Below are positions 1-64,000 of a stretch of 64,000 bases of DNA, one piece after another. How positions within the stretch are numbered: position 1 is the first letter of the stretch; the number at the start of each line of letters is the position of its first letter. Under the pieces are notes generated by a model that saw nothing but the letters and a program-made list of their open reading frames with translations, was not told the origin of the DNA and ran no database searches. The DNA is taken from positions 71,770 to 135,769 of the forward strand of contig NZ_LOJI01000035.1 of assembly GCF_001595965.1 (NCBI RefSeq). Direction: 5' to 3'. This stretch comes from Polynucleobacter yangtzensis (lineage in GTDB: Bacteria > Pseudomonadota > Gammaproteobacteria > Burkholderiales > Burkholderiaceae). Both the position numbers and the translations under genes were made by a program.

Positions 1-946
1 AGTGGTTAAGACTGTTACCCATGAAGACGTCACTGCCGAAGAATTAGGTGGTGCTGTAACTCACTCAACAGTTTCAGGCGTATGTGATCTAGCTTTTGAT
101 AATGATGTCGATGCAATCATGATGCTGCGTCGCTTCTTTAACTACTTGCCGCTCTCTAACCGCGAGAAGCCACCTTTGATTAAGGGTGCTAATCGCACCG
201 AAGAGCCAGATTTCTCCTTAGATACATTAGTGCCATCAAATCCAAATCAACCTTACGATATGAAGGAGTTGATTGAGAAGATCGTTGATGATGGCGAGTT
301 CTTTGAATTGCAGCCTGACTACGCAAAAAATATTGTGATTGGCTTTGCCCGTATTGAAGGACGCTCAATTGGTATTGTTGCCAATCAGCCTTTGGTATTG
401 GCTGGCTGTTTAGACATTAAGGCCTCTATTAAGGCAGCGCGTTTTGTGCGCTTTTGTGATGCCTTCAATATTCCAGTGGTTACTTTGGTTGATGTTCCAG
501 GCTTTATGCCAGGAACCGCACAAGAATACGGCGGCATCATTAAGCATGGTGCGAAATTACTCTATGCGTACGCAGATTGCACGGTACCTAAAGTAACCTT
601 GATTACACGTAAGGCCTACGGTGGTGCTTACGACGTGATGGCCTCTAAGCATCTACGCGGCGACGTGAATTTCGCTTGGCCTTCAGCTGAGATCGCTGTG
701 ATGGGCCCTAAAGGCGCTGTTGAAATTATTTTCCGTGAAGAGAAATCCGATCCTGCAAAAATTACAGCTCGTGAAGCTGAGTACAAATCTAAGTTTGCTA
801 ACCCGTTTGTAGCGGGTCGTCGTGGCTATATTGACGATGTCATTTTGCCGCATGAGACTCGTAAGCGGATTGCTCGTTCACTAGCAATGCTTAAAGACAA
901 AGACTTGAAGAATCCTGCGCGTAAACACGGCAATATTCCTCTGTAA
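1..946 (+). CDS. pccB: Propionyl-CoA carboxylase, carboxyltransferase (beta) subunit, 3' part
   Basis: This is the C-terminal 314 residues of an acyl-CoA carboxyltransferase; full-length PccB is about 510 residues, so the start lies left of the window and the GTG at base 2 is only the first in-frame codon. The C-terminal crotonase-like half is clear: an oxyanion-type region ([14 protein letters not shown]), a [14 protein letters not shown] stretch and the [14 protein letters not shown] motif typical of propionyl/methylcrotonyl/acetyl-CoA carboxylase beta chains. It transfers the carboxyl group from carboxybiotin to the acyl-CoA in the cytoplasm. The biotin-carrying alpha subunit follows 15 bases downstream, so the two are co-transcribed. 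Propionyl-CoA is the likeliest substrate, judged from the epimerase-like gene two positions on; acetyl-CoA or methylcrotonyl-CoA is less likely. Confidence 0.9.
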
Positions 947-961
947 AGGCGCTGACAAATT

Positions 962-2998
962 ATGACTACGAAAATGTTTAAGAAAATTTTGATTGCTAAC
1001 CGCGGTGAGATTGCTTGCCGTGTCATGGCTACTGCCAAGAAGATGGGCATTAAGACTGTTGCTGTTTATTCTGAAGCGGATAAAGAGGCGCGTCACGTGC
1101 AGTTGGCCGATGAGGCTGTATGTATTGGGCCAGCACCTTCACGTGAATCCTATCTGGTGATGGATCGCATTATTCAGGCCTGTAAAGATACTGGCGCTGA
1201 AGCCGTACATCCTGGCTATGGCTTCTTGTCTGAAAACGAGCAGTTTGCTAAGCGTTGTGAGGAAGAGGGCATTGTATTTATCGGTCCTAAGTATCAGTCT
1301 ATTGCCGCAATGGGTGACAAGATCGCCTCTAAGAAGCTCGCTCTAGAAGCGAAGGTCAATACCATTCCTGGTTACAACGAGGCGATTGATACTAATGAAG
1401 AGGCCGTGAAGATTGCCCAAGGTATCGGATATCCGGTAATGATTAAAGCCTCTGCAGGTGGAGGTGGTAAAGGTCTGCGTGTTGCTTTTAATGACAAAGA
1501 AGCCGCCGAAGGTTTTGCTGCCTGTAAAACAGAGGCGATGAATAGCTTTGGTGATGACCGTATCTTCATTGAGAAGTTTGTAGAAGGCCCACGCCATATT
1601 GAGATTCAGGTTTTGGGCGACTCTCATGGCAATGTGGTTTACCTCAATGAGCGTGATTGCTCAATCCAACGTCGTCATCAAAAGGTAATAGAAGAGGCGC
1701 CGTCTCCTTTTATCGATCCTGCTACTCGTAAAGCGATGGGTGAACAAGCGGTTGCGTTAGCTAAAGCCGTTAATTACCAATCTGCAGGCACTGTGGAGTT
1801 TGTGGTCGGCAAGGATAAGTCATTCTACTTCCTCGAAATGAATACCCGCTTGCAAGTTGAGCATCCAGTTACCGAAAGCATCACTGGTCTTGATTTAGTT
1901 GAGCAAATGATTCGTGTTGCCGCTGGTGAGAAGCTGGCCTTTAAACAGGAAGATGTGAAGCTTGACGGTTGGTCGATGGAGTGCCGTATTAATGCCGACG
2001 ACCCATTCCGCAACTTCCTGCCTTCAACAGGCCGCCTCGTTAAATACCGTCCACCAGAGTCAGTGAATGGTGTCCGTGTGGATACTGGCGTGTATGAGGG
2101 TGGTGAGATTCCGATGTACTACGACTCCATGATCGCTAAGTTGATCGTTCATGGCAAGGATCGCACAGAGGCAATTGAAAAAATGCGTGCCGCACTGAAT
2201 GATTTTGTCATTCGCGGAATTCATTCAAACATTCCTTTTCAGGCTGCATTGCTGCAGCATCCGCGCTTTGTAAATGGCGACTTTACCACTGGCTTTATTG
2301 CAGAAGAGTATCCAGAAGGCTTTAAGAAGGATTCAGTACAGCCTGCTGATCCTAAGCGCCTGGCTGCATTAGCTGCATTTATGCGCTACCGCTATCTCGA
2401 ACACATACAGATGATTGATGGTCAATTAGCCGGCCATGAAATGATCATTGGTAAGAAATTTGTAGTTGTTACCGGCAAAAAAGCGGGATCCATGAATGAT
2501 CCTTATGAGGTGCCTATTCGGGTTGAGCTTAAGGATGGTGTTTATTCCGTCTATATCGAAGATGCAGATGGTGTAAGTCGTTATGACATCGTAAGTGAAT
2601 GGCGTCCAGGTCAAATTTGTCTACACGCAACTATTAACGGCACTCACAAAATCACTGCGCAAGTTGAACGTCGCGGCGTGCGTTATGTGTTGATTCTTGA
2701 TGGCGTTCATTACGAGTGCATGGTGTTAAGTCCATTAGGAGCCGAGCTCCAGCGTCGTATGCCAGTTAAGTTACCGCCAGATACTTCCAAATTGGTGATG
2801 TCTCCAATGCCAGGGTTATTAACAAAGATTGCCGTTAAAGTGGGTGAGGTAGTTACTGCTGGTCAGAAATTAGCCTCCATCGAAGCGATGAAAATGGAAA
2901 ACACACTATCGGCTGTTCAAGATGGTGTGGTTGCTGAAATTTGCGCTAAAGAGGGTGATAGCTTGGCGGTTGATCAATTGATCATTCGCTTCGAATAA
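962..2998 (+). CDS. pccA: Propionyl-CoA carboxylase, biotin carboxylase/biotin carrier (alpha) subunit
   Basis: 678 residues with the full alpha-chain layout: biotin carboxylase domain (about 1-450, with ATP-grasp glycine loop [11 protein letters not shown] and the [14 protein letters not shown] active-site stretch), a middle BT-type domain that docks the beta subunit, and a C-terminal biotinyl domain ending with EAMKMEN, whose lysine carries biotin. It carboxylates biotin with ATP and bicarbonate and hands the carboxyl to the PccB partner immediately upstream. The start chosen is the ATG at 962, preceded by AAAGG about 12 bases upstream; an ATG four codons later is the alternative. The single-chain fusion of carboxylase and carrier separates it from the bipartite acetyl-CoA enzyme AccB/AccC. 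Confidence 0.93.
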
Positions 2999-3012
2999 AA
3001 AGGTTGACGACT

Positions 3013-3480
3013 ATGAGCGCTAAGCCATTCAAAATTTTAGGCATTCAGCAAATCGCCATTGGTGGTGAGAACAAGGATCGACTCAAGAAATTATGGGTTG
3101 ATATGTTGGGCTTTGAATACAAGAGCACTTTTGTCTCTGAGCGTGAAAACGTGGATGAAGATATCTGTGCCATCGGTAAAGGTGCGCATGAGATTGAGGT
3201 TGACCTCATGCAGCCATTTGATATTGAAAAGAAGCCGGCAGTTCATCAAACACCCCTAAATCACATTGGTTTGTGGGTCGATGACCTGCCTAAAGCTGTT
3301 GAGTGGCTTACCGCGAATGGCCTACGTTTTGCACCTGGCGGCATTCGCAAGGGTGCAGCGGGCTATGACATTACCTTTGTACACCCAAAAGGAAATGACG
3401 AGTTTCCAATTAGTGGTGAAGGAGTGCTTATTGAGCTAGTTCAGGCCCCTCCAGAAGTGATTGCAGGATTAAGTTCATAA
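3013..3480 (+). CDS. Methylmalonyl-CoA epimerase-like VOC/glyoxalase-fold protein
   Basis: 155 residues from the ATG at 3013; an AAAAAGG ribosome site sits 9 bases before it, so I reject the TTG at 3004 used by the ORF track. Two beta-alpha-beta-beta-beta VOC modules are visible (IQQIAIGG near the N-terminus, [11 protein letters not shown] in the middle, [10 protein letters not shown] near the end). The family binds a divalent metal through H/Q-H-E residues; here Q13, H84 and E141 are the candidates. Placement 14 bases after pccA argues for epimerisation of the methylmalonyl-CoA made by PccAB, feeding a mutase that must lie elsewhere. Gln in place of the usual first His is a departure from classical epimerases, so a different VOC lyase or isomerase activity remains possible. 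Confidence 0.7.
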
Positions 3481-3513
3481 TTTGGACTAGTAAGCAAATT
3501 AACGGGATTTAAA

Positions 3514-4218
3514 TTGGCAAATATATTAGCCATCGACACCTCCTCAGCTTGGTGTTCGGTGGCTTTATCGTTAGAGGGTCAGGCAGTGCAATTCAGGCAT
3601 GAGACTGTCACAGCTGGTGCCAGTCAATTGTTGTTGCCATGGATAGAGTCGCTCTTAAGTGATGCAAAATCTTCCCTGAAAGACCTTGATGCGATTGCTG
3701 TATGTATCGGCCCTGGTGCGTTTACTGGCGTACGTTTGGGGGTAGCCGCAGTGCAGGGCTTGGCTGTATCGCAAAACATATCTGTAGTGCCGGTATGCAG
3801 CCTTGATGCTATCGCCGCCCAACTTTTAGATTCAGCAGCGCTCCAATCCTCTCAACCTCAGCGCTTGATGATTGCGATTGATGCCCGGATGGAAGAGGTC
3901 TATTGGGCTTCTTACGATATTCAAGACAGACGCTTGCCAAATCGTATTGGTGATATTCACCTGACCAAGCCAGAAGATCTGAATTTAGAAGGAGTGCAAT
4001 TTCTGGCTGGTAGCGCTTTAAATGCCTATAGCCAACGCTTACCGCAATTCACAGGCCTAATCGATCCAGATATCTCTATTTCCGCATTGGGTATTTTGAA
4101 ATGTGCGCAGCAGTCCCTGCAAGACGGGGTGCATTGCGAAGTTCGACAACTAGAGCCCCTCTATGTGCGAGATAAGGTGGCATTTACTACCGCTGAACGA
4201 GAAGAGGTTAAGAGGTAA
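3514..4218 (+). CDS. tsaB: tRNA threonylcarbamoyladenosine (t6A) biosynthesis protein TsaB
   Basis: 234 residues of the ASKHA-fold YeaZ/TsaB family. The N-terminus LAIDTSSAWCSVAL and the signature GPGAFTGVRLGVAAVQGLA match the family. TsaB is the scaffold that holds TsaD and TsaE for threonylcarbamoyl transfer to A37 of ANN-decoding tRNAs. The start is a TTG at 3514, chosen because family members begin directly with xxILAIDTSS and no ATG exists nearby. Its stop overlaps the start of rimI by one base (TAATG), so the two are translationally coupled, the usual bacterial pairing. Confidence 0.93.
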   Translation: MANILAIDTSSAWCSVALSLEGQAVQFRHETVTAGASQLLLPWIESLLSDAKSSLKDLDAIAVCIGPGAFTGVRLGVAAVQGLAVSQNISVVPVCSLDAIAAQLLDSAALQSSQPQRLMIAIDARMEEVYWASYDIQDRRLPNRIGDIHLTKPEDLNLEGVQFLAGSALNAYSQRLPQFTGLIDPDISISALGILKCAQQSLQDGVHCEVRQLEPLYVRDKVAFTTAEREEVKR

Positions 4219-4748
4219 TGTCGGATCTCACAACAGCCAAAGGTGTGGCGGAGCTTTCCTTTTTGCCAATGCAGCAAGCTGACTTAGATGATGTCCTGAA
4301 GATCGAATCTGTCTCTCATGTTCATCCTTGGACAAAAGGCAACTTTTCTGATTCTCTCGCAGCGGGTCATTGGGCTTATTGCATTCGACCGCAAGCAGAT
4401 CAAGTGGTGAAGGGGTCCTATTTGGATCCGGCAGTTCTATGGGCATATTGCATCTTGTTTCCTGCTGTAGATGAATTACATCTCCTCAACATCACTGTTT
4501 CCCCGCATTTACGTAAGTTAGGTCTGGGACAAAGAATGATGGCTGCTATTGAGGGCGTAGCTTTTCAGCAGATGATGCCGCGAATTATTCTTGAAGTAAG
4601 GCCAACCAATGAAGCTGCATTAGCCCTTTATCAAAAATTGGGTTACGAGCAAATTGGTATTCGTAAGAATTATTACCCTGCAAGCCCAGAAACTGGTGGA
4701 CGAGAAGACGCTCTTGTATTGGCTAAATCGATTAAGCTAGAGGTATGA
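4218..4748 (+). CDS. rimI: Ribosomal-protein-alanine N-acetyltransferase (GNAT)
   Basis: 176-residue GNAT acetyltransferase. Acetyl-CoA-binding motif A is present as LNITVSPHLRKLGLGQRMM, followed by the RimI-like stretch ILEVRPTNEAALALYQKLGYEQIGIRKNYY, in which the terminal tyrosines fit the expected catalytic region. RimI acetylates the N-terminal alanine of ribosomal protein S18. It overlaps tsaB by one base and the next gene by an ATGA overlap. It is somewhat longer than E. coli RimI (148 residues) because of an insert around residues 58-72 (QADQVVKGSYLDP). Confidence 0.92.
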   Translation: MSDLTTAKGVAELSFLPMQQADLDDVLKIESVSHVHPWTKGNFSDSLAAGHWAYCIRPQADQVVKGSYLDPAVLWAYCILFPAVDELHLLNITVSPHLRKLGLGQRMMAAIEGVAFQQMMPRIILEVRPTNEAALALYQKLGYEQIGIRKNYYPASPETGGREDALVLAKSIKLEV

Positions 4749-5266
4749 GCAATAATTCAAGCTTCTTAAAAGAAATGGGCATCACCGAGTGGACATCTCG
4801 TGATGCAATTCAAGCGCAGCCTGAAGCCTTTGTTGTAGCAAGTTCTCAGGCCGCTCCACAGGAGGCGCAATCCTCGCCAAGGGTGGGCAATGGTATGTGG
4901 TGGTTTTTTGGGAATGAACCCCAGGGCGATGCCAAAATTCTGTTTCAAAACCTCATACGAGTTCTGGGTTTAGCCAAGAATGAGTGGTCTTGGAAGAATC
5001 CCTCGGAAAAATTAGGTCAGCTTGAAAATCCTGGATCGCCAGTTGTTGCGATCGCATTTGGTGGGCCAGTTGCTCAAAAGATTACTGGCGAAAGAGATCC
5101 GCTGCCACAGTTGCGCGAAACGGTGCTTGCACTAAATATGGGTAATGATGAAGAAATTCCGGTAATTGCTTCTTTTGAGTTAAATCAAGTACTAACAAAA
5201 CCTAAAGAGAAGGCCATGCTTTGGCAGGATTTGTTAATGGCTCGATCAGTGCTGCAAAACATCTAA
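4745..5266 (+). CDS. Degenerate family-4 uracil-DNA glycosylase-like / possible HolD (psi)-like protein
   Basis: 173 residues, coupled to rimI by ATGA. I do not recognise it as a functional enzyme. Three blocks resemble a family-4 uracil-DNA glycosylase: WWFFGNEPQGDA where active enzymes have a GEAPG loop, PVVAIAFGGPVAQKI where they have the LIVALG-type strand, and PVIASFELNQVLTKPKEKA where they have the HPxxLL motif. Both catalytic motifs are altered and the protein has no cysteine at all, so it cannot hold the family's 4Fe-4S cluster. The N-terminus (LKEMGITEWTSRD) and C-terminus (EKAMLWQDLLMA) also resemble E. coli HolD (LQQLGITQWSLRR and ARAALWQQI), and in E. coli holD directly neighbours rimI. 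A structural or clamp-loader role is therefore more likely than glycosylase activity; this is inference. Confidence 0.6.
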   Translation: MSNNSSFLKEMGITEWTSRDAIQAQPEAFVVASSQAAPQEAQSSPRVGNGMWWFFGNEPQGDAKILFQNLIRVLGLAKNEWSWKNPSEKLGQLENPGSPVVAIAFGGPVAQKITGERDPLPQLRETVLALNMGNDEEIPVIASFELNQVLTKPKEKAMLWQDLLMARSVLQNI

Positions 5267-5287
5267 AGAAGACTGCCGTGGATAAGC

Positions 5288-6607
5288 TTAGTGCTTATGC
5301 TCGCCGATAAGATGCATGGAGTCATACTCCGCTTGGTTTCTGGCGTGACGTTTGATAACTAGCCACATAATCAAACTCACAGCTACACCAAATCCAACGA
5401 TCACTATTTGAATGGGCACATCCAACCAAATGAGTAGTGAGTAGATCAATAGCATCATCAGCACAGAAATATTTTCATTGAAGTTCTGCACAGCAATAGA
5501 GTGGCCTGCGGACATGAGTACATGTCCGCGATGTTGCAGTAGTGCGTTCATTGGCACTACAAAGTAACCCGCTAGCCAGCCCACCAGAACTAGTAACATA
5601 TAAGCCGGTAATAAATTGAGGGTAACTTCAAACTTACCGAAGCTAAAAATGCTCGTATTGGGTAATAAATCAGAGTTGTAGACTGCCATCACGCAGACCA
5701 CTAAGCCCATCGCAATGCCGTAAGGCAATACGTTCAAGGATTTGCGCAAAGGAATACGCCATGCGGCATAGACGGCACCACCAGCTACGCCCACAGCTGA
5801 GATAGCTTGCAAAATGGCGCCCTGAGATAAATTCATATGAAGAGCTACTTGTGCCCACTTAATCACAATAAATTGCAGAGTAGCTCCGGCACCCCAGAAT
5901 AAAGTGGTGACAGCTAAGGAGATTTGACCAAGGCGATCATTCCAAAGTGTTTTAAAGCAAATGGCGAAATCTTTAATCAATTCAATTGGATTTGTCTTTT
6001 GAGAAACGTAACGTGCGCCAGTATCTGGAATCTTTAAGTTGATAAGTGCTGCCACAACATAAATCATCATGATGATCATGATTGCTGATTCAGCCGGTGT
6101 ATCAATGCCAGTTTCAAAAGTCGGCATATCCAAGGCAAGCAGACTTTGGGAGACTGTGGTGCTAATCAGAACGCCGCCCAAAACCGTGCCCAAAATAATG
6201 GATCCAACTGTTAATCCTTCGATCCAGCCGTTGGCGGCAACCAATTTTTCAGGCGGAAGCAGTTCAGTCAAAATTCCGTACTTTGCAGGTGAGTATGCAG
6301 CTGCCCCCAAGCCAACAATGGCATATGAGAGCAAAGGGTGGCTTCCAAAGAGCATGGCCACGCAACCGACGAACTTAATCGTGTTGGTAATGAACATGAC
6401 GTTGCCCTTAGGGCGGGAATCAGCAAAGGCGCCAACAAAGGCTGCTAAGAGGACGTAGGACAGCACAAAGAACAATTTGAGCAAAGGAGTCATCCAGGCC
6501 GGAGCATGGAGCTGGGCCAGGAGGGCGATAGCCGCTATCAGGAGAGCATTATCAGCAAGCGACGAAAAAAATTGCGCCGCCATAATGATGTAAAAGCTAC
6601 GGTTCAT
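5288..6607 (-). CDS. lplT: Lysophospholipid transporter LplT (MFS)
   Basis: 439-residue integral membrane protein of the major facilitator superfamily with about 12 hydrophobic segments. LplT-specific stretches are present: AQFFSSLADNALLIA at the N-terminus, VGLGAAAYSPAKYGIL in the middle, and GYFVVPMNALLQHRG plus AVQNFNENISVLMML in the second half. LplT flips 2-acyl-lysophospholipids across the inner membrane for re-acylation by Aas. No aas gene lies next to it here, unlike the E. coli lplT-aas operon. It is convergent with the rimI-linked gene and divergent from alr. Confidence 0.88.
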   Translation of the reverse strand: MNRSFYIIMAAQFFSSLADNALLIAAIALLAQLHAPAWMTPLLKLFFVLSYVLLAAFVGAFADSRPKGNVMFITNTIKFVGCVAMLFGSHPLLSYAIVGLGAAAYSPAKYGILTELLPPEKLVAANGWIEGLTVGSIILGTVLGGVLISTTVSQSLLALDMPTFETGIDTPAESAIMIIMMIYVVAALINLKIPDTGARYVSQKTNPIELIKDFAICFKTLWNDRLGQISLAVTTLFWGAGATLQFIVIKWAQVALHMNLSQGAILQAISAVGVAGGAVYAAWRIPLRKSLNVLPYGIAMGLVVCVMAVYNSDLLPNTSIFSFGKFEVTLNLLPAYMLLVLVGWLAGYFVVPMNALLQHRGHVLMSAGHSIAVQNFNENISVLMMLLIYSLLIWLDVPIQIVIVGFGVAVSLIMWLVIKRHARNQAEYDSMHLIGEHKH

Positions 6608-6642
6608 TCGTACAATCTAGTCATTACTACAATTAAAACATG

Positions 6643-6650
6643 AAAGGAGG
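6643..6650 (+). promoter_or_regulatory. Strong Shine-Dalgarno that fixes the alr start
   Basis: AAAGGAGG is spaced 7 bases before the ATG at 6658. It falls inside the ORF-track version of alr, which begins at the ATG at 6640, so it argues that translation really starts at 6658. Confidence 0.75.
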
Positions 6651-6657
6651 GGTGATT

Positions 6658-7773
6658 ATGGGTGATTCAGCTAACGGCCTGATTAATAGGCCAATTTTGG
6701 CATCTATTCATACTGCCGCCTTTCAGCATAATTTAAACCGAGTTCGAGAATTGGCGCCCGAGTCCAAAATCTGGTCGGTTATTAAGGCACGTGCCTACGG
6801 CCATTGCTTTGATGCTGCCCTAAAAGGTCTTGCCTCTACAGATGGCTTTGCTCTATTGGATATTCAAGATGCGGCATGGTTGCGTCAACATGGCTGGAAG
6901 GGCCGAATACTGCTTTTAGAGGGCTTTTTTCATGAAAACGAGCTCAGTCTTGCGCAAGAGCTGGCCTGCGACTTAGTGGTTCATTGCGAAGCCCAAGTTG
7001 AGTGGCTTGAGCGCTTTAAAGCCAAAAACCATAAGCCATTTAATGTCTTTCTCAAAATGAATACTGGCATGAACCGTTTGGGGTTCAAGTCAGATGCTTA
7101 CAGAATGGCATTTCACCGTTTGCATGCTGCTGGCTATCAGATGCACCACATGACTCATTTTGCTAATGCGGATCAGATTGATCAATCTCCGACAGTTGGC
7201 GCTCAGCAAGAGTTGTTTAACCAAACTATTGAAGGGTTGGAAGGCTCTACTTCACTGGCCAATTCTGCAGCTATTTTGTGGCATCGAAATGCATTGGGTG
7301 ATTGGGTTCGTCCCGGCATCATGCTTTATGGTGCATCACCAACTGGTCTGCATGCCGATATTAAGCATGCCAATCTACAAGCGGTTATGCAGTTACATAG
7401 TGAAATTATTGATATTCAGGACCTACAAAAGGGTGATCGCATTGGTTATGGTGGTCGCTATGAAGCAACGGCAGCAATGCGTGTAGGTATCGTAGCTTGT
7501 GGTTATGCAGATGGATATCCGCGTCATGCCAAAGATGGCACACCAGTTTGGGTTGCCCAAGGCAATGAAGGCGTTGTTTGTCCTTTGGTGGGAAGAGTTT
7601 CTATGGACATGTTGGCGATTGATTTGCGCAAGGCACCTAATGCAAGGATTGGCACCGCTGTTCAGCTTTGGGGAGACAAAGTACCGGTGGATGATGTTGC
7701 GCAAATGAGTGACACGATAGGCTACGAATTACTCTGTGCCGTAGCGCCAAGAGTGCCTGTAGCCATTAAATAA
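6658..7773 (+). CDS. alr: Alanine racemase
   Basis: 371 residues. The PLP-binding lysine lies in WSVIKARAYGH near the N-terminus, the IGYGGRYEA stretch and the catalytic-tyrosine region GRVSMDMLAIDL lie in the C-terminal half. The enzyme makes D-alanine for peptidoglycan in the cytoplasm. The ATG at 6658 is preferred to the one at 6640 because a near-perfect AAAGGAGG lies 7 bases before it. The usual KANAYGHG motif reads KARAYGHC here. Transcribed away from lplT, and ended by the hairpin just after the stop codon. Confidence 0.95.
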   Translation: MGDSANGLINRPILASIHTAAFQHNLNRVRELAPESKIWSVIKARAYGHCFDAALKGLASTDGFALLDIQDAAWLRQHGWKGRILLLEGFFHENELSLAQELACDLVVHCEAQVEWLERFKAKNHKPFNVFLKMNTGMNRLGFKSDAYRMAFHRLHAAGYQMHHMTHFANADQIDQSPTVGAQQELFNQTIEGLEGSTSLANSAAILWHRNALGDWVRPGIMLYGASPTGLHADIKHANLQAVMQLHSEIIDIQDLQKGDRIGYGGRYEATAAMRVGIVACGYADGYPRHAKDGTPVWVAQGNEGVVCPLVGRVSMDMLAIDLRKAPNARIGTAVQLWGDKVPVDDVAQMSDTIGYELLCAVAPRVPVAIK

Positions 7774-7799
7774 AAAATCCTCCAGTACGGAGGATTTTT
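7773..7799. terminator. Bidirectional rho-independent terminator between alr and bamD
   Basis: An 11-bp stem AAAAATCCTCC / GGAGGATTTTT encloses a 5-base loop. Because A-rich and T-rich flanks are part of the symmetry, it can stop transcription of alr (+) and of bamD (-), which converge here. Confidence 0.9.
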
Positions 7800-7823
7800 G
7801 CTATGTAAGTTAATACAAATAAA

Positions 7824-8711
7824 TTACTTATTCCAGAACTGCCACCATCTACGCTCTTTTTTAACGCGTTGCCCCGTTAGCATCATCTCACTATCAGGGA
7901 AGTTCAGCTTAAATACACGTGCAGAGTCGTTACTTAATTGCGTCATGCCAAGTTTTTCGTATGACTTAGTCAAAATATAAAGCGCCTCTTCGACAGCGGG
8001 TGCGCGGTCATAATCTCGAATGACCAATTGAGCGCGATTAGCAGCAGCCAGATAGGCGCCACGTTGGTAGTAATAACGCGCTACGATGACATCTGCTTCA
8101 GCTAGAGAGTTCACGATATAGCGCATACGATCCAAGGCATCTGGCGCATATTTGCTATTAGGGAAGCGCTCAACAACTACCTTGAACGATTCAAAAGCTT
8201 CTTTAGCTGCTTTAGGATCACGTTCGCTGAGATCTTGTCCGGTAAATTTACCCAGCCATCCCAAGTCATCATTAAAGGTAATGAGACCTTTTAAGTAGTA
8301 AGCGTAATCGAGGCTCGGACTACCTTGGTGCAATTTAATAAAGCGATCAATAGCTACGAGAGCTTGAGTTTGTTCCTGAGCTTTCCAATAGCAATAAGCC
8401 GCATTAATTTGCGCTTGTTGAGAATAAGGTCCAAATGGGAAGCGAGCTTCAAGCTTTTCAAAGTATTTTCCACACTTAGCAAAGTCAGCGTCGTTTAACT
8501 TATCTGTAGCTTCTGAATAAAGTTTTGCCTCTGACCAGATATCGGTATCGTCTTTATTGCCGTCACTACCTGCGCATCCACTTAAGAGCGTTAAGGCAAA
8601 AAGTAAGGCTGAAAGTAGGGCGATGGGCATGCTGCTTAAATTGCGACTCTTCTTTTGTGTGGAAGAATTCCCAGCAAGCCTTAAACTGGCGTCTGATATT
8701 ACGTCGGACAT
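7824..8711 (-). CDS. bamD: Outer membrane protein assembly factor BamD (lipoprotein)
   Basis: TPR-repeat lipoprotein of the BAM complex, which inserts beta-barrel proteins into the outer membrane. The lipobox LLSGC marks the lipidated cysteine, and the region after it shows the YfiO/ComL pattern (YSEATDKLNDADFAKCGKYFEKLEARFPFGPYSQQAQ) and further TPR helices. The start is uncertain. The ORF begins at 8738, overlapping the divergent rluD start; I chose the Met at 8711. A Met at 8630 lies directly before the hydrophobic stretch, but would leave a signal peptide with no positive charge, whereas KKSR lies just upstream of it. Confidence 0.88.
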   Translation of the reverse strand: MSDVISDASLRLAGNSSTQKKSRNLSSMPIALLSALLFALTLLSGCAGSDGNKDDTDIWSEAKLYSEATDKLNDADFAKCGKYFEKLEARFPFGPYSQQAQINAAYCYWKAQEQTQALVAIDRFIKLHQGSPSLDYAYYLKGLITFNDDLGWLGKFTGQDLSERDPKAAKEAFESFKVVVERFPNSKYAPDALDRMRYIVNSLAEADVIVARYYYQRGAYLAAANRAQLVIRDYDRAPAVEEALYILTKSYEKLGMTQLSNDSARVFKLNFPDSEMMLTGQRVKKERRWWQFWNK

Positions 8712-8731
8712 AACTGAAAGGCTCTCTAAGC

Positions 8732-9772
8732 GTGGCATTGCCGCAAACTCCTGAATCGAATCCCATTGATTATATCGATGATGAGGATTTCATCTCCTTA
8801 GAAATACCTTTGGAGATGGCTGGCGAGCGCTTGGACAAGGTACTGGCGGGCTCTTTGCCAGATTATTCGCGAAATCGTCTCAAGGCTTGGGTTGAGGCTG
8901 GGGCGGTTATGGTCGATGGAAAGGTCACCAAAGCCCGCTATCTCCTTAGGGGTGGTGAGAGTATTAAGGTGTTTCCACAGGAAATGCCTGAGCAATTTGC
9001 ATTTAGCCCAGAAAATATCCCTCTAGATGTGGTTTATGAGGATGAAGACATTATTGTGGTTAATAAACCGCCTGGTTTAGTGGTTCACCCAGCTGCTGGG
9101 AACTGGTCCGGCACTTTGCTAAATGGACTCCTTTTTCACTATCCTGAGCTAAAAATGCTTCCTAGGGCAGGCATTGTTCATCGTTTAGATAAAGACACGT
9201 CAGGCTTGATGGTGGTGGCAAGAACATCACAAGCGCAAACCTCCTTAGTGCGCCAATTGCAAGATAGAACAGTAGGGCGTCGCTATTTAGCTTGGGTTTG
9301 GGGGGATGCGCCAAGTCAAGGGAAGGTTTTGGCTTCCGTTGGTCGTGATCAACGGGATCGCCTCAAAATGGCTGCAGGCAGCCCGCAAGGTAAGCCCGCG
9401 GCTACTTTGTTTCGTCGTTTATCCAAAGGGCTTGTAAAGGGGTCCCCGGTCACTCTGTTGGAGTGCCGACTAGAAACTGGACGTACTCATCAAATTCGAG
9501 TTCACCTAGAGTCACTAGGATTTCCATTGGTGGGCGATCCCGTCTATCGGAAAAAGACACCAGGAGTAGCAAAAGATATTCAATTTAGTCGTCAGGCCTT
9601 GCATGCTTTTGCATTGAGTCTTCAGCATCCAGTGAAAAACGAATTGATGACTTGGTTTCGACTACCACCACAGGACATATTAGATTTGTTGCCTCAATTA
9701 GAGATGGACGATGAAGTGCTTCCCAAAGAGGCTGTGGTCCTAGCCTCTATACAAAATGAATCACAAACATGA
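8732..9772 (+). CDS. rluD: 23S rRNA pseudouridine synthase RluD
   Basis: 346 residues: N-terminal S4 RNA-binding domain (ERLDKVLAGSLPDYSRNRLKAWVEAGAV) followed by an RsuA/RluA-type catalytic domain. The catalytic aspartate is in GIVHRLDKDTSGLMVVA, and ETGRTHQIRVHLESLG is the conserved C-terminal motif. RluD isomerises uridines in helix 69 of 23S rRNA. The start is a GTG at 8732, with AAAGG about 11 bases upstream. Divergent from bamD and coupled to pgeF by an ATGA overlap, as in many proteobacteria. Confidence 0.93.
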   Translation: MALPQTPESNPIDYIDDEDFISLEIPLEMAGERLDKVLAGSLPDYSRNRLKAWVEAGAVMVDGKVTKARYLLRGGESIKVFPQEMPEQFAFSPENIPLDVVYEDEDIIVVNKPPGLVVHPAAGNWSGTLLNGLLFHYPELKMLPRAGIVHRLDKDTSGLMVVARTSQAQTSLVRQLQDRTVGRRYLAWVWGDAPSQGKVLASVGRDQRDRLKMAAGSPQGKPAATLFRRLSKGLVKGSPVTLLECRLETGRTHQIRVHLESLGFPLVGDPVYRKKTPGVAKDIQFSRQALHAFALSLQHPVKNELMTWFRLPPQDILDLLPQLEMDDEVLPKEAVVLASIQNESQT

Positions 9773-10530
9773 GCCTAATAAACCCTCAGTGGCAAGTGCC
9801 AGCTTCTGTAAAAGCGCAAGTTAGTACGCGAACTGGTGGGGTGAGTGCATCTCCCTTTGAATCTTTAAACTTGGGCGATCATGTCGGCGACCATATTGAA
9901 AACGTATTGGCAAATAGGGCAATCTTCACCAAGACCCTGCCTAATAAGCCTTTGTGGCTAAAGCAAACACACAGCACGGTAGTAAGCACCCCTGAAACAC
10001 GTAAAACAAAATCTGGCGATGTGATCGATGCTGATGCATCAGTCACTAATATCGCGAACGAGGTCCTGGTGATCATGACTGCGGATTGTTTGCCAGCGTT
10101 GTTTACTAATTCAAAAGGAACTGTTGTTGGTGCAGCCCATGCAGGATGGAGAGGGCTTTGCGCTGGAGTTTTGGAAAACACCGTCGCTGAAATGCTTCGC
10201 CTATCTAAAGAAAGCTCGGCATCTGATTTGCTAGTCTGGCTCGGTCCTGCAATAGGGCCAGAGTCATTTGAAGTGGGCGAAGATGTTGTAAAGGCGTTTA
10301 GAGATTCTGGGTTACCTTTTTCAGAGGAGGCATTTCAGCCTATTGCTGGTAAATCTGGAAAATTTTTAGCTGATATTTATCGTTTGGCTGGCGATCGTCT
10401 GGAAGCCTGTGGAGTGACATCAATATTCGGCGGTGAATACTGCACTGTGAGAGATAGTGAGCAGTTTTTCTCATACCGACGTGATGGTGAAACAGGCAGA
10501 TTTGCTTCTGCTATCTGGATAGCAAAATAA
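9769..10530 (+). CDS. pgeF: Polyphenol oxidase/purine nucleoside phosphorylase family protein (PgeF/YfiH)
   Basis: 253-residue Cu-oxidase_4/laccase-domain protein. Conserved metal-site motifs are visible: LKQTHSTVV, TADCLPALF and AAHAGWRGLCAGVLE. Family members act on purine nucleosides; E. coli YfiH has also been linked to editing of peptidoglycan precursors. The start overlaps the rluD stop by ATGA, which is the classical rluD-yfiH arrangement. No signal peptide, so cytoplasmic. Confidence 0.9.
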   Translation: MSLINPQWQVPASVKAQVSTRTGGVSASPFESLNLGDHVGDHIENVLANRAIFTKTLPNKPLWLKQTHSTVVSTPETRKTKSGDVIDADASVTNIANEVLVIMTADCLPALFTNSKGTVVGAAHAGWRGLCAGVLENTVAEMLRLSKESSASDLLVWLGPAIGPESFEVGEDVVKAFRDSGLPFSEEAFQPIAGKSGKFLADIYRLAGDRLEACGVTSIFGGEYCTVRDSEQFFSYRRDGETGRFASAIWIAK

Positions 10531-10646
10531 TTAACACATCATTCTATGAGGGTAACTACTAGATTCTCTCTAGGGCTAGGGTTATTGCGTATAACTCTAT
10601 AGTGCTTATGGGCGGAGAATGTCTCTAACTAATTGAAGAGACTATT

Positions 10647-12284
10647 ATGTTTGCAGGCATGAATACCGGTGCAACGCCTTCTTTGGCGCCGCATCATATG
10701 GCGCTAATTCCGCCAGAGCGTTTATCTGAAATTCAAAAAGAATATTTCACGGAACTAGCGCACATCGCAACCAATCCTGAAGCGATTGAAGTTAAAGATC
10801 GTCGTTTTGCAGGAAAGGCATGGCACTCCTCATGGAGCAAAGTCATTGCCGCAACTTACTTGCTGAACTCTAAGCATTTAATGGCTTTAGCTAAAGCCGT
10901 GGAAACCGACGAAAAGTCCAAACAGAAAATTCTGTTCACAACTGAGCAGATGATTGATGCGCTTTCACCATCCAACTTTATTGCTACCAACCCAGAAGTT
11001 CTGGAGAGCATCATCAGCTCCCAAGGTCAGTCCATTCAAAAAGGGATTGTGAACTTATTGGGGGATATGAAAAAAGGCAAGGTCTCTCAAACGGACGAGT
11101 CTGCCTTTGAGGTTGGAAAAAATATTGCCACAACCGAAGGTTATGTGGTGTTCCGCAATGATCTCTTTGAATTAATTCAATACACACCATTAACTGAGCA
11201 AGTATTTGAGCGCCCCTATTTAATGGTGCCCCCTTGCATTAATAAATACTACATTCTCGATTTGCAACCAGACAATTCGGTAGTTCGACATATGGTGAGC
11301 CAGGGTCACACCGTGTTCTTGGTGTCTTGGAAAAATCCAGATGCTTCCATGGCTGAGGTCAGCTGGGATGACTATGTTGGTAAGGGCGTCATTAAAGCGA
11401 TTGACGTAGTTAAAGATATTGGCGACACCAAACAAATCAATATCTTGGGATTCTGTGTTGGAGGCACCTTAACCACCTCCGCATTGGCGGTGTTGGCGGC
11501 GCGCGATGAGCATCCGGCTGCTAGCTTGACCCTATTTACTACCTTATTAGATTTCACCAATACAGGCATTCTGGATGTCTTTATTGATGAAGGCATGGTC
11601 GAGATGCGTGAGAACACCATCGGCGGCAAGGGCGGCAAGTACGGCATGATGTCTGGCTTAGACTTGGGCAATACCTTCTCTTTCTTGCGCCCCAATGATT
11701 TGGTGTGGAATTACGTTGTAGAGAATTATCTGAAAGGAAATTCGCCGCCACCATTTGATTTGCTTTATTGGAATGGCGATTCAACAAACTTGCCTGGTGC
11801 AATGTATTGCTGGTATTTGCGTCACACTTATTTGCAAAATGATTTGGTAAAACCAGGCAAAGTCAAAATTTGTGGCGAGAAGATTGATCTCGGCAAAATT
11901 AAGTGCCCAGCATATTTATATGCGTCACAAGAGGATCATATTGTTCCTTGGCAATCAGCTTATGAATCCACTCATATTCTTAAAGGCAAAAACCGATTTG
12001 TTTTAGGTGCTTCAGGACACATTGCCGGTGTAATTAATCCGCCAGCAAAAAACAAGCGCTATTACTTTGAAAACAATAAGCTTGCGCCTACAGCAGCAGA
12101 GTGGCTAGAGGGCGCCAAACAAATTCCTGGAAGCTGGTGGCCTGATTACACCAAATGGCTTGAACAATTTGGTGGCGAGAAGAAATCAGCAAGCGTTACC
12201 TTTGGTAATGCCAAGTACAAAAAAATGGAAGCAGCGCCTGGTGTGTATGTCAAAGAAAAAGCAACGCCGGAACTCGATAAATAA
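10647..12284 (+). CDS. phaC: Class I poly(3-hydroxyalkanoate) synthase PhaC
   Basis: 545 residues. The lipase-like box NILGFCVGGTL carries the nucleophilic cysteine near residue 269; an Asp in the SQEDHIVPW stretch and a His in GASGHIAGVINPP complete the triad. PhaC polymerises (R)-3-hydroxybutyryl-CoA into granule polymer. PhaB follows after 29 bases and supplies the monomer. A GAAGAG ribosome site lies just before the ATG. The 116-base region upstream probably holds the operon promoter, but I could not fix convincing -35/-10 boxes. Confidence 0.95.
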   Translation: MFAGMNTGATPSLAPHHMALIPPERLSEIQKEYFTELAHIATNPEAIEVKDRRFAGKAWHSSWSKVIAATYLLNSKHLMALAKAVETDEKSKQKILFTTEQMIDALSPSNFIATNPEVLESIISSQGQSIQKGIVNLLGDMKKGKVSQTDESAFEVGKNIATTEGYVVFRNDLFELIQYTPLTEQVFERPYLMVPPCINKYYILDLQPDNSVVRHMVSQGHTVFLVSWKNPDASMAEVSWDDYVGKGVIKAIDVVKDIGDTKQINILGFCVGGTLTTSALAVLAARDEHPAASLTLFTTLLDFTNTGILDVFIDEGMVEMRENTIGGKGGKYGMMSGLDLGNTFSFLRPNDLVWNYVVENYLKGNSPPPFDLLYWNGDSTNLPGAMYCWYLRHTYLQNDLVKPGKVKICGEKIDLGKIKCPAYLYASQEDHIVPWQSAYESTHILKGKNRFVLGASGHIAGVINPPAKNKRYYFENNKLAPTAAEWLEGAKQIPGSWWPDYTKWLEQFGGEKKSASVTFGNAKYKKMEAAPGVYVKEKATPELDK

Positions 12285-12313
12285 TTAACGAAGGTTTTTA
12301 AAAGGGGAAAGTA

Positions 12314-13054
12314 ATGTCTCAAAAAGTCGCATATGTAACTGGTGGTATGGGTGGTATTGGTACCGCTATTTGTCAACGTCTTGCTAAAGACGGCTTTAAG
12401 GTGATCGCTGGTTGTGGTCCAAATTCACCACGTAAGGACCGTTGGCTGGGTGAACAAAAGGCCCTTGGTTACGACTTCATTGCTTCTGAAGGTAACGTTT
12501 CTGACTGGGATAGCACGGTAGCTGCCTTTGAAAAGGTTAAAGCTGAAGTCGGTCGTGTAGATGTTTTGGTGAATAACGCAGGTATTACACGTGATAGCGT
12601 ATTCCGCAAGATGACTCCAGATGCATGGAAAGCCGTTATTGATACCAACCTCAATTCATTATTTAACGTAACCAAACAGGTTATCGATGGCATGGTTGAT
12701 AACAACTGGGGCCGCATTATTAACATTTCTTCTGTGAACGGTCAAAAAGGCCAGTTTGGTCAATGCAACTATTCAACCGCAAAAGCAGGCTTACATGGCT
12801 TCACAATGGCTTTGGCTCAAGAGGTAGCTACTAAAGGCGTTACAGTGAACACTGTATCTCCTGGTTATATCGGTACAGATATGGTTAAAGCAATCCGTGA
12901 AGATGTTTTAGAGAAGATTGTTTCTGGCATCCCTGTAAAACGTTTAGGCACTCCTGAAGAAATCGCGTCAATTTGCTGCTGGATTGCATCTGAAGATGGT
13001 GGTTACGCTACTGGTGCTGATTTCTCATTAAACGGTGGTATTCATACCGGCTAA
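12314..13054 (+). CDS. phaB: Acetoacetyl-CoA reductase PhaB
   Basis: 246-residue short-chain dehydrogenase. NADPH-binding glycine motif TGGMGGIG lies at residues 9-16, NNAG follows, and the catalytic Ser...Tyr-x-x-x-Lys set is in INISSVNGQ and NYSTAKAG. It reduces acetoacetyl-CoA to (R)-3-hydroxybutyryl-CoA for PhaC. A strong AAAGGGGAAAGTA ribosome site precedes the ATG. Together with phaC it forms the PHA synthesis operon; the thiolase that feeds it is 2 kb downstream. Confidence 0.95.
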   Translation: MSQKVAYVTGGMGGIGTAICQRLAKDGFKVIAGCGPNSPRKDRWLGEQKALGYDFIASEGNVSDWDSTVAAFEKVKAEVGRVDVLVNNAGITRDSVFRKMTPDAWKAVIDTNLNSLFNVTKQVIDGMVDNNWGRIINISSVNGQKGQFGQCNYSTAKAGLHGFTMALAQEVATKGVTVNTVSPGYIGTDMVKAIREDVLEKIVSGIPVKRLGTPEEIASICCWIASEDGGYATGADFSLNGGIHTG

Positions 13055-13056
13055 TA

Positions 13057-13072
13057 TTGCACTGCAGCAATT
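13057..13072. promoter_or_regulatory. TGC-rich inverted repeat before phaR, candidate regulator site
   Basis: ATTGC-ACTGCA-GCAAT is an inverted repeat with 5-bp arms and a CTGCAG centre, located just after phaB and upstream of phaR. PhaR-type repressors are known to bind TGC/GCA-rich dyads and to regulate their own gene, so this is a candidate operator. Similar TGCAGT-containing pieces occur near 13151 and 15144. The assignment is only suggestive. Confidence 0.3.
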
Positions 13073-13172
13073 ATTAGAGTATTTGTAGTGCGCAACACAG
13101 CGTATTTACCTTTTGGTCAAACTAGGAATAAACTACGCTGATGTTGCGATGCAGTAAAGAGTAAGGATAAAA

Positions 13173-13733
13173 ATGGTAACCCGTGCAAAACGAGCAGGCG
13201 AAGATCGGCTCATTAAGAAATACCCAAATCGTCGTCTCTACGATACACAGACAAGCACCTATGTCACGCTGTCAGACATCAAGAATCTAGTGATGGGCAA
13301 TGAAGTCTTCAAGGTGGTTGATGCTAAGACTGAAGAAGACTTAACTCGTAACATCTTGTTGCAAATTATTCTTGAGGAAGAGGCTGGCGGTGCGCCCGTG
13401 TTCTCATCCCAAATGCTTTCACAAATCATTCGCTTCTATGGAAATTCCATGCAGGGCTTGATGGGTAATTATCTTGAGAAGACCATGCAATCATTTGTGG
13501 ATATCCACAATAAGCTTGGTGATCAAACCAAAGGTTTGGGTACTGGCAGCACTCCAGAGGCCTGGTCTCAGATGATGAACTTGCAGAACCCTCTCATGCA
13601 AGGTTTGATGGGTAACTACATGGAGCAGAGTAAGGACCTCTTCATTAAGATGCAAGAGCAAATGCAGGGTTCTCAGAATCTTTTTGGCAACTTCCCATTT
13701 ACGCCTCAGCCCAATAAAACTGAAAAAGAATAG
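13173..13733 (+). CDS. phaR: PHA synthesis repressor PhaR
   Basis: 186 residues. The N-terminal DNA-binding domain is the conserved [22 protein letters not shown] stretch (about 12-33), followed by the PHB accumulation regulatory domain. PhaR binds both DNA and polymer granules and represses phasin genes until polymer is present. The C-terminal part contains a repeated element: MQGLMGNY occurs at residues 93-100 and again at 142-149. AAGGATAAAA precedes the ATG. rimO follows after two bases. Confidence 0.93.
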
Positions 13734-13735
13734 TT

Positions 13736-15094
13736 GTGGCTGGAAAAATAGGATTTGTATCCTTAGGTTGTCCTAAGGCGCTAGTTGATTCAGAACTCAT
13801 TCTCACGCAACTGAGTGCTGAGGGCTACGAGACTGCTAAAGATTATTCTGGTGCAGATCTAGTGGTGGTTAATACCTGCGGCTTTATAGATTCCGCAGTT
13901 GAAGAAAGTCTTTCTGCAATCGGTGAGGCTCTTGCTGAAAATGGCAAGGTGATTGTTACTGGTTGCTTGGGTGCCAGAAAGAATGCAGATGGCTCTGATC
14001 TTATTCAGAGTATTCACCCTAAAGTCCTTGCTGTTACAGGGCCGCACGCTACAGATGAAGTAATGCAAGCTATTCATTTGCATCTTCCCAAGCCACATGA
14101 TCCATTTATAGATTTAGTTTCGCCGGCTGGCGTAAAGCTGACTCCTAAGCATTACGCTTATCTCAAGATTAGCGAAGGCTGCAATCATCGCTGTACTTTT
14201 TGCATCATCCCAAACATGCGCGGCGATTTGGTATCGCGTCCAATTGGTGAAGTATTGCTTGAGGCAAAGCGTTTATTTGAGTCGGGCGTAAAAGAATTAT
14301 TGGTTGTTTCTCAAGACACTAGTGCATATGGCGTTGATATTCAGTACCGCACTGGTTTCTGGGATGGTAAGCCTGTTAAAACCAAAATGTTTGATTTGGT
14401 AAACGCCTTAAATCAAATCGCGCGTGAACATCAAGCCTGGGTGAGATTGCACTATGTCTATCCTTATCCGCATGTGGATGATGTGCTGCCACTGATGGCA
14501 GAGTTCTCAGAGCATGGTTACGGTGTTTTGCCTTACTTGGATATTCCGTTGCAGCATGCGCATCCCGACGTTCTGAAACGTATGAAGCGTCCAGCTAGCG
14601 GCGAAAAAAATATAGAACGCATCATGTCTTGGCGTAAAGCTTGTCCTGATTTGGTCATCAGAAGTACTTTCATTGCAGGCTTTCCTGGTGAGACTGAGGA
14701 AGAGTTCGAGTATTTACTCAACTTCTTGGATGAGGCGCAAATTGATAGAGCCGGTTGCTTTGCTTATTCGCCAGTAGATGGCGCTACAGCAAACCAGCTA
14801 GACAACCCCGTCCCGGATGAAATTCGTGAGGAACGACGTGCCCGCTTTATGGCAAAAGCAGAAGAAATCTCTATAAAACGACTTGCTAAAAAAATAGGCA
14901 AGCGCGTTCAGGTCATTGTTGATCGCGTGGATGAATCAGGGGGAATCGGCAGAACTATTGGCGATGCCCCTGAAATTGATGGTTTGGTGAGGGTTTTGCC
15001 TGCCAGTAAGCCCTCTAAACGCTATCGTTCCGGCGAAATCATCCGTGCAACAGTCATTAGCTCCCAAGGGCATGACCTAATAGCCGAAACTTGA
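13736..15094 (+). CDS. rimO: Ribosomal protein S12 methylthiotransferase RimO
   Basis: 452 residues with three domains in order: N-terminal UPF0004 cluster domain ([13 protein letters not shown]), radical-SAM domain with CNHRCTFC binding the SAM cluster, and C-terminal TRAM domain. RimO methylthiolates the conserved aspartate of ribosomal protein S12. The LGCPKxxVDSE variant and the residues around the radical-SAM cysteines fit RimO rather than MiaB. It starts at GTG 13736, two bases after phaR, so it sits in the PHA regulator transcript without obvious functional reason. Confidence 0.94.
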
Positions 15095-15152
15095 CGAATC
15101 GAATAAAACTATTAGTTGGATTGCTTATTTGGTAATTATTTAGTGCAGTGTC

Positions 15153-15169
15153 AGCCCAATAAAAGGGCT
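15153..15169. other. Small hairpin upstream of the thiolase gene
   Basis: AGCCC-AATAAAA-GGGCT forms a 5-bp stem with a 7-base loop in the leader before bktB. There is no T-run, so it is not a classical terminator. Role unknown. Confidence 0.3.
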
Positions 15170-15186
15170 TAGCAAAGGGGATTGAT

Positions 15187-16371
15187 ATGAGTCGTGAAGT
15201 CGTTGTCTTAAGTGCAGTACGTTCTGCAATTGGCACTTTTAATGGTTCACTTAGCAGCTTTGAGCCTTCTGAGCTCGGCGGCATTGTGATGAAAGAGGCC
15301 GTTGCACGCTCTGGTGTAGATCCAGCGTTAATTAATTATGTGACCGTAGGAAATACGATTCCTACAGATAGTCGCTACGCTTATGTTGCTCGAGTAGCAT
15401 CGATTCAAGCGGGTCTTCCAATGGAATCCGTTGCGATGGCCTTGAATCGTTTATGCAGCTCCGGCTTGCAAGCGATCGTGACCACTGCTCAGCAAATTAT
15501 GTTGGGTGATTGTGATTATGGTGTTGGCGGTGGCGTTGAGGTAATGTCACGCGGCATGTATGGTTCACCAGCAATGCGCAGCGGTGCACGTATGGGTGAT
15601 ACCAAGATGCTTGACTTGATGGTTGCTGTTTTAACTGACCCATTTGGCGTTGGCCATATGGGCGTTACAGCAGAAAACCTGGTTGAGAAATGGAAGCTCA
15701 CCCGTGAAGAGCAAGATGCTCTTGCGGTTGAATCCCATCGTCGTGCTGCGAATGCAATTAAAGAAGGCCGTTTCAAATCTCAGATCGTTCCAATCACCAT
15801 CAAAACCCGTAAGGGTGATGTAGTGTTTGATACTGATGAGCACGTCAAGCCAGATACCACTTTGGAAACACTTGGCAAGATGAAGGCCGTGTTTAAGAAA
15901 GAAGGCGGTTCTGTTACTGCTGGTAACGCATCAGGCATTAATGATGGTGCTGCATTCTTCGTCTTGGCAGATGCTGAGACGGCTAAAAAAGCCGGACACA
16001 AGCCAATCGCACGTTTAGTATCTTATGCAGTTGCTGGTGTGCCAAACCACATCATGGGTGAAGGCCCAATTCCTGCAACTAAATTGGCTCTCGAGCGCGC
16101 TGGCCTCAAATTGGATCAAATTGATGTGATTGAGTCTAACGAAGCTTTTGCTGCGCAAGCTTTGGCTGTGACTAAGGGCTTGGGTTTAGACCCAGCTAAG
16201 ACCAACGTGAATGGTGGGGCGATTGCATTGGGCCACCCAATTGGTTGTTCTGGTGCGGCCATTGCAACCAAGGCAATTCATGAGCTACACCGTGTTCAAG
16301 GTAAATATGCTTTGGTAACAATGTGTATTGGTGGCGGTCAAGGTATTGCTACTATTTTTGAGCGTCTCTAA
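15187..16371 (+). CDS. bktB: Acetyl-CoA C-acetyltransferase / beta-ketothiolase (BktB-type)
   Basis: 394-residue thiolase. The acyl-accepting cysteine is in LNRLCSSGLQAI (about residue 90), the histidine in ALGHPIGCSG and the second cysteine in MCIGGGQG. The opening SREVVVLSAVRSAIGTF, the DTDEHV stretch and the ending QGIATIFERL match the BktB branch known from Ralstonia, which condenses acetyl-CoA with acetyl- or propionyl-CoA. It is the probable first step of PHA synthesis here. AAAGGGG lies 6-7 bases before the ATG. Confidence 0.92.
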   Translation: MSREVVVLSAVRSAIGTFNGSLSSFEPSELGGIVMKEAVARSGVDPALINYVTVGNTIPTDSRYAYVARVASIQAGLPMESVAMALNRLCSSGLQAIVTTAQQIMLGDCDYGVGGGVEVMSRGMYGSPAMRSGARMGDTKMLDLMVAVLTDPFGVGHMGVTAENLVEKWKLTREEQDALAVESHRRAANAIKEGRFKSQIVPITIKTRKGDVVFDTDEHVKPDTTLETLGKMKAVFKKEGGSVTAGNASGINDGAAFFVLADAETAKKAGHKPIARLVSYAVAGVPNHIMGEGPIPATKLALERAGLKLDQIDVIESNEAFAAQALAVTKGLGLDPAKTNVNGGAIALGHPIGCSGAAIATKAIHELHRVQGKYALVTMCIGGGQGIATIFERL

Positions 16372-16381
16372 AAGAATTACC

Positions 16382-16413
16382 CTGATCTCTTGGGTAAAAG
16401 CTTAAGAGATCAG
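16382..16413. other. Inverted repeat at the bktB/serB convergence
   Basis: CTGATCTCTT and AAGAGATCAG form a 10-bp stem around a 12-base loop. It overlaps the serB stop codon and lies just after bktB. There is no T-run on either side, so its role in ending transcription is doubtful. Confidence 0.4.
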
Positions 16414-17289
16414 TAGTAAAGCAGCATCTAAGCCGACTCGGTCAAAAGCCGCGTCGGCTTTTTCTTTGACAACAGGTTTTGCTTGGTAGGCAATGCTAAT
16501 ACCAGAGCCATTCATCATGATCAAATCATTTGCACCATCGCCCATGGTGATGGAATTTGCTTTAGTGCAACCAAGTCGTGCGCATGCGGCATCTAAATGA
16601 GCCGCCTTTGCTGCGCCATCGACGATGTCACCAAGTACTCTGCCGGTCAATTTGCCGTCAATAATTTCTAAGGTATTAGCTTGGGTTTGTTTGAAGCCTA
16701 ATTGCTGGCGTAACTTCTCTGTAAAGAAGGTAAACCCACCGGAAACTAAGAGTGTATAAATGCCGCGCTCATGGGCTCCAGCCAAAAGCTCAGCAGCACC
16801 AGGGTTAGGGCGCAGACGTTCTCGATAAACGGATTCAAGCGCATCTGCATGAACGCCTTCAAGGAGTGCCACACGCTTCCTAAGACTTTCTTGAAAGTCC
16901 TTGATTTCCCCACGCATGGTAGCTTCGGTAATTTCAGCTACTGCCGACTTCTTGCCAGTGAAATCTGCAATCTCATCAATGCATTCAATATTGATCAGTG
17001 TTGAGTCCATATCCATTGCGAGCACGCGAATATCTTGCGGCACGAGATCTGGTTTCAAGAAGCAGAGGTCAGCATTAAACCTTGCAGTTAAGGCGCGCAG
17101 TTGCTCACGTTGAGCTGTTTCAATATGCGCGTTTGATTCAAAACGTTCTGAAAAATAAGCACCATTGCTTACTTGGCCGCCAATGGAGTGCAGAGAGACG
17201 CCATGCTGCAAGGCTTGATCTTTTAGTGAAAAGATCAGTTTTTCAGATAAGGGGTCTCTGGATATCGCTACAAGTACTTGATTGCTCAT
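16402..17289 (-). CDS. serB: Phosphoserine phosphatase
   Basis: 295-residue HAD-superfamily enzyme. The nucleophile motif is AMDMDSTLINIECIDEIADF (about residues 92-111), motif II is LLVSGGFTFF and motif III/IV is ITMGDGANDLIMM. It hydrolyses phosphoserine in the last step of serine synthesis. The N-terminal 85 residues form a separate ACT-like or regulatory extension. It is 18 bases downstream of mfd on the same strand and is probably co-transcribed with it. Confidence 0.94.
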   Translation of the reverse strand: MSNQVLVAISRDPLSEKLIFSLKDQALQHGVSLHSIGGQVSNGAYFSERFESNAHIETAQREQLRALTARFNADLCFLKPDLVPQDIRVLAMDMDSTLINIECIDEIADFTGKKSAVAEITEATMRGEIKDFQESLRKRVALLEGVHADALESVYRERLRPNPGAAELLAGAHERGIYTLLVSGGFTFFTEKLRQQLGFKQTQANTLEIIDGKLTGRVLGDIVDGAAKAAHLDAACARLGCTKANSITMGDGANDLIMMNGSGISIAYQAKPVVKEKADAAFDRVGLDAALLLIS

Positions 17290-17307
17290 GGCTTAATCAT
17301 AATCGGA

Positions 17308-20300
17308 TTATTGACCTGTCTTCATTGGGCTTAAAACAGCGGATTCATTCAGGCGCCTGAGGATATTCCTAATAGCATCAAGGCGTTGCTCTAATTTTTC
17401 AAACTCACGGTCTTTTTGAGGCAGCACTTTTAACTTATCTTGACCATTGAGTTGAATATATTTTGATGATTGGATCAGTTGGATGATCTTCATAGGATCA
17501 ATCGGTGGATTCGGAATAAATTGAATCTGAATAGACATTGGTGTTGCGTCGATCTTTTTAATGCCAAAACCTGTCATTTCTAGGCGTAAACGGTGTGTTT
17601 CATAAAAAGATTTCGCTTGATCTGGCAAATCGCCAAATCGATCCACCAGTTCCTCGCGCAAACCCATTAATTCAGAGAAGTCATGAGTACTGGCAAAGCG
17701 TTTGTACAAAGAGAGTCGCTCATGGACATCGGGACAGTAATCGTCTGGTAGCAGGGCGGGTACGCCAAGATTTACATCTGTTGTCGCTTGGAGCGGTGAA
17801 AGGAGATCTGGCTCTTTACCGCTACGCAATGATTTCACGGCGCGATTGAGCATCTCGGTATAGAGCTGAAAGCCAATCTCATGAATTTCACCCGATTGTT
17901 TATCACCCAAAACTTCACCAGCACCACGAATTTCTAGGTCATGCATTGCCAAATAGAACCCAGAGCCCAATTCTTCCATTGCCTGAATCGCATTCAAGCG
18001 CAACTGCGCTTGCTTGCTGAGCGCTTCCGGATCTGGGACGAGCAGATAGGCATAAGCCTGGTGATGTGAGCGGCCTACACGTCCACGCAATTGGTGAAGC
18101 TGGGCTAGTCCAAACTTATCTGCACGATGCATGATGATGGTATTTGCCGTAGGAACATCAATGCCAGTTTCAATAATAGTCGTGCACAACAAGATATTGG
18201 TACGCTGTGTAACAAACTCGCGCATAACGGATTCAAGTTCACGTTCATGCATTTGTCCATGGGCTACGCTAATGCGCGCCTCTGGAATCAATTCTTGTAA
18301 AGCGTGTTTGCGATTCTGAATGGTCTCTACTTCGTTGTGCAAGAAATAGACCTGGCCACCACGTTTAATTTCACGCAGCACGGCTTCACGTATGACGCCA
18401 TCGCCTTCACGGCGCACAAAAGTCTTAATTGCTAAGCGTTTCTGAGGGGCGGTGGCAATGATGGAAAATTCTCTCAAGCCTTCCATTGCCATACCCAAAG
18501 TTCTGGGAATTGGGGTGGCAGTAAGCGTCAAGATGTCTACTTCAGCGCGAAGAGCCTTGAGAGCATCTTTTTGGCGGACACCAAAGCGATGTTCTTCATC
18601 AACAATCACTAATCCTAAATTTGCAAACTGCGTCTCTTTGGAAAGCAGCTTGTGGGTTCCAATAATGATGTCAGCCTCACCTTTAGCGATGGCTTCTAAG
18701 GCTGCATTAATTTCTTTTGTCGTTTTAAAACGGGATAACTCAACGATGCGAACAGGCCAATCGGCGAAACGATCTTTCCAGGTGGCAACGTGTTGTTCAG
18801 CAAGCAGGGTAGTCGGAGCCAAGATAGCCACTTGTTTACCGCCCATTACAGCAATAAAACTAGCACGCAAGGCTACTTCAGTCTTTCCAAAGCCAACATC
18901 ACCACAAACCAAGCGATCCATTGGTGTACCGCTAGTCATGTCACCAATCACGGCGGCAATGGCATTAGCTTGATCGGGAGTTTCTTCAAAGCCAAAGCTT
19001 TCGGCAAAAGCGGCATAGTCATGGGCCGAGAATTCAAAGGCATGACCCTTACGAATGGCCCTTGCAGCATATAAACCTAGCAATTCTGCAGCTGTGTCAC
19101 GAATTTGCTGAGCCGCCTTACGTTTTGCCTTGTCCCACTGGCCTGAGCCTAATTGATGAAGTGGTGCTGAATCCGGATCTGAGCCAGCATAACGTGTCAC
19201 CATTTCTAACTGCTGAACAGGCACATACAAAGTGGCTTGACCTGCATATTGCAAATGCAAGAACTCTTCGAAAATAGGCGCTTCTTTAGGCGGCGCAAGA
19301 TTTAATAGTACCAAGCCTTGATAACGCCCAATACCGTGCTCAGCGTGCACTACCGGATCGCCTATCTTGAGTTCCGACAGATCCTTAAATAGCATGTCAG
19401 GATCGGCATTCTCGTTAGCTTTGCCTTTGCGTCGTTGTCTTGCGGTAGTAGTAAATAGCTCTGCTTCAGTAACGACGATGAGATTTTCTCTTGGCCAAGA
19501 GAAGCCGTTAAAGAGTGGCGCCGTTACCAAGCCAAATAGCGAGCCACTCTTAATGAAATCGGCAATGCTATCGAAGCCCTCAGGCTTTAATGGGTAGAGG
19601 GGTTTGCCATCTAAACCAGCAACTGAATTACTTTCTTCGAAAAGCTGTCGAATAGATTCTTTGCGTCCCGCACTATCGCTACATATTAGGACACGTGTTT
19701 TTTCTGCTGCAACTATTTTGCGTAAACGGTTAATGGGATCTGCATCTCGACGATGCACAGCAATATCTGGTACCGCCGAAAACTCGTTTTGTTCAGAACC
19801 TTCTTTTTCAAAAGCTAAACGTGCATACGGTTTAGATGTTGTAAAAAATTCATCAACATCTAAAAATAATTCCTTAGGCGGAAGGATGGGGCGATCTAAA
19901 TCATGTTTTAGAAACTCATAACGTGAAAGCGTATCTTTCCAAAAGCTCTTGATAGTTTCTTCAACATCACCAATGCTGACTAGCCAAACGGGGTCACCAG
20001 ACCTAGGGAAGTAGTCAAATAGATTGGATTGCTCTTCAAAAAAGAGTGGCAAGTAGGATTCGATTCCGGCGCTAGGTATGCCTAGGTTGGCATCCTTATA
20101 AATAGAGCAGCGACTTGGATCACCTTCAAAAACTTCCCGCCAGCGTCCTCTGAATGCGGTACGAGAAGTGTCATCGAATGGGAATTCGTGCCCTGGCAGC
20201 AGGCGTATTTCTTTTACTGGGTATAGGCTGCGTTGCGTATCGGGATCAAATGCACGTATTTGCTCAATCTCATCGCCAAATAAATCCAATCGATAAGGAA

Positions 20301-20853
20301 GATTTGATCCCATAGGAAATAAATCGAACAAGCCACCGCGAATACTGTATTCACCAGGGCGCATTACTGCACTTACTGGATCGTAACCAGCTTGTTGTAA
20401 CTGCAGCTTTAATGCTGCCTCATTGAGTTTGTCACCTTGCCTAAAGAAAAAGGTGTGGCCTGACAGAAAACCAGGGGGACCCAGTCTCTGAAGAGCGGTT
20501 GTAACAGGGACCAAAACAATGTCACAGCTGCCATTGAGCAATTCATAAAGAGTAGCAAGTCTTTCTGATACCAAGTCTTGATGCGGTGAAAAATGGTCAT
20601 AGGGAAGAATTTCCCAATCAGGCAGAAGTCTGGTTTTTAGTTGAGGAGCAAAAGCGGGGATTTCCTCTAGCAGGCGTTGGGCTTCTTGTGCTTGAGCACA
20701 AAAAATCACCATCACTGAGAATTTGTCGCGATAGCGAAGGGCGTTTTGCGCTATTAGGGCGGCATCTGCTGAGCCAACTAGCCCTGAAAAGGTAAAGCGC
20801 TGCCCAGCCCGGGGAGCGGGTATAGGGGGTGCTAGATTTAATGCATCAGACAT
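17308..20853 (-). CDS. mfd: Transcription-repair coupling factor Mfd
   Basis: 1181 residues. Order of domains: UvrB-like N-terminal modules, an RNA-polymerase-interacting domain (LKIGDPVVHAEHGIGRYQGL), then a superfamily 2 helicase/translocase core with Walker A GDVGFGKTEVALRA, DEEH box (VIVDEEHRFGV), TLTATPIPRT, and the C-terminal TRCF domain. Mfd removes RNA polymerase stalled at DNA lesions and recruits UvrA. Its start lies 23 bases from the preferred ispD start on the opposite strand. Confidence 0.96.
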   Translation of the reverse strand: MSDALNLAPPIPAPRAGQRFTFSGLVGSADAALIAQNALRYRDKFSVMVIFCAQAQEAQRLLEEIPAFAPQLKTRLLPDWEILPYDHFSPHQDLVSERLATLYELLNGSCDIVLVPVTTALQRLGPPGFLSGHTFFFRQGDKLNEAALKLQLQQAGYDPVSAVMRPGEYSIRGGLFDLFPMGSNLPYRLDLFGDEIEQIRAFDPDTQRSLYPVKEIRLLPGHEFPFDDTSRTAFRGRWREVFEGDPSRCSIYKDANLGIPSAGIESYLPLFFEEQSNLFDYFPRSGDPVWLVSIGDVEETIKSFWKDTLSRYEFLKHDLDRPILPPKELFLDVDEFFTTSKPYARLAFEKEGSEQNEFSAVPDIAVHRRDADPINRLRKIVAAEKTRVLICSDSAGRKESIRQLFEESNSVAGLDGKPLYPLKPEGFDSIADFIKSGSLFGLVTAPLFNGFSWPRENLIVVTEAELFTTTARQRRKGKANENADPDMLFKDLSELKIGDPVVHAEHGIGRYQGLVLLNLAPPKEAPIFEEFLHLQYAGQATLYVPVQQLEMVTRYAGSDPDSAPLHQLGSGQWDKAKRKAAQQIRDTAAELLGLYAARAIRKGHAFEFSAHDYAAFAESFGFEETPDQANAIAAVIGDMTSGTPMDRLVCGDVGFGKTEVALRASFIAVMGGKQVAILAPTTLLAEQHVATWKDRFADWPVRIVELSRFKTTKEINAALEAIAKGEADIIIGTHKLLSKETQFANLGLVIVDEEHRFGVRQKDALKALRAEVDILTLTATPIPRTLGMAMEGLREFSIIATAPQKRLAIKTFVRREGDGVIREAVLREIKRGGQVYFLHNEVETIQNRKHALQELIPEARISVAHGQMHERELESVMREFVTQRTNILLCTTIIETGIDVPTANTIIMHRADKFGLAQLHQLRGRVGRSHHQAYAYLLVPDPEALSKQAQLRLNAIQAMEELGSGFYLAMHDLEIRGAGEVLGDKQSGEIHEIGFQLYTEMLNRAVKSLRSGKEPDLLSPLQATTDVNLGVPALLPDDYCPDVHERLSLYKRFASTHDFSELMGLREELVDRFGDLPDQAKSFYETHRLRLEMTGFGIKKIDATPMSIQIQFIPNPPIDPMKIIQLIQSSKYIQLNGQDKLKVLPQKDREFEKLEQRLDAIRNILRRLNESAVLSPMKTGQ

Positions 20854-20876
20854 CTAGGCTCATTATAGAATCAGGT

Positions 20877-21626
20877 ATGGCTTCCGGAAATCCCTCAAAC
20901 AAGAAATGCCACGCGCTTTTGCCGACAGCGGGCACTGGTTCACGTCTTGGCGGTGAGCTGCCTAAGCAATTTCAGCAATTGGCAGGAAAGCCAATGCTTT
21001 GTTACGCAATAGAGGCTTTTTCAAACACCCCTCAAATTGAATCAATTTGGATTGGCGTTAGCCCCGGCTTTATAGATAACCCCATTTTGCAAACGATTGC
21101 CAATGGCGCCAAGGGAATTCAATTTTTACCAACCGGTGGCCCAACCAGGCAAGAAACAGTCAGAAATACTTTGGCGGCAATGCTCAAAGCAGGCATTGCT
21201 GAGGATGACTGGATATTGGTTCACGATGCTGCTAGACCGGGCATCACACCAGCGCTCATTGAGAAATTAATCAACGCTGTTCAGACGTCCAATGCCGGCG
21301 GTATTTTGGCTGTGCCTTTGGCGGACACATTAAAGCAAGCAGATCTGGACTCAGTCATCGCTGGCAACATCCCGCACTCTGAAAGAACGATTCCACGTGA
21401 ACATCTGTGGCAGGCGCAAACTCCTCAGATGTTTGGCTTAAAGCAGTTGCATGACGCTCTAGAAAACGCTATTCGTCTTGAGTCTGACGTTACTGATGAG
21501 GCTAGTGCAATTGAGTTGGTCGGTGCTAAGCCTCTACTGATAGAGGGCGCTGCTCGCAACTTTAAAGTTACTCATCCCGCCGATTGGGATTTAATGCAAT
21601 TGCTTTTAAGCTCAGCCACTCGATAA
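20877..21626 (+). CDS. ispD: 2-C-methyl-D-erythritol 4-phosphate cytidylyltransferase
   Basis: 249 residues from the ATG at 20877. The nucleotide-binding motif LLPTAGTGSRLGGELPKQF and the VHDAARPGI motif are typical IspD. It makes CDP-methylerythritol in the MEP isoprenoid pathway. The ORF track starts at a GTG at 20829, but that would overlap the divergent mfd start; the ATG at 20877 gives a normal N-terminus close to the first motif. ispF follows after 9 bases. Confidence 0.93.
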   Translation: MASGNPSNKKCHALLPTAGTGSRLGGELPKQFQQLAGKPMLCYAIEAFSNTPQIESIWIGVSPGFIDNPILQTIANGAKGIQFLPTGGPTRQETVRNTLAAMLKAGIAEDDWILVHDAARPGITPALIEKLINAVQTSNAGGILAVPLADTLKQADLDSVIAGNIPHSERTIPREHLWQAQTPQMFGLKQLHDALENAIRLESDVTDEASAIELVGAKPLLIEGAARNFKVTHPADWDLMQLLLSSATR

Positions 21627-21635
21627 AGAACCAGA

Positions 21636-22139
21636 ATGACCCAAAGCGCTCCCCACATTCCTCAATTTCGTATTGGTCAAGGGTATGACGTTCATGCCCT
21701 GGTTGCTGACCGCAAACTCATTCTAGGCGGCGTTCATGTCCCGTATGAGAAGGGTTTATTGGGTCATTCCGATGCTGATGCGCTATTACATGCCCTAACG
21801 GATGCCTTATTAGGAGCCGCTGGTTTAAATGACATTGGACAGCTTTTCCCAGATACGGACCCCCAGTTCAAGGATATGGATAGCCGGATTTTGCTCAGGG
21901 CCGCACTCCAAAAGGTTCAGGCAGCAGGGTTCCAAATTGGCAATGTGGATGCCACCATTATTTGCCAAAAGCCTAAATTGGCTGATTTTTTGCCCGAAAT
22001 GGTCCGTAATATTGCATCTGATTTGGCCGTTACCCCCAGCCATGTCAACCTCAAGGCCAAGACCAACGAATCTCTCGGGCACCTAGGCAGGGGAGAGGGC
22101 ATCGCTGTCCATGCGGCAGCTTTGCTCTACAAGGCCTAA
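21636..22139 (+). CDS. ispF: 2-C-methyl-D-erythritol 2,4-cyclodiphosphate synthase
   Basis: 167 residues. The metal-binding motif GQGYDVHAL and the family stretch [20 protein letters not shown] are intact, as is the C-terminal [19 protein letters not shown]. It cyclises the diphosphate in the MEP pathway and acts as a trimer. Paired with ispD, as in most proteobacteria. Confidence 0.96.
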
Positions 22140-22217
22140 AACAATCTCTAAAACCCTAGGCATTGTAGAATTACGGTCTTTAGAGTGAAGTCTAGGCTTG
22201 GCAGTTTGCGGATATTC

Positions 22218-22304
22218 GCGAGGATGGCGAAATTGGTAGACGCACCAGGTTTAGGTCCTGACGCCAGAAATGGTGTGGGGGTTCGAGTCCCCCTCCTCGC
22301 ACCA
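22218..22304 (+). tRNA. tRNA-Leu (anticodon TAG)
   Basis: GCGAGGA...TCCTCGC acceptor stem with genome-encoded ACCA end, D-arm GGCGAAATTGGTAGACGC, anticodon loop TTTAGGT, long variable arm typical of class II tRNA, and GGGGG-TTCGAGT-CCCCC T-arm. 87 bases. The outermost anticodon-stem pair is C-A rather than Watson-Crick. Confidence 0.97.
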
Positions 22305-22361
22305 CAAGATTGCTACTTGGCTTGGACTTCACATTTCCAGATCTTCAATTAAGAGACGAGA

Positions 22362-23699
22362 ATGGCTGTGCAGATAGAAAATTTAGGTTCACTAGACCGC
22401 AAAATGACTTTGGAATTCGCTCGTGCCGATTTGGCGAAAGCGCGTGAAGCCCGTTTGGCTAAAGTTGGTAAGACCATGAAAATGGCTGGCTTTCGCCCTG
22501 GCAAAGTTCCAAAGAACCTCGTTGAAAAACAGCACGGCATGCAAGTCGATTTCGAGTTGCAATTCGATAAAGCAGCTGAAATGTTTTATGAGCTAGCCCA
22601 AAAAGAGGGCGTTGCTTTAGCTGGTCAACCACGTCTTGAGCCAAAGAGTGAGATTAATGCTGACAAGATTGTTTTTGATGCTTTCTTCGAAGTCTTGCCT
22701 GAAGTAAAAATTGGCGACTTTTCCAAGGCTGAGGTTACTAAGTATGTAACCGATATTGGTGAAGCTGAAATTGATCGCGCATTAGATGTATTGCGAAAGC
22801 AGCAAGTACATTACCACCCACGCGGTGAGGCTGGTGCCCATGGCGACGGCGGCTCCAATACTGCGGCGCAAAATGGTGACCAAGTGGTTATTGATTTTGT
22901 TGGCAAAATCGATGGCGTTGAATTCGCTGGTGGTAAAGCTGAAAACTTCGAATATGTATTAGGCGAAGGTCGCATGCTTCCTGAGTTTGAGGCTGCAACT
23001 TTAGGTCTAAAAAAAGGCGAAAGCAAATCATTCCCATTAAGCTTTCCAGCTGATTACCACGGTAAAGATGTTGCAGGCAAAACAGCTGAGTTCACGATTA
23101 CTGTGAAATCAGTTAACTGGCCACATTTACCAGCAGTTGATGATGCATTTGCATTGTCATTGGGTGTTACTGAAGGCGGCGTTGCAAAGATGCGCGCTGA
23201 AGTCAAAGAGAATTTAGATCGCGAAGTAAAGCGTCGCATTACTTCACTAATGAAAAACGAAGTGATGGATAAGCTCAACAGCTTGTGTGAATTAGACGTT
23301 CCTAAATCATTGGTTGCTTCTGAGCAAGAGCGTTTGGTTGAAGGTGCACGTCAAGACCTGATGCAGCGTGGCGTTCCTAATGCTAAAGATGCACCAATTC
23401 CTGCGGAGATTTTTGCTGAGCAGGCTACTAAGCGCGTTCGTCTTGGTTTGATCTTAAGTGAGTTAGTTAAAAAGCAAAACTTGGCAGCTACCGCCGATCA
23501 AATTAAGGCTGAAATTGATGAGCAGGCAGCTACATATGAAGATCCAAAGGAAGTAGTTCGTTGGTTCTACAGTAATCCAAGCCGTTTAAAGGATATCGAG
23601 AACCTGGTCCTTGAAGATAACGTCATCAAATATTTCACATCTCAAGCTAAAGTAAGCGATAAGGCTGTGACCTTTGAAGAACTCAGCAAGCTAAACTAA
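22362..23699 (+). CDS. tig: Trigger factor, ribosome-associated chaperone and prolyl isomerase
   Basis: 445 residues. The ribosome-binding loop GFRPGKVPKNLVEKQHG lies near residues 45-61, the FKBP-type domain in the middle (NGDQVVIDFVGKIDGVEFAGG), and the chaperone domain at the C-terminus. It binds nascent chains at the ribosomal exit tunnel. It heads the tig-clpP-clpX-lon block, the same order as in E. coli. A glycine/alanine-rich insert (EAGAHGDGGSNTAAQNGD) sits just before the isomerase domain. Confidence 0.96.
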   Translation: MAVQIENLGSLDRKMTLEFARADLAKAREARLAKVGKTMKMAGFRPGKVPKNLVEKQHGMQVDFELQFDKAAEMFYELAQKEGVALAGQPRLEPKSEINADKIVFDAFFEVLPEVKIGDFSKAEVTKYVTDIGEAEIDRALDVLRKQQVHYHPRGEAGAHGDGGSNTAAQNGDQVVIDFVGKIDGVEFAGGKAENFEYVLGEGRMLPEFEAATLGLKKGESKSFPLSFPADYHGKDVAGKTAEFTITVKSVNWPHLPAVDDAFALSLGVTEGGVAKMRAEVKENLDREVKRRITSLMKNEVMDKLNSLCELDVPKSLVASEQERLVEGARQDLMQRGVPNAKDAPIPAEIFAEQATKRVRLGLILSELVKKQNLAATADQIKAEIDEQAATYEDPKEVVRWFYSNPSRLKDIENLVLEDNVIKYFTSQAKVSDKAVTFEELSKLN

Positions 23700-23729
23700 G
23701 TAATCCACTTACCTATAAGAGGTTTCAAA

Positions 23730-24359
23730 ATGATCCACAATCACTCTCAGTCTGAAAATCTAGAACCAAAAGGCTTGGGCTTGGTTCCTATGGTGATTGA
23801 AACCTCTGGTAGAGGTGAGCGTGCTTACGACATCTACTCCAGATTATTGCGTGAGCGCGTTGTTTTTTTGGTTGGCGAAGTAAACGACCAAACTGCTAAC
23901 TTGGTGATTGCTCAGTTACTGTTCCTTGAGAGCGAGAACCCCGATAAAGAAATTTCTCTGTACATCAACTCTCCTGGTGGATCTGTATCTGCAGGTTTGG
24001 CTATTTACGACACCATGCAATTTATCAAGCCGCATGTAAGTACTTTGTGCATGGGTATGGCTGCAAGTATGGGTGCATTCTTGTTGTGCGCTGGTGAAAA
24101 AGGAAAGCGTTATGCGCTCCCAAATTCACGTGTGATGATCCATCAGCCTTTGGGTGGTGCGCGTGGCCAAGCATCTGATATTGAAATTCAAGCCCGTGAA
24201 ATTTTGTACTTGCGCGAACGACTCAACAAGATTTTGGCTGACCGCACTGGTCAATCGATTGAAACAATTGCAAAAGATACTGACCGCGATAACTTTATGT
24301 CGGCTGATCAAGCCCGTGATTATGGTTTGATCGATAAGGTTATCGAGAAGCGCCCTTAA
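23730..24359 (+). CDS. clpP: ATP-dependent Clp protease proteolytic subunit
   Basis: 209 residues. The active-site serine is in [11 protein letters not shown] (about residue 113), the histidine in [12 protein letters not shown], and the conserved aspartate is further downstream. [17 protein letters not shown] is the typical N-terminal stretch, and the first 18 or so residues may be a propeptide. ClpP forms the barrel that degrades substrates delivered by ClpX, encoded 30 bases downstream. Confidence 0.97.
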
Positions 24360-24389
24360 TTTTCTTATTCATTATTTACAGAGCCCATT

Positions 24390-25751
24390 TTGAGCGATAC
24401 AAATACAACTAATTCACCAGATAAAGTTCTGTATTGTTCTTTTTGTGGCAAGAGTCAGCACGAAGTAAAAAAACTTATTGCTGGTCCATCTGTTTTTATC
24501 TGTGATGAGTGCATAGATCTTTGCACCGATATTATTCAAGAAGAGATTGCCAAGCTTCCAAAGGAAGAGGGCGATGACTCCTTGCCAACGCCGCATCAGA
24601 TTCGAGAGAATTTAGATCAGTATGTCATCGGTCAAGATCACGCTAAAAAGACTTTAGCTGTAGCGGTCTACAACCACTACAAACGCTTGCAGTATTTGCC
24701 CAAGCCAAAAAAAGAGAAGCTAGATAAAGACGGTAAGCCGTTAGAGGGCTCAGATAAAAAAGGGTCTAAGGTTCCGGCTAAGGCAATGGTGGATGGTGTA
24801 GAACTTGCTAAGAGCAATATCCTATTAATCGGACCCACTGGTTCAGGCAAGACTCTTTTAGCTCAGACTCTAGCACGCATGTTGGACGTACCATTTGTGA
24901 TGGCTGATGCAACCACCTTAACTGAAGCTGGTTATGTTGGTGAAGACGTTGAAAATATTATTCAAAAGCTTTTGCAAGCTTGTGACTACAACGTAGAAAA
25001 AGCGCAACGCGGCATTGTTTACATTGATGAGATCGATAAGATTTCTCGTAAATCCGATAACCCATCTATTACTCGCGATGTATCCGGTGAAGGTGTTCAA
25101 CAAGCATTGCTAAAGCTTGTTGAGGGCACCATGGCTTCTGTTCCGCCACAAGGTGGTCGTAAGCATCCCAATCAAGATTTCTTACAAGTAGATACAACGA
25201 ATATTTTGTTTATTTGCGGTGGCGCTTTTGATGGTCTTGAAAAAGTCATTCAACAGCGTACTGCTAAAACCGGCATCGGTTTTAATGCCACCGTTCCAGG
25301 TAAAGATGATCGCGGTGTAAGCGACCTCTTGATCGAAGTGGAGCCGGAAGACTTAATTAAGTTTGGTTTGATTCCTGAATTAATTGGTCGTCTGCCCGTT
25401 GTGGCTACCTTGGCCCAATTGGATGAAGAGGCTTTAATTCAAATTCTGACTGAGCCTAAAAACGCTTTAGTTAAGCAATATCAAGCACTCCTGACCATGG
25501 AAGGTTCTGAGCTTGAGGTACGTCGTGAGGCCTTATCAGCCATTGCTAAGAAGGCAATTGCGCGTAAAACAGGTGCTCGCGGACTCAGATCCATCCTTGA
25601 AGGTTCTTTAATGGATGTGATGTATGACCTGCCATCTTTAAAGAATGTCCAAAAAGTCGTTATCGACGAAAGCAGCATTGCTGAGGGTGGAAAACCACTT
25701 TTGGTATACAAACAAGACGCCGAACAAGCAGATTTGAGTAAAAAAGCCTAA
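24390..25751 (+). CDS. clpX: ATP-dependent Clp protease ATP-binding subunit ClpX
   Basis: 453 residues: N-terminal zinc-binding domain ([11 protein letters not shown]...CDECIDLC), then an AAA+ domain with Walker [13 protein letters not shown] near residue 147 and Walker [12 protein letters not shown]. It unfolds tagged proteins and feeds them to ClpP. The start is a TTG at 24390, chosen since the sequence that follows ([20 protein letters not shown]) fits the normal ClpX N-terminus and no ATG is near. Confidence 0.96.
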
Positions 25752-25776
25752 ATTCTTAGGGTTTTCGCTATTTTTC

Positions 25777-25797
25777 GGGCATTTTTGCCTCTTTTTT
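25777..25797 (+). terminator. Probable terminator after clpX
   Basis: A short GGCA-TTTT-TGCC hairpin is followed by C and a six-T run, about 25 bases after the clpX stop. The stem is short, so readthrough into lon is possible. Confidence 0.45.
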
Positions 25798-25809
25798 GTC
25801 TTTTTACCC

Positions 25810-25838
25810 CTTGTTTTTCTCTAAAGCCTACCCATATA
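25810..25838 (+). promoter_or_regulatory. Heat-shock (sigma-32-type) promoter upstream of lon
   Basis: CTTGTTT, a 14-base spacer, then CCCATATA. This fits the sigma-32 consensus (CTTGAAA, 13-15 bases, CCCATnT) well, most strongly in the -10 element. It lies about 100 bases before lon, a classical heat-shock gene. Confidence 0.7.
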
Positions 25839-25939
25839 GGTAGTATGCTACTCATAAATAATGTCTCTATTTAGTGGTTGTTTAATAGCGATCACCATTA
25901 AAGACTTTTGAGGATTGATTACTTTGGAGGATTTGCCCC

Positions 25940-28372
25940 ATGCCTGGCCACTTATTACTACCCTCTGAACCCATTCAACTACCTTTACTCCCATTAAGGG
26001 ACGTAGTTGTATTTCCTCATATGGTGATCCCTTTGTTTGTGGGTCGCCCTAAATCCATTAAAGCCCTCGAAGCTGCTATGGAAACTGGCAAAAATGTCCT
26101 TTTAGTGGCTCAAAAAGCGGCCGCTAAGGATGAGCCTGTTATTGAAGATCTGTATGAGGTTGGCTGTATTGCCAACATTTTGCAAATGTTGAAATTGCCT
26201 GATGGCACTGTCAAAGTATTGGTTGAAGGTGTTCAGCGTGCTGAAGTGAGTCAAATTGAAGATAGCCTTGGCTACTTCAATTGTGAAGCAACACCAACAG
26301 CCATTAACGCTATCGATGCGCATGAAACAGAAGCATTACGTCGCGCAATCATGGCTCAGTTCGATCAATACGTAAAACTCAACAAAAAGGTACCTCAGGA
26401 GATCCTGTCTTCATTAGGTGGGATCGATGATCCAAGCCGCTTAGCCGACACCATTTGCGCACACTTACCAGTAAAGCTTGAGCAGAAACAGCGCTTGCTT
26501 GAAATGACTGATGTTGTCCAGCGCTTAGAAAGCTTGTTAGCTGATCTCGAAAGTGAGATTGATATTCTTCAGGTAGAGAAACGTATTCGTGGACGTGTAA
26601 AGCGTCAGATGGAAAAGAGTCAACGCGAGTACTACTTGAATGAGCAAGTTAAAGCAATTCAGAAAGAATTAGGTGAAGGCGAAGAGGGTGCTGATCTAGA
26701 AGAACTAGAGAAGCGCATTAAAGCTGCACGTATGCCTAAGGAGGCTTTGAAAAAAGCAGAATCCGAACTCAAGAAGTTAAAATTAATGTCACCCATGTCT
26801 GCTGAGGCAACGGTTATCCGTAACTTTATCGACACGCTGGTGAATTTGCCTTGGAAGAAAAAAACCAAGATTAATAATGACCTCACCAATGCTGAAAAAG
26901 TATTGGATGAAGATCACTACGGTTTGGACAAGGTTAAAGAGCGTATCTTGGAGTACCTTGCAGTTCAACAACGAGTTGATCGTGTAAAGGCGCCGATACT
27001 TTGCTTGGTGGGCCCTCCAGGCGTTGGTAAAACTTCGCTTGGTCAATCCATTGCACGCGCCACGAACAGAAAGTTTGTGCGCATGGCTTTAGGTGGAGTC
27101 CGTGATGAATCCGAGATTCGTGGTCATCGCAGAACTTACATTGGTTCAATGCCTGGCAAAATTCTGACAAGCCTTACTAAGGTTGGTGTTCGTAATCCTT
27201 TGTTCCTCTTGGATGAAGTTGACAAGATGGGCATGGATTTCCGCGGAGATCCGGCTAGTGCCTTGTTGGAGGTTTTGGATCCAGAGCAAAACCATACATT
27301 CCAAGATCACTATGTTGAGGTAGATTTTGACCTCTCTGATGTTATGTTTGTGGCGACCTCGAATTCATTGAATATTCCAGGTCCTCTATTGGATCGTCTA
27401 GAAATTATTCGTTTGGCTGGTTATACGGAGGATGAAAAAACTAGTATTGCCGTTAATTACTTGATTCCTAAACAAATCAAAAATAATGGCTTGAAAAAAG
27501 ACGAACTCAAGATTGAAGATAGTGCCGTGCGGAATATGATTCGCTACTACACACGCGAAGCTGGTGTACGTTCTTTAGAGCGTGAAATTAGCAAGATCTG
27601 CCGTAAGGTAGTCAAGCTCTTGCTCTTGAAAAAAGAGGCGGCTCCAGTTGTTGTGAATGCGGATAACTTAGAGAAGTTCCTTTCAGTTCGCATGTATGAC
27701 TTTGGTTTAGCTGGCAAAGAAAATCAAGTCGGTCAAGTCACTGGTTTGGCTTGGACTGAGGTGGGAGGTGATTTGCTCACCATTGAAGCTGCTGTAATGC
27801 CTGGTAAAGGGGTTATTACTCGCACTGGCTCTATAGGTGATGTAATGAAAGAATCAGTGGAGGCGGCTCGAACTGTTGTTCGTTCTAGAGCTAAGCGCCT
27901 AGGTATTGCCGATGAGTCTTTTGAGAAGAAGGATATTCATATCCACTTCCCTGATGGCGCAACACCTAAGGATGGTCCATCTGCAGGTATCGCAATCACA
28001 ACAGCCTTGGTTTCAGTATTTACTGGCATTCCGATTCGATCGGATGTTGCCATGACTGGCGAAATTACTTTGCGCGGAGAAGTGCTTCCAATTGGTGGCT
28101 TGAAAGAAAAACTCTTGGCTGCCCATCGCGGGGGTATTAAGCTGGCCTTGATTCCGGAGGAGAACGTAAAAGATCTCATCGACATTCCAGATAATGTTAA
28201 AAATGCAATTGAGATAGTTCCCGTTCGCTGGATCGATAAAGTGCTGGAGTTGGCACTAGAGCGCATGCCAGAAGCGTTGCCAGACCCTACGCCGGAAGAG
28301 CTTGCTAAAAAGGCAGCAGAGGCCAGCAAGGCAAACGACAAGGGCGCAGCTGCAGACGTTCTTAAGCACTGA
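25940..28372 (+). CDS. lon: ATP-dependent protease Lon
   Basis: 810 residues (LonA type): N-terminal substrate-binding domain (about 14-210), coiled-coil region, AAA+ domain with Walker A GPPGVGKTSLGQ near residue 358, and C-terminal protease domain with the catalytic serine in PKDGPSAGIAI near residue 680 and a lysine about 43 residues on. It degrades misfolded and short-lived regulatory proteins. TTGGAGGA precedes the ATG. It has its own heat-shock-type promoter. Confidence 0.97.
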   Translation: MPGHLLLPSEPIQLPLLPLRDVVVFPHMVIPLFVGRPKSIKALEAAMETGKNVLLVAQKAAAKDEPVIEDLYEVGCIANILQMLKLPDGTVKVLVEGVQRAEVSQIEDSLGYFNCEATPTAINAIDAHETEALRRAIMAQFDQYVKLNKKVPQEILSSLGGIDDPSRLADTICAHLPVKLEQKQRLLEMTDVVQRLESLLADLESEIDILQVEKRIRGRVKRQMEKSQREYYLNEQVKAIQKELGEGEEGADLEELEKRIKAARMPKEALKKAESELKKLKLMSPMSAEATVIRNFIDTLVNLPWKKKTKINNDLTNAEKVLDEDHYGLDKVKERILEYLAVQQRVDRVKAPILCLVGPPGVGKTSLGQSIARATNRKFVRMALGGVRDESEIRGHRRTYIGSMPGKILTSLTKVGVRNPLFLLDEVDKMGMDFRGDPASALLEVLDPEQNHTFQDHYVEVDFDLSDVMFVATSNSLNIPGPLLDRLEIIRLAGYTEDEKTSIAVNYLIPKQIKNNGLKKDELKIEDSAVRNMIRYYTREAGVRSLEREISKICRKVVKLLLLKKEAAPVVVNADNLEKFLSVRMYDFGLAGKENQVGQVTGLAWTEVGGDLLTIEAAVMPGKGVITRTGSIGDVMKESVEAARTVVRSRAKRLGIADESFEKKDIHIHFPDGATPKDGPSAGIAITTALVSVFTGIPIRSDVAMTGEITLRGEVLPIGGLKEKLLAAHRGGIKLALIPEENVKDLIDIPDNVKNAIEIVPVRWIDKVLELALERMPEALPDPTPEELAKKAAEASKANDKGAAADVLKH

Positions 28373-28383
28373 AAATAGGGCGG

Positions 28384-28430
28384 TTTTCCGTTAAATTGAT
28401 CCTATCATTTGAAGTCGATTTAGCGGAAAT
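28384..28430. other. Long-stem hairpin after lon
   Basis: TTTCCGTTAAAT and ATTTAGCGGAAA form a 12-bp stem with one G-T pair and a loop of about 21 bases, directly after the lon stop. It is followed by TTTCCCCC rather than a T-run; it may end or stabilise the lon transcript. Confidence 0.4.
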
Positions 28431-28479
28431 TTCCCCCGAAATCCACGCATAGGTTACAATCTTACCTTGTAATATTTTG

Positions 28480-28555
28480 GGGCGCTTAGCTCAGTTGGTA
28501 GAGCGTCTGCCTTACACGCAGAATGTCGGGAGTTCGAGCCTCTCAGCGCCCACCA
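28480..28555 (+). tRNA. tRNA-Val (anticodon TAC)
   Basis: GGGCGCT...AGCGCCC acceptor stem with encoded ACCA, D-arm TTAGCTCAGTTGGTAGAGC, anticodon loop CTTACAC, T-loop TTCGAGC. 76 bases. A TACAAT -10-like element lies at 28455-28460. Confidence 0.97.
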
Positions 28556-28662
28556 AATTATTACCATCATTACCTCTTCTAAGCCTGCTCAGGCGTTTCA
28601 ATACCAAGCTCATTACCCGAGTACACTCCTAGTATTCATATTTTTTACTAGCGAACTTTTTC

Positions 28663-30126
28663 ATGTTTGATACCGTCCGTAAACACCAGCGAATTCTGCA
28701 ATTTGTATTAATGCTTTTGATTGTTCCGTCATTTGCTTTTTTTGGCATCTCAAGCTATTCCAGCTTTTTAGACAAAGAGACGGATCTAGTCAAAATCAAC
28801 GGCAAGCCCATTACTGCTCAAGAGGTAGATACAGCAGCTAAACGCCAAGCAGAACGAGTAGGTGGTAATGCGCAGATTGCTCAAAGCCTCCAATTTAGAC
28901 AGGCTATATTGAATGAGTTGCTGCAACAACGAATTTTAGGTTTTGCTGTTGGTGATCTTCGTTTGCAAGTAGGCAAAGAGGCTCTGGTTAAAAGCTTACA
29001 AAATATTCCACAGATTCGCGCTCTGTATAAGCAAGATGGTAGTTTTGATGACGCTCGTTTCAAGCAATTGCTAGCAAGCAATGGAATGAATGAAGAGCAG
29101 TTTTACGCTAGCCAAGCATTTGATTTAAAGATTGGTCAGCTGGTGAACTCAGTGGCGCGCACTGAAATCGGTAGCCCTAAATTATCTGAAATTATCTCAA
29201 CTCTATATGAGACGGAGCGTCAAGTGCAAGCGATGTCTTTTGATGCCAAGGATTACCTATCCAAAGTAAATCCTTCGCAAGAGGAGTTGCAAGCCTTTTA
29301 TACCGCAAATGCCAAGCTGTTTGAGAGTCCTGAGTATGTGGATGTTGAGTACATTGTTCTTAAAGCCGATCCAAAGGAAGATGCTAAGGTATTTAGTGAA
29401 AAGGCTGATCAGTTTGCCAACATGACTTATGACCAATCAGATAGTCTTAAGCCGGCCGCAGATAAATTGAAGCTGAATGTTCAAATTCAAAAGGGCGTAA
29501 CCCGCTCTGGCGCCTCTGGTGTTGCAAAGGATCACCCGCTAGCCAATCCAAAGGTTGTTCAATCTCTCTTTGGTGATGAGGCCGTTAAGAACAAACGCAA
29601 TACTGAAGCAGTGCAAACATCCCCAGGCGTATTTGTTTCTGCTCGAGTAGTAACTTTTCATCCTGCGCAAACGCTTCCATACAAAGATGTTGCTGCGGAA
29701 GTGAAGCGTCAAGTGAGTCAGCGTTTGGCTGAGAAGCTGGCAATTAATGCCGCTGCCGATCGTTATGCTGCATTAGAAAAGGATCCTAAAAGCGCATCAG
29801 GTTTTGCTAGCCCAGTTTGGGTTTCCAGAAATAAACCAGCTAATTTAGTTGGTGGTGCGCTTGATCAGATAATGTCCATTAGCCAAGATAAATTCCCGGC
29901 CCTCGTATCAGTTAGCAACCCTGGCGTTGGAGCCACCCTGTATCGTGTTGATCAAGTTCGTCAACCAACTGTTGTTGATGCCAAAGTTCATAAAGCACAA
30001 GCCCAACAAATCCAGGCTTTAGCAGCCCAGTCTGAGTTTGCAGGATTCATGGCTTACTGGAGGGATGTTGCTGGAGTGAAAGTAATCAATCCACTGAAGC
30101 CAATGTCATCTGGTTCCGGAAGCTAA
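28663..30126 (+). CDS. ppiD: PpiD/SurA-N domain periplasmic folding factor lacking the parvulin domain
   Basis: 487 residues. The N-terminus (FDTVRKHQRILQFVLMLLIVPSFAFFGI) is the single PpiD membrane anchor, and residues 40-215 are the SurA_N_3 chaperone domain. The C-terminal part (ADQFANMTYDQSDSLKPAADKLKL onward) matches the post-parvulin tail of PpiD. The parvulin domain that normally lies between them (around residue 235) is absent: no HILV, GGDLG or FGWHII motif is found. Usual length is above 600 residues. The reading frame is open throughout, so this is a clean deletion rather than decay. It should still act as an inner-membrane-anchored chaperone at the Sec exit. Confidence 0.82.
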   Translation: MFDTVRKHQRILQFVLMLLIVPSFAFFGISSYSSFLDKETDLVKINGKPITAQEVDTAAKRQAERVGGNAQIAQSLQFRQAILNELLQQRILGFAVGDLRLQVGKEALVKSLQNIPQIRALYKQDGSFDDARFKQLLASNGMNEEQFYASQAFDLKIGQLVNSVARTEIGSPKLSEIISTLYETERQVQAMSFDAKDYLSKVNPSQEELQAFYTANAKLFESPEYVDVEYIVLKADPKEDAKVFSEKADQFANMTYDQSDSLKPAADKLKLNVQIQKGVTRSGASGVAKDHPLANPKVVQSLFGDEAVKNKRNTEAVQTSPGVFVSARVVTFHPAQTLPYKDVAAEVKRQVSQRLAEKLAINAAADRYAALEKDPKSASGFASPVWVSRNKPANLVGGALDQIMSISQDKFPALVSVSNPGVGATLYRVDQVRQPTVVDAKVHKAQAQQIQALAAQSEFAGFMAYWRDVAGVKVINPLKPMSSGSGS

Positions 30127-30127
30127 G

Positions 30128-30760
30128 CTAGCTACCTTTAAGCATTGTTTGATATGGGGTCATAGCGCCCCATACGTTTTTAAAGAGAATGGTTTGTGCT
30201 TTTTCATTTGGATGAATGCGGTCAGCTTGGAATAGGCTGATATCGGATGCAACTCCACTTAAAAAGAAGGGGAGTAATTGCACTTTCTCTTGAGCCGCTA
30301 GTTTTGCATAAAGATCCTTAAATTCCCGGGTGTATTCTTGACCATAGTTTGGTGGAATCTGCATTCCGAATAGAAGTACTTTTGCCCCAGCTTGTTTACT
30401 CATTTGAATCATCTTGCGCAAATTCTTACTGGATTCTTGGATGGACAAACCGCGCAAGGCGTCATTTGCGCCTAGTTCAAGAAACACAATGCCAGGCTTT
30501 TTTTGCTCCAGCAGCTTGGGAAGTCGGGAAAGACCGCCAGAGCTTGTTTCCCCGCTGATGCTGGCATTAAACACATTCCATGGGCTGCTTTGTTTTTGAA
30601 GCTGCTCTTCCAATAGCTTGACCCAGCCAGATCCACGGACGAGACCGTATTCTGCAGACAGGCTATCACCCATCACCAAAATGGTCTGGTTTGTCTGAGC
30701 TAAGGTGCCAAATGAAATAAACAGGCAAAATAGAGCAATAGCCGACGTTAGGGCTTTCAT
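30128..30760 (-). CDS. tesA: Periplasmic GDSL arylesterase/lysophospholipase (TesA-like)
   Basis: 210 residues from the Met at 30760. Signal peptide KALTSAIALFCLFISFGTLAQ, then the SGNH-hydrolase blocks: LVMGDSLSAEYG (nucleophile Ser), a Gly in block II, ELGANDALRG (Asn in block III) and DRIHPNEKAQ (Asp/His in block V). It cleaves thioesters and lysophospholipids in the periplasm. The ORF-track start at 30799 adds 13 residues before the signal peptide and leaves only two bases to the divergent ATPase, so I prefer 30760. In E. coli tesA is likewise divergent from ybbA. Confidence 0.88.
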   Translation of the reverse strand: MKALTSAIALFCLFISFGTLAQTNQTILVMGDSLSAEYGLVRGSGWVKLLEEQLQKQSSPWNVFNASISGETSSGGLSRLPKLLEQKKPGIVFLELGANDALRGLSIQESSKNLRKMIQMSKQAGAKVLLFGMQIPPNYGQEYTREFKDLYAKLAAQEKVQLLPFFLSGVASDISLFQADRIHPNEKAQTILFKNVWGAMTPYQTMLKGS

Positions 30761-30801
30761 TTTTTTACTCAAGAAGCTCAACCCAATATATCGATTCATT
30801 T

Positions 30802-31476
30802 ATGAGTAATCCAGTAAAGGTCCTTAGTGCGATACATCTAGGTAAACAAGTTTTATCTAGCGACGGATCGTTAACTATTTTGCACGACATTAGCTTCGAT
30901 GTCTTTCAAGGCGAGAGTGTTGCCATTACAGGAGCGTCGGGTTCCGGTAAGAGCACCTTACTCAGTCTTTTGGCTGGATTAGATATTCCTTCTAGCGGTT
31001 GCGTTGAGCTGGTATCACAAAACCTAAGTGAATTGGATGAGGATGGTAGGGCGCTTTTGAGGGGCCAAAAAGTAGGGTTTGTATTTCAATCATTTCAATT
31101 ACTTTCACATCTAACGGCACTTGAAAATGTAATGCTGCCTGCCGAGCTCAATGGCTTGGATATGCCCAAGGAAAATGCCCTGCATTGGCTGGGGCAAGTA
31201 GGCTTACGGGAGCGCGCTAACCATTTCCCTAAGACCCTATCAGGCGGAGAGCAGCAACGTGTTGCGTTGGCAAGGGCTTTCATCATGAAGCCCGCCATCT
31301 TATTTGCGGATGAGCCAACTGGCAGCCTGGACGAGGCCAGCGGAAATAGGGTGATTGAGCTCCTTTTTGAGCTAAATCAGGCTAATAATTCAACCCTTAT
31401 TTTGGTTACCCACGACCAGGCCTTGGCTGATCGGTGCCAGCGGCAACTGCACCTTCAGGGCGGTCGCTTGCTGTAG
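30802..31476 (+). CDS. ybbA: ABC transporter ATP-binding protein (YbbA/LolD-like)
   Basis: 224-residue ABC ATPase. Walker A is GASGSGKST, the signature motif is TLSGGEQQRVALARA, Walker B is ILFADEPTG, and the switch histidine is in LILVTHDQAL. It belongs to the MacB/LolD group by sequence pattern and by being divergent from tesA, as E. coli ybbA is. The permease YbbP expected directly downstream is missing; purL follows instead. Substrate unknown. Confidence 0.85.
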   Translation: MSNPVKVLSAIHLGKQVLSSDGSLTILHDISFDVFQGESVAITGASGSGKSTLLSLLAGLDIPSSGCVELVSQNLSELDEDGRALLRGQKVGFVFQSFQLLSHLTALENVMLPAELNGLDMPKENALHWLGQVGLRERANHFPKTLSGGEQQRVALARAFIMKPAILFADEPTGSLDEASGNRVIELLFELNQANNSTLILVTHDQALADRCQRQLHLQGGRLL

Positions 31477-31485
31477 GCAAAACCT

Positions 31486-31491
31486 TATAAT
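31486..31491 (+). promoter_or_regulatory. Perfect -10 box immediately before purL
   Basis: TATAAT ends 6 bases before the purL ATG, so transcription would begin at or within a base or two of the start codon. No good -35 is seen at the right distance (TCGCTT at best), and no proper ribosome site is possible. Confidence 0.45.
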
Positions 31492-31497
31492 CTAGGG

Positions 31498-34400
31498 ATG
31501 TCTTTTTTCCACTTTTTGCCCGGCGCTGACGCGCTTTCCCCCTTCCGCCAACAACGACTTTTAGCGTCTTTGGCTGCTCAAGGGGTTGATCTTGAGTCTA
31601 TAGAGGCTCAATACCTTCATTTTATTTGGTCTGAGGCAGAGTTAGGCTCCAAGAATCAGGAAGTCATGGCAAGTCTATTGACCTACGGTCAGCCTTTTCA
31701 ATCCAAAATAAACCCAGGTAAATCCTTGTTTAGAAAAGGTAAAGCAGAGGACCAATCTGCGATTGTTATTCCTAGGTTTGGAACTGTTTCACCTTGGGCT
31801 AGTAAGGCAACTGATATTGCTCGTCAATGCGGATTGGATGTTCTGCGACTTGAGCGCGGTGTTCAGTTTTCATGGAAGAGCAAAAAGACTCTAACTCCAG
31901 AGCAAAAACAATTGGTGTTGGCTGCGGTCCACGACAGAATGACTGAAGCGGTTATCGATTCAACCGATGCGGCTAATGCTTTGTATCAATCTTTAGAGGA
32001 CAAGCCTTTAGCACGCATTCCAGTAATGACTGAGGGCAGAGCAGCTCTTGATAAGGCAAATCAAGATTTAGGTCTTGCCTTATCGGATGATGAAGTTGTT
32101 TACCTTGTAGAAAGTTTTACTCGTCTTCAACGCAACCCATCTGATGTTGAGTTGATTATGTTTGCTCAGGCAAATAGCGAGCATTGCCGTCACAAGATCT
32201 TTAATTCAAGCTGGACAATTGATGGCGATGATCAAGAACGCTCATTGTTCGCCATGATTCGCAACACTCATCAGCTACATCCAGAGGGTACGATTGTTGC
32301 CTACTCCGATAACTCTGCAGTAATGGCTGGATGTGAGGCAGAGACTTGGGCTCCCCAGGGTGCAGATCATCGCTATCAAAAAGATACGCGTTTAGTTCAT
32401 ACCTTAATGAAGGTTGAAACTCATAATCACCCCACAGCCATTGCGCCATTTCCTGGTGCTTCTACTGGTGCTGGTGGAGAGATACGCGATGAGGGTGCAA
32501 CTGGTGTTGGTGGTCGCCCTAAAGCAGGTCTTACAGGATTCTCTGTCTCTAATTTAAATATTCCAGGTACAGATCTTCCATGGGAAGCTGAGAAATATGG
32601 CAAGCCAGAACGCATTGCAACACCATTGCAAATTATGATTGATGGCCCCTTAGGTGGCGCTGCATTTAATAATGAGTTTGGTAGACCAATCTTAGGTGGA
32701 TATTTCCGTGTATTTGAGCAGACCTTAGATGGAACTCGTCGCGGTTATCACAAGCCCATCATGATTGCAGGTGGTATTGGTAGCATCGACTCAATTCATA
32801 CTGAGAAAAAAGCAATTCAAGCAGGGCATTTACTTATTCAACTCGGCGGACCTGGAATGCGTATTGGTATGGGCGGAGCTACTGGTAGCTCTGTTTCAAC
32901 AGGCACGAATACTGCAGATCTGGATTTTGATTCTGTGCAACGCGGTAATCCAGAAATGGAACGTAGAGCACAAGAAGTAATCAATGCTTGTCGTGCGCTT
33001 GGCGATCGCAATCCGATTGTTTCCATTCATGATGTCGGTGCAGGCGGATTATCAAACGCCTTCCCAGAATTAGCCGATGGCGCTGGCCTAGGGGCTGCTT
33101 TTAAACTCCGAAACGTGCCCCTTGAAGAAAGTGGCATGAGTCCTGCGGAGATTTGGTGCAACGAGTCTCAAGAGCGATATGTTTTAGCAATTGAAGCGAA
33201 AGATTTAGATTTATTTAAATCATTTTGCGAGCGTGAGCGCTGTCCATTTGCCGTTGTTGGAGAAGCAACTTCTGAGCGTCAGTTAACACTGAGTGATTCT
33301 AAGCAGGCTGCCGGCTCAGACGCTGCTTCACCAATTGATATGCCGATGGAGGTATTGCTAGGCAAGCCTCCGAAGATGCATCGAGACGTCAAACGTGTTG
33401 CGCAAGAGTTTAAAGAGCTAGACGTAACCGATGCTGATCTAGCCCAATCTATTGCTTGGGTATTACAGCAACCAACGGTTGCTAGTAAATCTTTCTTAAT
33501 TACGATTGGCGATAGAACTGTTGGCGGTCTTAATGCTCGTGATCAGTTTGTCGGTCCATGGCAGGTTCCTGTCGCTGACTGTGCCGTCACTATGATGGAT
33601 TACAAGGGCTATCGTGGCGAAGCGATGTCCATGGGAGAAAGAACTCCATTGGCGGTTATCGATGCTCCCGCAGCAGCCCGTATGGCTGTTGGTGAGGCCG
33701 TTACAAACCTTTTGGCTGCAGATATTGCAAATCTTCAGGGTGTGAAACTCTCGGCAAACTGGATGGCAGCATGTGGAGCTCCGGGTGAAGATGCCAAGCT
33801 TTATGACTCAGTTAAAGCTATTGGTATGGAGTTGTGTCCCGCTCTTGGAATCTCCATTCCAGTAGGAAAAGATTCCTTATCGATGTCCACTGCATGGCAA
33901 GATGGTAATGAGGCTAAAAAAGTAGTTGCTCCAGTCTCCTTGATTATTTCTGCATTTTCATCAGTGCAGGATGTTCGCAAGACATCAACTCCACTTCTGC
34001 GCTTAAAAGATCAAGCCGGATCTCCTTTGGAGACAGAGCTTATTTTGATTGATTTAGGTCGCGGTAAAAATCGCATGGCTGGAAGTATCTTGGCTCAAGT
34101 CCTAGACCAGTCAGGGAAAACGGCTCCGGATGTTGATCACCCAGAAGACCTCAAATCTTTAGCCTCTGCAATCATCGCGCTCCGTAAAGAAGGCAAGCTG
34201 TTGGCCTATCACGACCGTTCTGACGGCGGATTACTTGCATGCGTTGCAGAGATGGCTTTTGCTTCACATTGCGGCATTTCTATGAACGTCGATATGATTG
34301 CCATGGATGCAGGGCAGGAGCCAGATTACGGTGATGCTAAAAACTGGGCGCAACAGGTTTCAGGCCGCCGCCATGAGCAAACTATGCGCGCTTTATTCAA

Positions 34401-35535
34401 TGAAGAACTTGGTGCTGTTATTCAAGTTCGAAAAGAAGATCGTGACGCTGTATTTGCCACTCTCAGAAAATTAGGTCTCAGCGCTTTTAGCCATGTTATT
34501 GGTAAGCCAAATACCAACGGTCGTATTGAGATCTGGCGTGATGCCAAGAATATTTTTGCCGAGCCACGAGAAGTGCTGCAAAAAATGTGGGCTAACACTA
34601 GTTACCAGATTGCGCGCTTACGCGACAATCCAGCATGTGCCGATAGCGAATTTGCGCTCTTAGATAATATCGCGGACCCAGGCATGAGCCCGAAGCTCAC
34701 TTTTGATCCATCAGAAGATGTCGCAGCACCTTTTATTGCTAAAAATGCGCGTCCAAAGGTCGCCATTTTGCGAGAGCAGGGTGTGAATTCACATGTAGAA
34801 ATGGCTTACTCGGTTAACTGGGCTGGATTTGATAGCTATGACGTCCATATGTCCGACTTGCTTAGCGGCAAAGCAAAGCTTGAGGACTTTAGAGGTTTAA
34901 TTGCTTGCGGTGGCTTTAGTTATGGTGATGTGCTGGGCGCTGGCGAAGGATGGGCGAAAACTATTCTCTTTAATCAACAGCTACGCGATCAGTTCTCTGC
35001 ATTCTTTAATCGCCAGGATAGCTTTGCATTAGGCGTCTGTAATGGTTGCCAAATGATGAGCAATCTCTCCGGAATTATTCCGGGTGCTGAAGCATGGCCT
35101 AAATTTACTCGCAACCAATCCGAGCAGTATGAAGCTCGCTTGGTGATGGCAGAAGTCATGGCATCTCCATCGATCTTTACTCAAGGCATGGAAGGCAGTC
35201 AAATTCCAATTGCGATTGCACATGGTGAGGGTTATGCAAACTTTAGCCAACAAGGTAATCTTGAGCAGATTCAAAAGCAGGGATTAGCTTCTTTCCGGTT
35301 TGTAGATCATCAAGGTATTCCTACGGAAACGTATCCAATGAATCCCAATGGATCTCCCGGCGGCTTAACAGGCGTTACGACAGCAGATGGGCGCTTCATG
35401 GTCATGATGCCGCATCCAGAGCGTGTCTTTAGGGCTGTGCAGATGAGTTGGTGTCCACCAGAGTGGTTAGATACCCCTGATGGCGCTAGCCCATGGTTAC
35501 GCCTTTTCCGCAATGCACGACGTTGGGCTAAATAA
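31498..35535 (+). CDS. purL: Phosphoribosylformylglycinamidine synthase (large, single-chain)
   Basis: 1345 residues, the large gamma-proteobacterial-type enzyme: N-terminal PurS-like domain, linker, two AIRS-type ATP-binding halves ([15 protein letters not shown] and [24 protein letters not shown] mark the catalytic half), and a C-terminal class I glutaminase with the nucleophile cysteine in [10 protein letters not shown] and the His/Glu pair near MPHPERVFR. It converts FGAR to FGAM with glutamine and ATP in purine synthesis. The promoter-like TATAAT sits so close to the ATG that the mRNA may be leaderless. Confidence 0.97.
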
Positions 35536-35546
35536 TCTTTCTATAG

Positions 35547-36302
35547 ATGGAACCGGTTACATTTTCTGAAAGTGGCGGCATCCGCTATCTTCACTTTGGT
35601 ACAGAATTGATTCAAGGGGCAATGCGCTTGCGCGACCCTGATGAGATTTACCTTGAGTACAACCAGCAGATGATGGCCTGGTTATTGTTTTTGGAGACTA
35701 AACCTGGGATGCGGATTGCTCAATTAGGTTTGGGTACTGGTGCATTGACCAAATTTCAGCATCGTTATTGCCCAGCAGTGAAGACTACGGTTGTTGAGCT
35801 CAATCCTGCAGTTATCGTTTCGGCTAGATCGATGTTTTTTACGCCTGATGACGATCGTAAATTAGAAACACTTCAAACTGATGCAAAACAGTTTGTGAAA
35901 GTTAAGAAATATAAAGGTCTGTTTGATGCCGTCCAAGTTGATTTATATGATGCAATATGTGATGGCCCAGCGGCAAGTTCCCTAGAATTTTATAAAGGTT
36001 GCTTCAATATCCTTAAGGGACCAGGTGTAATGACTGTGAATTTATTTTCACGTCATAAAAGTTTTGAAGTGAATCTAAAGAACATATGCGAAGCATTTGA
36101 TAATAGGGTTCTGTTATTTCCCGAATCTCACGATTGCAATGTCGTTGCCATCGCTTTCAAGGGCCCTAAACTTGAGGCTGAATGGAAAGATGTCTCAAAG
36201 CGAGCTAAATTGATTCTTGAGAAAACTGGGTTACCTACCAATAAGTGGGTTTCCGGCATCAGTCGCGAGAATGCACGCCAAGAATCAAAGCTTTCTATTT
36301 AA
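35547..36302 (+). CDS. Spermidine-synthase-like protein
   Basis: 251 residues with the SpeE-type Rossmann fold: IAQLGLGTGALTKF is the cofactor-binding glycine loop, VVELNPAVI the acidic second strand, and FDAVQVDLYDAICDGPA aligns with the active-site D-S-T-D-P-x-G-PA region of spermidine synthases, but only partly. The altered active site and absence of speD nearby make true aminopropyl transfer uncertain. It starts 11 bases after purL and no ribosome site is evident. Could be a diverged methyltransferase-like protein. Confidence 0.65.
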   Translation: MEPVTFSESGGIRYLHFGTELIQGAMRLRDPDEIYLEYNQQMMAWLLFLETKPGMRIAQLGLGTGALTKFQHRYCPAVKTTVVELNPAVIVSARSMFFTPDDDRKLETLQTDAKQFVKVKKYKGLFDAVQVDLYDAICDGPAASSLEFYKGCFNILKGPGVMTVNLFSRHKSFEVNLKNICEAFDNRVLLFPESHDCNVVAIAFKGPKLEAEWKDVSKRAKLILEKTGLPTNKWVSGISRENARQESKLSI

Positions 36303-36321
36303 ACTTTCATCAATCAAAGAC

Positions 36322-36353
36322 AAAAAAAGGCGATCATCAGATCGCCTTTTTAT
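36322..36353. terminator. Bidirectional terminator between the SpeE-like gene and acnB
   Basis: GGCGATC-ATCA-GATCGCC forms a 7-bp GC-rich stem with a 4-base loop, flanked by seven A on the left and five T on the right, so it works for both converging genes. Confidence 0.92.
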
Positions 36354-36388
36354 ATTCGGCACTTCCGAAGAAGCGCTGAAATACCAAC

Positions 36389-38974
36389 TTATACAGTTAC
36401 TGTATCTGCAACATCGCTAAATGACTTAATCTTGTCAAAGTTCATGTAACGATAAACTTCACCAGATTTAGCATTCAAAGATTCAACTTGCTCGAAATAC
36501 TCTTGCGGCGTTGGTAAACGACCCAAGAGTGCTGCAACAGCAGAAAGCTCAGCAGAAGCCAGGTATACGCGAGTATCGATACCTAAACGATTCGGGAAGT
36601 TACGTGTTGATGTGGAGACTGCAGTAGAGCCTTTACGGATCTGTGCCTGGTTACCCATACAGAGTGAGCAGCCTGGAGTTTCCATGCGCGCACCTGTAGC
36701 ACCCAGAATGCCGTAATAGCCTTCTTCGGTCAGAATCATTTGGTCCATCTTGGTAGGAGGGGCTACCCACAAACGAGTAGGCATATCCTTTTTGCCTTGA
36801 AGAACTTGACCTGCTGCGCGGAAGTGTCCAATGTTAGTCATACAAGAGCCGATAAATACCTCATCAATTTTCTCGCCAGAAACTTCAGATAGGAATTTCA
36901 CATCATCAGGATCGTTAGGGCAGGCCAAGATTGGCTCTTTGATTTCGCTCATGTCGATTTCAATTACTTCAGCATAGTCAGCATTTGCATCGGCCTTGAG
37001 TAAATCCGGCTTGGCGATCCAAGCTTCCATTGCTTTAATGCGACGACCTAAAGTGCGCTTATCTTCGTAGCCATTTGCGATCATCCACTTCATCAATGTG
37101 ATGTTTGAACGCATGTACTCGATGATTGGCTCTTTGCTTAATTGAATAGCGCAACCAGCTGCAGAACGTTCAGCAGAAGCATCAGATAATTCAAATGCTT
37201 GTTCAACTTTCAAGTCAGGTAGGCCTTCAATTTCCAGGATGCGACCAGAGAAAACGTTCTTCTTATTCTGCTTTTCAACAGTTAACAAGCCTTTTTTGAT
37301 GGCATACAGAGGGATCGCATTAACCAAGTCACGCAATGTGATGCCGGGCTGCATTTTGCCTTTGAAGCGAACCAATACAGACTCAGGCATATCCAAAGGC
37401 ATAACGCCAGTAGCGGCAGCAAATGCCACCAGTCCTGAGCCGGCAGGGAAGGAGATACCAATTGGGAAGCGAGTATGGCTATCGCCACCGGTACCGCAAG
37501 TATCAGGCAAGAGCAAACGGTTTAACCAGCTGTGAATTACGCCATCACCTGGACGCAATGCAACGCCGCCGCGGTTAGTCATAAATGCTGGTAACTCATG
37601 GTGCGTACGAATGTCTACTGGTTTTGGATATGCGGATGTGTGACAGAAAGATTGCATTACCAAGTCTGCAGAGAATCCTAAGCAAGCCAAGTCTTTCAAT
37701 TCATCACGAGTCATTGGACCAGTAGTATCTTGTGAGCCTACTGTAGTCATGTGTGGCTCGCAGTATGTATCTGGGCGAACGCCTTGACCTTCTGGTAATC
37801 CACATGCACGGCCAACCATCTTCTGAGCCAAGCTGAAACCTTTTTTGTTATCAGGAGGGCTAACAGGAATACGGAATTCAGTAGAGGCTGGCAAACCAAG
37901 GGCTGCGCGTGCTTTAGCTGTAAGACCACGACCTACGATTAAAGGTATGCGTCCACCTGCGCGAACCTCATCCAGAATCACTGGTGACTTGAGTGAGAAA
38001 GAAGCAATTTCTTTACCGTTTTTAAAGGCTTTACCTTCATAAGGGCGGAGTTCAATCTCATCCCCCATATTCATATCAGAGACATTAAGCTCAATCGGTA
38101 ATGCGCCAGCATCTTCCATGGTGTTGAAGAAGATCGGTGCAATTTTTGTGCCTAAGCAAACACCACCAAAGCGTTTGTTTGGAACAAAAGGAATATCTAC
38201 ACCTGTCCACCACAACACAGAGTTAGTGGCAGATTTACGTGATGAGCCAGTACCAACAACGTCACCTACATAAGCAATTTGGTTGCCTTTTTTCTGCAAC
38301 TCAGCAATTTGTTTCATTGGACCACGAACACCAGTTTCATCCGGCTCAATACCTGGACGTGGGTTCTTCAACATCACTGTTGCATGCAAAGGAATATCGG
38401 GGCGGCTCCATGCATCAGGAGCAGGTGATAGATCATCAGTATTTGTTTCGCCAGTCACTTTAAATACAGTGAGCTTCATGCTTTCTGGAACGGCAGGACG
38501 GCTAGTAAACCATTCGGCATCAGCCCAGCTTTGCAATACTGACTTGGCATTAGCATTGCCTTTTTCCGCCAACTCTTGAACGTCATGGAAGTAGTCAAAC
38601 ATCAATAAAGTTTTCTTGAGTGCAGCAGCTGCAGCGGCGCCACATTCAGCATCACTTAATAACTCAACTAGCGGTTTAATGTTGTAGCCGCCTAGCATGG
38701 TACCCAACAATTCAGTAGCTTTGACTCGTGAAATTAAAGGAGATTTATCTGTTCCTTTAGCGATCGCATCTAAAAACTCAGCTTTTACTTTTGCAGCTTC
38801 GTCAACGCCAGCAGGAACGCGGTTTGTAATTAACTCTACAAGCTCAGCCTCTTTGCCGGCTGGTGGATTTTTTAGCAATTTAACCAATTCAGCAGTCTGA
38901 TCTTTGGTTAAAGGTAGTGCGGGGATGCCAAGGGCGGCACGTTCAGCAACTTGGGCTTTATAGGCTTCTAACAT
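36389..38974 (-). CDS. acnB: Aconitate hydratase B (also 2-methylisocitrate dehydratase)
   Basis: 861 residues with the AcnB domain order: HEAT-like N-terminal domain, swivel domain, then the cluster-binding core. [30 protein letters not shown] and [12 protein letters not shown] hold the substrate residues and the three cysteines of the 4Fe-4S cluster. It interconverts citrate and isocitrate in the TCA cycle. AGGAAAC precedes the ATG. Its upstream region contains two perfect palindromes that are candidate operators. Confidence 0.97.
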
Positions 38975-39058
38975 TGTGTTTCCTATGAGGTAAAAGTGGT
39001 CAATAGAAAGGCCAAAAGGGAATTCTCTCCCGATTAAGCTAATTATAGTTACTTATTT

Positions 39059-39076
39059 AAGTCTTATATAAGACTT
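39059..39076. promoter_or_regulatory. 18-bp perfect palindrome upstream of acnB
   Basis: AAGTCTTATATAAGACTT is its own reverse complement and lies about 85 bases before the acnB start. It has the form of a dimeric repressor site, and GntR/FadR-type regulators use sites of this general shape. No regulator gene is in the window. Confidence 0.55.
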
Positions 39077-39079
39077 TAA

Positions 39080-39095
39080 AGGGCAAATTTGCCCT
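39080..39095. promoter_or_regulatory. 16-bp perfect palindrome upstream of acnB
   Basis: AGGGCAAATTTGCCCT is self-complementary and begins 4 bases after the 18-bp palindrome. Read leftward it could also form a hairpin followed by TTTAAAG after the small membrane-protein gene, so operator and weak terminator are both possible. Confidence 0.45.
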
Positions 39096-39183
39096 GAAAA
39101 CGCTCAATCATTGAAAAAATAAGGGTTTTTCCGAAAAAAATCCTCTATTTCATGAGCTTGACGTGGGGTTATTCGACTCAGTC

Positions 39184-39411
39184 TCAAAGGACTTTCTCTT
39201 CCTTCATAGCCCAAACTAAGGCAACTACCCAGCCAATAAGAGACCAACCAAGGAACAGATTCAAGGCAAAGATGGCGCCAGAATTCGCTCTTTTCTTGTT
39301 AAATGCGATGGCAAAAGGTAAAAAATAGAAAAGGGAGAGGAAGGTAAGCAGTGCGGCGAATAGAAGGCGCATAGGATCTAAAAATGGGCTAATTTTTATA
39401 AGAAACCCCAT
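39184..39411 (-). CDS. Small membrane protein, superinfection-immunity (Imm) family
   Basis: 75 residues with two transmembrane segments. FYFLPFAIAFNKKRANSGAIFALNLFLGWSLIGWVVALVWA fits the pattern of the phage T4 Imm-like superinfection immunity family, which is common in bacterial chromosomes. Molecular role in bacteria is unknown. The Met at 39372 (RLLFAALLTFLS) is an alternative start that places the first membrane segment at the N-terminus. It stands alone between acnB and pyrG on the acnB strand. Confidence 0.75.
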   Translation of the reverse strand: MGFLIKISPFLDPMRLLFAALLTFLSLFYFLPFAIAFNKKRANSGAIFALNLFLGWSLIGWVVALVWAMKEEKVL

Positions 39412-39428
39412 ATTACAGATTTTCAGTT

Positions 39429-39458
39429 TTGTCCTGGGTGACCCTCTATCGTTATAAT
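39429..39458 (+). promoter_or_regulatory. Sigma-70-type promoter for pyrG
   Basis: TTGTCC, an 18-base spacer and a perfect TATAAT lie about 25 bases before the pyrG ATG. It probably drives pyrG-kdsA-eno-ftsB. Confidence 0.65.
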
Positions 39459-39480
39459 TACTTTTTCCAACAGAGCTTAA

Positions 39481-41145
<1,665 letters not shown>

Positions 41146-41154
41146 AGGAAAAAT

Positions 41155-42018
41155 ATGAGCACATTTAAGCTATGCGGCTATGACGTGGGTTTAGATCGTC
41201 GCTTCTTTTTAATTGCTGGTCCTTGTGTAATTGAGTCAGAGCAATCTGCTATTGATATTGCCGGCCAATTGAAAGAAATCACTGCCGCTTTAAAGATTCC
41301 ATTTATCTATAAATCTTCATTTGATAAAGCCAATCGCTCATCCGGTACATCTTTTCGCGGCTTGGGGATGGAAAAGGGCCTTGAGATATTGGCTAAGGTA
41401 AAGAAACAGGTTGGTGTATCTGTTCTGACGGATGTTCATGACATCAGCGAAATCGAAGCTGTTGCAAGTGTTGTAGATGTATTACAGACGCCAGCATTTC
41501 TTTGTAGGCAAACTGATTTCATTCGCGCCTGTGCTCAGAGTGGCAAGCCAGTGAATTTCAAAAAAGGGCAATTCCTCTCTCCGCATGAGATGTTGAATGT
41601 GATTGAAAAAGCTCGCGCTGCAGCATTAGAAAAAAACCTTCCAGACCAATTTATGGTTTGTGAACGTGGCGCATCTTTTGGATACAACAACCTCGTTTCT
41701 GATATGCGCAGCTTGGCAATTTTGCGCGAATCTAAGGCGCCAGTAGTTTTTGATGCAACGCATTCAGTTCAGTTGCCAGGCGGCCAAGGAAGCTCTAGTG
41801 GCGGTCAACGAGAATTCGTCCCAGTTCTAGCTCGCGCTGCGGTTGCTGTTGGTATCAGCGGGCTTTTTATGGAAACACATCCAGATCCTGCCAAGGCATT
41901 ATCTGACGGTCCCAATGCTGTGCCACTCGATCGCATGAATGAGTTACTTGCATCATTGGTCGCGCTTGATGACGTTGTTAAATCAACCGGAAATTTTTTA
42001 GAAGACAGCTTTAAGTAA
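41155..42018 (+). CDS. kdsA: 3-deoxy-8-phosphooctulonate synthase
   Basis: 287 residues, KDO-8-phosphate synthase of lipopolysaccharide synthesis. [29 protein letters not shown] and [12 protein letters not shown] are conserved phosphate- and PEP-binding stretches. It condenses arabinose 5-phosphate with PEP. AAGGAAAAAT precedes the ATG 9 bases after pyrG. Confirms a Gram-negative envelope. Confidence 0.96.
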
Positions 42019-43356
<1,338 letters not shown>

Positions 43357-43374
43357 TCTTAAGTTCTAAAAGCG

Positions 43375-43680
43375 ATGCGTATTGTTATCTATTCCATGCT
43401 GGTATTGCTGATAGCAATCCAGTACCCGCTTTGGCTGGGTAAGGGTGGATGGCTCAAGGTATACGAGATGGAACGGCAAGTAGAGCTTCAAGAGGCTAAA
43501 AATAGCCTCTTGGCTCTGCGTAATGCCAAGTTAGCTGGCGATGTAAAAGATTTAAAGGATGGCACCCGCGCAATTGAAGAGCGTGCCCGTGTTGAGCATG
43601 GTCTCATTAAAGAAGGTGAGTTCTTTGTGCAAATTCTGCCAGCAGACAAATCAGCCGACACTAAGGCTACAAAACAGTAA
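43375..43680 (+). CDS. ftsB: Cell division protein FtsB
   Basis: 101 residues: short cytoplasmic N-terminus, one transmembrane helix (YSMLVLLIAIQYPLWLG), then a periplasmic coiled coil (MERQVELQEAKNSLLALRNAKL) ending with the typical DGTRAIEERARVEHGLIKEGEFFVQI. FtsB joins FtsL and FtsQ in the divisome. Its place directly after eno is the standard proteobacterial arrangement. Confidence 0.93.
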   Translation: MRIVIYSMLVLLIAIQYPLWLGKGGWLKVYEMERQVELQEAKNSLLALRNAKLAGDVKDLKDGTRAIEERARVEHGLIKEGEFFVQILPADKSADTKATKQ

Positions 43681-43693
43681 GTCGAAGTATTTC

Positions 43694-44659
43694 TCAGTGG
43701 CCGCTAGAAGGCGGTCTTGTGGCATCACTCAATAAATCCGTTTTAAATACCTGCAGACAATCAACTGCATCAAAGCGATAAGGCTTTGCGCAAAAATCAC
43801 ACACAGTTTCAACAGCGCCTTGTTCCTCAAGAATGCTCTGAACTTCTTCCTCACCAAGCATACGCAAGATATCTGCCACTTTACTGCGGGAGCATCTGCA
43901 TGAAAATCGTATAGGGCGGGCAGGGAAGCTGCGCACACCGTTTTCAGCAGACTCTTCCAAAAATAGACGTCTCAAAATAGTCTCTGGCGGAAGCGTTAAT
44001 AACTCTTCATTGGTAATTGTTTCACCAAGAGTTTGAATACGAGACCATCCTTCCGCGGCAACCTGTGGATCCAAGTGAGCATGCCCACCTGAGTTTGGTA
44101 GTCGCTGAAGTAGTAAGCCGCCAACCTGGGTATCGTTCGACGCAAGCCAAATCTTTGTATCCAACTGCTCAGAATTTTGCATGTAGAGGGCAATCGCTTC
44201 CGCAGCACTAGAAACTGGCTTTATGACCGCGCCTTGATGGTCTTGTAAGGCCACAATACCTTGATAGGGAGCTTGGCCAGGTTCACGATCGGAGGGGTCT
44301 AGAGTAATTACGAGTCTGCCACTCTGACTGACGTCCAAAAGTTCTGCCAGGCTTGCATCAGGCGCAATTTCGGAAGGATCTACAGACAATTTCACTGTAG
44401 CCCTCATGGATAAATCTGATTTACATTCAACTACCAAAAGCTGGATAGGGCCCTTGCTTTGGGCTTGAATAATGAGGGTGCCATCAAACTTAAGGCTGGC
44501 GCTTAACAAGGTGGCAGCACCCACGAAATCCCCCAGTATTCGACGGACAGCTGGCGGGTCATTACGGCGCTCTAAAACAGCCTGCCAAGCGCTACCAATA
44601 GAGACAATTTCTCCCCTAACTGGGGCGCCATCACACATAAATACAAGTAATTCATTCAT
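43694..44659 (-). CDS. hslO: Hsp33 redox-regulated chaperone
   Basis: 321 residues from the Met at 44659, where the family-like N-terminus (NELLVFMCDGAPVRGEIV) begins; the ORF-track GTG at 44704 adds an unconserved tail. The substrate-binding core includes LLSASLKFDGTLIIQAQSKGP, and the C-terminal redox switch has CRC and CDFC cysteine pairs that bind zinc when reduced. Hsp33 becomes an ATP-independent holdase on oxidative unfolding. It is divergent from gltX and convergent with ftsB. Confidence 0.93.
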   Translation of the reverse strand: MNELLVFMCDGAPVRGEIVSIGSAWQAVLERRNDPPAVRRILGDFVGAATLLSASLKFDGTLIIQAQSKGPIQLLVVECKSDLSMRATVKLSVDPSEIAPDASLAELLDVSQSGRLVITLDPSDREPGQAPYQGIVALQDHQGAVIKPVSSAAEAIALYMQNSEQLDTKIWLASNDTQVGGLLLQRLPNSGGHAHLDPQVAAEGWSRIQTLGETITNEELLTLPPETILRRLFLEESAENGVRSFPARPIRFSCRCSRSKVADILRMLGEEEVQSILEEQGAVETVCDFCAKPYRFDAVDCLQVFKTDLLSDATRPPSSGH

Positions 44660-44724
44660 AGGGCAAAGTATCCACTTTTTTTGGCATTTAGTCATATGAA
44701 GCACGACCTGAGATAATGTGATTT

Positions 44725-46122
44725 ATGCATATACGTACACGTTTCGCCCCTAGTCCCACGGGCTTCATTCATCTGGGAAATCTTCGTAGCGCGCTCTATC
44801 CATGGGCTTTTGCGCGCCACAATAAAGGAGACTTCATTCTTCGGATTGAAGACACAGACCTTGAGCGCTCCACTCAAGAGGCTGTAGATGTCATTATCGA
44901 AGGCATGGCCTGGTTAGGCCTGGATTTAGATGAGGGTCCGATTTATCAGATGCAGAGGATTGATCGGTATCGCGAAGTTGTAAAGCAGATGCTCGAATCT
45001 GGACTGGCTTACCCATGCTATATGAGCGAGGAAGAGCTTAACCAATTGCGCGACCAACAAATGGCTAATAAAGAAAAGCCTCGTTACAACGGTCTGTGGA
45101 GGCCTGAGCCTGGCAAAACATTGCCTCCTGTGCCAGAGGGTGTGAATCCTGTTATTCGTTTTAAAAATCCTATTGGCGGCTCAGTGATTTGGAATGATGC
45201 AGTTAAAGGTCAAATTGAGATTAGCAATGATGAGTTAGATGACTTAGTGATTGCAAGACCTGATGGAACGCCAACCTACAATTTCTGTGTTGTGATTGAT
45301 GACATGGATATGAAGATTACTCACGTTATTCGCGGCGATGATCACGTTAATAACACTCCTAGGCAGATCAATATTATGAAGGCGCTAGGTGGTACGCCGC
45401 CTGTTTACGCTCATTTGCCAACAGTTCTGAATGATTCAGGTGAGAAGATGAGCAAACGAAATGGTGCAATGAGTGTTCGCGATTACCAGAAAGCGGGCTA
45501 TTTACCCGAAGCTATCCTTAATTATTTAGCTCGCCTCGGATGGTCGCATGGCGATGCTGAAGTCTTCACTAAAGAGCAATTTGTTGGCTGGTTTGATTTA
45601 GAAAGTTTGGGACGCTCACCGGCGCAACATAACCCAGAAAAATTACTTTGGCTAAATCATCAATACATTCAGAATGCAGATCCTGAGAAATTGGCGGCAG
45701 CCACAAAACCTTTTGCTCATGACTTAGGTATCGATACTGAATCAGGGCCAGATTTTGTAAAAGTAGTGGGTTTACTAAAAGATCGCGCGAATACTTTGAT
45801 TGAAATTGCAGAGGGTGCAAAGCTGTTTTACTTGCCAGCTCCCGATTTAAGCGCAGATCAAATCAAAGAAAATATCTCTGAATCTGTAGTTCCAGCACTC
45901 AAAGATTTGGTAATTGCTATTTCATCGGCAGAGCCTACAAAAGAGGGGTATGCCGCTGCATTTAAGCAAGTTTTAGCACAGCATCAACTCAAAATGCCGG
46001 CCTTGGCAATGCCTGTTAGATACGCTTTATTTGCCACCACCCAAACCCCAGCAATTGATTCTGTGCTTGTCGTATTGGGTAAGGAAGAGGCTATCCAAAG
46101 GCTCTCCAAGGTCATCCAATAG
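44725..46122 (+). CDS. gltX: Glutamate-tRNA ligase
   Basis: 465 residues, class I synthetase. The HIGH-type motif is [20 protein letters not shown] and the KMSKR motif is [12 protein letters not shown]. The [12 protein letters not shown] variant differs from the more frequent HVGGARTAL. The C-terminal anticodon-binding domain is present. A tRNA-Glu gene lies 190 bases downstream. A GATAAT box 12 bases before the ATG may be the -10. Confidence 0.96.
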
Positions 46123-46200
46123 AGAATTTGCGCACCTGCACAAAAATAGGATAAAATCTTGGATTGTTTTGAATGTCTTGTAGTTTTATTGCGAGATTTC

Positions 46201-46276
<76 letters not shown>

Positions 46277-46308
46277 AGCATTTAAAATAGTAGTTTGTTG
46301 TAGTCCAG

Positions 46309-46384
46309 GTCCCCATCGTCTAGAGGCCTAGGACATCACCCTTTCACGGTGAGTACGGGGGTTCGAATCCCCCTGGGGACGCCA
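46309..46384 (+). tRNA. tRNA-Glu (anticodon TTC)
   Basis: 76 bases, GTCCCCA...TGGGGAC acceptor with encoded GCCA, anticodon loop CTTTCAC in a CACC/GGTG stem, GGGGG-TTCGAAT-CCCCC T-arm. Lies downstream of gltX, whose product charges it. Confidence 0.97.
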
Positions 46385-46396
46385 GATTCTTCTGGC
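46381..46396 (+). other. Small hairpin joining the tRNA-Glu 3' end
   Basis: GCCAG-ATTCTT-CTGGC uses the GCCA end of tRNA-Glu as one arm. It may shape 3' processing of the tRNA cluster transcript; weak evidence. Confidence 0.25.
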
Positions 46397-46437
46397 AGCT
46401 GTAAAGATGTATGATGTTGAGTTACTCGATGTATTTT

Positions 46438-46514
46438 GGAGCGGTAGTTCAGTTGGTTAGAATATCGGCCTGTCACGCCGAGGGTCGCGGGTTCGAGTCC
46501 CGTCCGTTCCGCCA
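46438..46514 (+). tRNA. tRNA-Asp (anticodon GTC)
   Basis: 77 bases, GGAGCGG...CCGTTCC acceptor with encoded GCCA, anticodon loop CTGTCAC in a TCGGC/GCCGA stem, T-loop TTCGAGT. Last gene of the tRNA cluster, followed by a strong terminator. Confidence 0.97.
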
Positions 46515-46522
46515 AGACAATT

Positions 46523-46552
46523 AAAAAGCCCCCTTAATAGGGGGCTTTTTTT
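46523..46552 (+). terminator. Strong rho-independent terminator after the tRNA cluster
   Basis: A 12-bp stem AAAAAGCCCCCT / AGGGGGCTTTTT with a TAAT loop, extended by two more T. It ends the gltX/tRNA transcript. Confidence 0.93.
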
Positions 46553-46561
46553 ATTACTTCA

Positions 46562-46584
46562 ATTCTTTGAGTTAATCAAAGAAT
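46562..46584. other. Inverted repeat between terminator and the minus-strand gene
   Basis: ATTCTTTGA-GTTAA-TCAAAGAAT gives a 9-bp stem, 5-base loop, just past the stop codon of the minus-strand gene at 46597. No T-run follows on the minus strand, so it may stabilise that mRNA rather than end it. Confidence 0.4.
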
Positions 46585-46596
46585 GAAAGGTCGAGC

Positions 46597-47196
46597 TTAC
46601 TTCTTAGGGGTGGTAATGGAAGCAGCCATTGCATCAAAGTAAATCACTTTAACCTGTTCGCCAACCTGAACATCTGCCAATAGAGCAGGGTTCTTTACTG
46701 TAACGGTAGTAATTTTACCGCTTGGCCCCTTCACAGAAACCAATTTCTTCTCACGATTGACTTCAACAATATCGGCGATGATGGTTGTCTTGTTCGTAAT
46801 AGTTTCAGATGGTTTTTCAGTTGATTTAGATTTTGTTACTGTATTTGTCTCTGTCTTAGAGCGTATGCCATCGCTCTTGGTTTTAATCAACTCAATTGCA
46901 ACTGCTAACTCGTAGTTAACGTTAACGCGGTCACCTTTTTTGATCTGATCAAAATTCTTAATATCCGGACCGGCTACAAATTTAGACTCACCCTCTTTAT
47001 TTTTGAAGGTAATGGTACGTGTTTTCTTATCAATCTTAACAACTTCACCTTCATATAGCTGATAGACATTATCAGTAACAGCAGCATCGATTACAACTGG
47101 CTTAGCGGCACCAGTTGCGGATGGGGACTGGGCGTTAACTGCCGTTGTTCCTGCGAAAAACACAGCAAGCATCATGGCAATCGGAGCAAATTTCAT
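46597..47196 (-). CDS. Periplasmic protein with duplicated beta-rich module, unknown function
   Basis: 199 residues, not recognised. Signal peptide KFAPIAMMLAVFFAGTTAVNA with likely cleavage after it. The mature part has two similar modules: about 48-104 (GEVVKIDKKTRTITFKNKEG...IKKGDRVNVNYELAVAIEL) and about 139-194 (ADIVEVNREKKLVSVKGPSG...VQVGEQVKVIYFDAMAASI), joined by a Ser/Thr/Lys-rich linker. Each reads as five beta strands with a central V(G/K)(K/E)xDxVxVxY, similar in outline to small OB-like barrels. Stand-alone transcription, divergent from hyi. Function cannot be assigned. Confidence 0.75.
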   Translation of the reverse strand: MKFAPIAMMLAVFFAGTTAVNAQSPSATGAAKPVVIDAAVTDNVYQLYEGEVVKIDKKTRTITFKNKEGESKFVAGPDIKNFDQIKKGDRVNVNYELAVAIELIKTKSDGIRSKTETNTVTKSKSTEKPSETITNKTTIIADIVEVNREKKLVSVKGPSGKITTVTVKNPALLADVQVGEQVKVIYFDAMAASITTPKK

Positions 47197-47253
47197 ATTA
47201 GTTTTCCTTATTTAAATAACTACTAAATTCAATCTTAGCCTATTTGTAAGCCA

Positions 47254-47276
47254 ATGAGACCCATAAATGGGCTCAT
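47254..47276. other. Hairpin in the divergent intergenic region before hyi
   Basis: ATGAG-A-CCCAT / ATGGG-CTCAT forms a 10-bp stem with one bulged A and a minimal loop, between two divergent genes. It may be an operator dyad; nothing more can be said. Confidence 0.3.
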
Positions 47277-47350
47277 GCCTCTGCAAGACCAAGCCGCCTG
47301 AGGGTTTGTTAAGATCAACCAGTACGTTAATTCACTCTAAAGGATGTGAA

Positions 47351-48127
47351 ATGCCCCAGTTTGCAGCCAATCTGACCATGCTATTTAATGAGTATCCTTT
47401 TATTGAGCGCTTTGAGAAAGCCGCTAAATCGGGATTTCAGGCAGTGGAATTTCTTTTTCCTTATGCATACTCCCCAAATGAGATTCGCCAACAGCTAGAT
47501 CAAAATCATCTTCGCTTGGTTCTTCATAATCTGCCGGCAGGAGACTGGGATGCAGGGGAGCGTGGTATAGCTTGTTTGCCAGATCGTGTAGAGGAATTCC
47601 GGGCGAGCGTTACAAAGGCAATTGAATATGCAACAGTGCTTGGCGTAAACCAACTGAATTGTTTAGCGGGAAAAACTCCCGAAGGAATTGAGCCGGGATT
47701 ACTGCGAAAAACATTTATTGCAAACTTAAAATACGCTGCTGCGGAGCTTAAAAAATTCAATATTAGATTACTTATTGAGCCAATTAATAGTTTTGATATT
47801 CCCGGATTTTATTTATCAAAAACTGAGCAGGCATTAGATATCCTGAATGAAGTTGGTTCTGATAATTTATATATCCAATATGATATCTATCATGCGCAAC
47901 GCATGGAAGGTGAGCTGAGTAAAACGCTAGAGAAAAATCTTTCTAAGATTGCCCATATTCAGCTGGCTGATAATCCAGGTCGAAATGAGCCCGGTACAGG
48001 CGAAATAAATTTCGCATACTTATTTAAGTTGATCGATAGAATTGGCTATACAGGTTGGATAGGTTGCGAATACAAGCCAGCTAATCAGACCGAGTCAGGG
48101 CTGGGCTGGATCAAAGCACTCAATTAA
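47351..48127 (+). CDS. hyi: Hydroxypyruvate isomerase family protein (TIM barrel)
   Basis: 258 residues from the ATG at 47351, which has AAAGGA 8 bases before it; the ORF-track start at 47267 adds 28 unconserved residues. The AP-endonuclease-2-type TIM barrel starts PQFAANLTMLFNEYPF, as in Hyi/OtnI proteins. The catalytic glutamates are probably in LLIEPINSFDIPGFY and WIGCEYKPA, with a metal-site His in IYHAQRMEG and HIQLADNPGRNEPGTGEI. It interconverts hydroxypyruvate and tartronate semialdehyde, or a related keto-sugar acid. No glyoxylate-pathway partner is adjacent. Confidence 0.85.
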   Translation: MPQFAANLTMLFNEYPFIERFEKAAKSGFQAVEFLFPYAYSPNEIRQQLDQNHLRLVLHNLPAGDWDAGERGIACLPDRVEEFRASVTKAIEYATVLGVNQLNCLAGKTPEGIEPGLLRKTFIANLKYAAAELKKFNIRLLIEPINSFDIPGFYLSKTEQALDILNEVGSDNLYIQYDIYHAQRMEGELSKTLEKNLSKIAHIQLADNPGRNEPGTGEINFAYLFKLIDRIGYTGWIGCEYKPANQTESGLGWIKALN

Positions 48128-48160
48128 ATGAAATTAATCAATACACCCTAGGATTTACAT

Positions 48161-48748
48161 ATGTCTTCAACCTTAATCGTTTACCTTCACGGCTTTCGCT
48201 CTTCACCGCGCTCAAGTAAGGCTGTAATGACGGGCGACGCAATTAAATCCTTGTCTACTTCAGAATATCCCATTGAGTGGTATTGCCCTCAGCTTGTAGC
48301 TTCACCTAAGGTAAGCATGGATATGGTTAATTCGCACATTACAAGATCTCAACATGATCGTTTGGTGGTAATTGGCTCTTCTTTGGGTGGCTACTATGCA
48401 AATTACTTGGCAGAGAAGTATGGATGTAAGGCTGTCGCGCTGAATCCCGCCGTTAGAGCCCCCAGAGAGTTGGCAGCACATGTAGGCATGCTTACTTCTT
48501 ACGATACTGATGAGCCATACGATTTTCGGCCAGAATATATTGATGAATTAAAAGCCCTGCAGGTAGAGTCAATCACCGATCCTTCCCGCTATTTCTTAAT
48601 GGCAGCCAAAGGAGATGAGCTTCTTGATTGGCATGAGATGGTCGATTTTTATAAGGGTGCCGAGCAACTAGTGCTTGAGGGTAGTGACCATGGAATTGCA
48701 GATTACCCAGAACATTTACCAAAGGTATTGAAGTTCATAGCCAAATAG
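48161..48748 (+). CDS. yqiA: YqiA/UPF0227-family esterase
   Basis: 195-residue alpha/beta hydrolase. YLHGFRSSPRSSKA provides the oxyanion region, GSSLGGYYANYLAEKYG the nucleophilic serine, and GSDHGIADYPEHL the histidine. YqiA-type esterases cleave short-chain acyl esters; natural substrate unknown. Cytoplasmic, starting 33 bases after hyi. Confidence 0.88.
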   Translation: MSSTLIVYLHGFRSSPRSSKAVMTGDAIKSLSTSEYPIEWYCPQLVASPKVSMDMVNSHITRSQHDRLVVIGSSLGGYYANYLAEKYGCKAVALNPAVRAPRELAAHVGMLTSYDTDEPYDFRPEYIDELKALQVESITDPSRYFLMAAKGDELLDWHEMVDFYKGAEQLVLEGSDHGIADYPEHLPKVLKFIAK

Positions 48749-48830
48749 GTTTATTGATCGCAGCTATCTTCTTCTGTAAGATGATCCAAACGACCGCTAT
48801 CCACTCGATGCGGTCTAGAAAGGAGAGTTT

Positions 48831-49400
48831 GTGCTGAGCATCTTGAAATTAGACGCAGGTGGAATTCCCCAGGGTTGGGTCAACCCAGAAGAGGCTACGA
48901 AGCAATATGCTGATAGCAGCGTCTTATGGACTTTAGGCGATCCCATATTCAAAATGCGCGGCGGCATTTCTCGCGCGACTGGTAAACAATCCGTCATTGA
49001 GCTTCACTCTATCATTGCGGTTAAAGGTAGCCCAAAAATTAATCTCTTTGATGTTGTGCCTGTTATAACTAAACATAAGCTCTATAAACGGGACAAAGGA
49101 CTATGTGCCTATTGCGGTGATGCCATTCATGAAAACCATGCAGAAGCAGAGCACATCATTCCCAATAGTCGTGGTGGTCAATATAGCTGGATGAATTTAG
49201 TAATTTCCTGCAGGCCATGCAATCAACGTAAAGGTAATCGAACCCCAGAGCAAGCCGGAATGGGCTTGTTGTACACACCCTATTTACCAAGCCTCTATGA
49301 AGACATGATTCTTAAGGGGCGTAATATTTTGGCCGATCAAATGGATTTTTTAGCGGCCAACCTCCCTAAAACTAGCCGCCTTTTGGAGGGCTTGTCCTGA
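48831..49400 (+). CDS. HNH endonuclease family protein
   Basis: 189 residues from a GTG that has AAAGGAG 5 bases upstream. The HNH motif is complete: CAYCGDAIHENHAEAEHIIP (first cysteine pair and catalytic His), NSRGGQYSWMNLVISC (Asn) and CRPCNQRKGNRTPEQAG (second cysteine pair and final His-like region). Such stand-alone HNH proteins are widespread in Burkholderiales chromosomes, and their substrate is unknown. No methyltransferase or mobile element is nearby, so nothing indicates restriction. It overlaps the next gene. Confidence 0.87.
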   Translation: MLSILKLDAGGIPQGWVNPEEATKQYADSSVLWTLGDPIFKMRGGISRATGKQSVIELHSIIAVKGSPKINLFDVVPVITKHKLYKRDKGLCAYCGDAIHENHAEAEHIIPNSRGGQYSWMNLVISCRPCNQRKGNRTPEQAGMGLLYTPYLPSLYEDMILKGRNILADQMDFLAANLPKTSRLLEGLS

Positions 49401-50404
49401 GTCTAAAAAGAGGGTGGGGTAGTGATCTTCACTTTCCCAAAATTAAATCATTACGAATTTTTCTTGCTGCCCTGCTACTTTCGATAGTTGGACATTTCGT
49501 ATTGTTTTTTGGCATACCGTTTTTCTCATACAAGGATCCTCAGCCTATTGCGGAAGATCTCATCATTAGAACGGAGCTAAAAACAGAGCCGCCCAAGAAG
49601 ATTCAGATGACTAGGGCGCCTAAAAAACAGGTTGATAAACAAAACTTATCTTCGAATTCTCAAGCTGAAGCCATTTCAAGTGGCAACGGAAACCTAGGTG
49701 CAAATGGCGATCAGCCTGGAGTTGCATTTAAATTGCCAGAATCAGGAATTATTTATTACGACACATATGTTGATGGCCAACAGTATCAAACCGGCGAGAT
49801 TGATTGGATTGTTGAGGGGAATAGCTATCGCCTATACATCAACATTCCGTACGCATTTGTTGGCCCATTTATTTTTGAATCACGTGGATCGGTAGATTCC
49901 TATGGCATTGCGCCAATCATTTACTGGACGCAACGTGGTACGAAAGCACCACGCTACTCTCGATTTGATCGAAACGATAAAGGGGAAGGGCGGATGTTCT
50001 TTTCTGAAAAACCTGAATTTACCCCTGTAATTCTGCCTGGCACCCAAGATCGTTTTAGCCTCATGTTTCAACTTGCCTCGCTATTGAATGGTGATAGCAA
50101 AATGGATGAGGCTGGCAGTATTCGAGCAATTCCAGTTGTCGATTACAACACTCTTGAGATGTGGAATTTCAAAAGCTATGGCGAGTCCTTGTCTGATGAC
50201 ATCCCAAGTATGGGCAAGACTATCAATCGTCACTATGCTCTTATGCAACGTGAAAACGATCCGTACAAGCGCCAGGTGGATATCTGGCTTGCCAAGGACC
50301 TAGAGTGGCTCCCAGGACGCATTCGCTCCCTTGAGTCGAATGGCAGGGTGCTGGAGCTTGTTTTTAAGCAAAAAAACCCACTGCCTCCAAGCCTAAAACC
50401 GTAA
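49397..50404 (+). CDS. DUF3108 protein with N-terminal membrane anchor, probable CTG start
   Basis: The DUF3108 domain spans roughly the last 220 residues (SGIIYYDTYVDGQQYQTGEIDWIVEGNSYRL to RIRSLESNGRVLELVF), preceded by a Pro/Lys/Gln-rich linker. No ATG, GTG or TTG occurs in this frame between the upstream stop and the TTG at 49502. Starting at TTG removes a clear membrane segment (FLAALLLSIVGHFVLFFGIPFF). The CTG at 49397 overlaps the HNH stop as CTGA and has GGAGGG 6 bases before it, giving 335 residues. A TonB-like, single-anchor periplasmic protein is the likely form. Function unknown. Confidence 0.7.
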   Translation: MSLKRGWGSDLHFPKIKSLRIFLAALLLSIVGHFVLFFGIPFFSYKDPQPIAEDLIIRTELKTEPPKKIQMTRAPKKQVDKQNLSSNSQAEAISSGNGNLGANGDQPGVAFKLPESGIIYYDTYVDGQQYQTGEIDWIVEGNSYRLYINIPYAFVGPFIFESRGSVDSYGIAPIIYWTQRGTKAPRYSRFDRNDKGEGRMFFSEKPEFTPVILPGTQDRFSLMFQLASLLNGDSKMDEAGSIRAIPVVDYNTLEMWNFKSYGESLSDDIPSMGKTINRHYALMQRENDPYKRQVDIWLAKDLEWLPGRIRSLESNGRVLELVFKQKNPLPPSLKP

Positions 50405-50406
50405 GT

Positions 50407-50964
50407 CTAGAATCCTGTTCCGGATTTTGGGCTCTGGTTAGATCGTCCCAATAGCGCACCCATCATAGAATATAGTGCAGCTCCTGACATTGAAACCGCA
50501 AAAATACCAGAGAATGAAATAATGATTGGTAGGATTCTCCAATGCTCAGAGAGTGTGTAGTCGCCATAGCCTACCGTTGTATACATTTCACCAGCAAAAT
50601 AAAAAGTTTGTGGATTGGTGGTAAATACCTTGAGAGCTACGCAAATGTAGGCCCAAGCAATAATCTCCACAAAATGACTTCCAATGATCAACAGTATTGC
50701 GACAAAGTACGACAGGAAGTTTGCGCCATAAACGCGCTTATTTTCGAGTTTACGGTCAATCCAATGGAAAGCACCGGCAATCATCAATACAGCGACACCG
50801 TGGAATGTCAGCATTAAACATGCCAAGATCAGAACTACCCAGATCTGACTATTACCCATATCTGTATTGATTTCTGAAAACAGGGTGGTAAAGCTAGGAA
50901 GATCTGCATTTTGCAATAGGTTAACTATTGGGAGCTTGCCGTCATGAAGGAAGTTAATTGACAT
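50407..50964 (-). CDS. Potassium-channel family protein (Ion_trans_2)
   Basis: 185 residues with three membrane helices and a pore loop. TTVGYGDYTL is the canonical K+ selectivity filter. The order is helix (VVLILACLMLTFHGVAVLMIAGAF), helix (NFLSYFVAILLIIGSHFVEIIAW), pore, helix (ILPIIISFSGIFAVSMSGAAL). There is no RCK or cyclic-nucleotide domain. A small, unregulated two-pore-helix-type channel; actual conductance is unproven. Confidence 0.82.
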   Translation of the reverse strand: MSINFLHDGKLPIVNLLQNADLPSFTTLFSEINTDMGNSQIWVVLILACLMLTFHGVAVLMIAGAFHWIDRKLENKRVYGANFLSYFVAILLIIGSHFVEIIAWAYICVALKVFTTNPQTFYFAGEMYTTVGYGDYTLSEHWRILPIIISFSGIFAVSMSGAALYSMMGALLGRSNQSPKSGTGF

Positions 50965-51033
50965 GGGATTAGGTGATATAAGTTACAAAGATATCTTATT
51001 TGACATAATAATGATTATACGCAGATAGTCAAA

Positions 51034-51741
51034 TTAAGACTTCAGGGGCTCAACTCCTTTAGGCCACTTATAAGGCTGCTTGTATAGCCTTTGCCAGCGT
51101 GATAGCAAGCCTTGTGCAATCCATGTCTTCTCATAAATAACAGCTATATCAATTGCGCTAAGACCTTGGGAGTTTCTGAGTTGCAAGTCTGCACCCTTAT
51201 CAAGCAAGAGCTTTACGAGGACCTCATTGCCGGATTGGACGGCCATCATTAATGGAGTTGTATTTCCCTGACTTAAAGAGTCTATAGAGGCTCCATTGGC
51301 AATTAGAAACTGTGCAACATCAAGATGACCTTTAGCGCACGCATAATGCAATGGAGTCCATCCAATATGGTCAATCTGAGCTTTTCGCTGTAAAACAAGG
51401 CTCTTTACTACTGGTAAATCACCATTTATAGAGGCAATCATTAAAGGCGTTTCACCAGACTTGTTGGAGAGATCTACGTCTGTAGCTTTATTTGAAATTA
51501 ACAGATTAATAACGTCTTCAGACCTATCCTTAATGGCCAAATTGAGCATTGGATCGCCCTTTGGATCTGTTGTATTGGGGCTAACGCCTTTTGAAAGCAA
51601 ACTTTTGACTGTGGCTACATCGTTAAACTTTGCCGCTTTTGCAAAATCTGTAATTTGATCTTCTGTTTGGGCGTGCAAAGCCCCATAAAACAATGTTGAG
51701 GTGACAAAAAAAGTAGCATAAATATTAAACTTTAATCTCAT
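51034..51741 (-). CDS. Secreted ankyrin-repeat protein
   Basis: 235 residues with signal peptide RLKFNIYATFFVTSTLFYGALHAQ, so periplasmic. Five to six ankyrin repeats of about 33 residues follow (for example GWTPLHYACAKGHLDVAQFLIANGASI and NTTPLMMAVQSGNEVLVKLLLDKGADL). It begins 2 bases after tatD and so extends the mltG-tmk-holB-tatD operon. Ankyrin proteins of this type mediate protein contacts; the partner is unknown. Confidence 0.85.
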   Translation of the reverse strand: MRLKFNIYATFFVTSTLFYGALHAQTEDQITDFAKAAKFNDVATVKSLLSKGVSPNTTDPKGDPMLNLAIKDRSEDVINLLISNKATDVDLSNKSGETPLMIASINGDLPVVKSLVLQRKAQIDHIGWTPLHYACAKGHLDVAQFLIANGASIDSLSQGNTTPLMMAVQSGNEVLVKLLLDKGADLQLRNSQGLSAIDIAVIYEKTWIAQGLLSRWQRLYKQPYKWPKGVEPLKS

Positions 51742-51743
51742 AA

Positions 51744-52529
51744 TTACGCTCTATCTATTTGAAAACAATCATAAAAATTACTTGAAGTCTGGTTTGCCAA
51801 TACTTCAATAGGCACCCCCTTTAAATCTGCGATAAATTCACCAACCTTAGAGACCCAGGCAGGCTCATTGGTTTTGCCGCGATACGGAATTGGGGCTAAA
51901 TAAGGTGAATCTGTCTCAATAAGCATTCTTTCAAGCGGAACTTGCTTGCATGTTTCTTGCAGGTCTTTGGCGCTTTTGAAAGTCACAATACCTGAAAAAG
52001 AGATATAAAAGCCCATTTCCATAGCAGCCTTGGCCACTTCATAGGACTCTGTAAAACAGTGCATTACCCCACCAACTCTTTGAGCACCCTCTTCTTTGAG
52101 GATTTTGATAGTGTCCTCAGAAGCTGACCGCGTATGAATAATCAAAGGCTTTTTTGAGGCAATTGATGCCCTTATATGTGTCCTAAAGCGGTCACGCTGC
52201 CATTCCATGGATTCGTAACTACGCTCTCCCATGCGATAGTAGTCAAGGCCAGTTTCACCAATGGCAACTATCTTTGAGTGCTTTAAAGCTGTATCCACTA
52301 AAAATTCTAGACTTGGCTCAGGCGTATCCTCGTAATCTGGGTGCACACCAACGGATGCATAAAGATGCGGATGATCCTGGGCTAGCTTTAATACATTCGG
52401 GAAGTCAGGAAGATCTACGGATACACATAATGCATGGCTAACTTTGGCCGACTGCATATTAGCCAGCACTTCTGGCAATCGCGTTTGAAATTCTGGGAAA
52501 TCGAGGTGGCAGTGGGAGTCAATAAACAT
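51744..52529 (-). CDS. tatD: TatD-family metal-dependent hydrolase
   Basis: 261-residue amidohydrolase-type TIM barrel. DSHCHLDFPEF is the first metal-binding pair, GETGLDYYR the bridging glutamate, HTRSA and HCFT the histidines, and ETDSPYLAPIPYRGK the final aspartate. TatD proteins are 3'-5' DNA exonucleases or D-aminoacyl hydrolases; not part of the Tat system. Downstream of holB as in many proteobacteria (ycfH). Confidence 0.93.
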   Translation of the reverse strand: MFIDSHCHLDFPEFQTRLPEVLANMQSAKVSHALCVSVDLPDFPNVLKLAQDHPHLYASVGVHPDYEDTPEPSLEFLVDTALKHSKIVAIGETGLDYYRMGERSYESMEWQRDRFRTHIRASIASKKPLIIHTRSASEDTIKILKEEGAQRVGGVMHCFTESYEVAKAAMEMGFYISFSGIVTFKSAKDLQETCKQVPLERMLIETDSPYLAPIPYRGKTNEPAWVSKVGEFIADLKGVPIEVLANQTSSNFYDCFQIDRA

Positions 52530-52559
52530 AGCGCCTATTTTAGTCCGACCTAGAACAAT

Positions 52560-53681
52560 TTAAGGCCCAAATATTTGCTGATATTGAGAAAGCAGCGACT
52601 CTAGTTGAATTTTATTTGCAAGTGGGTGATTCTCATGACGACGCGCTTGTACAAGAGATTTCCAAAAGTTATGCAACCTTTGTACATTGGCCAGCTTAGC
52701 CAGGCCTTGAAGTACGACTAAATGCTTGGGGTAGTAACGTGGCTCTCCACCCTGCGCCACAGATTGCAGATCAGAAACCCAACGTTGCATACTAGCTAAA
52801 AGGAAGCCATATTGCGCCTTATGTGTTTTTTCGGCAGCATCCAGCCAGTTAAGTCTGGCGCCCTGGGCCATGGACTGAAGTAGGTAGCGGGAGGCTTGGA
52901 TTGATATTGTTAGCTCATCCTTATCGTCTTTATTGTGTCTCGCAATAAGGGAGCTCAGAACCGAATATGGCGCCCCACCCTGCTCGTCATATATGGTCTC
53001 CATATCGGCATCAACCACCTTCAACCCTGCGATTTCATTAAGTTGAGTTTTTAGCCAGGAAATGCCTTGCTCGCGATTTGGCCGCGGGGCCGTTAGGAGG
53101 CGGCAACGAGAACGAATGGTTGGTAATACACGATCCACTCGATCGGCAAGTAATATAAAAATAGTATTTTTTGGTGGCTCTTCCAAAGACTTCAATAATG
53201 TATTGGCTGAATCGGAGCGAAGCATTTCGAGCGGATAAATTAATATCACGCGATTTCCACCGCGATGCGAGCCAATGGACAAATTCTCAATCGCATGTCG
53301 CGTTTCTTCAATCGAGATATTTTTCTTCTCTTTCTTTTCGCTTGATTCACTATCATCATCACGCGCAGCCTTACCTCTCTTGGGCGCATCCTCGCCCTCA
53401 TAGTCAGCATGCGGCAAGAGTTTGCGATGGGTCTCAGGAACGAGAGAAATAAAGTCTGGGTGATTGCCGGTGTCAAACCAATGACAGGCTTCACATTCAT
53501 TACATGGTTTTATAGATTGATCATTGTTTTCGCAAAGTAGCGCTTTTGCTAGCTCAATCGAAAAAGCGAACTTACCAATACCGGACTGACCATGAAGCAA
53601 GATGGCATTAGGAAATTGATTAAAGTCCAGACTCCCCCAAAGAGGTTGAAGCCAAGGCGCTATTTGAGTCTTATGATTCAC
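52560..53681 (-). CDS. holB: DNA polymerase III delta-prime subunit
   Basis: 373 residues. Walker-A-like GQSGIGKFAFSIELA, zinc-binding cysteines in CNECEACHWFDTGNHPDF, and the clamp-loader SRC-like stretch (LPTIRSRCRLL). An acidic/basic low-complexity insert (about 95-118, GEDAPKRGKAARDDDSESSEKK) is inside the AAA+ domain. It is part of the sliding-clamp loader. It starts one base after the tmk stop, so the two are tightly coupled. Confidence 0.94.
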   Translation of the reverse strand: MNHKTQIAPWLQPLWGSLDFNQFPNAILLHGQSGIGKFAFSIELAKALLCENNDQSIKPCNECEACHWFDTGNHPDFISLVPETHRKLLPHADYEGEDAPKRGKAARDDDSESSEKKEKKNISIEETRHAIENLSIGSHRGGNRVILIYPLEMLRSDSANTLLKSLEEPPKNTIFILLADRVDRVLPTIRSRCRLLTAPRPNREQGISWLKTQLNEIAGLKVVDADMETIYDEQGGAPYSVLSSLIARHNKDDKDELTISIQASRYLLQSMAQGARLNWLDAAEKTHKAQYGFLLASMQRWVSDLQSVAQGGEPRYYPKHLVVLQGLAKLANVQRLHNFWKSLVQARRHENHPLANKIQLESLLSQYQQIFGP

Positions 53682-54320
53682 TTAAATGGCAATCTGAATC
53701 TGTTTTAAACCATTCCAAATTGCTTCAGGCGTTTGTGTTGCATCCACCAGATGAAAGCGTTTGGAATCTTCCTTTGCTCGACGTAGATATTCTTGACGAA
53801 CTCTTTCAAAAAAAGATAAGTCCATTTTTTCAAATTTATCTGGTGCGCGAGCTTTTGAGCGGCGAGCCTCGGCAACCTCACCTGGTAAATCAAACAAAAT
53901 AGTTAAGTTGGGTTGCAGCAGTGAGCCGTCAGGCTGGCCTTGAACCCAGCGCTCTAATGTGTTCAATTTTTCTAAACTCAAACCCCTACCACCGCCTTGA
54001 TATGCAAAACTAGCATCGGTAAAGCGATCGGATATTAGTATCTTGCCAGCCGCAAGAGCTGGCTCGATGACTTGGGCTAAATGCTCACGCCGCGCAGCAA
54101 ACATGAGTAAGGCTTCCGTCTCCAAATTCATTGGGGCATCTAAAAGCAAGTTGCGAAGCTGCTCACCTAAAGCAGTACCTCCAGGCTCACGCGTCATCAC
54201 TACCTCTTTATCAGGATAACGCTCTTGCATCAAATTTCGAAAAGCATCGACATGCGTACTCTTGCCTGCCCCATCGATTCCTTCGAAGCTGATGAAATAT
54301 CCTGTATGTGCTGATGTCAT
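53682..54320 (-). CDS. tmk: Thymidylate kinase
   Basis: 212 residues. P-loop [16 protein letters not shown], the [16 protein letters not shown] motif and the [15 protein letters not shown] stretch are intact. It phosphorylates dTMP to dTDP. Between mltG and holB, as in E. coli. Confidence 0.97.
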
Positions 54321-54331
54321 ATGAAGTGAAA

Positions 54332-55372
54332 TTAGTTACTGTTATTTTTAGGCATTATTTTGCGTTGATATCGATCAACCGCAGCTTCATGCTCTTTTAA
54401 GTTTTGTGAAAAATGACTACTGCCATCCCCTTTAGCAACAAAGAATAAAGCATTGCTTTTTGCAGGGTGTGCTGCTGCCAGAATTGACTCTTTACTAGGC
54501 ATCGCAATGGGGGTTGGAGGCAGACCTTTGTGCATATAGGTATTGTAGGGAGTGTCTCTGCGTAAATCCGCTTTCTTTAAATTTCCGTCAAATTTAGGCC
54601 CTATTCCATATATAACCGTAGGATCAGTTTGAAGTGGCATCCCTTTATTAAGTCGGTTGATAAAAACAGCCGAAACTAGATTTCTATCGCTTAGACGGCC
54701 AGTTTCTTTCTCTATGATTGATGCCAATATCAATAGCTCATAAGGTGTTTTAAGAGGCAATCCTGGCTCTCTTTGCTCCCAAATTTGCATAAGCTGTTTT
54801 TGCATGGCTTGCGCTGCTCGACGATAAATATTGAGATCAAGCTCGTCCGGATCGAAAACATATGTATCGGGTAGAAAAAGACCCTCATCGCTTGAATATT
54901 TTAAATTCAACTGCTGGAGTAGCTCCTTATTATTCATGCCCTTGGTTCGATGGATCATTGCCGACTGTGAATCCATTAATGCTCTCAATTGCCAAATTGT
55001 CATTCCAGGAATAATGGCAATGCTCTCTGTAACGCGATCCCCGCGGGCAATTTGCAAAAGCACTTTTCCAAGGCTCGCTCCATTAGGCAATATATATGTT
55101 CCCGGCTTTAGCTTGGAGGCAACCAATAAGCTTCTGGCGCCTAAATGTAGCGCCACTGAATTAACAACCAATCCTTGCGCTCTTAACTGATCAGAAATGC
55201 TTATTAACCCAGAATTGGGGTTAATCTTCACCCTATAACTAGAGCCATCAACAGTATTTGACTGATTAGGGACAACCGGGAATAAAAAAATAGTCCCATA
55301 AAGAAGGCCTAATAGGACAACAGCGAGGGTAAGCCATTTTTTAAGATCTCGGTATGAGGGCCATCGCTTCAT
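54332..55372 (-). CDS. mltG: Endolytic murein transglycosylase MltG
   Basis: 346 residues from the Met at 55372, which is preceded by GAAGAGGGG at a good distance; the ORF-track start at 55405 adds 11 residues and has no ribosome site. One N-terminal membrane helix ([19 protein letters not shown]), a LysM-like subdomain, then the YceG catalytic domain with the glutamate in [11 protein letters not shown] and the [12 protein letters not shown] motif. It cuts nascent glycan strands and sets their length. First gene of the mltG-tmk-holB-tatD run. Confidence 0.94.
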
Positions 55373-55425
55373 AAAAAAGCCCCTCTTCTGAATTTTTCTA
55401 CTCATCAGGCTATGATAAAAGGGTC

Positions 55426-56433
55426 ATGACATATTCCACCCAAATCCAGCAAAACTGGCTAGAAAACAGCCCATCCCTACCCTGCAGCCTTACTCAGTGG
55501 GGCCTCATCATAGTAGAGGGCTCTGATGCTGCAAGCTTTTTGCAAAATCAATTAACAAACTCTGTCTTGGGGCTCAACCGAACGCTACCTGGTTCAATAG
55601 CTCAGGGCTACTTAGGAAGTCGTCTCGTAGGCTATTGCAATCCAAAGGGTCGTTTGTTGGCAAGTGCTTGGCTAGGCTTATTTCCATCTGCACCTGATGG
55701 AGAAGACCGATTTGCTTTATTTATCTCAAGAGATATTGCGGCTAACACCGCTAAACGTTTGTCTATGTATGTACTGCGTTCAAAAGTCAAAGTGACTGAT
55801 CTTTCTGCAAGCTGGTCAGTTGCAGGTCTTTATGGCTCTGCTGGAATCACAAATAGCGTGAAGCTGGATGACCAGTGTCTAGCTTTGCGATTACCGGATG
55901 TTTTGGTTGGATCCCAGTCTATTGCGCGGCTTTTATTGGCACACTCAAATGAGGCACCTTTACAGACTCAAAACTCCAGCGATGTTTTAGGCATCTGGAA
56001 TGAGCTTGAGATTTTGAGCGCCATCCCAAGGATTGTTCAAGCTACGCAAGAGCAGTTTGTACCGCAAATGATTAATTTTGAATCCGTCGCCGGCGTAGAC
56101 TTTAAAAAAGGCTGTTACCCAGGACAAGAAATTGTTGCGCGCAGCCAATATCGAGGCGCAATTAAGCGAAGACTTCAGCTGGCGCACGTAATTGCTACTG
56201 AGCAGGATGAACAATATGCATTGCCTGGTTCTGAACTTTTTCACAGTAATGATCCTGGACAACCAGCTGGAATGATTGTTTTATCAACCAAGCACCCCGC
56301 CGATTCTGGGCGTATTGATCTACAAATTGAGTGCAAGCTAGAAGCGCTTGAAGGCGGTGAAATTCACCTGGGTAGCGCTACTGGACCTGTGTTAAAAGTA
56401 GATTCATTGCCATATCCTTTGATAGAAATTTAA
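55426..56433 (+). CDS. ygfZ: Folate-binding protein YgfZ (Fe-S cluster maintenance)
   Basis: 335 residues of the GcvT-like fold. The diagnostic motif GVDFKKGCYPGQEIVARSQYRG, with its conserved cysteine, is at about residues 223-244. YgfZ binds tetrahydrofolate and supports assembly or repair of iron-sulfur enzymes such as MiaB, relevant to the RimO and aconitase in this window. Divergent from mltG. Confidence 0.92.
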   Translation: MTYSTQIQQNWLENSPSLPCSLTQWGLIIVEGSDAASFLQNQLTNSVLGLNRTLPGSIAQGYLGSRLVGYCNPKGRLLASAWLGLFPSAPDGEDRFALFISRDIAANTAKRLSMYVLRSKVKVTDLSASWSVAGLYGSAGITNSVKLDDQCLALRLPDVLVGSQSIARLLLAHSNEAPLQTQNSSDVLGIWNELEILSAIPRIVQATQEQFVPQMINFESVAGVDFKKGCYPGQEIVARSQYRGAIKRRLQLAHVIATEQDEQYALPGSELFHSNDPGQPAGMIVLSTKHPADSGRIDLQIECKLEALEGGEIHLGSATGPVLKVDSLPYPLIEI

Positions 56434-56442
56434 TTCTTTTTT

Positions 56443-57300
56443 ATGTGCCTCATTCTTTTCGCATGGAACTCTCATCCAGATTACTCTCTGGTGGTTGCGG
56501 CCAACCGCGATGAGTTTTATGAGAGGGATACAGAGGGTGTTTCTTGGTGGCCAGAACACCCACACGTTCTTGCAGGGAGAGATCGTGCAGATGTTGTGGG
56601 GAGTCCAGGGACCTGGCTCGGCTTTACTAAGACGGGTAAATTCGCCGCCTTAACCAATGTAAGGGCTCCAAGCGAAAAAAATCCAGATGCTAGAACTCGT
56701 GGCGAACTGTCATTAATGTATTTGGCCAGCAACGATCGTCCAATGGAGTTTGTTCAAGGAAATTCAAAACGATTTTCACAATACAACGGCTTTAATTTGC
56801 TCATGGCCGATCTTAGTGATCCAGCAAAAGCAGAAATGCATTGGGTCAGCAATCGTATGATGATGGGTCAAAACGTTCGTCCCCGTAAAGTGTTTCCACC
56901 TCAACCCCTGGAGCCAGGAGTCTACGGACTATCCAATGCAATGCTTGATACACCTTGGCCTAAGGTAAATCATCGTATTGCAGCATTTGCCCAGACATTG
57001 GCAATGGACCAAGGCAGCCTCAAGAATGCAGATCAGTATTTAAAACTGTTGGCTGACACCCATCATGCAAGCGATCATGAGCTCCCTAATACAGGTGTTA
57101 GCAAGGAATGGGAAAAAGCGCTCTCCCCTGCATTTATTAAAACACCTTCTTATGGAACTCGCTCCAGCACCGTTCTTAGAATTAGGAAAGATGGGCAGTT
57201 TGAATTAGTCGAGCGCCGCTTTGATTCATCCGGAACGGTTGGACATGACGTTGTGACGGGAGCGCTTAGCTCGGCCTCTGACTCTAATTTATCTGTATAG
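56443..57300 (+). CDS. NRDE/TANGO2 family protein
   Basis: 285 residues. It begins MCLILFAWNSHPDYSLVVAANRDEFYERDTEG, which includes the NRDE motif that names the family, and Cys2 may become an N-terminal nucleophile as in Ntn hydrolases. Eukaryotic TANGO2 is linked to heme or acyl-CoA homeostasis; bacterial function is not settled. It starts 10 bases after ygfZ. Confidence 0.9.
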   Translation: MCLILFAWNSHPDYSLVVAANRDEFYERDTEGVSWWPEHPHVLAGRDRADVVGSPGTWLGFTKTGKFAALTNVRAPSEKNPDARTRGELSLMYLASNDRPMEFVQGNSKRFSQYNGFNLLMADLSDPAKAEMHWVSNRMMMGQNVRPRKVFPPQPLEPGVYGLSNAMLDTPWPKVNHRIAAFAQTLAMDQGSLKNADQYLKLLADTHHASDHELPNTGVSKEWEKALSPAFIKTPSYGTRSSTVLRIRKDGQFELVERRFDSSGTVGHDVVTGALSSASDSNLSV

Positions 57301-57302
57301 CG

Positions 57303-57785
57303 TTAGTCAAAGCGACCATCGTCGTTCACAATACGTGCACCATCGGCATTACGTGTTGCCAAGCGCTTCAGAAACTTAAATGTCCCGGTGGCCATACAAC
57401 AAATTTCGCCTTGATCGTTATAGAGCTTGGCTTCACAGAAAGCCATGGTTGCAGTTCTTCGAACTGTATCCGCTTTAACACGCAACACCCCAGTTGCGGC
57501 CTGCATGAAATTATTCTTCATTTCAATGGTGACAACACTGCGGTCGCCGGGATCACCAGAGCGAGCGGCAACTGCCATAGCCACATCCATTAACGTTAAC
57601 AATACGCCACCATGGGCTACTTCCCAGGTATTGTTATGTTCAGGTTTAAGGGCTAGCAATATCTCCCCTTTACCCATCTCTGCGCTTAGGCAACGAACCC
57701 CAAGAAGCTTTAAAAATGGGACATTTAATTCTTCCCCTAAATTAGCCAGTTGGGTCTGTGGATTGATTTGGACTTGTTTATTCAT
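57303..57785 (-). CDS. PaaI-type hotdog-fold thioesterase
   Basis: 160 residues. WEVAHGGVLLTLMDVAMAVAAR is the hotdog active-site stretch, and VVTIEMKNNFMQAATGVLRVKADTVRRTATMAF completes the fold. Probably hydrolyses acyl- or aryl-CoA thioesters. Convergent with the NRDE gene (2 bases apart) and divergent from selO. Confidence 0.87.
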   Translation of the reverse strand: MNKQVQINPQTQLANLGEELNVPFLKLLGVRCLSAEMGKGEILLALKPEHNNTWEVAHGGVLLTLMDVAMAVAARSGDPGDRSVVTIEMKNNFMQAATGVLRVKADTVRRTATMAFCEAKLYNDQGEICCMATGTFKFLKRLATRNADGARIVNDDGRFD

Positions 57786-57838
57786 TGAATAATTTTAGAG
57801 GCATGTACGTGTTTTGGTAAATCCCCCTAGAATAGCTT

Positions 57839-59305
57839 ATGGCCTTTATATTCAGTGGCGATGACGTTTGCCAAGTAACCACACCAACACCAATCCCTGC
57901 ACCCTACTGGGTTGCATTTTCACCTTCGTCGGCAAACCTCATTGGCATCGAATTGGATGAAAGTGGTCTACCAGTGGACAAGGAATGGCTAGGAGTTTTG
58001 TCTGGAAACCAATTAAATACTAGTGATCGTCAATTTCCCAATCCAATAGCAACCGTCTATAGTGGTCACCAATTTGGAGTATGGGCCGGACAACTGGGTG
58101 ATGGGCGAGCAATTTTATTGGGTGATATTGCCGATCAAGAGTTGCAACTCAAAGGCGCAGGCATTACTCGTTTTTCACGAATGGGCGATGGGAGAGCAGT
58201 ACTTCGATCTTCAATCAGAGAGTTTCTGTGTAGTGAAGCAATGTACGCTCTAGGCATTCCAACCACAAGAGCTCTATCAGTCGTTGGATCTGATTTGCCG
58301 GTTAGAAGAGAGACTCTCGAAACCGCCGCAGTTTGTGCGCGACTTGCTCCTAGCTTTTTAAGAATTGGCCACTTTGAACACTTTGCTTCGCTAGATGATG
58401 TTGATCGCTTGAGGGAGTTTGCGGATTATTTAATTCAATACCACTACCCTGATTCTCAAAATGCCGATGAGCCTTATTTAAGCCTCTTTCAAGAAATCTG
58501 CACTCGCAATGCTAGACTTGTAGCCCAGTGGCAAGCGGTTGGCTTTTGTCATGGCGTACTTAATAGCGATAACATCAGCGTCCTTGGTCTAACTATGGAC
58601 TATGGACCATTCGGATTCTTGGATCAATTTCAGATTGATCACATTTGCAACCATAGTGATCAAGGTGGAAGATATGCATATCATCGCCAACCTCAGATCA
58701 TGCACTGGAATATGGCATGCCTTGCCAGCGCAATGATCCCTTTGCTGGCATACAAGTCTGATGAAAAATTGGCGCAAGATCGGTTGCGATCTGCTCTAGA
58801 ACAGTTTCCAGTGATATATGCACAGACATGGCAATCCCTATTTCGCAAAAAACTTGGATTTACGACTTCTCAAGAAGGAGATATAGCCCTTATAGAGAGG
58901 TTATTGCAGGCTATGCATGATTCGAAAGTAGATTTCACGACCTTTTTTCGAAGTCTCGGCAAGCTGAGGATTGGTGAGGCAATTTCACAAAACTCATTGA
59001 GGGATGAATTTATAGCTAGAGAATCGATTGATCAGTGGTTCGGTGACTATGTAGAGCGATTAAAAGCTGAATCTTGTCCCGATGAGGTTCGACAGCATGC
59101 TATGAATCAAATAAATCCAAAATACATATTGCGAAATCATTTGGCTCAGACTGCAATTGAAAAGGCCCAAGAAAAAGATTTTTCAGAGGTCACCAAGCTT
59201 CTCCAAATTTTGAGTAAACCCTTTGATGAGCAGTCAGAATATGAAGCGTACTCTATGGCACCACCTCCTAATGCACAGGCAGTAGAAGTAAGCTGCTCAT
59301 CCTAA
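57839..59305 (+). CDS. selO: SelO/YdiU protein adenylyltransferase
   Basis: 488 residues, full length. YSGHQFGVWAGQLGDGRAILLG and GITRFSRMGDGRAVLRSSIREFL form the flipped nucleotide-binding site; CHGVLNSDNISVLGLTMDYGPFGFLD holds the catalytic Asp and metal-binding residues. SelO attaches AMP to Ser/Thr/Tyr of target proteins and responds to oxidative stress. The C-terminus ends SCSS, with Cys at the place where vertebrate SelO has selenocysteine. msrB follows 32 bases on. Confidence 0.94.
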   Translation: MAFIFSGDDVCQVTTPTPIPAPYWVAFSPSSANLIGIELDESGLPVDKEWLGVLSGNQLNTSDRQFPNPIATVYSGHQFGVWAGQLGDGRAILLGDIADQELQLKGAGITRFSRMGDGRAVLRSSIREFLCSEAMYALGIPTTRALSVVGSDLPVRRETLETAAVCARLAPSFLRIGHFEHFASLDDVDRLREFADYLIQYHYPDSQNADEPYLSLFQEICTRNARLVAQWQAVGFCHGVLNSDNISVLGLTMDYGPFGFLDQFQIDHICNHSDQGGRYAYHRQPQIMHWNMACLASAMIPLLAYKSDEKLAQDRLRSALEQFPVIYAQTWQSLFRKKLGFTTSQEGDIALIERLLQAMHDSKVDFTTFFRSLGKLRIGEAISQNSLRDEFIARESIDQWFGDYVERLKAESCPDEVRQHAMNQINPKYILRNHLAQTAIEKAQEKDFSEVTKLLQILSKPFDEQSEYEAYSMAPPPNAQAVEVSCSS

Positions 59306-59337
59306 ATTGAATCTAATACATCTACCCTGGATAGAAA

Positions 59338-59751
59338 ATGAAGAAAACCGACCAAGAATATAAGCAATCACTTAGTGACATTGAGTATCGAGTGACTCGT
59401 GAAGCGGCAACCGAAAGACCATTTACCGGGAAGTATTGGGATCACTGGGATAAAGGCCGCTATAAATGTGTCTGCTGCGATACGCCACTTTTTTTATCAG
59501 AAACTAAGTTTGATGCCGGCTGCGGTTGGCCCAGCTATAACGCCCCAGAAGTTGCCTCCTCCATCAAGGAAATTCGGGATACTAGCCATGGCATGATTCG
59601 CACCGAGGTGCGCTGTGCTCATTGTGATGCTCATTTGGGTCACGTATTTGAGGATGGGCCTATGCCAACTGGCTTGCGCTATTGCATCAACTCAGCTTCT
59701 TTAAGTTTTGAGCCAAGCTCCAATGCAATTCCGGTAAAGACGGACAAGTAA
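59338..59751 (+). CDS. msrB: Peptide-methionine (R)-S-oxide reductase MsrB
   Basis: 137 residues. Zinc cysteines CVCCD and [12 protein letters not shown], the [10 protein letters not shown] stretch, and the catalytic cysteine in [11 protein letters not shown] are all present. It repairs methionine-R-sulfoxide in proteins. Directly after selo-type AMPylase, which is another redox-stress protein. Confidence 0.96.
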
Positions 59752-59773
59752 AAAATACCGGGATAATCTACTT

Positions 59774-60322
59774 ATGAAATTTTTATTCGACCTCTTCCCC
59801 ATCATTCTATTTTTTGTCGCCTTTAAGCTTGGCGATATCTACACAGCCACGATTGTTGCGATGATTGCCACCATTGGCCAGATACTTTGGGTCTATTATC
59901 GCCATCGCAAAATTGATGCTATGCAGTGGATTAGTTTGGTGATGATTGTTGTGTTTGGTAGCTTGACTATTTTTTTACATGACAAGACATTCATTCAACT
60001 CAAGCCAACCGCTCTTTATTGGCTCTTTTCTGGTGCTCTTTTTGTTAGTGCGCAATTTTTTCAAAAAAATTGGATAAAGGTATTGATGGGCAAGCAGGTA
60101 ACACTGAAAGAAAAAAGCGCTCATTCTGTTTGGCATCAACTTAATATGGCATGGGCCCTTTTCTTTTTTGCGATGGGCGCCCTTAATCTTTATATCGCCT
60201 TTGAGTTTTCTGAGGAAACCTGGGTCAACTTTAAGTTATTTGGTAGCACTGGCTTATTGCTGCTGTTTGTCATTATTCAAGGTGTTTGGCTCTCTAAACA
60301 TATGGAGCACCCTAGCGAATGA
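59774..60322 (+). CDS. yciB: Inner membrane septation protein YciB/IspZ
   Basis: 182 residues with five membrane segments, opening KFLFDLFPIILFFVAFKLGDIYTAT, and containing WHQLNMAWALFFFAMGALNLYIAF and WVNFKLFGSTGLLLLFVI. Required for normal cell-envelope and septum integrity in several bacteria. The stop overlaps the bolA start by ATGA. Confidence 0.92.
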   Translation: MKFLFDLFPIILFFVAFKLGDIYTATIVAMIATIGQILWVYYRHRKIDAMQWISLVMIVVFGSLTIFLHDKTFIQLKPTALYWLFSGALFVSAQFFQKNWIKVLMGKQVTLKEKSAHSVWHQLNMAWALFFFAMGALNLYIAFEFSEETWVNFKLFGSTGLLLLFVIIQGVWLSKHMEHPSE

Positions 60323-60603
60323 ATGTGAATCAACAAAGAATTGAGGCTTTTGACCAAGACTTGCGAAAAGCTTTTCAGGTTCAATCTTTAGTGATTGATG
60401 ATGAAAGCCATCTTCATGCAGGACATGCTGGCGCAGCTAGCGGCGGCGGTCATTTCAAGCTAGAAATCGTTGCTCCGGAATTTAAGGGTTTAAACCTAGT
60501 AGCTCGCCACAGGGCTGTGTATGCCGCTCTAAATCGCCATATTCCCAAGGAAATTCATGCTTTAACCATTGTTGCTTTAGCGCCGGATGAAGTTTCTAAA
60601 TAA
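60319..60603 (+). CDS. bolA: BolA family protein
   Basis: 94 residues. HLHAGHAGAASGGGHFKLEIVAPEFKGLNLVARHRAVYAAL is the BolA signature, including the conserved histidines that bind Fe-S clusters together with a monothiol glutaredoxin. Overlaps yciB by ATGA; an ATG four bases later is the alternative. A yciB-bolA-ppiC order is usual in Burkholderiales. Confidence 0.93.
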   Translation: MNVNQQRIEAFDQDLRKAFQVQSLVIDDESHLHAGHAGAASGGGHFKLEIVAPEFKGLNLVARHRAVYAALNRHIPKEIHALTIVALAPDEVSK

Positions 60604-60648
60604 GGCTGCCTTAAAATAGCCCCATCTTTTATTAACCTATCAAATACT

Positions 60649-61443
60649 ATGTTCACTAAACATCAATTACTTTCAATCAGCCTTCTGAGCGCCACCCTTT
60701 TGACTTCAGGTGCGTATGCGCAAAATGCAGTCATCGTGAACGGCAAATCTATTCCAAAAGCGCAGCTTGATAAATTGGTTCAACGTTCAGGTCAACCAGA
60801 TAATCCTCAAGTACGCGACCAGGCGCGCGAGATGCTTGTGACTCGTGAACTCATTTTGCAAGAGGCCGACAAACGGGGCGTTATTCAAAAAGAAGCTGTT
60901 CGTGAGCAGTTGGAGCAAGCACGTATTGGCGTATTAGTATCTGCTGTGTTCGAAGATTTTGTTGAAAAAGAAGGTGTTGCCGAGTCCGATCTTAAAGCGG
61001 CTTATGAGTCCGTTAAAGCTCAATACACCGGCAAGGAATATCACGTAGAGCATATTCTGGTTGAAAAGGAATCGGATGCAAAAGCAATTATTGCTCAGTT
61101 AAAGGCTGGCGCTAATTTTGAAGAGATTGCTAAAGCTAAATCAATGGACCCAGGCTCAGCTAAAAATGGCGGGGATCTTGGTTGGGTAAGCGATAAAGCG
61201 CTAGTACCAGAGTTCTCAAAGGCAATGGTTCAGCTGAAGAACGGACAAATTACAGATAAGCCTGTTAAATCTCAATTTGGTTGGCACATCATTAAGATGA
61301 TTGATTCTCGTGATGTAAAAGCTCCAAGCATGGAAGAAATGAAGGATCAGCTTAAACAAATGATCATGTCTGATAAGAATTGGCAAAAAGCGAAATTTGC
61401 AGAGATGATGCAAAAACTCCGTGCCAAGGCAAAGGTTCAATAA
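60649..61443 (+). CDS. Periplasmic parvulin-type peptidyl-prolyl isomerase
   Basis: 264 residues. Signal peptide FTKHQLLSISLLSATLLTSGAYAQ, a SurA_N-like helical region, then a complete PpiC parvulin domain at about 130-225 (YHVEHILVEKESDAKAI, MDPGSAKNGGDLGWV, KSQFGWHIIKMID). It catalyses proline isomerisation during folding of exported proteins. It supplies the parvulin activity that the ppiD gene of this window has lost. Confidence 0.93.
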   Translation: MFTKHQLLSISLLSATLLTSGAYAQNAVIVNGKSIPKAQLDKLVQRSGQPDNPQVRDQAREMLVTRELILQEADKRGVIQKEAVREQLEQARIGVLVSAVFEDFVEKEGVAESDLKAAYESVKAQYTGKEYHVEHILVEKESDAKAIIAQLKAGANFEEIAKAKSMDPGSAKNGGDLGWVSDKALVPEFSKAMVQLKNGQITDKPVKSQFGWHIIKMIDSRDVKAPSMEEMKDQLKQMIMSDKNWQKAKFAEMMQKLRAKAKVQ

Positions 61444-61456
61444 GAATCTTAAGGTT

Positions 61457-62614
61457 TTATCTGGCGGGGTAACGTCGCGGTCTGAGTTTTTGGATTGCCA
61501 TGCCCGCCAGTCCGCATGCAAATGCAGACATTACAAAAACATCTCTAGGCTGCGACGCCTCCCATATCCAGCCAGCACATAGACCACCTACCGTTCCACC
61601 CAAACCATATGAAATGGTTGCCATTAAGGCTTGGCCTCTAGCCTGTAATGGTCCCGTAAACCAACGCTGCAATAATTTAGTTGCGGCGCTATGGTGAGCC
61701 GCGAATGTACCCGCATGCATTAATTGCGCCACAATTAAGACCGATGTGATGGGCAGGAAGGCAATCAAGATAAAACGAATAACACCAATACCAAAGGCTG
61801 CTTGCAAAATAACTTCAGCATCTAACCTACTCAGCACCTTGCTTTGGAAATAAAAAAAGATGACTTCTGCAGCGACGCCGAGTGCCCAAAAAAGACCAAT
61901 TTCAAATTTATCGTATCCCAAATCAGCGAGATAAAGAGAGTAAAAAACGTATAGCGATGCATGTGCAAAAATCATAAAAAATCCGGACAGCAGAAACCAG
62001 CGAACGTCAGGATTAAAGAGCACAATTAACAACTCTCCTTTCACCATTTTGCGTCGCCCCATCTTTGGCTCGTGCAGGCAAAAGGTAATTAGAGCCAAGG
62101 CAAATAAGACTACCGTGCCTACGATTGGGTATAACTCAATAGTTTTGCGCTGGAATAACTCACCCGCCGCAAGAACCATTGCTATAAAGCCAATTGAACC
62201 CCACAAGCGCAAGCGCCCATAGCGCTTATCAAAAGAATTATCTTTGTATAAAGCATGGATAGTGGCGGACTCACCCAGGGGCATCAAACTACTCAAGATG
62301 GTGTGCAGAACAAACATCCAAATGAAAAAACCAATGTAGTCTTGTAAAAAATAGATGCATAAGAAAATGAGTGCGGCCAGAGAGGCGCAAAAACGAATAA
62401 TGCCAATACGATTAGACAGATAGTCTGACAACCAACCCCAGGAGAAAGGACCAACAATTCTGGTGATCTGCAACATAGACATCAGCGCCGCTATCTCAAT
62501 TACGCTAAAGCCCCTCTCTAAAAAGAAGAGGCTTGCGTACGGCGATACCAATCCAACATAAGCGAAATATAAAAAGAAAAAGGACCCGAAGGCCCAGCGA
62601 AGCGAAGGCGTCAT
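61457..62614 (-). CDS. MFS transporter, HcaT/MFS_1-like
   Basis: 385 residues with about 12 membrane helices. RWAFGSFFFLYFAYVGLVSPYASLFF and RIVGPFSWGWLSDYLSNRIG mark the PPP/HcaT-like branch of the MFS, as does the KRYGRLRLWGSIGF loop. E. coli HcaT is a putative 3-phenylpropionate transporter, but no aromatic-degradation genes are nearby, so the substrate is open. It ends 13 bases from ppiC and is followed upstream by aroC. Confidence 0.85.
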   Translation of the reverse strand: MTPSLRWAFGSFFFLYFAYVGLVSPYASLFFLERGFSVIEIAALMSMLQITRIVGPFSWGWLSDYLSNRIGIIRFCASLAALIFLCIYFLQDYIGFFIWMFVLHTILSSLMPLGESATIHALYKDNSFDKRYGRLRLWGSIGFIAMVLAAGELFQRKTIELYPIVGTVVLFALALITFCLHEPKMGRRKMVKGELLIVLFNPDVRWFLLSGFFMIFAHASLYVFYSLYLADLGYDKFEIGLFWALGVAAEVIFFYFQSKVLSRLDAEVILQAAFGIGVIRFILIAFLPITSVLIVAQLMHAGTFAAHHSAATKLLQRWFTGPLQARGQALMATISYGLGGTVGGLCAGWIWEASQPRDVFVMSAFACGLAGMAIQKLRPRRYPAR

Positions 62615-62627
62615 TTAATCAGCCAAA

Positions 62628-63743
62628 TCAATCGCGAAAAGATCCAGGTTGTGCGGCCGGGATCGATGCAGTAGATTCTGAAACATCAGCACATTGAGCG
62701 CGATGGCGTAAAGCATGATCCATCAACACTAGAGCAAGCATTGCCTCGGCAATCGGCGTTGCGCGTATACCAACGCAAGGGTCGTGACGACCCTTTGTTT
62801 GAACGGTTATGGGTTTGCCATTTAGATCTACTGACTGCTTAGGACTCATAATGCTTGAGGTAGGCTTGATCGCAATGGATACGCGTAAATCCTGCCCAGT
62901 ACTAATCCCGCCAAGAGTTCCGCCAGAATTGTTCGTAGCAAAACCATCTGGGTGAAGCTCATCCCCATGCTCGCTACCACGCTGAGCAACAGATTTAAAG
63001 CCTGCACCAATCTCAACACCCTTCACCGCATTAATACCCATCATGGCATGCGCAATATCAGCATCCAACTTATCAAATAATGGCTCGCCTAGACCTACCG
63101 GCACATTGCGAGCGCGAACTTCAATACGCGCGCCACAGGAGTCCCCTGCTTTGCGCAGGTCATCCATATATGTCTCAAGCTGAGGAATCATTTCTGCATT
63201 TGCAGCAAAGAAAGGATTCTTCTCGATTTCTGCGGCGTCTTTGAATGGGATTTCCAGCTCGCCTAATTGACTCATATAGCCATAGAACTCGGTGCCATAT
63301 TTTTCATGCAACCATTTTTTTGCAATCGCAGCAGCAGCTACAACTGGAGCTGTTAAACGTGCAGAAGATCTTCCACCACCTCTAGGATCGCGAATACCAT
63401 ACTTGGTTTGGTATGCATAATCTGCATGACCTGGTCTAAAGGTCTGCAAAATATCACCGTAGTCTTGGCTACGTTGATCAGTATTGCGAATTAATAGTGC
63501 AATCGGAGTACCGGTAGTTTTACCCTCAAAAACACCAGAAAGAATTTCAACCTTATCCTCTTCCTTGCGCTGAGTAACGTGTCTTGAAGTGCCGGGCTTA
63601 CGTCGATCCAAATCAAGCTGAATGTCAGCCTCAGAAAGCTCCATGCCTGGTGGGCAGCCGTCAACCACCGCTCCAATAGCCGGACCATGGGATTCACCAA
63701 AAGTGGTGACTGTAAAGAGGAGGCCTAATGTATTTCCTGACAT
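62628..63743 (-). CDS. aroC: Chorismate synthase
   Basis: 371 residues. [20 protein letters not shown] at the N-terminus, [44 protein letters not shown] and the FMN-binding [14 protein letters not shown] stretch are intact. It makes chorismate from EPSP with reduced FMN. The MFS gene follows 13 bases downstream on the same strand. Confidence 0.97.
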
Positions 63744-63780
63744 ACCGACATTATGTCATTTGTCAGAAAATGAGGGTAAG

Positions 63781-63803
63781 AACAGCTTAAGAGGCTGTTT
63801 TTT
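63781..63803 (+). other. Hairpin with T-run on the plus strand at the end of the CBS gene
   Basis: AACAGC-TTAAGAG-GCTGTT followed by TTTT. It overlaps the stop region of the minus-strand CBS gene, but the T-run is on the wrong side for that gene, so it would only stop plus-strand transcripts. Confidence 0.3.
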
Positions 63804-64000
63804 CAGTATCTTCAGGCCAGTCGCGAATATAGGCTTTGAGCATTGTATTTTCAAAGTCTTGGGCTTCAACTACGGATTTCGCAACGTCATAGAAAGAAAT
63901 TACACCCATCAACATCTTTTGGTCGACCACCGGCAGATATCGGGCGTGGTCAACCAACATCATGCGGCGCACTTCATCAATCTCAGTTTCCATATTGCAT
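63787..64000 (-). CDS. CBS-domain protein, C-terminal fragment
   Basis: The visible 71 or so residues run open to the window edge, so the gene starts beyond it; the Met at 63993 is not necessarily its start. RRMMLVDHARYLPVVDQKMLMGVISFYDVAKSVVEAQ is the second half of a CBS pair, a domain that binds adenine nucleotides and controls a partner. The remainder is not visible. Same strand as aroC, 43 bases upstream. Confidence 0.75.
   Translation of the reverse strand, partial: CNMETEIDEVRRMMLVDHARYLPVVDQKMLMGVISFYDVAKSVVEAQDFENTMLKAYIRDWPEDTEKTAS

What the first reader, a model, noticed from the sequence alone, without database searches (positions are those of the whole stretch)
29350..29420. PpiD that has lost its entire parvulin domain
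The reading frame joins the SurA_N part (ending near EYIVLKADPKED) straight to the post-parvulin tail (AKVFSEKADQFANMTYDQ), with no parvulin motif between, leaving 487 residues instead of more than 600. The gene is otherwise open, so the deletion looks selected or neutral rather than recent decay. E. coli PpiD's own parvulin domain is reported as inactive, which makes its loss informative about function.
Basis: partly seen in the sequence, partly recalled or inferred. Interest (0 to 1): 0.55.

Follow-up and report, generated by a model that had tools for sequence, protein, structure and literature searches.

The report
Chaperone PpiD without its parvulin domain
In the freshwater bacterium Polynucleobacter, and separately in other mostly small-genome bacteria, the membrane-anchored periplasmic chaperone PpiD has cleanly lost its prolyl-isomerase (parvulin) domain while the rest of the protein stays under strong selection, so the domain looks like a removable accessory.

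Summary
Window 28663-30126 (+) encodes a 487-residue PpiD downstream of lon, with no canonical parvulin domain (PF00639). Compared with full-length Burkholderiales PpiD, about 151 residues are missing at window residues 236-242 (E. coli residues about 241-382): the whole solved parvulin domain (2kgj, 264-359) plus the two helices flanking it. AlphaFold2 shows the split "third domain" rejoined as one confident unit.

The loss is genus-wide and old: every sampled Polynucleobacter has it, and dN/dS is about 0.03. All 31 full-length PpiDs checked in detail, including E. coli, keep the domain. It recurs: a family that includes strain LSUCC0115 (MWH-UniPo clade), two further genera with a different junction, and 20 more genomes from 14 other gammaproteobacterial families. 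At least two independent losses in Burkholderiales are supported (three by parsimony). The partner YfgM is kept in 41 of 41 genomes.

One premise fails. E. coli's domain is inactive, but the domain in Burkholderiales keeps both active-site histidines in 30 of 30, so the lost domain was probably catalytically competent.

Best explanation: PpiD works as a SecYEG/YfgM-anchored holdase, and its parvulin module is dispensable and repeatedly excised, mostly in small genomes. I found no report of natural loss.

The parts
28663..30126 (+). ppiD, parvulin-less form, 487 aa
   Evidence: ORF; SurA_N_3 2.6e-30 and PRK10788 (PpiD) partial match; single copy in the genome
28687..28758 (+). N-terminal transmembrane helix (residues 9-32)
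   Evidence: AF2 helix 9-32; hydrophobic sequence; alignment to E. coli PpiD
28774..29205 (+). N-terminal half of the NC (SurA-like chaperone) domain, residues 38-181
   Evidence: Pfam SurA_N_3 1-160; mapping to E. coli 38-186, domain limits from PMC9643414
29206..29328 (+). N-terminal part of domain 2 (residues 182-222)
   Evidence: mapping to E. coli 187-223; AF2 strand 185-194, helix 206-215
29329..29661 (+). Domain 3, rejoined into one continuous unit (residues 223-333)
   Evidence: AF2 strand 225-234, helices 241-257, 263-268, strand 274-280, helices 296-309, strands 317-333, pLDDT about 90
29368..29388 (+). Excision junction (residues 236-242): about 151 residues of the full-length form missing here
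   Evidence: alignments; E. coli 240 maps to 235 and 383 to 243
29674..29964 (+). C-terminal part of domain 2 (residues 338-434)
   Evidence: mapping to E. coli 477-578; AF2
29971..30102 (+). C-terminal helix of the NC domain (residues 437-480), the YfgM-contacting region in E. coli
   Evidence: mapping to E. coli 580-622; AF2 helix 440-470; contact reported in PMC9643414
25940..28372 (+). lon, the upstream neighbour that marks the ppiD locus
   Evidence: ORF; lon directly upstream of ppiD in 71 of 71 named loci with enough flank

Best explanation
This is PpiD, a SecYEG/YfgM-associated inner-membrane chaperone, from which an in-frame deletion of about 450 bp in the ancestor of Polynucleobacter removed the parvulin module and the two helices that connect it. 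Shown: the domain is absent; the loss is fixed in the genus and recurs in other lineages; the remaining architecture is intact and under purifying selection; YfgM is retained. Inferred: the protein still acts as a holdase on chains leaving the translocon, anchored by its transmembrane helix and clamped by YfgM through the NC domain; prolyl isomerisation is left to SurA and PpiC; and the parvulin is a detachable accessory, dispensable mostly in small genomes.
For: Domain mapping; no PF00639 in the gene; AF2 model with domain 3 continuous at pLDDT about 90; best solved-structure match is the PpiD-YfgM complex 8zht. dN/dS 0.024-0.033 with six close relatives. YfgM family PF09976 in 41/41 genomes. 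SurA and PpiC remain. Losses on the PurL tree: 3 changes, and holding all short forms as one clade is rejected, p=3e-5. Twenty further parvulin-less PpiDs in 14 families, median genome 1.75 versus 2.9 Mb. Experimental precedent: E. coli PpiD lacking the parvulin domain rescues surA skp cells and prevents aggregation even better than wild type (PMC2956729); YfgM and PpiD act as one unit (PMC9643414).
Against: No expression or function data for any of these proteins. PpiD lacking parvulin was less stable in E. coli (PMC2956729). The PpiD tree alone does not reject a single origin of the short forms (AU p=0.14-0.21). The genome-size comparison is not corrected for phylogeny, and its long-form set is a score-ranked part of a truncated list.
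Confidence: 0.8

Rival explanations
1. Loss is purely neutral: genome reduction and drift removed a domain with no remaining benefit in that lineage. (This concerns why the domain went; it is compatible with the best explanation of how the remaining protein works.)
For: Mostly small genomes; E. coli protein works without it (PMC2956729).
Against: The lost domain kept its active-site histidines in nearly all full-length relatives, so it is under selection elsewhere; some short-form genomes are 2.9-3.7 Mb and P. rarus lies on a 3.15 Mb contig; very small genomes such as G070 (1.2 Mb) and G571 (1.3 Mb) keep a split, long-type match.
Confidence: 0.45
2. Adaptive or partner-driven loss: the parvulin is a docking or substrate-sorting module (for example for DsbA, as proposed from AF2Complex models in PMC9797188), and it goes when that partner pathway changes.
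For: Recurrent, and domain-precise in many lineages; DsbB absent in 6 of 7 genomes of family f18 and patchy in Polynucleobacter.
Against: DsbB is present in G014, G003, G031, G017, both g46 and 3 of 4 g45 genomes, which lack the domain, and DsbA-family proteins are in 40 of 41 genomes; some long-form genomes lack DsbB too. So disulphide-pathway loss is not a prerequisite.
Confidence: 0.2
3. The parvulin domain was moved to another gene rather than lost.
For: A PpiC with a good parvulin domain lies at window 60649-61440.
Against: That PpiC is orthologous in full-length-PpiD relatives (42-58% identity), so it predates the loss; no extra parvulin gene in the genome.
Confidence: 0.03
4. The short form is ancestral and full-length relatives gained the parvulin.
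For: Short forms occur in many families.
Against: Parvulin sits at the same place in E. coli and in all full-length Burkholderiales examined; short forms have at least two different junctions, which fits deletions and not a shared empty site; parsimony on two gene trees gives 3 changes.
Confidence: 0.05

Closest known systems
E. coli PpiD (623 aa; NP_414975.1; parvulin domain 2kgj)
   Same: N-terminal anchor, SurA-like NC domain, domains 2 and 3, C-terminal YfgM-contacting helix, locus downstream of lon
   Different: E. coli keeps the parvulin domain (264-359), catalytically inactive and lacking both histidines; here the domain is gone. E. coli has hupB between lon and ppiD, here a tRNA-Val
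Engineered E. coli PpiD lacking the parvulin domain (Matern et al. 2010, PMC2956729)
   Same: Same domain removed; the rest kept
   Different: Made in the laboratory by an EcoRV deletion, with reduced stability; here natural, old and under selection, and two flanking helices are also removed
Campylobacter jejuni PpiD Cj0694 (PMC5368265)
   Same: PpiD-class periplasmic chaperone
   Different: Keeps an active PPIase domain
SurA N-Ct chaperone module
   Same: Parvulin-free SurA-type chaperone module is functional (PMC2956729 citing Behrens 2001)
   Different: SurA is soluble; the natural SurA of this genome keeps both parvulin domains

Membership tests
PpiD family | N-terminal membrane anchor | tested here: met
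   AF2 helix 9-32, hydrophobic
PpiD family | SurA-like N-terminal chaperone domain | tested here: met
   PF13624 2.6e-30
PpiD family | Domains 2 and 3 and C-terminal helix homologous to full-length PpiD | tested here: met
   residues 241-487 align to the C-terminal part of long PpiDs, E down to 1e-50; Foldseek best hit 8zht PpiD-YfgM
PpiD family | Locus downstream of lon | tested here: met
   E. coli locus
PpiD family | Canonical parvulin (PF00639) domain | tested here: not met
   Absent. The protein is a PpiD ortholog by descent and locus but not a PPIase; it falls far below the NCBIfam PpiD equivalog cut-off (92.8 versus 493 bits)
PpiD family | Association with YfgM and SecYEG | not testable with these tools
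   YfgM gene family present in all 41 genomes tested; binding not tested
Parvulin PPIase | Catalytic parvulin fold with active-site histidines | tested here: not met
   no such motif in the protein; marginal Rotamase_2 match only
Parvulin PPIase | Domain 3 homologous to parvulin | tested here: inconclusive
   strand/helix order in the AF2 model resembles a parvulin, but profile-profile comparison gives no signal

The most novel reading that the evidence does not exclude
[quoted passage not shown] many lineages with small genomes have excised it, in a few preferred ways that leave the host fold whole, while enterobacteria kept the shell and lost only the catalysis. The E. coli protein would then be an atypical model for the family.
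Probability: 0.45. Interest if true: 0.65.

Novelty: new variant of a known kind. Interest (0 to 1): 0.48.

Why it matters
What the parvulin domain of PpiD does has been an open question since the E. coli domain was found inactive and dispensable. Recurrent natural excisions, set against full-length relatives with intact active-site residues, are a comparative experiment: they say the chaperone core and the YfgM/Sec association are what is conserved, warn against generalising from E. coli, and give ready pairs of related species in which to look for the clients or partners (for example DsbA) that need the domain.

Tried and rejected
Parvulin relocated to another gene: rejected. Domain 3 as a degenerate parvulin: topology suggestive, Rotamase_2 marginal, profile-profile comparison negative, so kept only as a possibility. 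DsbA/DsbB loss as the cause: DsbB survives in several short-form genomes, rejected as a prerequisite. Short form as ancestral: disfavoured by outgroups and differing junctions. PDB sequence search with the window protein gave no hit. The first PurL tree used the wrong ORF for at least one GC-rich genome and was redone. The AF2 model of a full-length Massilia PpiD has low confidence over part of the parvulin (307-374), because the other aligned sequences lack it.

Full report
Observation. The gene at 28663-30126 (+) is an open frame of 487 residues, the only PpiD in its genome. It lies downstream of lon with a tRNA-Val between them; lon is directly upstream of ppiD in 71 of 71 named loci with enough flank, and near it in E. 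coli (lon-hupB-ppiD), which supports orthology. Pfam finds the SurA-like N-terminal domain and no canonical parvulin; a genome-wide search with PF00639 finds SurA (two domains), two PpiC-type proteins and one sub-threshold match, but nothing at this locus.

What is missing. Aligned with full-length PpiDs, the protein lacks 151 residues at positions 236-242 relative to most long Burkholderiales forms. In E. coli numbering the missing part is about 241-382, so the whole solved parvulin domain (2kgj, 264-359) is gone together with the helix before it and the helix after it. Published models describe PpiD as nested domains: an NC domain, a second domain (187-223 + 477-578), a third (228-261 + 360-470), and the parvulin inside the third (PMC9643414). 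Everything except the innermost module and its two connecting helices is kept. In the AlphaFold2 model (mean pLDDT 84.9) the third domain, formerly split, is one confident unit: strand 225-234 leads through a short loop into helix 241-257. The best solved-structure match is the PpiD-YfgM complex (8zht).

Pfam Rotamase_2 matches residues 204-343 at 27.6 bits against a cut-off of 27. The match spans the junction and lies on the retained domain 2/3 region; alone that segment scores 24.8. PF00639 and PF13616 do not match, and a parvulin HMM made here separates 31 full-length PpiDs (E at most 8e-27) from all short ones (best 11.6 bits, E 0.0014). I read this as no parvulin domain. Whether domain 3 is itself a remote parvulin relative is undecided: its strand and helix order is similar, but profile-profile comparison gave nothing.

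Age and spread. Every sampled member of the genus is short: 37 genomes and 61 (overlapping sets). The genus is identified as Polynucleobacter by the named scan, whose hits include P. rarus, P. necessarius and P. kasalickyi; of those 80 loci only the Massilia one is long. The deepest lineages in the genus, 37-49% identical to the window protein, share the junction. Six close relatives give dN/dS of 0.024-0.033, so the short gene is maintained. Thirty full-length Burkholderiales PpiDs examined carry the domain.

Recurrence in Burkholderiales. A second family, f18, which includes the coastal isolate LSUCC0115 of the MWH-UniPo clade (PMC6952679), has a nearly identical junction in all nine members aligned. 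Two further genera, g45 and g46, lack the parvulin but keep both flanking helices. On a PurL tree short and long need three changes; one clade of Polynucleobacter plus f18 is rejected (AU p=0.002) and one clade of all short forms too (p=3e-5), but f18 plus g45/g46 is not (p=0.40). So at least two losses are supported and three are most parsimonious. The PpiD tree itself, without the excised columns, also needs three changes but cannot reject one origin.

Recurrence elsewhere. A class-wide search with the short-form profile gave 20 further short candidates in 14 families; none has a parvulin. Junctions fall into two main types: parvulin alone removed with both helices kept (most), or parvulin plus helices removed (G910 and family f81, as in Polynucleobacter), with two intermediates. 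In families f163 and f184 short and long forms coexist, implying still more events. The short-form genomes are small (median 1.75 Mb against 2.9 Mb for 60 listed long-form genomes, Mann-Whitney p=4e-7), but this is not corrected for phylogeny, the list was truncated, and some genomes are incomplete; exceptions exist on both sides (short at 3.7 Mb, long-type at 1.2-1.3 Mb). The count of 20 among 347 genomes with a match is a lower bound.

A premise corrected. In 30 of 30 full-length Burkholderiales PpiDs both active-site histidines are present (in the motifs H-I-L and G-Y/F-H), whereas E. coli has neither; 18 of 20 full-length PpiDs sampled elsewhere in the class also have both (one of these reads HLL and was missed by the script's pattern). 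C. jejuni PpiD is an active PPIase (PMC5368265). The domain lost here was therefore probably competent, and E. coli's decayed domain looks like the exception. This is inferred from motifs, not measured.

How it works. Shown by others in E. coli: PpiD without the parvulin rescues surA skp cells and prevents aggregation better than wild type, though it is less stable (PMC2956729); PpiD and YfgM act as a unit at SecYEG (PMC9643414). Shown here: the anchor, NC domain and YfgM-contacting helix are retained, and the YfgM family is present in 41 of 41 genomes. Inferred: Polynucleobacter PpiD is a translocon-anchored holdase without isomerase function, and SurA and PpiC supply isomerisation. The PpiC in this window has orthologs in full-length relatives and is not a relocated domain.

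DsbA hypothesis. AF2Complex modelling proposed that PpiD's PPIase domain recruits DsbA (PMC9797188). DsbA-family proteins persist in 40 of 41 genomes; DsbB is missing in 6 of 7 f18 genomes and in some Polynucleobacter but present in other short-form genomes. Loss of the disulphide pathway is thus not a precondition for loss of the domain; whether a DsbA contact is forgone cannot be told from sequence.

Novelty. Searches of the open literature for PpiD with Polynucleobacter, streamlining or domain loss gave no report of natural loss; most subscription papers are not held, so this is not proof. I rate it a new variant of a known kind.

Noticed in passing
window 60649-61440 (+): PpiC-type peptidyl-prolyl isomerase, orthologs at 42-58% identity in full-length-PpiD relatives and in most short-form genomes; only a weaker best match in g45/g46 (37-38%).
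   Followed up: yes
window 28480-28555 (+): tRNA-Val (anticodon TAC) sits between lon and ppiD, where E. coli has hupB.
   Followed up: partly
G000:C5:31498-31740 and family f18 genomes: DsbB is patchy: the window's genome has only a half-length match (44.5 bits), and six of seven sampled f18 genomes have none although DsbA-family proteins remain in those six; a replacement oxidase was not looked for.
   Followed up: partly
L105 (CAMAZF010000004.1): A MAG record titled Bordetella parapertussis carries a parvulin-less PpiD of the f18 (MWH-UniPo-like) family; the species label looks wrong.
   Followed up: no
L238 (G1160) and L228 (G1033): Two full-length gammaproteobacterial PpiDs also lack one or both active-site histidines, so catalytic decay of the domain seems to recur as well.
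   Followed up: no
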